Shown here: piece after piece, positions 1-36,340 of the stretch
How the letters are laid out: each line of letters starts with the position of its first letter
Position numbering within the stretch: the stretch's first letter is position 1
Source: an uncultured Bacteroidota bacterium
Lineage (GTDB): Bacteria; Bacteroidota; Bacteroidia; Bacteroidales; FEN-979
Direction: 5' to 3'
Length of the DNA stretch: 36,340 nucleotides
NCBI GenBank assembly: GCA_937900965.1
Contig: CALCGJ010000143.1
Span: forward strand, 1 to 36,340
Notes under the pieces: generated by a model
What the model saw: the letters and a program-made list of their open reading frames with translations, nothing else
What the model was told of the DNA's origin: nothing
Database searches by the model: none
Program-made: the position numbers and the translations under genes

Positions 1-420
1 GTACCTGTAAGTGACCTGATCTCCAGAATGGGTTACCAGGATGATGACTACAGGGCGCTCTATTCAGCCGATTATCACATTGGGAAAACCGCCCAGGAGA
101 ATGTGGAGGAGTATAAGAAACGCTCACCGGCCTGGAACACGCACAAGCTGAAAACTCCGCTGTTGATCCATACAAATACCAACGATGATGATGTCAATGT
201 TTTGGAGGTAGAGCACCTGATCAAGGGATTGAAAGCAGATGGAAAAAAGTTCGAGTATGAGATCTTCCAGGAAGTGGAGGGAGGTCATTCGTTCGACCGT
301 ATCGACACCCGGACGGCCAAAGAGATCCGGCTAAAAATTTACTCGTTTCTGAATCGCTACCTGCACCCGCCAAAGCCATTAAACACTATCGGAGAGATTG
401 ATAGGGCGGCATACCGGTGA
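1..420 (+). CDS. S9-family (prolyl oligopeptidase type) serine peptidase, C-terminal fragment
   Basis: The reading frame is open from the first base, so this is the last 139 codons or so of a gene that begins outside the window. The visible part is the end of an alpha/beta-hydrolase domain. A TPLLIHTNTNDDDVN segment carries the acid residue of the catalytic triad, and a VEGGHSFDR segment carries the catalytic histidine. Both sit in the places expected for family S9 (DPP-IV/acylaminoacyl peptidase) enzymes. The nucleophilic serine lies upstream and cannot be checked. Family knowledge suggests an exported or periplasmic peptidase that cleaves short peptides, but the signal peptide is not in view. 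The gene ends in a tail-to-tail junction with the STAS gene, separated by short tandem repeats. A related alpha/beta-hydrolase outside S9 is possible but less likely. Confidence 0.75.
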   Translation, partial: VPVSDLISRMGYQDDDYRALYSADYHIGKTAQENVEEYKKRSPAWNTHKLKTPLLIHTNTNDDDVNVLEVEHLIKGLKADGKKFEYEIFQEVEGGHSFDRIDTRTAKEIRLKIYSFLNRYLHPPKPLNTIGEIDRAAYR

Positions 421-423
421 GAC

Positions 424-458
424 GTGAGACGTGAAACGTGAAACGTGAAACGTGAAAC
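424..458. repeat. 7-bp tandem repeat, five copies of GTGAAAC (first copy GTGAGAC)
   Basis: Five head-to-tail heptamers begin 4 bases after the peptidase stop codon. The first reads GTGAGAC and the next four read GTGAAAC exactly. Together with the next array they fill the whole junction between two converging genes. No coding role is seen. Confidence 0.85.
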
Positions 459-469
459 TAAAATTGCAG

Positions 470-514
470 ACTGCCAACTGCCAACTGCCAACTGCAGACT
501 GCCCACTGCTCACT
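470..514. repeat. Degenerate 7-bp tandem repeat ACTGCNN, six copies plus a partial
   Basis: Six heptamers share a fixed ACTGC followed by two changing bases, in order CA, CA, CA, AG, CC and TC, ending in a partial ACT. The array stops at the STAS stop codon. The same unit, reversed and equally degenerate, occurs after mreD at 33866-33907. Confidence 0.85.
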
Positions 515-803
515 AACCTTTTACCAACTTCTCAAGTCCTGCAATCATAAACACTTTTTTGATGTCTGGCTTCAGGGCCTTAATCCAGAAATTTCCAGCT
601 CCCAGTGTTTTATATTGTTTCAGACAGATACGCAGAAACGTTGAGGAAATATAATCGACCTCATGAAAATCAAACTCCATTTTTTTTCCGTTGTCAGTTA
701 TTTTATCAATCTCAGGTTCCAGTTCAAGAGATGCGATGGTATCGAGTCTTCCCGACAAATGACAAATCACCAGTTCGTCGGTTGATTCTGTTTTCAGATT
801 CAT
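513..803 (-). CDS. STAS-domain protein (anti-sigma factor antagonist-like)
   Basis: This is a 96-residue single STAS domain, the usual length for the family. The core reads LVICHLSGRLDTIAS, then a beta strand and the segment VDYISSTFLRICLK, where the serine pair matches the phosphorylated serine of SpoIIAA/RsbV-type antagonists. I chose the internal ATG at 803 over an upstream start at 854, because the later start gives the normal domain edge and leaves a 10-base gap after the aldehyde dehydrogenase stop. Family members switch partners when phosphorylated by an anti-sigma kinase and dephosphorylated by a PP2C phosphatase. Neither partner is in this window. It is probably co-transcribed with the dehydrogenase upstream, an odd pairing. 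The target, whether a sigma factor or another regulator, cannot be told from the sequence. Confidence 0.8.
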   Translation of the reverse strand: MNLKTESTDELVICHLSGRLDTIASLELEPEIDKITDNGKKMEFDFHEVDYISSTFLRICLKQYKTLGAGNFWIKALKPDIKKVFMIAGLEKLVKG

Positions 804-813
804 ATTAGTCTGT

Positions 814-2247
814 TTAATAGTTTTTATTGTATTCGCGTTCAAGAGTGTCGGCATCTAACGATTCATCCAGATAGATATCGAATCCGAGATTGAGCATCCT
901 CACATTCATCCGGCGACGGGTTACCCGCTGGATGTTCAGTAAGTGGCGAGCCGAGACATTATCGGTAGTGATGTTTTTGCCAGCCGTTCCGCACCCTAAT
1001 GTGAAGGAGGTTTCAAGTGTATTGAACAGGGAACCGACAGCGCCCTGTGCAGAGGGCATGTTTACAACAATTCTTCCGGCATTCATCATGACGGAGAATT
1101 TCTTTATTCTCTCTTCATCACAAGAGAAGATGGAGGCAGTATGGCCAATTCCTCCATGATAGTTGAGTTCAATGCATTTCCGGGCAGCATCGTCAAAATC
1201 ATTTGCCTCGTAATAGGCCAGGATCGGAGCCAGGATCTCAGATGAGAGAGGTTCTTCATCTCCTATTTTTTCCAGAGGAACCATCAGTAACCGTGTTCCT
1301 TCCGGGACTTTTATTCCGGCCATTGCAGCAATTTTTTCGACAGACTGTCCAACAACGGCCCCATTCATCGATTTGGTTTCTGTGTTCCAGGCCACTTTTT
1401 CAACGGCTTTAGTCTCTTCAGGATTGAGGAAATAGGCTCCCTGCCTGACCAGCTCTTCTTTAACTTTGCCGGCAATCTCCTTATCCACAACAAGAGCCTG
1501 TTCACTGGCACAGATGGTTCCATTGTCAAACGTTTTAGAAAGTATCAACTGTTCTACGGCAAAGGAGGGGTCGGCTGTTTTTTCCATATAGACAGGTACA
1601 TTTCCTGCACCTACACCCAGCGCAGGGGTTCCCGAACTATATGCCTCGTGTACCAATCCTGTTCCACCGGTTGCCAGGATCAGCGCAAGCTTTGGATGTT
1701 TCATCAGGTGCTGGGTCTCTTCCCTTGTCTTATTATTATTCCACTGGATACAATCTTCGGGGGCCTCTTCACTCAGTGCAGCTTCATAACAAATCCGGGC
1801 AGCTTCAATAGTCGAGTTGGCTCCTTTTCGGGGGGGGCTGATGATAATAGGATTGCGGGTCTTAAGGGCAATCAAAATTTTGAAAATTGTGGTGGAGGTA
1901 GGATTAGTTATAGGTATGATCGCTAGAATAGGTCCGATGGGCTGGGCAATTTCAACAATACCTGAATGTTCGTTTTCCGATATAATTCCTACTGTTTTCT
2001 GGTTTTTAAGATTTTCGTAAACATACTGGGCGGCGATGGCATTTTTCGTAACCTTGTCTTCCCACCTGCCCATCTGTGTCTCTTCGGCCGCCATCTTCGC
2101 AAGCATTACCCTGTTATTCAGTGCGGCTTTGTAAACTGCCCTAACGATCCGGTCAACCTGTTCCTGATCGTACTGGTTAAATATCGCCGCAGCATAGGTT
2201 GCCCTCTCCAGGATCTCTTCAATGTGGTTTCTCTCTTGTTCTTCCAT
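814..2247 (-). CDS. CoA-acylating aldehyde dehydrogenase, AdhE N-terminal type
   Basis: The 477-residue protein follows the aldehyde dehydrogenase half of bifunctional AdhE along its whole length. Landmarks are ITNPTSTTIFK, the NAD-binding ILATGGTGLVHEAYSSG, GVGAGNVPVY, the catalytic cysteine in FDNGTICASEQ, GGIGHTAS, and the terminal LGCGTAGKN and HLLNIQRV segments. It should convert acetyl-CoA (or another short acyl-CoA) and NADH to the aldehyde, or the reverse. The iron alcohol dehydrogenase half of AdhE is absent, so this is a stand-alone enzyme. I start at the ATG at 2247 because the upstream extension would run into the divergent U32 promoter and has no family counterpart. A STAS gene follows after 10 bases. 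No microcompartment shell genes are nearby, and no encapsulation peptide is obvious at the N-terminus. Confidence 0.88.
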   Translation of the reverse strand: MEEQERNHIEEILERATYAAAIFNQYDQEQVDRIVRAVYKAALNNRVMLAKMAAEETQMGRWEDKVTKNAIAAQYVYENLKNQKTVGIISENEHSGIVEIAQPIGPILAIIPITNPTSTTIFKILIALKTRNPIIISPPRKGANSTIEAARICYEAALSEEAPEDCIQWNNNKTREETQHLMKHPKLALILATGGTGLVHEAYSSGTPALGVGAGNVPVYMEKTADPSFAVEQLILSKTFDNGTICASEQALVVDKEIAGKVKEELVRQGAYFLNPEETKAVEKVAWNTETKSMNGAVVGQSVEKIAAMAGIKVPEGTRLLMVPLEKIGDEEPLSSEILAPILAYYEANDFDDAARKCIELNYHGGIGHTASIFSCDEERIKKFSVMMNAGRIVVNMPSAQGAVGSLFNTLETSFTLGCGTAGKNITTDNVSARHLLNIQRVTRRRMNVRMLNLGFDIYLDESLDADTLEREYNKNY

Positions 2248-2314
2248 AGATTTCTTACGTATTTGAAATGATAAATGTACAAATTTTACATTTATAGACA
2301 GGAAAGATATTTCC

Positions 2315-2350
2315 TTTGATTCAGCATAGAATTCCATTTCAGTACCTTTG
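2315..2350 (+). promoter_or_regulatory. Bacteroidota-type promoter for the U32 gene
   Basis: A TACCTTTG at 2343-2350 fits the Bacteroidota -7 consensus TAnnTTTG exactly. A TTTG at 2315-2318 is a possible -33 element, though the 24-base gap is slightly long. Transcription would start near 2354, about 13 bases before the TTG start codon. Confidence 0.5.
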
Positions 2351-2366
2351 CAAAAATATTTACGAA

Positions 2367-3602
2367 TTGAAATCTCCTGAAATCACCGCCCCCGTCGGAA
2401 CCTGGGAATCTCTTTCTACTGCCATCCAGGCTGGTGCGGATTCTGTTTATTTTGGGGTTGGAGTGTTAAATATGCGGGCCCGCTCTTCAATCAACTTTAC
2501 GCTCCGTGACTTAGTAAAAATTACGCGGATTTGCAGGAAGCACCAGGTAAAAACCTATCTCACGGTAAATACGGTCATCTTTGATGCCGAGGTCGGGGAG
2601 ATGAAGCGGATCGTGAATTCGGCTAAGAAGAATGGCGTTGATGCTATCATTGCTTCCGACCAGGCGGTTATCCAGTATGCACGATCGGTTGAAATGCCGA
2701 TACACATGTCAACCCAGACCAATATCACAAATCTGGAAGCAGTGAAGTACTGGTCGCAATTTGCCGACGTGATGGTTACCGCCAGGGAGCTTAATGTCGA
2801 TCAGGTGGCTTCCATCGTTCGTGCTATCAAGCGTCAAAAGATTACAGGTCCGTCAGGCGAGCCGGTCAGGCTGGAACTGTTTGCCCACGGCGCCCTCTGT
2901 ATGGCGGTATCAGGCAAATGTTACCTGAGCCTGGATCAATACAACGCCTCTGCCAACCGTGGTTCGTGCTACCAGCTTTGCCGCCGTCCATACCGGGTAA
3001 CCGATTTCGACGGGGAGGTAGAGCTGGTGGTTGATAACGAATATATCATGTCGCCCAAAGATCTCTGTACCATTGGTTTTCTGGATAAAATCGTATCAGC
3101 AGGGGTGTCTGTTTTGAAAATCGAAGGCCGGGGAAGAAGTCCGGAATATGTGAAAACCGTTGTCTCCTGCTACCGCGAAGCCATTGACGCGATTGCCGCA
3201 GGTAGTTATTCAAAAGAGCTGGTCGATATGTGGCTTGACAGGTTGAAAACAGTCTACAACCGTGGTTTCTGGGATGGTTACTACCTGGGACAAACCATGG
3301 GTGAATGGGCCGGACAGCATGGTTCTGATGCTACACAGTCAAAAGTATACATTGGAAAGGTGACCAACTACTTCACCAACCTGAAAGTTGCAGAAATCAA
3401 GCTGGAATCCGGATTCCTGGCATCCGGGGACAAGATTTACATCCAGGGGCCTACCACTGGTGTGATTGAGATGACAATACCTGAAATAAGGGTAGACCTG
3501 AAGCCAGTTAAAAAGACTAAAAAAGGAGAGGTCTGCTCGATCCCTGTCCCTGAGTTCCTGCGCAGAGCAGATAAAATCTATAAAATCATTGAAAAAAATT
3601 AA
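2367..3602 (+). CDS. Peptidase U32 family protein, probable tRNA hydroxylation protein (TrhP-like)
   Basis: The protein opens with ITAPVGTWESLSTAIQAGADSVYFGV, broken here as ITAPVGTWESL and IQAGADSVYFGV, the classic start of U32 proteins. It continues with LNMRARSSINF, MSTQTNITN and KIEGRGRSPEYVKTV. Four cysteines lie in CMAVSGKCYLS and RGSCYQLC, the set that binds an iron-sulfur cluster in TrhP/RlhA relatives. Although named as peptidases, characterised members act in prephenate-dependent hydroxylation of tRNA U34 (TrhP) or rRNA (RlhA). The start is uncertain: no ATG lies before the conserved N-terminus, and a TTG at 2367 gives 411 residues just downstream of a good -7 element. A TTG at 2316 would fall upstream of the predicted transcript start. 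It is followed after 25 bases by the PHP gene. Confidence 0.85.
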   Translation: MKSPEITAPVGTWESLSTAIQAGADSVYFGVGVLNMRARSSINFTLRDLVKITRICRKHQVKTYLTVNTVIFDAEVGEMKRIVNSAKKNGVDAIIASDQAVIQYARSVEMPIHMSTQTNITNLEAVKYWSQFADVMVTARELNVDQVASIVRAIKRQKITGPSGEPVRLELFAHGALCMAVSGKCYLSLDQYNASANRGSCYQLCRRPYRVTDFDGEVELVVDNEYIMSPKDLCTIGFLDKIVSAGVSVLKIEGRGRSPEYVKTVVSCYREAIDAIAAGSYSKELVDMWLDRLKTVYNRGFWDGYYLGQTMGEWAGQHGSDATQSKVYIGKVTNYFTNLKVAEIKLESGFLASGDKIYIQGPTTGVIEMTIPEIRVDLKPVKKTKKGEVCSIPVPEFLRRADKIYKIIEKN

Positions 3603-3627
3603 CCGCCAGGGCATCGAAGGGAGTTTC

Positions 3628-4521
3628 ATGGGAAACTTACATACCCACACCGAGTTCAGCGACGGCTCCTCTCCCCCGGAAAACTATATTGAAGAAGCTG
3701 AAAAACTTGGATTTTCTGTTCTCGGTTTTTCAGATCATTCACCGGTTCCATTTCCAAATACATTCGCAATTCCTGAGGGAGGACTGCCGGCTTATGTTGA
3801 GGCGATAACTACATTAATGACCCCTCCTAGCCTCCCCTTGAAGGGGAGGAGTAAGTCCCCTTCAGGGGATTTAGGGGTAAATCCGGAATACGGAATCCAG
3901 ATCCTTCTCGGTCTCGAATACGACTACATCCCCGGTCTGACTGCATCCGTCAGAAATCTCCGCGAAGAGTATCAGTTCGATTATATCATCGGCTCGGTGC
4001 ACCTGGTCCGCAACAGCCATCCTGATCTGCTCTGGTTCATCGACGGTCCGAAGGTAAAGACATATGACAAAGGTCTTCGTGATGTGTTTGGGGGTGATAT
4101 AAGGAAAGCTGTAACCGCTTACTGGAGACAGCTCCAGGAGATGATTGTTCAGGAACAACCTGATATAATCGGTCATCTTGACAAAATAAAAATGCACAAC
4201 CACGACCGTTATTTCCGTGAAGATGAGCCCTGGTATGTTGCCCTGACTGAGGAGACCCTTGAACTGATCCGGCAAAAAGGATCTGTAGTGGAAGTTAACA
4301 CGAGGGGAATCTATAAGCAACGATCCGACACTCTTTTTCCGGGGCCTGAATTGCTGAAAAAAATTCTCGCACGCAGAATCCCGATTACCCTGACTTCCGA
4401 TGCACACAAACCCGAAGAGCTCTCTCTCTTTTTCCCGGAAGCAAAAGAGGTCCTAAAAAGTATCGGATTCAATTCGCTTTGGACCTTAACATCAGGTGGC
4501 TGGGCGGAAACAGCGATATAG
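3628..4521 (+). CDS. PHP-domain phosphoesterase, histidinol-phosphatase type, with in-frame palindromic insert
   Basis: The metal-binding motif MGNLHTHTEFSDGSS lies at the very N-terminus, followed by LGFSDHSPVPFPN, GLEYDYIPG, IIGSVHLV, IIGHLDKIK, VEVNTRG and TSDAHKP. These supply the histidines, glutamate and aspartates of the trinuclear metal site of PHP histidinol-phosphatases (HisK/HisJ type). The likely reaction is dephosphorylation of histidinol phosphate in histidine synthesis. No other his genes are nearby, so a different phosphate monoester is possible. I use the ATG at 3628 because it places the first motif at residues 5-7, while an earlier TTG would overlap the U32 stop. The oddity is a stretch of about 22 residues (64-85) encoded by a palindromic repeat element, sitting in the linker between YVEAITTL and EYGIQILLGLEYD. 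The frame stays open and all metal ligands remain. Confidence 0.85.
   Translation: MGNLHTHTEFSDGSSPPENYIEEAEKLGFSVLGFSDHSPVPFPNTFAIPEGGLPAYVEAITTLMTPPSLPLKGRSKSPSGDLGVNPEYGIQILLGLEYDYIPGLTASVRNLREEYQFDYIIGSVHLVRNSHPDLLWFIDGPKVKTYDKGLRDVFGGDIRKAVTAYWRQLQEMIVQEQPDIIGHLDKIKMHNHDRYFREDEPWYVALTEETLELIRQKGSVVEVNTRGIYKQRSDTLFPGPELLKKILARRIPITLTSDAHKPEELSLFFPEAKEVLKSIGFNSLWTLTSGGWAETAI
3815..3882. repeat. Palindromic element inserted in frame in the PHP gene
   Basis: The element holds two hairpins inside an outer stem. Hairpin one is CCTCCCCTT (3831-3839), one centre base, then AAGGGGAGG (3841-3849). Hairpin two is TCCCC (3856-3860), TTCA, GGGGA (3865-3869). The outer pair is ACCCCT near 3820-3825 with AGGGGT at 3873-3878. 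Only this one of the three forward frames is free of stop codons across the element. A related copy occurs at 21466-21528. Confidence 0.85.
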
Positions 4522-4580
4522 AATGCTGTAAGCATGACTCACCGATTTTTCGTATTTTCGCTTCAGGGTAACAGCTTTAT

Positions 4581-6530
4581 ATGATATCAAGGGATACGAT
4601 CGATACCATCATTTCTACTATCCGGATTGAGGAGGTGATTGGTGATTTTGTAAGCCTCCGCCGGCGGGGTGTGAACATGATTGGATTGTGTCCGTTTCAC
4701 AATGAGAAAACCCCCTCCTTTACTGTTTCACCCACAAAAGGAATCTATAAGTGTTTTGGATGCGGCAAGGCTGGAAACGGAGTTAACTTCGTGATGGAGC
4801 ACGAACATTTTTCCTATCCTGAAGCGTTACGCTACCTGGCCAACAAATACCAGATCGAAATTGAGGAGGAGGTTCAGACAGCGGAGATGCAGGAGAAGCT
4901 GAGCGAGCGGGAGGCACTTTTTAACCTGAATCAGTTTGCACTTGATTTTTTTGTAACAACCCTTCACGATACGGAAGAGGGCAGGGCTATCGGGCTCAGC
5001 TACCTGAAAGAGAGGGGGATCCGCGATGACATTATCCGGAAATTTCAATTAGGATACAGCCCTAAACAATGGGATGCCTTTACCGGGCATGCTAAAGAGC
5101 AGGGTTATAAACTGGATGCCCTTGTAAAGAGCGGAATGACCATTCAAAAAGAGGAACGGGCCTATGACCGCTTTCATTCACGGATGATCTTCCCTATTCA
5201 TGGTGTTTCAGGCAAGGTGATCGGTTTTGGTGGCAGGATCCTGACTTCCGGGAAAAATCGTCCGAAGTATGTAAACTCACCCGAATCAGAGGTTTATAAT
5301 AAAAGCAAATCCCTTTATGGGATCTATTTTGCCCGTAACGCCATTGCCTCAAAAGAGAACTGTTACCTTGTGGAGGGGTATACTGATGTGATCTCCCTTC
5401 ACCAGGCGGGGATAGAAAATGTTGTGGCCTCATCGGGGACCTCCCTTACCCATGATCAGATACGGATGATCCTGCGATATACCAAACAGGTAACCATTCT
5501 CTATGATGGTGATCCGGCGGGGATCAAAGCATCTTTTCGTGGTATCGACATGATTGTTGAAGAGGGGATGGATGTGAAAATTGTCCTGTTTCCCGATGGA
5601 GACGATCCGGATTCCTATGCACGCAATCACCATCCTTCCGAATTGGAAGAGTTCATCATCAAAAATGCCGACAACTTTATCTTATTCAAAACCAGACTTC
5701 TGCTTGATGAGACAAAAGGTGACCCTATCAAAAAATCGGGTCTTGTCAAAGAGATCGTGAATACGATCAGCCTGATCCCCGACGGAATTACACGAACATT
5801 ATATATCAAAGAATGTTCGGCCCTGATGAACGTTCCCGAACAGGTTTTGATGAATGAGGTGCGCAAACTCTTGCGGAATAAGATCAAAAAGAGTATTCCC
5901 GGGGTGGAGAAGCCCGAGGATATTGGTTGGGTGGAAGAGACCACCGCCCCCTCCCAGGAGGAGATTGATCTTTTTTCCGACGAATATCAGGAGCGGGAAC
6001 TGATCCGTCAATTATTGCTCTATGGGAGGGAAATAATTACTCTTCAGCGAAAAGATGAGGATGGCCAGGAGGTTCCGCATTCGATTCGGGTGGCGGATCT
6101 CATTGTTGTTGACATTCTCCGGGATGACCTCGGATTTGAAAGCGGGTTATACGGTCGTATTTTTGCCGAGTTCGTCGCAGCCCACGAGCTGGGGGAGGTG
6201 CCTGATGACACCTTTTTTAAGCTTCATGCCGATCCGGAGATTGCCCATGCAGCCATTGACCTGATGGTCTCCCAATATGAGCTGAGCGAAAAATGGGCGG
6301 CCAGCAATATCGTGATAGAAGAGGAGCCTGAACACATCAAAGAGCTTGTCATCACCGCAATGCTCTCCTTCAAGGCAAAGAAGCTGGACAAGATTATCAT
6401 AGCCAAACAGAAAGAGATGCAGGTGGCCACAGATCAACAGGATGTTGAGTTGCTTCTGGCAGAACTCAGAGATCTAAAAGCCAGTAATATTCAGATCAAC
6501 AGGGAGTTAGGAAGGGTTATTACCAAGTAG
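4581..6530 (+). CDS. dnaG: DNA primase
   Basis: DnaG makes the RNA primers for replication in complex with the DnaB helicase. The 649-residue protein has the N-terminal zinc ribbon (C37, H40, C58 and C61, in LCPFHNEKTPSF and YKCFGCGKAGN), the conserved FQLGYSPKQWD and RPKYVNSPES segments of the polymerase core, and a TOPRIM domain with the acidic residues of YLVEGYTDVISLHQAG and TILYDGDPAG. A C-terminal helicase-binding region follows. The length is normal. The ATG at 4581 gives the expected N-terminus. Its stop codon directly abuts the stop of the converging DUF3857 gene with no base between. The usual bacterial rpsU-dnaG-rpoD arrangement is absent here. Confidence 0.97.
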   Translation: MISRDTIDTIISTIRIEEVIGDFVSLRRRGVNMIGLCPFHNEKTPSFTVSPTKGIYKCFGCGKAGNGVNFVMEHEHFSYPEALRYLANKYQIEIEEEVQTAEMQEKLSEREALFNLNQFALDFFVTTLHDTEEGRAIGLSYLKERGIRDDIIRKFQLGYSPKQWDAFTGHAKEQGYKLDALVKSGMTIQKEERAYDRFHSRMIFPIHGVSGKVIGFGGRILTSGKNRPKYVNSPESEVYNKSKSLYGIYFARNAIASKENCYLVEGYTDVISLHQAGIENVVASSGTSLTHDQIRMILRYTKQVTILYDGDPAGIKASFRGIDMIVEEGMDVKIVLFPDGDDPDSYARNHHPSELEEFIIKNADNFILFKTRLLLDETKGDPIKKSGLVKEIVNTISLIPDGITRTLYIKECSALMNVPEQVLMNEVRKLLRNKIKKSIPGVEKPEDIGWVEETTAPSQEEIDLFSDEYQERELIRQLLLYGREIITLQRKDEDGQEVPHSIRVADLIVVDILRDDLGFESGLYGRIFAEFVAAHELGEVPDDTFFKLHADPEIAHAAIDLMVSQYELSEKWAASNIVIEEEPEHIKELVITAMLSFKAKKLDKIIIAKQKEMQVATDQQDVELLLAELRDLKASNIQINRELGRVITK

Positions 6531-8354
6531 CTATTTTTGGAAGATCAAATTGTTTGTCTGCCATAGAGACCAGTTATCCATCAGCTCCTTCAATGCTGAA
6601 TAGTCCCCGGTTTCAAAAACATTCCTGTCAATATCTATCTCCTTCCTGATCTGAAGCATGTTCTCTTTCTCCTTCACCTGATAAAAAAATGACCCGGCGC
6701 TATTTTTAATCCGGATCTCCTGACCCCCGGATACCAGGTTCAGATTTTCAGGTACAGCGATTGTGATGTCATAACTCTCATTGATTGCCGAAGGAAGTTC
6801 GGTGGGTGTCTGGCGTTGAGCAGGCAAACCGGAAACATCCCATCCGTCGACTCCTGTACTGATATAAGGAACTGTGAAATAGTAAAAATTCGAATCTTTT
6901 TTGAGCGCATCTGTTTTGTCCAGGGTACATGAAAAAGATGTTTTGTTTGGTGTCAGCTCAGAAAGTGAAATCTCTTTGATCTTTGCCGAAGCCACTCCTC
7001 CCCGGAGATAGTGTTTTAGTTTGTCGTCGCTCCTGGTCAAAGCCAGAAAAGGAATAGCTTCACCGGAAAGAGTCCCGTTCAGCTCCCCCGATAAATTCAG
7101 CTCCGAATCAACCACAAGAATCCCTTTCATGAAAAGAGTGCTTTTTTTCTTTTCCGGATATATCAACTGAACTGTTTTATCCTCCTTCAGCACCATGAAT
7201 ACCTGTCCGGATAGTACCCTCATGTCAAACGCGTTCGCCTGTTTTACGGACAGATAAATACCTCCAAGGCCGGAAACTTCAGCCCGGACAACCCACTCAT
7301 CAAGGGTGGCAAGATTTCCAATCTGGTTGTCAAACAAATTTCCAGGGAAAAGTAAGACTGGTTCCGCCTGTATTCCTGCTTGTTTCAACAGAGTCGTCAT
7401 CAGTACAGCCTTTTCGGCCACTGTTCCGCCGTTACTTTTCCATACCCGGGCAGGAGTACGCAATTGGTATCCCACATCCTCTTCCGGAATATGAAACAGG
7501 TTTATATCCTTCACAACACTCTCCTGGATCGCAAACAATAAATCCGTTTTCTTCTCATATTTGGCTTCAAGGCCCGTTACAAATTCGTTCATTTCCGGGG
7601 TGGTTTGGTAGCGAAACGATTCCTGGCTCATGAAAAATTCGGACAGAGAGTTATAGCTATCCAGGGTGCTAAAGATAAGGACGGGATAATTACCATGATT
7701 ACTAAGCTGGTGTTTTTCGGTAGATATTGCCGGAACATCGGCTATCGTCCAGGTATAAACCCTGAAGTCATTTTCTGTACTTTGTGAAGGCTTACTGCTG
7801 CTATTGAACAGATGGAAAAACAGGGGCTGGTCTTTGGGTGTTCTGATCACAATTTTCATCAATTTCACTGGCTGGTCTTCTGCCAGCACAACACTTCCCA
7901 TAAAAGCGGGTAAGAAACCCCCGGCTGTCCGGATTAGATAGTCGAGTGAGATTGTCGATCCAATTTCCAGTCCCGTATGGGTTATGATCATTTCCCGTAG
8001 GTTGTTGAAAGCGGGTGCGTGCGCGGCAAAGCGTGGTAAAACCTCGTTGAAGGCATTATCTGGGGTAACCACTTTTTTTCCATCCGCCATGACGGTAAAT
8101 GCCTGATTCACTTTAACTTCCTGGTAATCCGGATTGTAAACAATAAAGGTCTCCCCAAACAGCCGGTGAAACGAGCGATAATTCTGAAGAGTCAGGGTTT
8201 TGGCAAACCGATAGTCTGTTGTTCCGTCCGTATTCAATGTATACTCTTTTGTAAGTGATTGATATACTGCGTCGTAGTTTTCATCCTGCGCTATAACTTT
8301 AACAAGCGGACTGAGACACAGCAATAGGATCAGGAGTATTGTCGATTTGTTCAT
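6531..8354 (-). CDS. Exported DUF3857-type protein with degenerate transglutaminase domain
   Basis: A hydrophobic signal peptide (MNKSTILLILLLCLSPL, cleavage near VIAQ) points to export. The first part matches the DUF3857 beta-rich domain (YTLNTDGTTDYRFAKTLTL; TGLEIGSTISLDYLIRT). The middle is a transglutaminase-like fold, but the catalytic triad is gone. Aligned with the neighbouring gene, the Cys, His and Asp positions carry V312 (in GGTVAEKA), E353 (in TLDEWVV) and S369 (in YLSVKQ). The spacing between them (41 and 16 residues) is close to the intact neighbour (39 and 16), so the fold is probably kept while activity is lost. It follows its paralog after 19 bases and is probably last in the operon. 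The function of DUF3857 proteins is not established. A binding or accessory role is inference. Confidence 0.8.
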   Translation of the reverse strand: MNKSTILLILLLCLSPLVKVIAQDENYDAVYQSLTKEYTLNTDGTTDYRFAKTLTLQNYRSFHRLFGETFIVYNPDYQEVKVNQAFTVMADGKKVVTPDNAFNEVLPRFAAHAPAFNNLREMIITHTGLEIGSTISLDYLIRTAGGFLPAFMGSVVLAEDQPVKLMKIVIRTPKDQPLFFHLFNSSSKPSQSTENDFRVYTWTIADVPAISTEKHQLSNHGNYPVLIFSTLDSYNSLSEFFMSQESFRYQTTPEMNEFVTGLEAKYEKKTDLLFAIQESVVKDINLFHIPEEDVGYQLRTPARVWKSNGGTVAEKAVLMTTLLKQAGIQAEPVLLFPGNLFDNQIGNLATLDEWVVRAEVSGLGGIYLSVKQANAFDMRVLSGQVFMVLKEDKTVQLIYPEKKKSTLFMKGILVVDSELNLSGELNGTLSGEAIPFLALTRSDDKLKHYLRGGVASAKIKEISLSELTPNKTSFSCTLDKTDALKKDSNFYYFTVPYISTGVDGWDVSGLPAQRQTPTELPSAINESYDITIAVPENLNLVSGGQEIRIKNSAGSFFYQVKEKENMLQIRKEIDIDRNVFETGDYSALKELMDNWSLWQTNNLIFQK

Positions 8355-8373
8355 AATGAATTCTTTGAATCTG

Positions 8374-10332
8374 TTAATTATTCTTTAGTTCTATGGCTAC
8401 AGTCTCTTCCGCAAACCGGTTCTGCGCCTCAACAACGGCACGGTACTGGGGCCACTCCCCTGCTTCGTATATCCTTTTTCCAAGGGAGATATCTTCGGTA
8501 AAGGTCAGGGTTTCGCCCTGGAGTATATAACCGGCGGAGATAGAGGCTACGGCTCCCCGTTGATCAACTTTTTCAGGAATCCGGAGAGCTTTTTTCAGGG
8601 TTGGAATTCGTATTGCTTCACTGACCTCAACCTGGCGGGAGCATCTGTCGCGGAAAGCGAATTCCCTTTCTTTCAAATCGGTATCCATGGAGAGGTGAGA
8701 CTGTGCCGACATAAAGAGCCTGGATGCCATCAATGGTTTGAAAAACATGATATTTCCTGAAACTACAGCATAATCCGGAATTGCAAAATCAATCTCTACC
8801 CTGATGGGCCCCGAAAGGTAGTCCATCGGATCTCCATATTCCAGCCGGGTGATGGTTGCCTTCGGGTTAATTTGCAGAAATTCCTGTTCGACGTTCTGAT
8901 TCCATTTGGTTTTATTCGAGTTCTTAAATAATCCCCTTACAGAACCGTCGGATTGTCCTTCAGCAGTGATTGTCAGGGTTCCTTTCAGGGTTCCGTTAGT
9001 AAGAAGTTCGGAGTTGGAGGTAACCTTGATGTAATGATTTTCGGGAGACGAGAGGGGTGTTGTACCCAGGTCGGCTCCTTCGGGAACCCCCATCAGGTAT
9101 TGTTGTTGTTGTTCGGCGCTGGACCACAATTCCCGTAAAAACGGCACCCATGTTGGATCGAGAAGCTGATAATTCCCGTCGTTTCTTTTTACGACTGTTA
9201 CGCAGTGATTGAACTGGTCGGCGGGAATGTAATCGATGCGTGATCCAGCCATTGTCATTGCCGGATAGGATTCAAATCCGGCTGCCCGCAACATCGTGAT
9301 CAACATGCCTGCTTTGTCCTTGCAAACACCGCACCGGTCGTTAAAGGTCATCTCCCCCGTATGTAACGTGAAGCCCTCTCCTTCGCCCATAGATATGCCT
9401 GAATAGCGAATTTCATCAGCACACCAGTGGGTCAGCAGGGAGATCGAGTCGGTTTCCGTTTTTGCATCTTTCAAAATTTCATCAACCTTCTCTTTGATTT
9501 CGGGGGTTGATTCAAAACTTCCATAATCCTCGTTGACACCAAAAAACCAGGTTGATTTCGCATACCAGTCCGGACTGGTGGAGAGCAAAAGCTTTGGTGC
9601 AACATCTGACAGAGAAACCATTCTTGGCTCTCTTTTTATCGGCAGCATATCGGTTTTGGAGAAGGTATAGACAAATTTGTCTCCTTCAAGCCAACCGGAA
9701 ACCTGTACTTCGCCGTTGTAGAACTCGAACTGAAGTAGTTTCTCTTTCGGCACCTTCACCTTATACACCTTCAGGTTTACCGGGTTCGGACCAAAAAATT
9801 CCACAATGTCATAATAATGACCACGCATTGGGGGGATATATCTTTCGTCATCGTCCTGTTGAAGCAGGGCATAGGTAAATCCTTTCCGGAACATCTCAAC
9901 CTCCACAGCGTCCCCCGGTTCGAGTCGCCCTATTTCAATCATTTTTTCCCTGGCACCCCAATAAATTGCTCTGGCGGGTGCGGGATAATCCATCACAGAT
10001 CCCAGATCAAGGTTAACAATTTGTCCATTCTTTTTGTATATGGTGGCTCTCTTAATCTCAACAAAGGCCGATTGGGGGTCGTAGCCGAATATGAGTACGT
10101 TCAGGTTTTTTGCTCCGGTTGTTGTAAGAACCTTGTAAAGTACATGATTTGTAACATAGGTCAATCCGCTCTCCTGAACATCAGTAAGGGTGCTGTCGAA
10201 AACAACCAGCAGATTATCCTTGGGAAATGTGGAGGCGTCGCCGGCATTTTTTATCAACTCTTTGACAGGATCGCTAGCCAATGTGCATATCGTAATTAGC
10301 TGAATCAGAAGAATTAAACTATATTTTTTCAT
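8374..10332 (-). CDS. Exported DUF3857/transglutaminase-domain protein with intact triad
   Basis: The protein has 652 residues and a likely signal peptide (MKKYSLILLIQLITICTLAS). The N-terminal DUF3857 domain is recognisable (VTNHVLYKVLTTTGAKN; VEIKRATIYKKNG; LEPGDAVEVEMFRKG). The transglutaminase-like domain has a complete cysteine-protease-like triad: C337 in RCGVCKDKAG, H376 in FNHCVTVV and D392 in LLDPTW. The C-terminal third is a beta-rich domain typical of the family. Such proteins are common and often paired in Bacteroidota. Their substrates are unknown, and peptidase or crosslinking activity is inferred from the fold alone. The start codon overlaps the response-regulator stop by 4 bases (ATGA), which implies translational coupling. 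Confidence 0.85.
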   Translation of the reverse strand: MKKYSLILLIQLITICTLASDPVKELIKNAGDASTFPKDNLLVVFDSTLTDVQESGLTYVTNHVLYKVLTTTGAKNLNVLIFGYDPQSAFVEIKRATIYKKNGQIVNLDLGSVMDYPAPARAIYWGAREKMIEIGRLEPGDAVEVEMFRKGFTYALLQQDDDERYIPPMRGHYYDIVEFFGPNPVNLKVYKVKVPKEKLLQFEFYNGEVQVSGWLEGDKFVYTFSKTDMLPIKREPRMVSLSDVAPKLLLSTSPDWYAKSTWFFGVNEDYGSFESTPEIKEKVDEILKDAKTETDSISLLTHWCADEIRYSGISMGEGEGFTLHTGEMTFNDRCGVCKDKAGMLITMLRAAGFESYPAMTMAGSRIDYIPADQFNHCVTVVKRNDGNYQLLDPTWVPFLRELWSSAEQQQQYLMGVPEGADLGTTPLSSPENHYIKVTSNSELLTNGTLKGTLTITAEGQSDGSVRGLFKNSNKTKWNQNVEQEFLQINPKATITRLEYGDPMDYLSGPIRVEIDFAIPDYAVVSGNIMFFKPLMASRLFMSAQSHLSMDTDLKEREFAFRDRCSRQVEVSEAIRIPTLKKALRIPEKVDQRGAVASISAGYILQGETLTFTEDISLGKRIYEAGEWPQYRAVVEAQNRFAEETVAIELKNN

Positions 10333-11186
10333 TGTTTGGGTTGGTTTGTTTCGGGATTAGCATTTACATATTCTGTAATATCCAGGTAGGTTTGATGAAG
10401 GGCTGGCTTTTTAAGATACTGGATTCGGCTGACAAATGTTTTCATCCACCTAACCTCTCCATCCTGCCTGATGATCCTGAACACGGTATGCTGTGGAATC
10501 TCTTCGCCCTCCAGGCGCCTTCCGGCAATATCCAGCAACCTTTCCTGGTCGTCCGGGTGAATTGATTTAACCAGATCCTCTGGCGACAATGCATAAATTT
10601 CATCCAGAGTATATCCCAATATTTCAGCCATGGTCTTGTTGGCAAATATACCCCGACCGTCCTGAAATACCAGAATGCCGAGAAGAGAGTTATTGATAAT
10701 CGATTCGTACAATGCAAGAACCTCTGTGTTTTCTTTCATTTTTTCTGCAAGGAGGTTTTCCAGTTTTTCGCGAATCTCTTTGTTTTCAATCTCAAGTTTT
10801 CGCTGATAGGCCGCTATTTCTATTGTCATGACCATCTGTTCGAGATCATACGGCTTTAAAACATATCCGAAAGGTTTTATAAAAAATGATCGTTCATATA
10901 CCTCCCTGGAGCTTTGGCCGGTCAGAAAAATGATGGCGCAATTAAATTCTTCCGTAATAAGGCGTGCGGCATCAATGCCGTTCATGGCCCCCCTGAGGTT
11001 GATGTCCATCAAAATGATGTCGGGTTCGCGGCCCTCTTCTTTCAGCTTACGGACATCTTCTATACTTTTCTCCCCCCTGGTGGAACTTCCCAAAACGTTG
11101 AATCCCGACTCCTTTAACTGATCTATAAGGCAGGCGGCAATCAACATCTCATCTTCCACAATGAAGACCGTAACAGCTTCTTTCAT
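10329..11186 (-). CDS. Response regulator with receiver and PAS domains
   Basis: Residues 1-125 form a receiver domain: acidic pocket E11-D12, phospho-acceptor D61 in ILMDINLRG, switch T89 in FLTGQSS, and K111 in YVLKPYD. A coiled-coil linker (about 130-155) leads to a PAS domain (about 158-275) with a PAC-like end, FRIIRQDGEVRWM. There is no DNA-binding, kinase or cyclase output domain, so it probably acts through protein contacts, for example as a phosphorelay or sensor adaptor. No histidine kinase is nearby. It overlaps the genes on both sides by 4 bases, so it sits inside a tightly coupled operon with rluB and two DUF3857 genes. What it senses is not visible. Confidence 0.87.
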   Translation of the reverse strand: MKEAVTVFIVEDEMLIAACLIDQLKESGFNVLGSSTRGEKSIEDVRKLKEEGREPDIILMDINLRGAMNGIDAARLITEEFNCAIIFLTGQSSREVYERSFFIKPFGYVLKPYDLEQMVMTIEIAAYQRKLEIENKEIREKLENLLAEKMKENTEVLALYESIINNSLLGILVFQDGRGIFANKTMAEILGYTLDEIYALSPEDLVKSIHPDDQERLLDIAGRRLEGEEIPQHTVFRIIRQDGEVRWMKTFVSRIQYLKKPALHQTYLDITEYVNANPETNQPKQ

Positions 11187-11965
11187 TTTTTTGAGCTGAT
11201 CATTTTTAACATATTAATCTCCTGCTCCTGCAGAAAACGCCATTTACCCCTGGGCAGATTTTTCTTTGTTAGCCCGGCTAAATATACACGATCCAGTTTT
11301 TCAACCTTGTACTCCAGTTTTTCAAAAATTCTTCTTACAACCCGATTCTTCCCGGAATGAAGCTCCATTCCTATTTCACTCTTATCCTTCCCGTCAGTGA
11401 TGTATTGAATGCTATCTACCTTGATAAACCCATCATCCAGTTCGATTCCATCTGCTATTTGTTGCATGTCTGCCTTGATAAGGGGCCTGTCAAGGCCTAT
11501 ATGGTAAATTTTCCGTATTCCGTAGCGGGGATGGGTCAATTTTTTTGCAATCATACCGTCATTTGTAAAAAGAAGTAGTCCGGTCGTGTTCCTGTCGAGT
11601 CGTCCAACCGGGTATACCCGTTCAGGGCAGGCACCTTGTATCAGGGACATCACCGTGTTTCGATTCTGTGGGTCTGTAACAGTAGTGATGAAGGCTTTGG
11701 GTTTATTCAGAAGGATGTATCGATATTTTTCCAGGGTCAGTGTTTTGTTGTCAAATTCAACGCTGTCTGTGGGTAATATTTTGGTGCCAAGCTCAGTAAC
11801 CACTTTCCCATTTACCTGAACTTTCCCGGATTTGATAAGTTCGTCCGCTTCTCTTCTGGAACAAACACCGGCATTGGCAATGTATTTATTTAATCTGATG
11901 TTTTCGGGTTCTGTTTCGCGAACTCTTTTTCTGATTGGTCGTGATTGCGATTTTCTCTCTTTCAT
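11183..11965 (-). CDS. rRNA pseudouridine synthase, RluB/RsuA family
   Basis: A short basic N-terminal tail precedes an S4 RNA-binding domain (RLNKYIANAGVCSRREADEL, residues 24-43, and KVQVNGKVV). The RsuA-type catalytic domain follows with D124 in YPVGRLDRNTTGLLLFTNDG, then KIYHIGLD and GKNRVVRRIFEKLEY. This family isomerises uridine in rRNA. RluB modifies 23S rRNA helix 80-90, RluF also acts on 23S rRNA or tRNA, and RsuA acts on 16S. The residues seen do not separate these securely, though RluB is the usual assignment in Bacteroidota. It overlaps the MORN gene stop and the response-regulator start by 4 bases each. Confidence 0.9.
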   Translation of the reverse strand: MKERKSQSRPIRKRVRETEPENIRLNKYIANAGVCSRREADELIKSGKVQVNGKVVTELGTKILPTDSVEFDNKTLTLEKYRYILLNKPKAFITTVTDPQNRNTVMSLIQGACPERVYPVGRLDRNTTGLLLFTNDGMIAKKLTHPRYGIRKIYHIGLDRPLIKADMQQIADGIELDDGFIKVDSIQYITDGKDKSEIGMELHSGKNRVVRRIFEKLEYKVEKLDRVYLAGLTKKNLPRGKWRFLQEQEINMLKMISSKK

Positions 11966-13503
11966 TCTTCTGGTTCAAATGGTGGTTTAATTTTTACCCC
12001 ATCATAACGGGTTTCTATTCCGTTCATATAGGAGATGATCAAAAAAAGTGTTCCGTCGTAATTGTATTTTATCCAGTTTCCCTCTTTTTTGCCAATAACG
12101 TATGAGCCCTCGTCGCGGACCTTACCGTTATCCCAGTAATACGTGTGTTTCCCGTCTGGAAGATCCTCCAGAAAACGACCCTTGAAAATAGCCAGGCTGT
12201 CGGTTCCATTATCGCCTTTCTGAAGCTGATAGGCAACCCAGTCGCCTGTTCTCAGTCCATCCCTATAGCTACCACGCTGGTAAAAATCGCCAATGAGCTG
12301 GAACCAGACTCCATCTTCAAGGCCCTCAAAGTATTCGCCCTTCTCTATGAGATTTCCATCTGCATCATACTCTTCAGACATACCGTCTTTTTTTCCACGG
12401 TAATAGTTCTCTTCACGTAAAAGTTGTCCTGAATCGTAATACCATCTCCATGTTCCTTCGGGCTTTCCCTCTTTGTTATATTTTCCTGTTTGTTCTGTTT
12501 TTCCGTTTGGATGATAAAATTTCCATGGTCCCGTTCTGGTTCCGTTATCATATTCACCTTCCGCTTTCAACGATCCGTCGGGATAATACTCTTTCCAGGA
12601 CCCGGACCGACTTCCGTCCTGTAGTACAAGGCCCTCTCCGGCAAGTAATCCGTTCCTGTATTCGACTGCCGCAACAATGGTCCCTTCCGGAGAAAATTCA
12701 ATAGAGATACCCTCCAGGATGCCGTTCCGGTATAGGCGTGTTGCCTTCACAGAGCCATCCGGGAAATATTCCCTTTCTACCTCAAGTTTCTGAATCTCCT
12801 GCGCTTCCGGCTGAAGCACATCATCAATATATTTGGAAATATGTATCAGGTCTCCCTTTTCGGAAAACTCCTTGAAATACCCGTTTTTCTTATCGTTTCT
12901 ATAAGTTCCTTCAAGCTTTATTTTTCCGGTTTCCCAAAAATTAACCCATCGTCCCTGCCTCCTGTTAAATTTATCTTTCCGGTTGATACGCTGCCGTTCA
13001 ACAATGAAACCTTTTTTGTATTCTGTGATCGTAACAATCTCACCGTTAATATCATACTCTTTTCCAATACCCTGTTCAAGTCCTTTAATAAAGGGTATTT
13101 CCAGTTTTTTCCATCCATCGGTATGATAATATTCTGCGGTTCCCTCTTTGATATCATCGATATAGTATTCTTTGATAACCTCCCGGTCAAGCCATGAAGT
13201 TTTATATCCGTTTCTTTTTCCATCCAGATATGTAATCTCCAAAATCAATTCCCCTTTCGGGTTGTAGAATTTCCATATGCTGTCGAGGTTGTAATCGTTC
13301 CTGTTTCCTTCTGATTTCAGAACACCGGTTTCATAATAGGATTTCCAATATCCATCAGGTTGGCCATTCCGCATAGTTCCTTCACTGGCAAGTTTCCCAT
13401 TTTGATGGAAAAACTGTTGAATTCCTTCCGGTGGTATTGTATCCTGTCCGAAAGAAGAAAAAGAGGCGGTTAATATGGTTATTATCAATACGGTATATCG
13501 CAT
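11962..13503 (-). CDS. Exported MORN-repeat (YwqK-type) protein
   Basis: The protein begins with a signal peptide (MRYTVLIITILTASFSSFGQ) and is then built almost wholly of MORN_2-type repeats of about 22-24 residues, for example YYPDGSLKAEGEYDNG, FYHPNGKTEQTGKYNKEG and YYDSGQLLREENYYRG. About a dozen or more units can be followed. These repeats form extended beta-hairpin stacks. Database names such as 'YwqK family antitoxin' derive from one Bacillus locus, and there is no toxin gene here, so I do not infer an antitoxin role. The location is probably periplasmic or outer membrane. The gene lies 12 bases after nadA and overlaps the pseudouridine synthase by 4 bases. Function unknown. Confidence 0.82.
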   Translation of the reverse strand: MRYTVLIITILTASFSSFGQDTIPPEGIQQFFHQNGKLASEGTMRNGQPDGYWKSYYETGVLKSEGNRNDYNLDSIWKFYNPKGELILEITYLDGKRNGYKTSWLDREVIKEYYIDDIKEGTAEYYHTDGWKKLEIPFIKGLEQGIGKEYDINGEIVTITEYKKGFIVERQRINRKDKFNRRQGRWVNFWETGKIKLEGTYRNDKKNGYFKEFSEKGDLIHISKYIDDVLQPEAQEIQKLEVEREYFPDGSVKATRLYRNGILEGISIEFSPEGTIVAAVEYRNGLLAGEGLVLQDGSRSGSWKEYYPDGSLKAEGEYDNGTRTGPWKFYHPNGKTEQTGKYNKEGKPEGTWRWYYDSGQLLREENYYRGKKDGMSEEYDADGNLIEKGEYFEGLEDGVWFQLIGDFYQRGSYRDGLRTGDWVAYQLQKGDNGTDSLAIFKGRFLEDLPDGKHTYYWDNGKVRDEGSYVIGKKEGNWIKYNYDGTLFLIISYMNGIETRYDGVKIKPPFEPEE

Positions 13504-13515
13504 GTGTCCGGCGGG

Positions 13516-14451
13516 TTACTTTGATAACTCCAGCATTTTCATTATTGGCTTTCCGGCCTTTTCAATCAGATCTTTCTCCAGAATTATTTCTGGCTGTTCA
13601 TCTTTCAGGGCAAGGTAAATTTTCTCCAGGGTATTCTTCTTCATATAGGGACAATCGTTGCAAGAGCATTTTTCATCGGTATGTACAATGAGAAATTCCT
13701 TTTCGGGAGAATTTTTTTCCATTGCATGTAAAATTCCGGTCTCCGTTGCTACAATGAACTTCTTTGAAGAATCCGTTTTTGCATAATTCAAAAGACTTGT
13801 TGTGGATCCAATATAATCGGCCATTTCCAGTATAATAGCTTTACACTCCGGATGTGCGATCAGTTTCGCATCCGGGTGTTGCAATTTCATGTCAATGACG
13901 GTTTCTGCCGAGATGATGTCATGAACTTCACAGGATCCATTCCATAATACCATCTCTCTGCCTGTGATGTTGTTCACATAATTGCCAAGATTTTTATCAG
14001 GAGCAAAGATGATCTTCTGGTATTTTGGAAACGACTCTACAATTTTTATGGCATTGCTGGATGTACAAATGATATCCGACATGGCTTTTATCGAAGCCGA
14101 ACAGTTAATATAAGATACTACAATGTGATCCGGATATTTCTCTTTAAATGCTTTGAATTCTGCCGGAGGGCATGAGTCGGCCAGGGAACATCCTGCTTCC
14201 AGATCCGGAATGATTACTTTTTTTAACGGATTCAGTATTTTTGCTGTCTCTGCCATAAAGTGTACGCCGGCAAACATAATAATATCTGCCTTTGTCTCAT
14301 AAGCATTTTGCGCCAAAGCCAAACTGTCTCCAACAAAATCCGCAATATCTTGTATTTCAGGTACTTGGTAGAAATGAGCTAAAATTACGGCATTTTTTTT
14401 CCGTTGCAGTCCCTTGATCTCATCAATTAATTTTTCTTTTGAAAAATACAT
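13516..14451 (-). CDS. nadA: Quinolinate synthase
   Basis: NadA condenses iminoaspartate with dihydroxyacetone phosphate to make quinolinate for NAD synthesis, using a [4Fe-4S] cluster. The 311 residues match the compact form of the family: AVILAHFYQVPEIQDIAD, VGDSLALAQNA, FAGVHFMAETAKIL and EAGCSLADSCP. The cluster ligands are C88, C174 (in WNGSCEVHD) and C267 (in CNDCPYM), at normal spacing. nadB and nadC, its usual companions, are not in the window. It is the first gene of a probable six-gene minus-strand run. The AT-rich 430-base region upstream may hold its control signals (see the spacer entries). Confidence 0.96.
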   Translation of the reverse strand: MYFSKEKLIDEIKGLQRKKNAVILAHFYQVPEIQDIADFVGDSLALAQNAYETKADIIMFAGVHFMAETAKILNPLKKVIIPDLEAGCSLADSCPPAEFKAFKEKYPDHIVVSYINCSASIKAMSDIICTSSNAIKIVESFPKYQKIIFAPDKNLGNYVNNITGREMVLWNGSCEVHDIISAETVIDMKLQHPDAKLIAHPECKAIILEMADYIGSTTSLLNYAKTDSSKKFIVATETGILHAMEKNSPEKEFLIVHTDEKCSCNDCPYMKKNTLEKIYLALKDEQPEIILEKDLIEKAGKPIMKMLELSK

Positions 14452-14652
14452 TCTTTATAATAATAAAAATATCTCTTTATTTTATTGTTATTTATAGTAG
14501 GTGTTAGCTTGGTTGAAAGATTTAACCAGTAAAGTTTTGTTTATTCATTTGTTTTAATTTATGAACATGTTATACACACTATATATTCTATATATTATTG
14601 ATTTATAGTAAAATAAAACATGTTAACTGAGTTAATCAATTTCTTGGTTGTT

Positions 14653-14678
14653 TATAAAAAGAGGCTTCGGAAGCCCCT
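14653..14678 (-). terminator. Intrinsic terminator-like hairpin upstream of nadA
   Basis: Read on the minus strand, an 8-bp stem AGGGGCTT / AAGCCTCT (one G-U pair) closes a 3-base loop and is followed at once by TTTTAT. It lies about 200 bases before the nadA start codon. It could end a small RNA starting near 14776, or act as an attenuator in a long nadA leader. Confidence 0.5.
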
Positions 14679-14779
14679 GAAAGTTGTGAAAACAAGTTGG
14701 TAAAAAAGGACAAGTTTGGGTATTTCAGGAAGTTTTCTTTGACATCACCAGAAACACGATTTTTATAAGAATTTGATAA

Positions 14780-14787
14780 CAAAGTTA
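14780..14787 (-). promoter_or_regulatory. Minus-strand -7 element in the nadA-rpiB spacer
   Basis: TAACTTTG on the minus strand matches TAnnTTTG. No clean -33 TTTG is seen at the usual distance. Transcription would start near 14776 and run toward the hairpin at 14653-14678 and nadA. Confidence 0.35.
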
Positions 14788-14857
14788 AACAGTTGTCAAC
14801 ATTTTTCTGTTTAAAATTTAAAATAGTGGTTTTCAGGGTAACCTGAGAGAGAATGGC

Positions 14858-14865
14858 TACCTTTG
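14858..14865 (+). promoter_or_regulatory. -7 element for rpiB
   Basis: TACCTTTG matches the Bacteroidota consensus TAnnTTTG. The predicted start of transcription near 14869 leaves a leader of about 13 bases before the rpiB ATG. The -33 region has only a poor TTTT match. Confidence 0.5.
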
Positions 14866-14881
14866 GAAAAAAATATAAACA

Positions 14882-15337
14882 ATGACTGAAAATGCCGAAA
14901 TAATTGCTATAGGAAGTGATCATGCGGGTTTCGTTATGAAAGAATATCTAACAAAGATACTGGCTGGTTGGGGGGTCAAAGTTAAGGATTTTGGTGCGTT
15001 TTCGGAGGAGAGTATTGATTATCCTGATCCTGTCCATCCTCTTGCCAATTCAATAGAAAAAGGAGAATATACCAGGGGCATTATTATCTGTGGTAGTGGT
15101 AACGGAGCAGCAATGGTGGCAAATAAATATCCACATGTAAGGGCAGCTCTTTGCTGGGAAGAGGAGATAGCAAAACTTGCCAGACAACACAATGATGCCA
15201 ACATTATCTCCATACCTGCAAGGTTTATATCAAATATTCGTGCGGCTGAGCTTGTTCGTGTGTTTTTATATACCGAATTTGAAGGTGGGCGTCACGAAAG
15301 GCGTGTAAATAAAATCCCGGCACCTATTCAATCTTAA
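14882..15337 (+). CDS. rpiB: Ribose-5-phosphate isomerase B (RpiB/LacAB family)
   Basis: RpiB interconverts ribose 5-phosphate and ribulose 5-phosphate in the pentose phosphate pathway. The 151-residue protein has the family signatures IAIGSDHAGFVMKEYL, the active-site cysteine in IIICGSGNGAAM, and HNDANIISIPARFI, and ends with a RHERRV phosphate-binding stretch. The CGSGNG in place of the more common CGTGIG is a small departure. The family also contains LacA/LacB galactose-6-phosphate isomerases, which work as pairs. A single gene favours RpiB. lutB follows only 4 bases later, so the two are probably co-transcribed. Confidence 0.92.
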   Translation: MTENAEIIAIGSDHAGFVMKEYLTKILAGWGVKVKDFGAFSEESIDYPDPVHPLANSIEKGEYTRGIIICGSGNGAAMVANKYPHVRAALCWEEEIAKLARQHNDANIISIPARFISNIRAAELVRVFLYTEFEGGRHERRVNKIPAPIQS

Positions 15338-15341
15338 CCTG

Positions 15342-16724
15342 ATGAATGCATCTGCCAGTCAATTTCTTGAGAAAGCAGCCCTGAAGTCTTTTGATCCGGA
15401 ACACCGCAAAAGACTGGATTTTAATATTGATAAATATGACCAGGCGGTTATCCTGGGAAAGCTGCAATACCGTGATATCGAACTTGCAAAACGCAGGGCT
15501 GCAAACCTGAAAGGAAAGGTTATCAACAAACTTGACACTTACCTGCTCGAATTTCAGAAAAATTTTGAAAAACGCGGAGGAAAGGTAATCTGGGCACACA
15601 GTGGACGTGATGCGCAAAAAGAGATCATGCAGATCATCAAAAAAGCGAAAGCCAGGGTGATAGTGAAGCAAAAAACCATGGTCTCAGAGGAGCTGGAAAT
15701 CAACGAGGTATTAGAGAAAAACAAACGGGAAGTATTTGAAACAGATCTGGGCGAATACATCGTACAACTTGAAGGCGAAAAGCCGTATCATATTGTAACA
15801 CCCGCAATGCATAAATCCAAAGAGGATGTTTCAGACCTGTTTCACAGAAAATTTGGTTTACCCGAAAATACACCCCCCGAGGAGATCACAAAGTTTGTAA
15901 GAGAGAAACTGCGCAGCGAATTCATCCGTGCAGATGTTGGGATTACCGGAGCTAATTTTCTGGTCGCAGATGTCGGGGCAGTAGCCCTGACAGAAAATGA
16001 GGGAAACGGCATATTAACGTTTGCTTTTCCAAGAATACACATTGTGGTTACGGGGATTGAAAAGCTGATCCCCACTCTGGAAGACCTGGACCTTTTTTAC
16101 CCACTGCTGGCCACCTTTGGAACAGGTCAGCGGCTAACAGTTTATAACAACGTGTTATTCGGGCCGAAGAAAGCAAATGAACCTGACGGTCCGGAAGAGA
16201 TGTACGTTATACTTGTAGATAACCGAAGGACGGAACTTTTAAAATTTCAGGAACAGCGAAAGGCTTTGTCCTGTATACGATGCGGAGCATGTTTAAACGA
16301 GTGTCCTGTTTACCGGAGTGTGGGAGGACACGCCTACGGGACTGTATATTCGGGCCCAATCGGCTCTGTAATTTCTCCCCATCTACTTGGTTTACGGGAG
16401 TACAATCACCTAAGCTTTGCATCTTCTTTGTGCGGGAAGTGTACCGAGGTTTGCCCCATAAAAATTCCGCTTCACGAACTCCTTTTATATAATAGAAAAG
16501 AGGCCGTATCCAGAAAATACAGCAGTTTTTTGTGGCGGAGAATGGTTGGAGCCTGGAAATATGCAATGCTTCACAGATGGACCCTCGACCGGCCGGGACC
16601 CGCGTTAAAAAACCGGACAATACGGGTTTTCGGTAAAAAACTGTGGGGCCCCCGAAGGGAATTACCAAAAATGGCCCAGAAAAGTTTTAAGGAGCTTTGG
16701 AAGGAGCGGCAATCAATCAGCTGA
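15342..16724 (+). CDS. lutB: LutB-type iron-sulfur protein (L-lactate utilisation subunit B)
   Basis: The N-terminal two thirds form a LUD domain (ITGANFLVADVGAVALTENE; RIHIVVTGIEKLIP). Two ferredoxin-like cluster motifs follow, CIRCGACLNECPVYR and LCGKCTEVCPIKIP, and then a short basic C-terminal tail. This is the architecture of LutB, which with LutA (CCG-domain) and LutC oxidises L-lactate to pyruvate in Bacillus. Neither lutA nor lutC is in the window, so the enzyme complex must be completed elsewhere or this protein has another partner. The tail end overlaps the converging fructosamine-kinase-like gene by 8 bases. Confidence 0.88.
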   Translation: MNASASQFLEKAALKSFDPEHRKRLDFNIDKYDQAVILGKLQYRDIELAKRRAANLKGKVINKLDTYLLEFQKNFEKRGGKVIWAHSGRDAQKEIMQIIKKAKARVIVKQKTMVSEELEINEVLEKNKREVFETDLGEYIVQLEGEKPYHIVTPAMHKSKEDVSDLFHRKFGLPENTPPEEITKFVREKLRSEFIRADVGITGANFLVADVGAVALTENEGNGILTFAFPRIHIVVTGIEKLIPTLEDLDLFYPLLATFGTGQRLTVYNNVLFGPKKANEPDGPEEMYVILVDNRRTELLKFQEQRKALSCIRCGACLNECPVYRSVGGHAYGTVYSGPIGSVISPHLLGLREYNHLSFASSLCGKCTEVCPIKIPLHELLLYNRKEAVSRKYSSFLWRRMVGAWKYAMLHRWTLDRPGPALKNRTIRVFGKKLWGPRRELPKMAQKSFKELWKERQSIS

Positions 16725-17574
16725 ATTTCCGTAAAATCCTGCGAACTGAATCCATATATCCCCCACCGAAAAGATTCACATGAACCAGGAGGGGGTAAAG
16801 ATTATACAGGTCAAGTCGTTCGCGCCACCCGGGAACAAGCTTTTGATGCGATTCGTAACCCTGGTAAAAACCGGATGAAAATCCACCAAAAAGCGTAGTC
16901 ATAGCCAGATCTACCTCCCGATGACCATAATAAACGGCGGGGTCGATCAAACAGGCCTCACCTGTTTCGGAAACCATGAAATTCCCCCCCCAAAGGTCTC
17001 CGTGAAGCAATGCCGGCATATCGACAGGCATAAGCTGATCCAGCCGGGAAAAAAGTCGTGAGAATAAATTATCCGTATCACGGGAGAGTTGGCCAGAATC
17101 CCTTGCCGGCCGAAGCTGTTTCTCAAGCCGCTCCTCTATAAAAAAGTCAGTCCAGTTGGTTTGTTCTCTATTCGATTGAGGCAAAGAACCCATATAGTTA
17201 TCATGATCCAACCCGAATGAAGAGGTAGAGTGATCATGCAACTTTGCCAGAGAGACACCAAAACGGAACATGAAATTTTTATCCGGCTGAGCAGAATCGA
17301 TGAATTCCAGTAAAAGGGCAGAATAATGTTTCGTGGAGATTACCTCCGCAACGGAGGGAATATATAATTCATTTGCCTTCCGGAGAAGGGAAAGACCCAG
17401 CGCCTCCTTTTCAAACATGCCCGGAAACCTGTCTGCAGAATTGACCTTCAGGCAATAAATGCCCCCGGAGGTGTCGATCCTGTACACCTGGTTTATATCA
17501 CCACCCGAAAGGGCCCTGCTTGCATGAATTTGAAAACGATGGCCGAGAAACTCAATGATTTCGTCAGGAAGCAT
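16717..17574 (-). CDS. Fructosamine/ketosamine-3-kinase family protein
   Basis: The 285-residue protein has the aminoglycoside-phosphotransferase-like kinase fold of the fructosamine kinase family: a nucleotide-binding lobe (ALSGGDINQVYRID; YCLKVN), the Brenner-type catalytic loop LLHGDLWGGNFMV, the metal-binding ACLIDPAVYYGHREVDLAMT, and a C-terminal YNLYPLLVHVNLFGGGY typical of the family. Members phosphorylate ketosamines on glycated proteins or small molecules, which destabilises the adduct. A role in deglycation repair is family knowledge. The substrate here is unproven. It converges on lutB with an 8-base overlap and has no operon partner. Confidence 0.9.
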   Translation of the reverse strand: MLPDEIIEFLGHRFQIHASRALSGGDINQVYRIDTSGGIYCLKVNSADRFPGMFEKEALGLSLLRKANELYIPSVAEVISTKHYSALLLEFIDSAQPDKNFMFRFGVSLAKLHDHSTSSFGLDHDNYMGSLPQSNREQTNWTDFFIEERLEKQLRPARDSGQLSRDTDNLFSRLFSRLDQLMPVDMPALLHGDLWGGNFMVSETGEACLIDPAVYYGHREVDLAMTTLFGGFSSGFYQGYESHQKLVPGWRERLDLYNLYPLLVHVNLFGGGYMDSVRRILRKFS

Positions 17575-17700
17575 TTAGATTAGTTACGACGTGTTTAACG
17601 AAAACAGGTTACAATATATGTAAAAATTATTAATTTTGTATATCTCTAATTACATACATGAATAATATTTAAACCAATCAGCACATAAAAACACAGTATT

Positions 17701-20700
17701 ATGAAACAATCAAACCATTTTGTTAAAATCTGTTTTATTGCAGCCTGGATGTTGATAATGACTCCTTTTGTGAGCATTGCCCAGGAAGAAATTGATCCTT
17801 ACGACAACCCCAACATGGACAGGATTCCACTGGAGCTTCTTCATAAATCACAACAAGCCACGGATGTTGTCCCATTATCATCGGTTGTCACCATTGATAA
17901 TTATGACAACTTTGCTCTGGGTGTTGATTTTGCCGAAGGCAACATTGCGGAAAATCCGGGTATGCCCTCCTGGTATTTTGCCGCGTACAATACGAACGGA
18001 ACCCACCATACTGAAGACGGGATTGTCTGGAATATCAACAACCCCAGCTTTGGAGTTTCTGTTCAGGGAGACCCCGTGCAGACCTATGACAGCCTGGGAA
18101 ACCTCTATTATGAAAACATGTATGGCAGCATACAGGGCTGTAAAGTGGTTGTTTCCACCGATAACGGAACCACCTGGTCACCCGCGGTAACAGCAATTGC
18201 CGGCGTGGATAAGAATTGGCTGGCTGCTGACCAAACATCCGGACCATATGCCAACTATGTGTACACAACCATGACCAGAAATGGCGGTGGTAATTTCGCC
18301 CGCAGCACGAACTATGGTCAAAACTGGACAACAACCTTCCAGCCAAGCACCCAGAGCTTACCGGGCATGATGGTTTGCGTAGGTGCTTACCAGAACGTTC
18401 AGGGTGGGGCTGTCTATGTTGTGACCAATGGTGGCAGTGCTTTTGCATCTAATTATACCTTCTACCGCTCACTTGACGGAGGAGCTACTTTCTCCAATAT
18501 GTCGAGTCAATTCTTTTCCGGTTATGTTGGAGCCAATGTAAACGGGCGCAACTCAGTTCAAAACATGAGAACCCGCCCCTACCCGTTCATCGCAGCCGAC
18601 AACAGCTATGGCTCCAACCGTGGACGGCTTCATCTTGTATATGCATCAAATGACCCTCCCGGAAACGGAAACAAGCCTGATATCTGGGCCCGGCATTCAG
18701 ATGATGGCGGAGTCACGTGGTCAGCGGCTGTTAGGGTTAACGACGACGTCAATACCACCCAGCACAACCAGTGGCATCCCGCCATCTGGTGCGACAAAGA
18801 AACAGGCCGCCTATACATAAACTGGATGGACACACGCGATACACCAACCTCGGACAGCGCCCTGATTTACGCGACTTATTCTACCGACGGGGGCGTTACC
18901 TTTGTTGAAAACCATGCGATCTCCAACAAGAAGATGAAAATAAACTGTAACACCTGTGGCGGTGGCGGCACTCCACGTTACCAGGGAGATTACGGTGGAA
19001 TGGTTTCAAACAGTAAGACCTCCATGTCCTCATGGGCCGACTTCCGCAATGGAAACTTCTTAAGCATGACCGCCTACTTCCCCGATTTTGCAATGGCCGT
19101 TGATAAAGCTGGTGATACACTTTATGCGCCATTTGATGAAGTTACATTTAACGTAAGCGTTCCTTCTGTGAAGGGATATAGCGACACAGTTCTTCTCTCT
19201 GCTAGCGTCTTCCCTGTTCCCACTGCAGGAACGATCACTTTTTCATTTCCAGACGGAAATGAAATAACTGCTTTCCCGGGGTCATTACCCGTGAAGGTAA
19301 TACTTACAGGTTCGGTACCACTTGGCAATTACACAGCTACTTTTGAGGGCAGGGGACCCAATGGAACACCAGCCCACAGGAGAACCGCCAACCTGAGCGT
19401 TCAGGAGGGAGGAGCATTTTTTGTAAATGCCACGGCTACTCCCGAAATCGTTTGCCAGGGCGTCTCTTCCCAGCTTGGAACTGTGGTAACCGGGGGTGTA
19501 TCACCGTTTACGTATGAGTGGAGCCCGACCGTAGGTCTGAGCGATCCCTATATTGCCAATCCGGTAGCCTCACCTACAGCAACTACAAAATATTATGTAA
19601 CGGTTACTGACAATGATCTGGTTGTTGAAATGGACAGTGTGGTTCTAACGGTTATGACAGCACCCCCATCTCCCGGTTCTATCACCGGCTCCTCAAATGT
19701 TTGCGAGGACTCTACAAGCGCATACCAGGTTGTTCCTATGATAGGTGCAACTTCATATTCCTGGACGGTACCCGCTAACGCTACAGTTCTTTCAGGTCAG
19801 AATACACCTGTTATTGAAGTTCAATGGGGAGAAACATCTGGAGTTGTTTCAGTAATTGTAGGCAATGAATGCGGAAACAGCCCGCCAAGCACAACAACAG
19901 TTGCCGTATCAACAATTCCGGTTGCTCCCGGAGCTATTCTTGGTCCCGATATGGGTTGTACCGGTGTAGAAACCACATTCCATATAGTCGAAATTCCCGG
20001 AGCGGATACCTACGAATGGACAGTACCCCTGGATGCCCAGATTACCACAGGCCAGGGAACCGAAGAGGTTACTGTAGTTTGGGGAACCACTGCTGGCGAG
20101 ATAGCTGTTGTTGCACAGAACAGTTGCGGCATCAGCCCAGCCAACCAACGGACATTAACAGTAGGCGTCATCCCGGATCCAGCCGGAAATATTACAGGGA
20201 ACGATACCGTTTGTACGAATCATACAGGTTATGTGTATAGCGTTCTTGAAATCGGCGGAGCGTCAACCTACGTCTGGACCCTCCCCGAAGGAGCAACAAT
20301 TGCTTCCGGACAGGGAACAACACAGGTGGAGATCGATTTCAGCCAGACTGCCACCTCCGGGGATGTCTCTGTTTATGGAAAGAGTGATTGTGGCAACGGA
20401 ACTGCTATGTCAAAACAGGTAGTTGTTTCTGAATGTGCCGGAATAGGAGAAAATAACCTGCTTGTAGATGTAACCCTTTATCCAAATCCGGCTGAAAAGA
20501 CACTGAATCTCCGGATACAGGGTAGAGAAAAAGATCTTATGCTGGTAATCAGCGACGTGACTGGAAATATCAAATTGGCTGAAAAGCTGACAAATATTCC
20601 TTCAGAATATACTAAAATCGTAGATGTTTCTGGTTTTGCAGAGGGCCTCTACTTTATCAGGATGTCAAATGACGACCGCTATTTCATAGAGAAATTTGTT

Positions 20701-20712
20701 GTTAAGCGATAA
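17701..20712 (+). CDS. Secreted Asp-box (BNR/sialidase-like) protein with T9SS sorting domain
   Basis: A signal peptide ends near SIAQ (residue 28). Residues about 50-470 form a predicted beta-propeller with five Asp boxes: STDNGTTW 152, STNYGQNW 202, SLDGGATF 257, SDDGGVTW 333 and STDGGVTF 394. A PKD/Ig-like region follows (about 480-650). Then come three tandem PKD-like repeats of exactly 85 residues (anchor glycines 659, 744, 829), each with a conserved Cys pair and an EWTVP-like core. The last 85 residues (VTLYPNPAEKTLNLRI ... GLYFIRMSN ... EKFVVKR) are a type A Por sorting domain, so the protein should leave by the type IX system and be anchored or released. Sialidases share Asp boxes, but I do not see a convincing arginine triad, so glycosidase activity is not claimed. 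Confidence 0.85.
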   Translation: MKQSNHFVKICFIAAWMLIMTPFVSIAQEEIDPYDNPNMDRIPLELLHKSQQATDVVPLSSVVTIDNYDNFALGVDFAEGNIAENPGMPSWYFAAYNTNGTHHTEDGIVWNINNPSFGVSVQGDPVQTYDSLGNLYYENMYGSIQGCKVVVSTDNGTTWSPAVTAIAGVDKNWLAADQTSGPYANYVYTTMTRNGGGNFARSTNYGQNWTTTFQPSTQSLPGMMVCVGAYQNVQGGAVYVVTNGGSAFASNYTFYRSLDGGATFSNMSSQFFSGYVGANVNGRNSVQNMRTRPYPFIAADNSYGSNRGRLHLVYASNDPPGNGNKPDIWARHSDDGGVTWSAAVRVNDDVNTTQHNQWHPAIWCDKETGRLYINWMDTRDTPTSDSALIYATYSTDGGVTFVENHAISNKKMKINCNTCGGGGTPRYQGDYGGMVSNSKTSMSSWADFRNGNFLSMTAYFPDFAMAVDKAGDTLYAPFDEVTFNVSVPSVKGYSDTVLLSASVFPVPTAGTITFSFPDGNEITAFPGSLPVKVILTGSVPLGNYTATFEGRGPNGTPAHRRTANLSVQEGGAFFVNATATPEIVCQGVSSQLGTVVTGGVSPFTYEWSPTVGLSDPYIANPVASPTATTKYYVTVTDNDLVVEMDSVVLTVMTAPPSPGSITGSSNVCEDSTSAYQVVPMIGATSYSWTVPANATVLSGQNTPVIEVQWGETSGVVSVIVGNECGNSPPSTTTVAVSTIPVAPGAILGPDMGCTGVETTFHIVEIPGADTYEWTVPLDAQITTGQGTEEVTVVWGTTAGEIAVVAQNSCGISPANQRTLTVGVIPDPAGNITGNDTVCTNHTGYVYSVLEIGGASTYVWTLPEGATIASGQGTTQVEIDFSQTATSGDVSVYGKSDCGNGTAMSKQVVVSECAGIGENNLLVDVTLYPNPAEKTLNLRIQGREKDLMLVISDVTGNIKLAEKLTNIPSEYTKIVDVSGFAEGLYFIRMSNDDRYFIEKFVVKR

Positions 20713-20746
20713 AAAATAGAACAGAAATTTTCTTGCATATGATAAG

Positions 20747-20786
20747 TTCCCCTGGTTGATGAATTAGCCAGGGGAATTTATTTTTT
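20747..20786 (+). terminator. Intrinsic terminator after the T9SS protein gene
   Basis: A 9-bp stem TTCCCCTGG (20747-20755) pairs with CCAGGGGAA (20768-20776) around a 12-base loop and runs into a T-rich tract. The tract overlaps the last codons of the converging thpR gene. Confidence 0.85.
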
Positions 20787-21338
20787 CAGCGGGAAGGATT
20801 TGACAACCTGATATTCGGGGCCTTCCCGCATAAGGATACTTTCAAAAAGAATGATTTTGCCGGCTGTCATTGGCTGAGATGATATTTTTCGATAGGAATC
20901 AAGTACTTTCTGAAAATGATGCCGGTCCTGAAGAGAACGGATTCGCCCAAGGGTTAGGTGAGGAACGGCATTTTGCCTGTCGGAAGGAAACCCGATTACC
21001 TCTAACTCTTTTTGCAAGGCCTTCATCATCCCGGAAAGCTCTTCATTAGGATGAATTGCTACCCAGAGAATCCTGGGACTGTAAGAGCTTCCAAAAATCC
21101 CCAAACCTTCGAACCTGAACGAAAACTCACCGACAGAACCCGCCAGGGAATTCAACACATCACTGATAACAGGAATCCGGCTTTCCTCGGTTTGACCGAA
21201 AAACTTAATTGTAATGTGAATATTTTCCTCCTCTACCCATTTGATCTTATGGTGCATAAGAGCTTGCCGAAGGGCCCGGAAACGATTGATGAATTCCTGG
21301 TCCGGCTGGGTTTTAATAGCAGCAAATAGGCGTTTCAC
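20778..21338 (-). CDS. thpR: RNA 2',3'-cyclic phosphodiesterase (LigT/ThpR)
   Basis: The 186-residue protein is a 2H phosphoesterase with the two hallmark motifs H41-I-T43 (ENIHITIKFFG) and H127-L-T129 (AVPHLTLGRI) at the usual spacing. The opening MKRLFAAIK and the GIFGSSYSPRILWVAI segment are typical of ThpR. It hydrolyses 2',3'-cyclic phosphates on RNA, and older names refer to 2'-5' ligation. The start codon is GTG, only about 11 bases downstream of the predicted transcription start. It is divergent from tRNA-Ala, with the two -7 elements only 8 bases apart. Confidence 0.92.
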   Translation of the reverse strand: MKRLFAAIKTQPDQEFINRFRALRQALMHHKIKWVEEENIHITIKFFGQTEESRIPVISDVLNSLAGSVGEFSFRFEGLGIFGSSYSPRILWVAIHPNEELSGMMKALQKELEVIGFPSDRQNAVPHLTLGRIRSLQDRHHFQKVLDSYRKISSQPMTAGKIILFESILMREGPEYQVVKSFPLKK

Positions 21339-21352
21339 AAGAAATATTTACA

Positions 21353-21360
21353 CAAATGTA
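21353..21360 (-). promoter_or_regulatory. -7 element for thpR
   Basis: On the minus strand this reads TACATTTG, an exact TAnnTTTG match. Transcription would begin near 21349, giving a leader of about 11 bases before the GTG start. No clear -33 TTTG is seen. Confidence 0.5.
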
Positions 21361-21368
21361 AAATTTTA

Positions 21369-21376
21369 TAACTTTG
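21369..21376 (+). promoter_or_regulatory. -7 element for tRNA-Ala
   Basis: TAACTTTG matches TAnnTTTG and ends 10 bases before the mature tRNA 5' end, which is the expected place. It lies back to back with the thpR -7 element. Confidence 0.6.
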
Positions 21377-21386
21377 CATCCCTTTT

Positions 21387-21460
21387 GGGGCATTAGCTCA
21401 GTTGGCTAGAGCGTTAGACTGGCAGTCTAGAGGTCAAGGGTTCGACTCCCTTATGCTCCA
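21387..21460 (+). tRNA. tRNA-Ala (anticodon GGC)
   Basis: The 74-base gene folds into a full cloverleaf. The acceptor GGGGCAT / ATGCTCC contains the G3-U70 wobble pair that identifies alanine tRNAs. The anticodon loop CTGGCAG has GGC at positions 34-36. The T arm is AAGGG-TTCGACT-CCCTT, and the discriminator base is A. The 3' CCA is not encoded. A palindromic element begins about 6 bases downstream. Confidence 0.97.
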
Positions 21461-21465
21461 CGGAT

Positions 21466-21528
21466 TTAATGATGACCCCTCCCTTAATCCCTCCCTTTCA
21501 AGGGGAGGGGCTGGGGTGGGGTCATTTA
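21466..21528. repeat. Palindromic element after tRNA-Ala (related to the one in the PHP gene)
   Basis: The outer arms ATGACCCC (21472-21479) and GGGGTCAT (21518-21525) enclose an inner hairpin of CCCTCCCTTT against AAGGGGAGGG. The left part, from TTAATGA through CCCCTCC to AAGGGGAGG, aligns with the element at 3815-3882. The right arm supplies the TGA stop of the CYTH gene on the minus strand. It may also terminate the tRNA transcript. Confidence 0.8.
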
Positions 21529-22013
21529 TATTTCCAGGTTGTGAAGGGGTATTCCGATAAATAGGCGTTATAGTATCTGGGATCGTGTGACACCTCCTCT
21601 ACAATCCAATCAGGGAAATCAATCGCTTCATCCGGATGATCCAACTCTATCTCTGCCAGGAAAAGTCCTTCGTTGGATCCTGCAAAAATATCCACATCCC
21701 AGATTTTTCCCTTGTGGAGGTATTTGTAACGGGTTTTTTCAATGGGCTTGTACAGGGTTAATGCCAACAGATCTTTCGCCTCTTCTACCGGAATCTCATA
21801 CTCAAATTCGGGCCGCCCCAGGTTTTGCATCTTCCCCTTAATGGTCATATACCCCTTTTCTCCGGCACCGATTTTCACAATCCGAACCCTGATCACCTTA
21901 TGATCATCCTTGCAGAGGTAACCCTGAGTTAAACTCCTGGCTTCAGGCTTTTCTGCCAGCTCCCACTTTACCGGATCAATCAGGTATTTTCGTTCAATTT
22001 CTAAATGTTTCAA
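21522..22013 (-). CDS. CYTH-domain protein (triphosphate-processing family)
   Basis: The 163-residue protein starts with the CYTH signature EIERKYLI (E-x-E-x-K, residues 5-9) and has alternating charged strands: VIRVRIVK, GYMTIKGK, RPEFEYEIP, KTRYKYLHKGKIWDVDIF and LFLAEIELD. These line the triphosphate-binding tunnel. It resembles the short bacterial CYTH proteins that hydrolyse inorganic triphosphate. The exact substrate cannot be read from sequence. The start appears to be TTG at 22013, because no ATG lies before the conserved motif. The last codons are AAA TGA, with the TGA falling inside the palindromic element downstream. Confidence 0.87.
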   Translation of the reverse strand: MKHLEIERKYLIDPVKWELAEKPEARSLTQGYLCKDDHKVIRVRIVKIGAGEKGYMTIKGKMQNLGRPEFEYEIPVEEAKDLLALTLYKPIEKTRYKYLHKGKIWDVDIFAGSNEGLFLAEIELDHPDEAIDFPDWIVEEVSHDPRYYNAYLSEYPFTTWKYK

Positions 22014-22056
22014 ATTCAGCGATATAAATAATTATTTAAAATATTTTCAAAAATAA

Positions 22057-22095
22057 TTGGAATTTATTTCGTATTCATCGTACATTTGCGATGAA
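22057..22095 (+). promoter_or_regulatory. ars promoter with overlapping ArsR-type operator
   Basis: A TTG at 22057-22059 and TACATTTG at 22081-22088, 21 bases apart, form a good Bacteroidota promoter. The 8-base -7 element is exactly the spacer of a perfect inverted repeat, TTCATCG (22074-22080) and CGATGAA (22089-22095). A repressor bound there would block transcription. Binding by ArsR, encoded 40 bases downstream, is inference from family behaviour. Confidence 0.75.
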
Positions 22096-22133
22096 CAATA
22101 AAGAACAAATACCCGGATAAAGATACACAAGTT

Positions 22134-22454
22134 ATGGCGCATAAAGCAACAATCGGTTTTTCAGAGAGCGAAAATCAACTTGCCCGCTTTGCGAAAGCAT
22201 TGGGGCATCCCGCCAGGATTGCGATATTGAAACAACTGGCTAACATGAATTGCTGTTTTTGCGGCGACATTGTGGAAGAGCTTCCACTGGCCCAGGCAAC
22301 GGTTTCGCAACATTTGAAGGAGCTGAAAGAGAGCGGCCTTATTCACGGAAATATTGAACCCCCAAAGGTTAGGTATTGTATTGATCAGGTGAATTGGGAG
22401 AAAGCCAAAAAACTGATTCTGGAATTATTTACCATTAATCTGAGTACCTTATGA
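22134..22454 (+). CDS. arsR: ArsR-family arsenic-responsive repressor
   Basis: The 106-residue winged-helix protein has the ArsR DNA-recognition helix PLAQATVSQHLKELKESGLI and begins with the typical AKALGHPARIAILKQLAN. A cysteine cluster C40-C41-x-C43 sits just before the recognition helix, with C82 in the wing region. These are likely arsenite ligands, though the arrangement is not the textbook R773 one. It should repress the operon until As(III) binds. The stop overlaps the arsC start by 4 bases. The upstream inverted repeat over the -7 element is the likely operator. Confidence 0.93.
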   Translation: MAHKATIGFSESENQLARFAKALGHPARIAILKQLANMNCCFCGDIVEELPLAQATVSQHLKELKESGLIHGNIEPPKVRYCIDQVNWEKAKKLILELFTINLSTL

Positions 22455-22849
22455 AAGTACTGATATTATGTACAGGCAACTCATGCCGCAGTCAGATGGC
22501 TGAGGGCATCCTTCGGAATCTTCATCCATCATGGGAGATTGCTTCGGCTGGCACACACCCCGAAAAGAAGGTAAACCCGATAGCTATAAAGGTGATGCAG
22601 GAGATCAACCTGGATATATCCTCACATTACCCGAAAAACACGGATCGATTTATAAAAGAGGCTTTTGATATCGTGGTCACGGTTTGCGACAATGCCCATG
22701 AAAACTGCCCCATCTTTACCGGAGATGTAAAACAACGTCTCCATATAGGATTTGAAGACCCGGCTGCGGCTCGCGGAACAAAGGAAGAGGTATTGTCTAC
22801 TTACCGAAGGATCCGGGATGAGATCAAAACCTCATTCTCAAAGCTATAA
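22451..22849 (+). CDS. arsC: Arsenate reductase, low-molecular-weight phosphatase type
   Basis: The 132-residue enzyme has the P-loop LCTGNSCRSQMAE with nucleophile C7 and R13. C79 and C86 (TVCDNAHENC) have the 7-residue spacing of the redox relay in thioredoxin-coupled ArsC. The GFEDPAAARGT segment supplies the general acid Asp. It reduces arsenate to arsenite for methylation or export by the next genes. It is translationally coupled to arsR. A palindrome begins 9 bases after its stop. Confidence 0.94.
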   Translation: MKVLILCTGNSCRSQMAEGILRNLHPSWEIASAGTHPEKKVNPIAIKVMQEINLDISSHYPKNTDRFIKEAFDIVVTVCDNAHENCPIFTGDVKQRLHIGFEDPAAARGTKEEVLSTYRRIRDEIKTSFSKL

Positions 22850-22857
22850 CACAACCC

Positions 22858-22885
22858 GTAAAGAAGAGGCATGCCTCGTCTCTAC
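22858..22885. repeat. 28-nt palindrome between arsC and arsM
   Basis: The ends are GTAAAGAA and GTCTCTAC around the core GAGGCATGCCTC. Twelve of fourteen positions pair. It has the same length and outer sequence as the palindrome at 23709-23736, with a different core. Confidence 0.8.
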
Positions 22886-22902
22886 AGAAAAAAAACAACA
22901 CC

Positions 22903-23712
22903 ATGAACATAAAACAAAAAGAGATCAAAGAGATCGTCAAAGAGAAGTACAGCCAAATCGCCAACCAATCGAAACAGCAGAACGAAACATCATGCTGTGG
23001 ATCGGGTGGATGCTGTGAAACAGACTACACTGTTTTCAGCGAAAACTACGATCACCTGGAGGGATATCATGCCGATGCTGACCTTGGCCTGGGCTGTGGA
23101 ATCCCCACCAAGTATACCCACATAAAGTCTGGTGATACTGTGCTGGACCTTGGCTCAGGAGCCGGAAATGATTGTTTCGTTGTAAGGGCCCTTGTGGGTG
23201 ATACCGGGAAGGTGATCGGCATTGATTTCAGTGATACGATGCTGGATCAGGCCCGGAGAAATGCCGAAAAATTGGGTTATGATAATGTGGATTTTATTGA
23301 AGGCGATATTGAAGATATACCTGTGCCGCCAGACAGCGTTGATGTTGTTGTGAGCAATTGTGTGCTGAATCTTGTTCCCGACAAGATTAAAGCCTTTTCC
23401 GGAATCTATAAAGTATTGAAACCGGGGGGCTCGTTCAGCATTTCTGATGTGGTGCTGCAGGGTGAACTTCCACAGGAGCTGATGGAGAGTGCTGAGATGT
23501 ATGCCGGGTGTGTTGCCGGTGCTATCGAAAAAGAAATCTACCTGGATATTATAGATCAGACAGGATTTCGTAATATTGAAGTACCAATTATGAAAGAGAT
23601 AGATTTACCGGATGAGGTGCTGAAAAATTTCTTCAAAGATGATGATATCCGAAAATTCAGGGAGAGCGACGTGGGAATTTATAGTATAACGGTCACGGCA
23701 AATAAACCGTAG
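22903..23712 (+). CDS. arsM: Arsenite S-adenosylmethionine methyltransferase
   Basis: ArsM methylates trivalent arsenic using SAM. The 269-residue protein has motif I LDLGSGAGND (81-90), IGIDFSDTML and VLKPGGSFSISDV. The three arsenic-binding cysteines of the family are present as C65 (LGLGCGIPT), C153 (SNCVLNL) and C203 (AGCVAGA). An extra cysteine patch, SCCGSGGCC (30-38), precedes the fold and may help capture As(III). It lies between arsC and the exporter. The stop codon TAG is formed by the palindrome that follows (GTAGAGA). Confidence 0.95.
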   Translation: MNIKQKEIKEIVKEKYSQIANQSKQQNETSCCGSGGCCETDYTVFSENYDHLEGYHADADLGLGCGIPTKYTHIKSGDTVLDLGSGAGNDCFVVRALVGDTGKVIGIDFSDTMLDQARRNAEKLGYDNVDFIEGDIEDIPVPPDSVDVVVSNCVLNLVPDKIKAFSGIYKVLKPGGSFSISDVVLQGELPQELMESAEMYAGCVAGAIEKEIYLDIIDQTGFRNIEVPIMKEIDLPDEVLKNFFKDDDIRKFRESDVGIYSITVTANKP

Positions 23713-23736
23713 AGACGCGATTAATCGCTTCTCTAC
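23709..23736. repeat. 28-nt palindrome at the arsM stop codon
   Basis: The left end is GTAGAGAC, the core is GCGATTAATCGC, and the right end is TTCTCTAC. Thirteen of fourteen positions pair. The second to fourth bases are the arsM TAG stop. The right-hand core sequence GATTAATCGCG recurs at 23738-23748. Confidence 0.85.
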
Positions 23737-23783
23737 TGATTAATCGCGACAATACGATCGCGGTCTTACAATCAAAGCCTTAC

Positions 23784-23801
23784 GATCGTGCCTGCACGAT
23801 C
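23784..23801. repeat. Short inverted repeat upstream of acr3
   Basis: GATCGTGC and GCACGATC form an 8-bp stem around CT. Together with partial copies of CGATCG and CGATTAATCG at 23738-23790, it makes the whole arsM-acr3 gap a nest of short palindromes. Confidence 0.75.
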
Positions 23802-23824
23802 ACGGCAGTATATAGTTATTCAGT

Positions 23825-24886
23825 ATGGTTTTGGAGAAAAAACGGCTGAAATTTCTGGACAGGTACCTCACCCTGTGGATTTTTCTGGCCATGGGGATCG
23901 GGGTTTTCTGGGGATATTTATCGCCCGGGATCGTCGATTTCTGGACTCAGTTTCAGGTGGGCACCACCAATATCCCGATTGCATTCGGCCTGATCCTGAT
24001 GATGTATCCACCCCTGGCCAAGGTCAGGTACGAGGAGATGGGGGATGTGTTCAAGGATTACAAAATACTCAGCCTCTCGTTGGTCCAGAACTGGATTATT
24101 GGACCAATCCTGATGTTTTTGCTTGCCATTATTTTTCTTCGGGACTATCCCGAATATATGGCCGGCCTGATCCTGATTGGTCTTGCCCGCTGCATCGCCA
24201 TGGTGATTGTGTGGAACGACCTGGCAAAGGGAGATCGTGAATATTGCGCTGGCCTGGTGGCCTTTAACTCCATCTTCCAGGTTCTTTTTTTCTCTCTTTA
24301 TGCCTGGTTTTTCATTACCCTACTCCCCTCCTGGTTCGGGCTGAAGTCAATTGAAGTAAACATAACTATCCTCCAAATTGCCAAGAGCGTTTTCATTTAC
24401 CTTGGCATTCCTTTTCTGGCTGGCATCATTTCCCGTTTCAGCCTCATCCGGTGGAAGGGAAAAACATGGTATGAACAGAAATTTATCCCGAAAATATCCC
24501 CAATCACGCTCATCGCGTTGCTCTTCACCATCCTGGTCATGTTCTCCCTCAAGGGCGAGTACATCATCAAGATCCCCCTGGATGTTGTTCGGATTGCGAT
24601 CCCCCTGGCCATCTACTTCGCGGTGATGTTTGTTCTCTCCTTCTTCATGGGATGGAAATTGAAGGCAGGCTATGAAAAAACCGCTACCCTTTCATTTACG
24701 GCTGCCAGCAACAATTTTGAACTGGCGATTGCCGTGGCCATTGCAGTTTTTGGACTCAACTCAGGAGAGGCCTTTGCAGCTGTGATCGGACCCCTGGTTG
24801 AGGTACCAGTATTGATCAGCCTTGTCAGCCTCGCTTTTTGGTTTAAAAAGAGATACTTTAAAGAAAACATAGCCTATGAAAGTTAA
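23825..24886 (+). CDS. acr3: Arsenite efflux transporter, ACR3 family
   Basis: The 353-residue membrane protein has about ten predicted transmembrane segments. ACR3 hallmarks are [18 protein letters not shown], the transport cysteine in [36 protein letters not shown], and the late [20 protein letters not shown], with [14 protein letters not shown] near the end. It exports As(OH)3 from the cytoplasm. The name arsB is often used for it, but it is the ACR3 type, not the unrelated ArsB. It follows arsM after a 112-base palindromic gap. Its last 11 bases overlap the epimerase gene, so the two are probably translated together. Confidence 0.95.
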
Positions 24887-25280
24887 TCACATAGAACATA
24901 TTGGCATCGCAGTAAAAAGTTTGGATGAGATGATTCCCTATTATGAAAAACTCCTGGGAACCCCCTGCTATGCAATCGAGGAAGTAAAGGATCAGAGAGT
25001 GAAGACCGCATTCTTCAACGTTGGACAGACGAAAATCGAACTACTCGAATCGACCGATCCGGAAGGACCGATTGGAAGATTCATAGAGAAAAAAGGTGAA
25101 GGGATACATCATATTGCTTTTGCAACGGATGATGCCGATAAGGCCCTTAAGGAGGCCGGGGAAATGGGATTACAATTGATTGACAAGGTATCCCGGAGGG
25201 GTTCCGAAGGGCTGAACATCGGATTTCTCCACCCCAAATCGACACACGGGGTCCTCACCGAATTTTGCAGTCCCGGTTAA
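24876..25280 (+). CDS. mce: Methylmalonyl-CoA epimerase
   Basis: The 134-residue VOC-fold protein has the metal-binding and catalytic signatures of this enzyme: [57 protein letters not shown] and the final LTEFC glutamate. It converts the (S)- and (R)-methylmalonyl-CoA epimers in propionate and succinate metabolism. No mutase or carboxylase gene is near. Instead it overlaps the arsenite exporter by 11 bases, an unusual place. Its TAA stop is the centre of a perfect 18-base palindrome. Confidence 0.93.
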
Positions 25281-25287
25281 CCGGGAC
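25270..25287. repeat. 18-nt perfect palindrome over the mce stop codon
   Basis: GTCCCGGTTAACCGGGAC is a perfect palindrome with TAA at its centre. There is no T tract, so it is not a classic terminator, though it may stabilise the mRNA end. Confidence 0.8.
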
Positions 25288-25304
25288 ATTTGGAAAACCG
25301 TTAT

Positions 25305-25335
25305 CGTAGGGGCGACCTGCCAGGTCGCCCCTACG
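25305..25335. repeat. 31-nt perfect inverted repeat between mce and udk
   Basis: CGTAGGGGCGACCTG, one centre C, then CAGGTCGCCCCTACG pair over all 15 positions. The outer GTAGGGGC / GCCCCTAC resembles the ends of the two ars palindromes (GTAGAGAC-type), suggesting a related family. Confidence 0.85.
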
Positions 25336-25361
25336 GCAATTCCGCCCATCCCAACATTTTG

Positions 25362-25393
25362 TTTGGTGATAATTATAGGAGAATCTATATTTG
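25362..25393 (+). promoter_or_regulatory. Promoter for udk, near-leaderless
   Basis: TTTG at 25362-25365 and TATATTTG at 25386-25393 are 20 bases apart, a textbook Bacteroidota promoter. Transcription should begin about 4-7 bases after the -7 element, at or just before the ATG at 25400. Confidence 0.75.
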
Positions 25394-25399
25394 CATTCT

Positions 25400-26005
25400 A
25401 TGTTAACAATTGGAATCAGTGGCGGATCGGGATCCGGAAAATCGACCGTAGTTAATGAGTTGATCAAACAACTTCCCGGAGAAGCCGTTACCGTTATTCC
25501 CCAGGACTCTTACTATTGGGATAATGGAAATAAAACCCCTGAGGAGAAGCAACAGATCAATTTTGATCACCCGGATGCCATTGAGTGGCAACTGTTAATT
25601 GCCCAGCTTAGGGAACTGAAGAGCGGGAATACCATTGAAATGCCGGATTATTCATATGTTGAGTGCGCCCGCTCGGCAGAAACGGTAAGTATTTGTGCAC
25701 GAAAGATCATCATCGTAGAGGGAATCCTGATACTAACCGAACCTGAATTGCGTGATCTCCTGGATATCAAGGTTTTTGTGGATGCTGATCCCGACGACCG
25801 GCTGATGCGGATCATCAGAAGGGATACCGAAGAGAGGGGACGCTCATTTGATCAGGGGATGAGGCATTATGAATCTTTTGTTAAACCAATGCATCTGCAA
25901 TTTATAGAACCGTCTAAACGATTTGCCGATATTATCATTCCGCAGGGCGGCAAAAACACTGTGGCTATTGACATTCTGGCTTCCCGCATAAAACTGACGA
26001 TTTAG
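25400..26005 (+). CDS. udk: Uridine kinase
   Basis: The 201-residue kinase opens with the Walker A motif TIGISGGSGSGKST, followed by IPQDSYYWD, NFDHPDAIEW, MPDYSY and IIIVEGILIL, the family order for uridine/cytidine kinases. RRDTEERGRS forms the lid. It phosphorylates uridine and cytidine for pyrimidine salvage. I use the ATG at 25400, three codons inside an in-frame TTG, because the TTG lies within the -7 promoter element. The yyaL-like gene follows after 12 bases. Phosphoribulokinase-like relatives share the P-loop, but the DHPDA motif favours uridine kinase. Confidence 0.9.
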   Translation: MLTIGISGGSGSGKSTVVNELIKQLPGEAVTVIPQDSYYWDNGNKTPEEKQQINFDHPDAIEWQLLIAQLRELKSGNTIEMPDYSYVECARSAETVSICARKIIIVEGILILTEPELRDLLDIKVFVDADPDDRLMRIIRRDTEERGRSFDQGMRHYESFVKPMHLQFIEPSKRFADIIIPQGGKNTVAIDILASRIKLTI

Positions 26006-26017
26006 CGTTTCTGTTTC

Positions 26018-28006
26018 ATGAACGAACAGAAATCCAACCATCTCATTCACGAAAACAGCCCTTACCTGTTGCAACATGCCGGTAATCCCGTCGACTGGTA
26101 TCCATGGGGTGAAGAGGCTCTGGCAAAAGCCCGCAGTGAGAACAAGCTGCTACTGATCAGCATAGGCTACGCAGCCTGTCACTGGTGCCATGTCATGGAG
26201 AAGGAATGCTTTGAAGACCAGGAAGTTGCTCTGATGATGAATGATCACTTTGTAGCAGTAAAAGTAGACAGGGAAGAACGCCCCGACATCGATCAAATCT
26301 ATATGAACGCCTGTTTCATTATGACAGGTAGCGGGGGATGGCCGTTAAATGTTATTGCGCTTCCCGACCAACGACCGGTTTATGCAGGAACCTATTTTCC
26401 AAAAAGAGAGTGGGTCTATTTACTGAGAACCCTGAGCGACCTGCACAGAAATGGAGATGAGGGCATTCTAGGTGAAGCAGATGAGATCATGAAGCGGATG
26501 AAAGACACACGCCATAGAGGTAATGTGGATGAAAACCTACCGGATGATCCCGATGCTCTTCGCCATTTATTCAGGAAAATGCTGACAGGCCTTGACTTTA
26601 AGCTGGGAGGTACCCGGGGTACACCTAAGTTTCCAATGCCCTCCCATCTTCTGTTTCTGCTCAGGTATGCCCATTTTCTTCAGGATGATGATGCATCCGG
26701 ATACCTGACAACCACGCTGGATCACATGGCGTTCGGCGGAATCTACGATCAGCTTGGTGGGGGCTTTAGCCGGTACTCCGTTGACGGTTCCTGGCTGGTG
26801 CCTCATTTTGAAAAAATGCTCTATGACAATGCACAGCTCATAACATTATATGCCAGGGCATATCAAACATACAAACGGCCCCTCTATCGACGGATTGTAG
26901 AACAAACGACTGAATGGATAGAGAGGGAGATGACCTCCCCGGATGGATTGTGGTATTCATCACTGGATGCCGACAGCGAAGGAGCAGAAGGGACTTATTA
27001 TACCTGGACCGCTTCAGAAGTTGACGACATCCTGGGAAAAGAGGCTGAAAAAATCAAGCAGTATTTCGGTATCACCAGGGAAGGAAACTGGGAAGAGGGA
27101 AAAAATGTCCTGAATACCCCATCCCATCAGGATATCACAGGGGAGATGGACCTTCTTCGAAATCAGTTGCTGCAAATTCGTACCAAACGTATTGCTCCGG
27201 CCCTGGACGACAAGGTAATAACCTCATGGAACGGCATGATGATCAAAGGGTTCGTCCATGCCTGGCAGGCTACAGGAAACCGGAAGTATCTCAACACAGC
27301 TTTACTTGCCGGGACGTTTTACAGAGATGCTATTGAAAAAAACAACGGAGATCTTTTCAGGATATGGAAGAATAACCGCTTTTCCATTCCCGGCTTCCTG
27401 GATGATTATGCATACCTGGTTACTGCGTTTATTGAACTCTACGGGTCAACATTTGATATCGCCTGGCTTAAAATAGCCGGCCGGCTTATTGAACGTATTC
27501 AACGTAATTTCGGGGAAACGGGATCATCCCTGTTCAGGTATACCTCCAAAGAGGTTACCCAGCTGATCGACACACCTGTTGAGACAACAGACCAGGTGAT
27601 TCCCTCATCCAATTCGGAAATCGCAAATGGGTTGTACCGCTATGGGGTGATTACCGGGGACGAGAAGTTACAGGAGCAGGCATTTCTGATGCTTTCCAAT
27701 ATGTTTAACCAGTTAAACGAACATCCACTGGTTTATGGTAACTGGGGATTGCTGTTGGTTGATTACCTGGCCAAACCAGTTGAAATCGCAATTGTTGGAG
27801 AGAACTATAACGTTGTGTTGAACGAGCTTTCCGGTCATTATCTCCCTGGCGCTCTGTTCATTGGCGGATCTGATGATACAGGGCTGGAATCGTTAAAAGG
27901 TAAGTTTGTCCCAGGCAAAACCCTGATATACCTGTGCCGGGGAAAAAGTTGCCTGGCCCCGGTTGAGCGTATTCAGGAGGTGCTGGACCTGATTGATGAA
28001 TGGTAA
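26018..28006 (+). CDS. Thioredoxin-domain protein of the YyaL/SSP411 (DUF255) family
   Basis: The 662-residue protein has an N-terminal thioredoxin-like domain ([39 protein letters not shown] with a CxxC at about residues 54-57; [21 protein letters not shown]). A long six-hairpin glycosidase-like domain follows ([53 protein letters not shown]). This is the full-length domain order of YyaL and human SPATA20. The family's biochemical role is poorly defined, and redox or sugar-epimerase-like activity is only proposed from folds. It is probably co-transcribed with udk. Confidence 0.92.
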
Positions 28007-28013
28007 TGAGGGA

Positions 28014-28044
28014 TTTGAGGAATAGCGAATTTGTTGTAATTTTG
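28014..28044 (+). promoter_or_regulatory. Promoter for the ferritin-like gene
   Basis: TTTG at 28014-28017 and TAATTTTG at 28037-28044 are 19 bases apart, a very good Bacteroidota promoter. The predicted start near 28048 leaves about 29 bases before the ATG. Confidence 0.75.
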
Positions 28045-28076
28045 ATGGTTCATTTTGAGGTTTAAGAAATAAATTC

Positions 28077-28580
28077 ATGGAAAACAAACAGGTACTTGAA
28101 ATTCTGAAACAGGCCATCCTCCTCGAAAAGCGGGGATATGCCTTTTATTCAACCGTAGCCGGGCAGACAACTGATCCGGAGATCAAAAACATTTTTCAGG
28201 TAATGGCTGATGAAGAGACACTTCATGTGAAGTTCTTATCTGATCAATTCGCAAGCTACGATAAAACAAAGTCTTTTTTAAAGGTTGATCTTCCTGATTT
28301 TGCCACCGATACCATTGCCAATCTTGTACTTTCCGATGAGGTAAAGAAAAAGATTTCGGCTGCCGGGTTTGAAGCTGCCGCTATTGCTGCCGCCATCGAT
28401 ATGGAAAAGCGGGCCATTGAAATATACAGCAAACAGGCAGAAAATACCGACGATCCGAATGAAAAGGAGCTTTACAAATGGCTGGCAGATTGGGAAAAAA
28501 CCCACCTTAAGATTCTGAACAAGCTGGATGAGGATCTGAAGGAAAAAATCTGGTTTGACAACCAGTTTTGGCCTTTCTAG
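28077..28580 (+). CDS. Rubrerythrin-like ferritin-family diiron protein without rubredoxin domain
   Basis: This 167-residue four-helix protein has the diiron ligands expected of rubrerythrin-type ferritin-like domains: E17 (LLEKRGYAFY), E47 and H50 (DEETLHVKF), E110 (DMEKRAIEIY), and E140 and H143 (WEKTHLKIL). The C-terminal rubredoxin zinc/iron finger of classic rubrerythrin is absent. Such proteins often reduce peroxide in anaerobes or handle iron, and the electron donor would have to be separate. It has its own strong promoter. Its stop shares a CTAG tetramer with the stop of the converging ABC permease. Confidence 0.85.
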   Translation: MENKQVLEILKQAILLEKRGYAFYSTVAGQTTDPEIKNIFQVMADEETLHVKFLSDQFASYDKTKSFLKVDLPDFATDTIANLVLSDEVKKKISAAGFEAAAIAAAIDMEKRAIEIYSKQAENTDDPNEKELYKWLADWEKTHLKILNKLDEDLKEKIWFDNQFWPF

Positions 28581-29821
28581 CCCGAACTTCTCATTGCATC
28601 AACGGGATCAAGCCGTGAAGCCGTGAATGCGGGAACGAACCCGGATATCAATCCAATAGCCGCTGAGACCCCGATACCAAGCCAGATATTTGCAGCAGTC
28701 AGGATCAGGTGGAAGTCAAATGTGTTGGATACGATCAGAGTGAGTATAAGCACGATGAGCAATCCCACCACCCCTCCGATGACTGAGAGAAAAATGGCTT
28801 CAAAAAGGAACTGGAAAAGAATGAAATAGTTCTTGGCACCCAGCGCCTTCTGAATCCCAATTATACTGGTTCGCTCTTTTACTGAAACAAACATGATATT
28901 GGCAATCCCAAATCCACCCACCAGCAGGGAAAAGCCGCCAATGATCCAGCCTACAATGGCAATCGTGTTGAAGAGACTGTCAAATCCCTGGGTAATGACA
29001 CTGGTCTCATTGATAGCGAAATTGTCTTCAGCAGAGGGTTTCAGCTTTCTGACAGACCGCATGATACCGGTCAGCTCATCCCGGAGCTCATCATTGGATA
29101 CCAATGGCCTTGCCTTTACAATGATGGTGGCATCCATATCCCTGATATCAACCAGGCTCTTGAAGTAGTTGATAGGGAGAAGAACAGTATTATCATTGGA
29201 ATTACCGAACATGTCCTCACCCTCCTTCTTGATCTTTCCGATCACATCAATTTTTCGCCCCATCACCTTGATCCTGCGGCCAACCGGCTCCATTCCGGGA
29301 AACAGGTTTTCAGCAATATTATTTCCGATAATTGCCACATTTTTTCCAGCAGAGGATTCCAGAGAAGAAAAATATCGGCCATCACTTATCTCAAACGGAA
29401 GGACCTGGTCATAGTCGTGTGAGACACCCATAATCGCAACTCCCTCCATGTAGTTATTCTGGTATTTTACCATTTTCGACACCCCGATCATTAATGCCGA
29501 TACCTTGGAAAGATTACTGCGCTTTTGGATCTCACGCATATCGTCAAGGGATGCTTCAGGCCTCTGATAATATTTCCACCAGGGATAATTACCCCCCATT
29601 GACCAAGGCCATTTCTGGACGAACAGGACGTTTGTCCCCAGGGAATCTATATTAGTTCGAATCGCAATCTCCATCGAATCAAAAATAGTAAAGACGGAGA
29701 TGATACAGAATATCCCTATGGTGATGCCAAGCAGGGATAAAAGCGTGCGTACCTTATTGACAATGATAGCTTGAAAAGCAAAGATGTAGCTTTCTCTAAG
29801 GAGTCTTAAAATCAACAACAT
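28577..29821 (-). CDS. ABC transporter permease of the MacB/FtsX type
   Basis: The protein has an N-terminal transmembrane segment (NKVRTLLSLLGITIGIFCII), a long periplasmic MacB_PCD-like domain (about 60-280; NIAENLFPGMEPVGRRIKV) and three C-terminal transmembrane helices of the FtsX core (IVGWIIGGFSLLVGGFG; KERTSIIGIQKALGAKN; ASRLDPVDAMRSS). Its ATPase is not in the window. MacB-type transporters move periplasmic substrates or drive mechanotransmission rather than cytoplasmic import. I start at the ATG at 29821 (414 residues). The longer frame to 29977 would run over the purH start and has no family match. Substrate unknown. Confidence 0.87.
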   Translation of the reverse strand: MLLILRLLRESYIFAFQAIIVNKVRTLLSLLGITIGIFCIISVFTIFDSMEIAIRTNIDSLGTNVLFVQKWPWSMGGNYPWWKYYQRPEASLDDMREIQKRSNLSKVSALMIGVSKMVKYQNNYMEGVAIMGVSHDYDQVLPFEISDGRYFSSLESSAGKNVAIIGNNIAENLFPGMEPVGRRIKVMGRKIDVIGKIKKEGEDMFGNSNDNTVLLPINYFKSLVDIRDMDATIIVKARPLVSNDELRDELTGIMRSVRKLKPSAEDNFAINETSVITQGFDSLFNTIAIVGWIIGGFSLLVGGFGIANIMFVSVKERTSIIGIQKALGAKNYFILFQFLFEAIFLSVIGGVVGLLIVLILTLIVSNTFDFHLILTAANIWLGIGVSAAIGLISGFVPAFTASRLDPVDAMRSSG

Positions 29822-29946
29822 GGTTTGGAATATTTGGAGCAAATAACCAGTAAAGGTAATAATTTTACCTTTCAGAACCTCTTTCCGGTTGGATGTACGT
29901 CGATTTTTGGTAACATTGCACAAAAACGCGCAAAACCTTGTTACCA

Positions 29947-31473
29947 ATGGCTGAACAGACAAAAATAAAGTCGGCACTAATATCCGTTTATTCCAAAGAG
30001 GGAATAGCTGATTTGGCTAAACTTCTGGAAAGTTTTAAAATAGAAATTCTCTCAACAGGAGGCACTTACACATACCTAAAAAGCGAAGGCATCACGGCAA
30101 CACCAATCGAAGATATTACATCCTACCCGTCAATTCTGGGAGGAAGAGTAAAAACCCTTCACCCAAAAATATTTGGTGGAATTTTATGGAGACGTGATGA
30201 AGCCACCGATGTGGAAGATATGGCCAGATATGAGATTCCGTCTGTTGATATGGTAATTGTGGACCTGTACCCATTTGAAGAAACGGTTGCCGGAACTAAC
30301 GACGAAAGTGAAATTATTGAAAAAATTGACATCGGGGGTATCTCCCTGATCAGGGCAGCAGCGAAAAACTTCAGGGATGTATTGGTGGTCCCTTCTGCCA
30401 CTCTATACGGCAAGGTTTCGGAACTTCTGCAAAACAGTAATGGATGTACTACACTGGAAGAGAGAAAATTGTTTGCCGCAGAGGCATTTCAGGTTTCGTC
30501 GCACTACGATACGGAGATTTTCAGGTACTTCAACAGGGATCTTGAGCTAAATGTATTCAAGAAAAGTATTACAGACTACGTTCCGTTACGCTACGGCGAA
30601 AATCCACATCAGCAGGGAGTCTTCTACGGAGATCTGAACAAGGTGTTTGAACAGCTTCACGGAAAAGCCATCTCTTACAACAACCTGGTGGATGTTGAAG
30701 CGGCTATCCATTTGATCGATGAATTCCAGGAACCATCTGTCGTAATCATCAAACACACCAATCCGTGCGGTGTTGCCACCCGCAATACCCTGGCGGAAGC
30801 ATGGAAAGATGCGCTTGCCTGTGATCCGGTATCCGCTTTCGGAGGGATCATCAGCGTGAACAGATCTGTGGATATGAAGAGTGCAGTAGAGATCAACAAG
30901 CTCTTTTTTGAGATTATTATTGCTGATAAATATGAAAATGAAGCATTGGAACTGCTTAAGTCTAAGAAAAATAGAATAATTTTGTGCAGGAAGCCATACA
31001 AATCTACAGGCCGGCAGTTTAAATCTCTCCTGAATGGGGTGGTTGAACAGGAAAAAGACCTGAAGGTTGAGCAGGAGGGCGAATTCAACTATGTGACAGC
31101 AAAGAGGCCCTCTCCTGCCGAGGTTCCGGATTTGCTGTTTGCTAACAGGATTGTTAAACATCTGAAATCCAACACAATTGTTTTGGCAAAAAATCAGCAA
31201 CTCATTGGTTCTGGTATGGGACAAACCTCCCGGGTAGATGCCCTTAAACAGGCGATATTGAAGGCGGAGGTTTTCGGATTTGATACACGGGATGCGGTGA
31301 TGGCCTCTGATGCCTTTTTCCCTTTTGCCGATTCGGTGGAGATTGCTGATATGGCAGGTATCAGAGCGGTGATTCAGCCGGGAGGGTCGATAAGGGACGA
31401 AGATTCGATCCGGTATTGTGATGAACACGACATGTCGATGGTCTTCACAGGAATACGTCATTTTAAACACTAA
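29947..31473 (+). CDS. purH: Bifunctional AICAR transformylase / IMP cyclohydrolase
   Basis: PurH carries out the last two steps of IMP synthesis. The N-terminal MGS-like cyclohydrolase domain is clear (ALISVYSKEGIADLAKLL; LSTGGTYTYLKSEGI; GGRVKTLHPKIFGGILWRR; VIVDLYPFE). The C-terminal transformylase has RYGENPHQQGVFYG, the catalytic IIKHTNPCGVA, CDPVSAFGGIISVNR, GMGQTSRVDA and IQPGGSIRDEDS. Length is 508 residues, as usual. The ATG at 29947 is preferred over an in-frame TTG three codons earlier. mreB begins 16 bases after its stop, so purH and mreBCD may share a transcript. Confidence 0.97.
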   Translation: MAEQTKIKSALISVYSKEGIADLAKLLESFKIEILSTGGTYTYLKSEGITATPIEDITSYPSILGGRVKTLHPKIFGGILWRRDEATDVEDMARYEIPSVDMVIVDLYPFEETVAGTNDESEIIEKIDIGGISLIRAAAKNFRDVLVVPSATLYGKVSELLQNSNGCTTLEERKLFAAEAFQVSSHYDTEIFRYFNRDLELNVFKKSITDYVPLRYGENPHQQGVFYGDLNKVFEQLHGKAISYNNLVDVEAAIHLIDEFQEPSVVIIKHTNPCGVATRNTLAEAWKDALACDPVSAFGGIISVNRSVDMKSAVEINKLFFEIIIADKYENEALELLKSKKNRIILCRKPYKSTGRQFKSLLNGVVEQEKDLKVEQEGEFNYVTAKRPSPAEVPDLLFANRIVKHLKSNTIVLAKNQQLIGSGMGQTSRVDALKQAILKAEVFGFDTRDAVMASDAFFPFADSVEIADMAGIRAVIQPGGSIRDEDSIRYCDEHDMSMVFTGIRHFKH

Positions 31474-31489
31474 TAAAGAAGAAACTACT

Positions 31490-32503
31490 ATGGGGTTATT
31501 CACAAAGGAGATAGCAATTGACCTGGGTACTGCCAATACAGTCATCATTTACAATGATAAAGTTGTGGTTGATGAACCCTCGATCGTCGCCATTGAACGA
31601 AGTACCGGCAAGATTTTGGCGGTGGGAAAGAGAGCCCAGATGATGCATGGCAAAACCCACGAGAACATCCAGACAATCCGTCCTCTGCGAGGTGGCGTTA
31701 TCGCCGATTTCCAGGCAGCCGAGCACATGATCAGAGCGATGATCAAGATGATCGAAGTCAGAAAGAGCTGGTTTCCGCCATCCCTTAAGATGGTCATCTG
31801 TATTCCTTCCGGAATCACCGCAGTGGAAGAAAGGGCCGTTAAAGATTCAGCCGAGCAGGCCGGAGCAAAAGAGGTTCGGTTGATTCATGAGCCGATGGCG
31901 GCCGCTATCGGGATCGGGATCGATGTTCTGGAACCCATTGGCAATATGATTATTGACATCGGTGGAGGTACCAGTGAGATTGCAGTCATTGCCCTGGGAG
32001 GCATTGTCAATAATAAATCGATACGTATCGCCGGTGATGAGTTCAACTCCGACATTGAAGAGTACATGCGCAAGCAGCACAATATCAACGTGGGAGAACG
32101 TACAGCCGAACGCATCAAAATCGAAGTGGGAGCAGCCCTTCCCGACATCGATAATCCGCCCGAAGAATATGCCGTTCACGGACGCGACCTGCTCACCGGA
32201 ATTCCTAAAGAGGTGATTGTAAACCACGCCGAAATTGCACATGCATTAGATAAATCAATTGCTAAAATTGAAGCTGCCGTCCTGAATGCACTGGAGATGA
32301 CCCCGCCTGAGCTGGCTTCCGATATCTATGAAACAGGAATTTACCTGACCGGAGGTGGTGCATTGCTTCGCGGCCTTGACAAACGGTTGCACATGAAGAC
32401 GAAACTGAAGGTTTATGTAGCCGAAGACCCTTTACGGGCTGTAGCGAGAGGAACAGGAATTGCTTTGAAAAATTTTGATAAGTTTACCTTTCTGATCAAG
32501 TAA
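31490..32503 (+). CDS. mreB: Rod shape-determining protein MreB
   Basis: MreB is the bacterial actin that guides wall synthesis along the cell length. The 337-residue protein has the actin-type ATP motifs: phosphate 1 IAIDLGTANTVIIY, connect 1 and phosphate 2 NMIIDIGGGTSEIAVIALGG, the adenosine motif IYLTGGGALLRGLDKRL, and the conserved LIHEPMAAAIGIG. The ATG at 31490 gives the standard N-terminus MGLFTKEIAIDLGTAN. It is followed 8 bases later by mreC. Confidence 0.97.
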   Translation: MGLFTKEIAIDLGTANTVIIYNDKVVVDEPSIVAIERSTGKILAVGKRAQMMHGKTHENIQTIRPLRGGVIADFQAAEHMIRAMIKMIEVRKSWFPPSLKMVICIPSGITAVEERAVKDSAEQAGAKEVRLIHEPMAAAIGIGIDVLEPIGNMIIDIGGGTSEIAVIALGGIVNNKSIRIAGDEFNSDIEEYMRKQHNINVGERTAERIKIEVGAALPDIDNPPEEYAVHGRDLLTGIPKEVIVNHAEIAHALDKSIAKIEAAVLNALEMTPPELASDIYETGIYLTGGGALLRGLDKRLHMKTKLKVYVAEDPLRAVARGTGIALKNFDKFTFLIK

Positions 32504-32511
32504 ATGCACTC

Positions 32512-33342
32512 ATGCGAAACCTCTTTCTCTTTTTCAGGAAGCATTATTTCATTTTTATTTTCCTGTTTCTGGAGGTTGTATCACTGGTTCTTTTTTTTCG
32601 AAACAATACATTTCAGAACGCGGTTATGTTCGATTGGACCTCAGGTATTTCCGGGGGTATTAACTCAACTTACCGCGACATCTCAGAATATTTTTCTTTG
32701 AAGCGCACAAACTTTATCCTGGGTGAAGAAAATGCAACCCTTCATGCACGGATGCCGGAAGCTATCTACCTCGCTGATACAACAATCAGTTCAAGAAACG
32801 ACACCCTTTTCCAGTCAGAATACCGGTTTATCAATGCCAGGGTGATCAGCAATACTACAAACCGGAGAAACAACTACCTGATGATAAACAAAGGAACGTT
32901 GCAAGGTGTGGAACCTCACATGGGGGTGATCATCGGAGATAAAATCGTGGGCCAGGTAGTGAATGTCTCACGTCACTTCAGCTGGGCTCTCTCGATCCTT
33001 CACAAGGAGAGCACGATATCAGCCAAGTTTTTAAAAAACAACCAGTTGGTGAGCGTTGAATGGCCAGGAGGTGATTGCCGAACCGGCCTGGCCAGGGAGA
33101 TCCCGAAACACCTGCGTGTCTCTCCCGGTGATACGGTTGTTACCAGCGGGAACTCTGAAGTTTTCCCCAATGGTATCCTGATTGGGATCATCGACAAATT
33201 GAATGACCAGGAAGATGAAAATTTCAATACAGCCACATTGACTTTTTTAACTGATTTTAATGGACTTGGGTATGTGGAGGTGGTTGTGGATATGTTCAAA
33301 GAGGAGAAAGAGCAACTGAAGGCTTCATTTAAAGAATTATGA
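32512..33342 (+). CDS. mreC: Rod shape-determining protein MreC
   Basis: MreC is a bitopic inner-membrane protein linking MreB to the periplasmic wall machinery. The 276-residue protein has one N-terminal membrane segment (YFIFIFLFLEVVSLVLFF), a coiled coil (about 55-85), and the paired beta-barrel periplasmic domain (NNYLMINKGTLQGVEPHMG; GDKIVGQVVNVSRHFSW; VSPGDTVVTSGNSEVFPNG). It lies between mreB and mreD and overlaps mreD by 4 bases. Confidence 0.95.
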   Translation: MRNLFLFFRKHYFIFIFLFLEVVSLVLFFRNNTFQNAVMFDWTSGISGGINSTYRDISEYFSLKRTNFILGEENATLHARMPEAIYLADTTISSRNDTLFQSEYRFINARVISNTTNRRNNYLMINKGTLQGVEPHMGVIIGDKIVGQVVNVSRHFSWALSILHKESTISAKFLKNNQLVSVEWPGGDCRTGLAREIPKHLRVSPGDTVVTSGNSEVFPNGILIGIIDKLNDQEDENFNTATLTFLTDFNGLGYVEVVVDMFKEEKEQLKASFKEL

Positions 33343-33860
33343 CCGCTCTGGTAGTCCGAAATATCGTCCGATTTTTGTTTCTGGTACTGTTTCAGGTGCT
33401 GATCCTAAACAATATCAACCTGGGGGGATATACCAATCCTTATCTTTACATCTATTTCGTACTGCTTCTTCCTTTTGCCACCCCCCGTTGGATGTTACTG
33501 TTACTGGCCTTTTTTCTTGGTATTGCCATCGATCTGTTCACCAACACCCTTGGATTGAACGCAGCCGCTACGGTATTGATGGCTTTCTCCCGTCCTTATA
33601 TTATTCGTGCCATCTCCCGGGAACCCGAAGAGGAGTTGGGCATCCAACCATCACTGAGGATTCAGGGCTTTACATGGTTTTTCTTTTATGCCCTCTTCCT
33701 GATCCTGATCCATCATTTTGCACTCTTTTACCTGGAGATCTTGCGGTTCACTGAATTTTTTCAAACCCTCCTGCGTGTCATCACCAGCACAGCTTTTACC
33801 CTTGCACTTGTTTTCCTGAGCGAGCTGTTGTTTTATTCGAGGGGAAGCACTAAGAGATAA
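33339..33860 (+). CDS. mreD: Rod shape-determining protein MreD
   Basis: The 173-residue, very hydrophobic protein has about five membrane segments (FLFLVLFQVLILNNINL; PYLYIYFVLLLPF; LLLLAFFLGIAIDLF; FFFYALFLILIHHFALF; STAFTLALVFLSELLF). It starts in ATGA overlap with mreC, the standard mre order. MreD stabilises the elongasome. mrdA (PBP2) and rodA, which often follow in Bacteroidota, do not. Instead there are short repeats and tRNA-Cys. Confidence 0.9.
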   Translation: MTALVVRNIVRFLFLVLFQVLILNNINLGGYTNPYLYIYFVLLLPFATPRWMLLLLAFFLGIAIDLFTNTLGLNAAATVLMAFSRPYIIRAISREPEEELGIQPSLRIQGFTWFFFYALFLILIHHFALFYLEILRFTEFFQTLLRVITSTAFTLALVFLSELLFYSRGSTKR

Positions 33861-33865
33861 GGAAA

Positions 33866-33907
33866 CAGTTGGCAGTTGGCAGTATGCAGTAGGCAGTTCG
33901 CAGTCTA
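33866..33907. repeat. Degenerate 7-bp tandem repeat AGTNNGC-type after mreD
   Basis: Six heptamers read AGTTGGC twice, then AGTATGC, AGTAGGC, AGTTCGC and AGTCTAC. Reverse-complemented, the unit is GCNNACT, the same unit as the ACTGCNN array at 470-514. Confidence 0.85.
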
Positions 33908-33935
33908 CAATTTCACCATTGCCACGTCGCTACCT

Positions 33936-33968
33936 GCTTCACTCCGCTCGCAGCTTCGGCTCCTCGCA
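33936..33968. repeat. Two GC-rich 16-17-nt direct repeats
   Basis: The first copy runs 33936-33952 (GCTTCACTCCGCTCGCA). The second runs 33953-33968 (GCTTCGGCTCCTCGCA). They sit between the 7-bp and 8-bp arrays. Confidence 0.6.
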
Positions 33969-33976
33969 ACAAGACT

Positions 33977-34027
33977 CACCAACTCACCAGTTCACCAGTT
34001 CACCAACTCATCATTTCACCATCTCAC
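33977..34027. repeat. 8-bp tandem repeat CACCANNT, six copies
   Basis: The units read CACCAACT, CACCAGTT, CACCAGTT, CACCAACT, CATCATTT and CACCATCT, with a partial CAC. A fixed CACCA is followed by two changing bases and T. It ends at the terminator hairpin. Confidence 0.85.
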
Positions 34028-34028
34028 G

Positions 34029-34061
34029 AAAAAACCCGAAAGAATTTCTTTCGGGTTTTTT
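34029..34061. terminator. Bidirectional terminator between mreD and tRNA-Cys
   Basis: A perfectly symmetric inverted repeat: AAAAAA-CCCGAAAGAA, one centre T, TTCTTTCGGG-TTTTTT. It has a T run on either strand, so it can end both the mreBCD transcript and the tRNA-Cys/folB-side transcript. Confidence 0.93.
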
Positions 34062-34062
34062 G

Positions 34063-34133
34063 AGGTCTCGAGCGGATTCGAACCGCTGTATACGGTTTTG
34101 CAGACCGCCGCCTAGCCGCTCGGCCACGAGACC
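34063..34133 (-). tRNA. tRNA-Cys (anticodon GCA)
   Basis: The 71-base minus-strand gene folds with acceptor GGTCTCG / CGAGACC, D arm GCC...GGC, anticodon arm GCGGT-CTGCAAA-ACCGT (anticodon GCA) and T arm AGCGG-TTCGAAT-CCGCT. The discriminator base is U, a cysteine identity element. CCA is not encoded. It follows folB on the same strand by 26 bases and is followed at once by the terminator. Confidence 0.96.
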
Positions 34134-34159
34134 ATTTGCGGCCACAAAAATACAAAAAA

Positions 34160-34510
34160 TCATAGAGTCAACACACAGGAAACCTGTTTTACTTTCCCTC
34201 CAATGGGTGGATTGACTTTGGAAATCCTAACCTCAAGCGAGGTGATCCCGGGGAAAGTGCCTTTTATTGAATCCAGGATTCTCCGGCCCACATGTTCGAT
34301 CAGCTGAGACTTTTGTTCCATCTCATGCCGAACCAGCCCATAAACAGTCTGGTAGTTGATTGTATCTTCCAGGTGGTCGGTAACTTCTGGTTTGGTGGTA
34401 TCTACCTCCAGCTCAACCTCCACCACAAACCTTGTTCCTATGATCTGTTCTTCATGAAAGCAACCATGATAAGCAAAGAACTCCATCCCTTCCAGCAAGA
34501 TTTTTCCCAT
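34160..34510 (-). CDS. folB: Dihydroneopterin aldolase
   Basis: FolB cleaves dihydroneopterin to 6-hydroxymethyl-dihydropterin in folate synthesis. The 116-residue protein has ILLEGMEFFAYHGCFHEEQ with the catalytic-site glutamate, GTRFVVEVELEVD, DTINYQTVYGLV, LIEHVGRRILD and the lysine in VRISKVNPPIGG. It is divergent from glnS with a 106-base gap. The order glnS / folB / tRNA-Cys looks like a housekeeping block. Co-transcription of tRNA-Cys with folB is possible. Confidence 0.93.
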   Translation of the reverse strand: MGKILLEGMEFFAYHGCFHEEQIIGTRFVVEVELEVDTTKPEVTDHLEDTINYQTVYGLVRHEMEQKSQLIEHVGRRILDSIKGTFPGITSLEVRISKVNPPIGGKVKQVSCVLTL

Positions 34511-34579
34511 GTTCCTTTTTTTGAACTTTCGAAATTAGGTAATTCCCGCGAAACTGACCTTCAGTTGCTTAAAATTCTG

Positions 34580-34587
34580 TAAGTTTG
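34580..34587 (+). promoter_or_regulatory. -7 element for glnS
   Basis: TAAGTTTG matches TAnnTTTG. The predicted start near 34591 gives a leader of about 26 bases. No clear -33 TTTG is seen at the usual spacing. Confidence 0.5.
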
Positions 34588-34616
34588 CCGGCTAAATTAA
34601 TTTTAAGAAGTTGGTT

Positions 34617-36314
34617 ATGAACGAGTCGAAAGATAATCAGAATGAGAAGCCTGCAAGATCGCTCAATTTCATAGAAGAGATCGTTGAGAAGGATATTCGT
34701 GAGGGTAAGAATGATGGCCGTGTCCACACCCGGTTTCCTCCTGAACCTAACGGATATCTCCATATTGGACATGCCAAATCGATTTGTTTGAACTTCGGGT
34801 TAGCCGCTAAGTATCATGGCCTGTGTAACCTTCGTTTTGATGATACCAATCCGGTGAAAGAAGAGGTAGAGTATGTGGATTCAATTATGGAAGATGTTCG
34901 TTGGCTCGGATTTGACTGGGGCGACCGTCTCTTTTATGCTTCCGATTACTTTGAACAACTATACGGATATGCTGTCATCCTGGTTGAAAAGGGAAAGGCT
35001 TACGTATGTGACATGCCTGCCGGGGAGATCAGCGCTACGAGGGGCTCCCCTACCCGTCCGGGAAAGGAGAGCCCGTTCCGGAACCGGACAGTGAAAGAAA
35101 ACCTGGATCTGTTTTCCAGGATGCGTGCCGGTGAATACCCGGACGGATCCCGGGTTTTGCGTGCCAAAATTGATATGACTTCCCCAAATATGCACCTGCG
35201 GGATCCAATCATTTACCGGATCCTCCACACCCCCCATCACCGAACCGGGGACACCTGGTGTATCTATCCTATGTATGACTTTGCGCACGGAGAGTCGGAC
35301 TCTATCGAACAGATTACCCACTCAATCTGTACCTTGGAATTTGAGGTCCATCGCCCGCTTTACGACTGGTTGATCAGGGAGATTGGAATTTATGCACCAA
35401 GGCAGATTGAATTTGCCCGCCTGAACCTCAGCTATACGATCATGAGCAAAAGGAAACTGCTGGAGCTGGTAAAGGAAAACTATGTAAAGGGTTGGGATGA
35501 TCCACGAATGCCGACTATTTCAGGATTACGCCGCCGTGGTTTTACGCCGGAATCAATCCGCAACTTTGCAGAAATTATCGGTGTTGCCAAACGCGATAAC
35601 GTGATCGATGTCAGCCTGCTGGAGTTTTGCATCCGTGAAGATCTGAATAAAAAAGCTAACCGGGTGATGGGCGTGCTCAATCCGGTAAAGATCATCATCG
35701 ATAATTATCCGGAAGATCTGGTTGAGGAGATGGAGGCAATGATGAATCCCGAAAACCCGGAAGGAAGAACAAGGAAAGTCCCGTTTTCAAAGGAACTTTA
35801 CATTGAGCGTGACGACTTCATGGAAGATCCGCCCAAGAAATTTTTCCGATTGGCTCCGGGACGAGAGGTCAGGCTGCGCGCAGCCTATATAATCAAATGC
35901 GAAAGCGTTGAAAAAGATCCGGTTACACAGGAAATCACGGCAATACACTGTACCTATGATCCCAATACAAAGAGTGGTGGACCAGACAGCAACCGGAAAG
36001 TTAAAGGTACACTTCATTGGGTTTCGGCTGCTCATGCCATTGAAGTTGAAGTCAGGTTGTATGACAGGCTTTTTACAATTCCTGAACCGGATGATGCAGA
36101 AGAGGGAAAAAGCTTCATAGATTACCTGAATCCCGATTCGCTGAAGGTGGTTAATGGATATCTGGAACCGTCGGTTAAAGATTCAAAGGCTGGAGATAAT
36201 TACCAGTTTGAAAGGTTAGGCTACTTTGTAGTGGATAGCGATAGCCGAACCGGTACACTGGTTTTTAACCGGGTAGTACCACTACGCGACTCCTGGGCAA
36301 AGACAGGGATCTAA
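34617..36314 (+). CDS. glnS: Glutaminyl-tRNA synthetase
   Basis: The class I synthetase has 565 residues. HIGH is at 49-52 in [19 protein letters not shown], with [64 protein letters not shown] (the MSKxK loop) and [17 protein letters not shown]. The C-terminal anticodon-binding beta barrels follow. GHAKS and the GlnRS-type DPRMPTI separate it from glutamyl-tRNA synthetase. I use the ATG at 34617 rather than a TTG two codons earlier. Having GlnRS implies direct Gln-tRNA charging. The gene is complete, and only 26 bases follow it in the window. Confidence 0.97.
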
Positions 36315-36340
36315 AAATAACTTGTGTAGTGTTTCCCACT

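Follow-up and report, generated by a model that had tools for sequence, protein, structure and literature searches.

The palindrome inside the PHP phosphatase gene is best supported as a non-autonomous, REP-like pair of hairpins that sits in a repeat-tolerant loop of the protein. We lean, with somewhat better than even confidence, toward a fuller account in which this pair is a gene-less miniature of units that carry a DUF559 gene, and has been spread by DUF559. The window, i.e., the whole 36,340-nucleotide stretch that was analysed, is contig C143 of a 3.79-Mb genome (301 contigs, completeness 96%). The gene lies in an open frame at 3589..4521 on the plus strand, with ATG 3628 as the likely start, and encodes a PHP/HisJ family phosphatase (histidinol-phosphatase HisJ-type; matches to TIGR01856 and PF02811).

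The initial annotation described a two-hairpin palindrome translated in frame in this gene, and direct reading bears this out. The element spans 3816..3881 on the plus strand, adds 22 codons (translated MTPPSLPLKGRSKSPSGDLGVN), and is composed of two hairpin units with outward heads, in the layout AATG-ACCCCTCCTAG-hairpin CCTCCCCTTGAAGGGGAGG-AGTAAG-hairpin TCCCCTTCAGGGGA-TTT-AGGGGT-AAA. The left unit (3820..3849, plus strand) is made of the head ACCCCTCCTAG and the hairpin CCTCCCCTTGAAGGGGAGG. After the AGTAAG spacer, the right half comprises the hairpin TCCCCTTCAGGGGA and TTTAGGGGT; read on the minus strand, the right unit (3853..3878) is ACCCCTAAATCCCCTGAAGGGGACTT, a 26-mer found Bacteroidota-wide. 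The hairpins themselves occupy 3831-3849 and 3856-3869; ACCCCT (3820-3825) and AGGGGT (3873-3878) form the outer arms. As a single strand, the element outfolds its shuffles (z of -2.65 and -2.74, equalled by 3 and 0 of 200 shuffles). The coding frame, MTPPSLPLKGRSKSPSGDLGVNP, is the one open forward frame; the other two hit TGA and TAG. An Rfam search of the window found two tRNAs and no RNA family at the element.

Copies of the element are dispersed through the genome. BLAST with the element gave 53 matches, the PHP copy included; the best two other copies share its ends and are 92-94% identical to it over 63-66 bases. Counting the core hairpin pattern gave 81 occurrences at 60 sites, compared with one for the reversed control pattern. 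Given these counts, we do not regard the element as a chance repeat. Like REPs, it is a palindrome of 20-40 bp with many dispersed copies that are mostly extragenic: about 10 of the 60 sites lie in frame within identified genes, in a tally that leaves out copies that break genes. The copies have a conserved head, ACCCC(T/C)AAA, and neither GTAG nor CGTC, the tags of the two known REP superfamilies, was seen in them; we therefore call the element REP-like. Neighbouring units within 200 bp are mostly head-out (44, with 6 and 4 in the same direction and 0 head-in), and paired units are commonly 40-63 bp apart, start to start. Head/stem base combinations (TTA 248, CCG 44, others 6) fall into just two states, which we read as two subfamilies; head-stem covariation was rejected as evidence of pairing for that reason. 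The relative that had been noted at 21466-21528 is a real hairpin of similar type (z about -4, assigned to neither strand), but it is single and intergenic, just after a tRNA and by the 3' end of a CYTH-like gene, with no BLAST match, and is at most a distant cousin of the PHP element.

Does the element interrupt a protein that would otherwise be compact? The orthologue survey covered 61 genomes (the source genome and 60 relatives), of which 46 match the PHP gene. The gene was found in three congeners, and all three have a similar-length, unrelated linker at the position of the element: GCAGTTG-type repeats with GGCATCC units in one, AAGGGTC, AATCAAC, and GAGATCG units in another, and GCAGTTG, GGCATCC, and TCATCCAG units in the third. 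Other members of the family have shorter linkers, which vary among them. The initial annotation had named two observations that would count against an insertion, an unrelated linker of similar length in orthologues across the phylum and a lack of other copies; the former is found in 3/3 congeners, but other genome copies exist. Since congeners fill the same place with linkers of similar length, the 22 residues are not merely an insertion into a compact protein. Because those linkers are short tandem repeats, and the linker is shorter and variable beyond the genus, the better reading is that the site is probably a repeat-tolerant loop, holding different repeats in different species. AlphaFold2, run on the PHP alignment (mean pLDDT 89.5), models the insert as a disordered coil between helix 66-77 and strand 103-112, with pLDDT of 47-55 in the insert and mostly >90 elsewhere; by this model, the element would occupy a surface loop. 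In all, the idea of a spreading palindrome tolerated in surface loops survives in that the element is repetitive, patchy, in frame, and in a modelled loop, but not as a simple insertion.

Two further loops follow the same pattern. The KsgA loop of the source genome holds the palindrome plus heptamers and the PrmA loop holds the palindrome, sister species have other repeats in both, and nearly all outgroups have a few residues there. Against family outgroups, KsgA, PrmA, and PHP each have an in-frame insert with shorter orthologues, as in Rickettsia palindromic elements (RPE). Because all three loops hold different repeats in sister species, survival of the inserts appears to be set by loop tolerance and not by a DNA target. 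The repeat type differs per congener in KsgA (L293, L294) and PrmA (L323-L325, L332), the types being the palindrome, GGCATCC, TCATCCAG, CAGGGGCA, and TCACCAGT.

In-frame copies in the source genome are hosted by UvrA (two sites), HolB, PrmA, KsgA, MurF-Alr, and PHP, as well as NifS-SelD (an array of four hairpins), a cytochrome c, and a hydroxyproline-dehydratase-like glycyl radical enzyme; NCBIfam and Pfam matches flank most of these inserts on both sides. Among 87 hairpins in congeners there are 24 open frames, a few of which are spurious overlaps, with hosts that include MurG, MtaB, PurL, CysN, a UbiD-like decarboxylase, and NifS-SelD, and with a ValS insert in two species. Palindromes in terminal, short, or overlapping ORFs (L119, L125, L134-L136, L438, L447, and a minus-strand frame in L422) are probably not real inserts and were not counted. 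The UvrA and HolB inserts are common to two species; since DNA identity between the genes of these species is mostly 60-80%, some of the inserts probably have a long history. In-frame copies that are stop-free, frame-preserving, and located in loops are presumably those that survive selection. In three genus genomes (L112, L409, L425), the NifS-SelD inter-domain linker is built of palindrome copies.

Beyond the genus, the element is patchy. Searching the exact 26-mer across 84,980 species genomes, we found that all 80 record titles among the matches listed are Bacteroidota. The core hairpin is present in 6/6 genus genomes, 0/31 other family members, and 4/24 order genomes, and a longer pattern of the hairpin is found in 2/394 genomes of a phylum sample. 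A distribution this uneven points to arrival by horizontal transfer or to rapid loss. Of 100 exact copies in named genomes, 8 fall within long frames, among them MnmE and, in the isolate Flavobacteriaceae PS02338, ArgC (genes named from sequence). Several contigs of a viral collection also have in-frame copies; in four of them (L464, L470, L473, L475), TPKSPEGDL occurs in frame several times per large protein.

What could spread such an element? One locus in which a palindrome and a DUF559 gene were neighbours led us to run an association test. To our knowledge, DUF559 is not a known transposase. Among 113 loci selected by the palindrome alone (836 kb), 10 hold DUF559, with 11 genes in total (leaving out L150 and a second partial match in L199), where about 0.25 were expected from the density in relatives; each has a palindrome within about 330 bp. 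The Poisson P for 11 genes is <1e-13, a value that ignores relatedness, and two of the loci share a hisA-hisF site. Under a fixed hairpin definition, hairpins lie on both sides in 13/30 DUF559 loci, compared with 0/10 Y1_Tnp loci and 0/69 housekeeping controls. Co-occurrence at the genome level is moderate (Fisher P 0.047, Spearman rho 0.51). All nine members that were checked (9/9) match the DUF559 Pfam profile (PF04480) above cut-off, and the closest fold matches are 3hrl and I-Bth0305I, a homing endonuclease, i.e., the fold is that of a nuclease of Vsr/EDxHD type. A DUF559 protein of Caulobacter has been described as Vsr-like (PMC12907096), and another paper assigns DUF559 to the EDxHD homing family (PMC9403480).

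The units around DUF559 genes, each a head plus a hairpin, are of the same kind as those of the element. Hairpins near-identical to the left unit flank DUF559 genes in G032, G034, and the congener G003, and right-type units flank them in named genomes and, among congeners, in G001 only. A DUF559 unit has the architecture of the element with a gene between the hairpins, e.g., ACCCCTAAATCCCCTAAAGGGGACTT - gene - AAGTCCCCTTTAGGGGATTTAGGGGT in L259, and the inverted ends of the element are shared with DUF559 units; in MITEs, the terminal inverted repeats are those of an autonomous transposase unit. Family genomes that are free of the element have other palindromes, e.g., CCCCTTCTCCT..AGGAGAAGGGG, on both sides of DUF559, and a second DUF559-flanking family is dispersed in up to 34 copies. 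Different DUF559 genes carry different hairpin families, on both sides and near the ORF ends, as expected for units with cognate ends. At the hisA-hisF junction of eight Pedobacter genomes, the unit is present in five (L383, L385, L386, L388, L390) and missing in three (L384, L387, L389); the site shows either a gain or a loss of the unit. Cultured species that carry it include P. fastidiosus and P. cryotolerans. Where present, the Pedobacter DUF559 frame runs open into hisF. In L244, L358, L365, L368, and L370, the downstream palindrome encodes the C-terminal residues of DUF559, whose open frame stops within the palindrome or a short way beyond it.

A DUF559 search of the source genome, a fragmented MAG, found none, and 5/5 congeners have at least one. 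The absence may be an assembly gap, since 16 of the 60 element sites sit ≤300 bp from contig ends. The 17 viral loci with the palindrome have no DUF559, and neither activity, excision, nor a target-site duplication was observed. DUF559 on plasmids was uninformative, as the named hosts are mainly of other phyla and all matches are <60% identical.

We infer, as a proposal and not as proof, that DUF559 mobilises the element. The element would be a gene-less miniature of hairpin-bracketed, single-gene DUF559 units, and DUF559 acting at hairpins, together with host recombination, would copy or insert both units and miniatures. Such a system would play the same role as RAYT/REP, but through an enzyme of unrelated type. 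It is tempting to extend this to a palindrome-spreading system of Bacteroidota, in which DUF559 takes the RAYT role, gene-bearing units and gene-less pairs both spread, and the pairs repeatedly become loops of essential enzymes; we hold this broader version tentatively, as rather less than an even bet.

The main rival casts DUF559 as a homing-type passenger that lands in palindromes, while the host itself spreads the palindromes (by template switching, gene conversion, or hairpin-primed replication). The structural nearness of DUF559 to a homing endonuclease fits it, as do a source genome rich in palindromes with no DUF559 detected, and loops also filled by tandem heptamers and octamers, for which no nuclease is required. 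However, a passenger does not readily account for the hairpin families, which differ between DUF559 genes and lie near the ORF ends on either side, nor do host processes alone obviously explain the prevailing head-out pairing. We judge it unlikely, though a serious contender. Alternatively, there may have been no insertion event in PHP at all, the palindrome being one of many chance fillers of a hypervariable linker that grows and turns over by slippage and recombination. The similar-length other repeats of congeners in the PHP, KsgA, and PrmA loops are what this would predict, but copies elsewhere that are 92-94% identical with shared ends argue for a discrete element, and the KsgA and PrmA loops are mostly short outside the genus, which leaves this explanation improbable.

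Much the same low probability attaches to movement of the element by a RAYT-type (Y1, IS200/IS605-like) transposase, as in classical REPs. The anatomy of the element is like that of REP pairs, Y1_Tnp is common in the order (48/61 genomes), and Bacteroidetes-specific members of RAYT subclass 2.6 with atypical hairpins have been described (PMC6006769). Yet Y1_Tnp (PF01797) is missing from the source genome and from three congeners, with weak matches in two; of the 31 family members outside the genus, none has the element, though most have Y1_Tnp; and none of the 10 Y1 loci examined is bracketed by hairpins. Genome searches and the locus test thus leave Y1_Tnp unsupported as the driver.

Several known systems come close to the element and the DUF559 units. 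REPs read in frame are on record for Rickettsia, Opitutus, Thauera, and others (PMC3733652), so the in-frame aspect is not a new kind; the comparison with Rickettsia made in the initial annotation is apt, but the phenomenon extends to several more phyla. RPE and intragenic GTAG and CGTC REPs are likewise short in-frame palindromes in housekeeping genes, often dimers or groups of 20-30 residues, with uvrA and tRNA-synthetase genes hit there too. Unlike them, the element is found in Bacteroidota without a GTAG or CGTC tag, and sister species fill the same loops with tandem repeats unrelated to it. The enzyme link also differs: DUF559 is associated with the element, whereas GTAG REPs have RAYT, and CGTC-type palindromes, among them RPE-4 and RPE-6 of Rickettsia, are described as having no dedicated enzyme (PMC3733652). 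REPtrons resemble DUF559 units in that a single gene is bracketed by hairpin units with copies dispersed in the genome, and gene ends can overlap palindromes, but their enzyme is an HUH tyrosine transposase and not a Vsr/EDxHD-type nuclease. EDxHD homing endonuclease genes (I-Bth0305I) share the nuclease fold and the presence or absence of a single-gene unit at an orthologous site; in contrast, DUF559 units have palindromic ends and dispersed gene-less copies, and lie between genes, none being seen in an intron or intein. Literature searches by sequence motif and for DUF559 with palindromes found no description of the element and nothing relevant, respectively; both are weak evidence, since most subscription journals were outside their scope.

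The DUF559 association provides a concrete, testable enzyme candidate for Bacteroidota palindromes and, if true, DUF559 would be a new enzyme class behind RAYT-less REP-like repeats. The genus illustrates clearly how mobile and tandem repeats turn into protein sequence, and anyone calling or annotating genes in such genomes should expect to meet inserts of these repeats often. The other loop fillers recall the heptanucleotide repeats of Cyanobacteria, Bacteroidetes, and Beggiatoaceae (PMC4679880), with which we compared the genus types GGCATCC, CAGTTGG, and AAGGGTC; that paper describes TAACTGA repeats that lie mainly between genes, whereas the genus heptamers are also translated in palindrome-bearing loops. 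Within the window, tandem arrays at 417-509, 33866-33904, and 33974-34027 consist of heptamers and octamers of GTGAAAC, ACTGCCA, CAGTTGG, and TCACCAGT types, kinds that also occupy protein loops in congeners.
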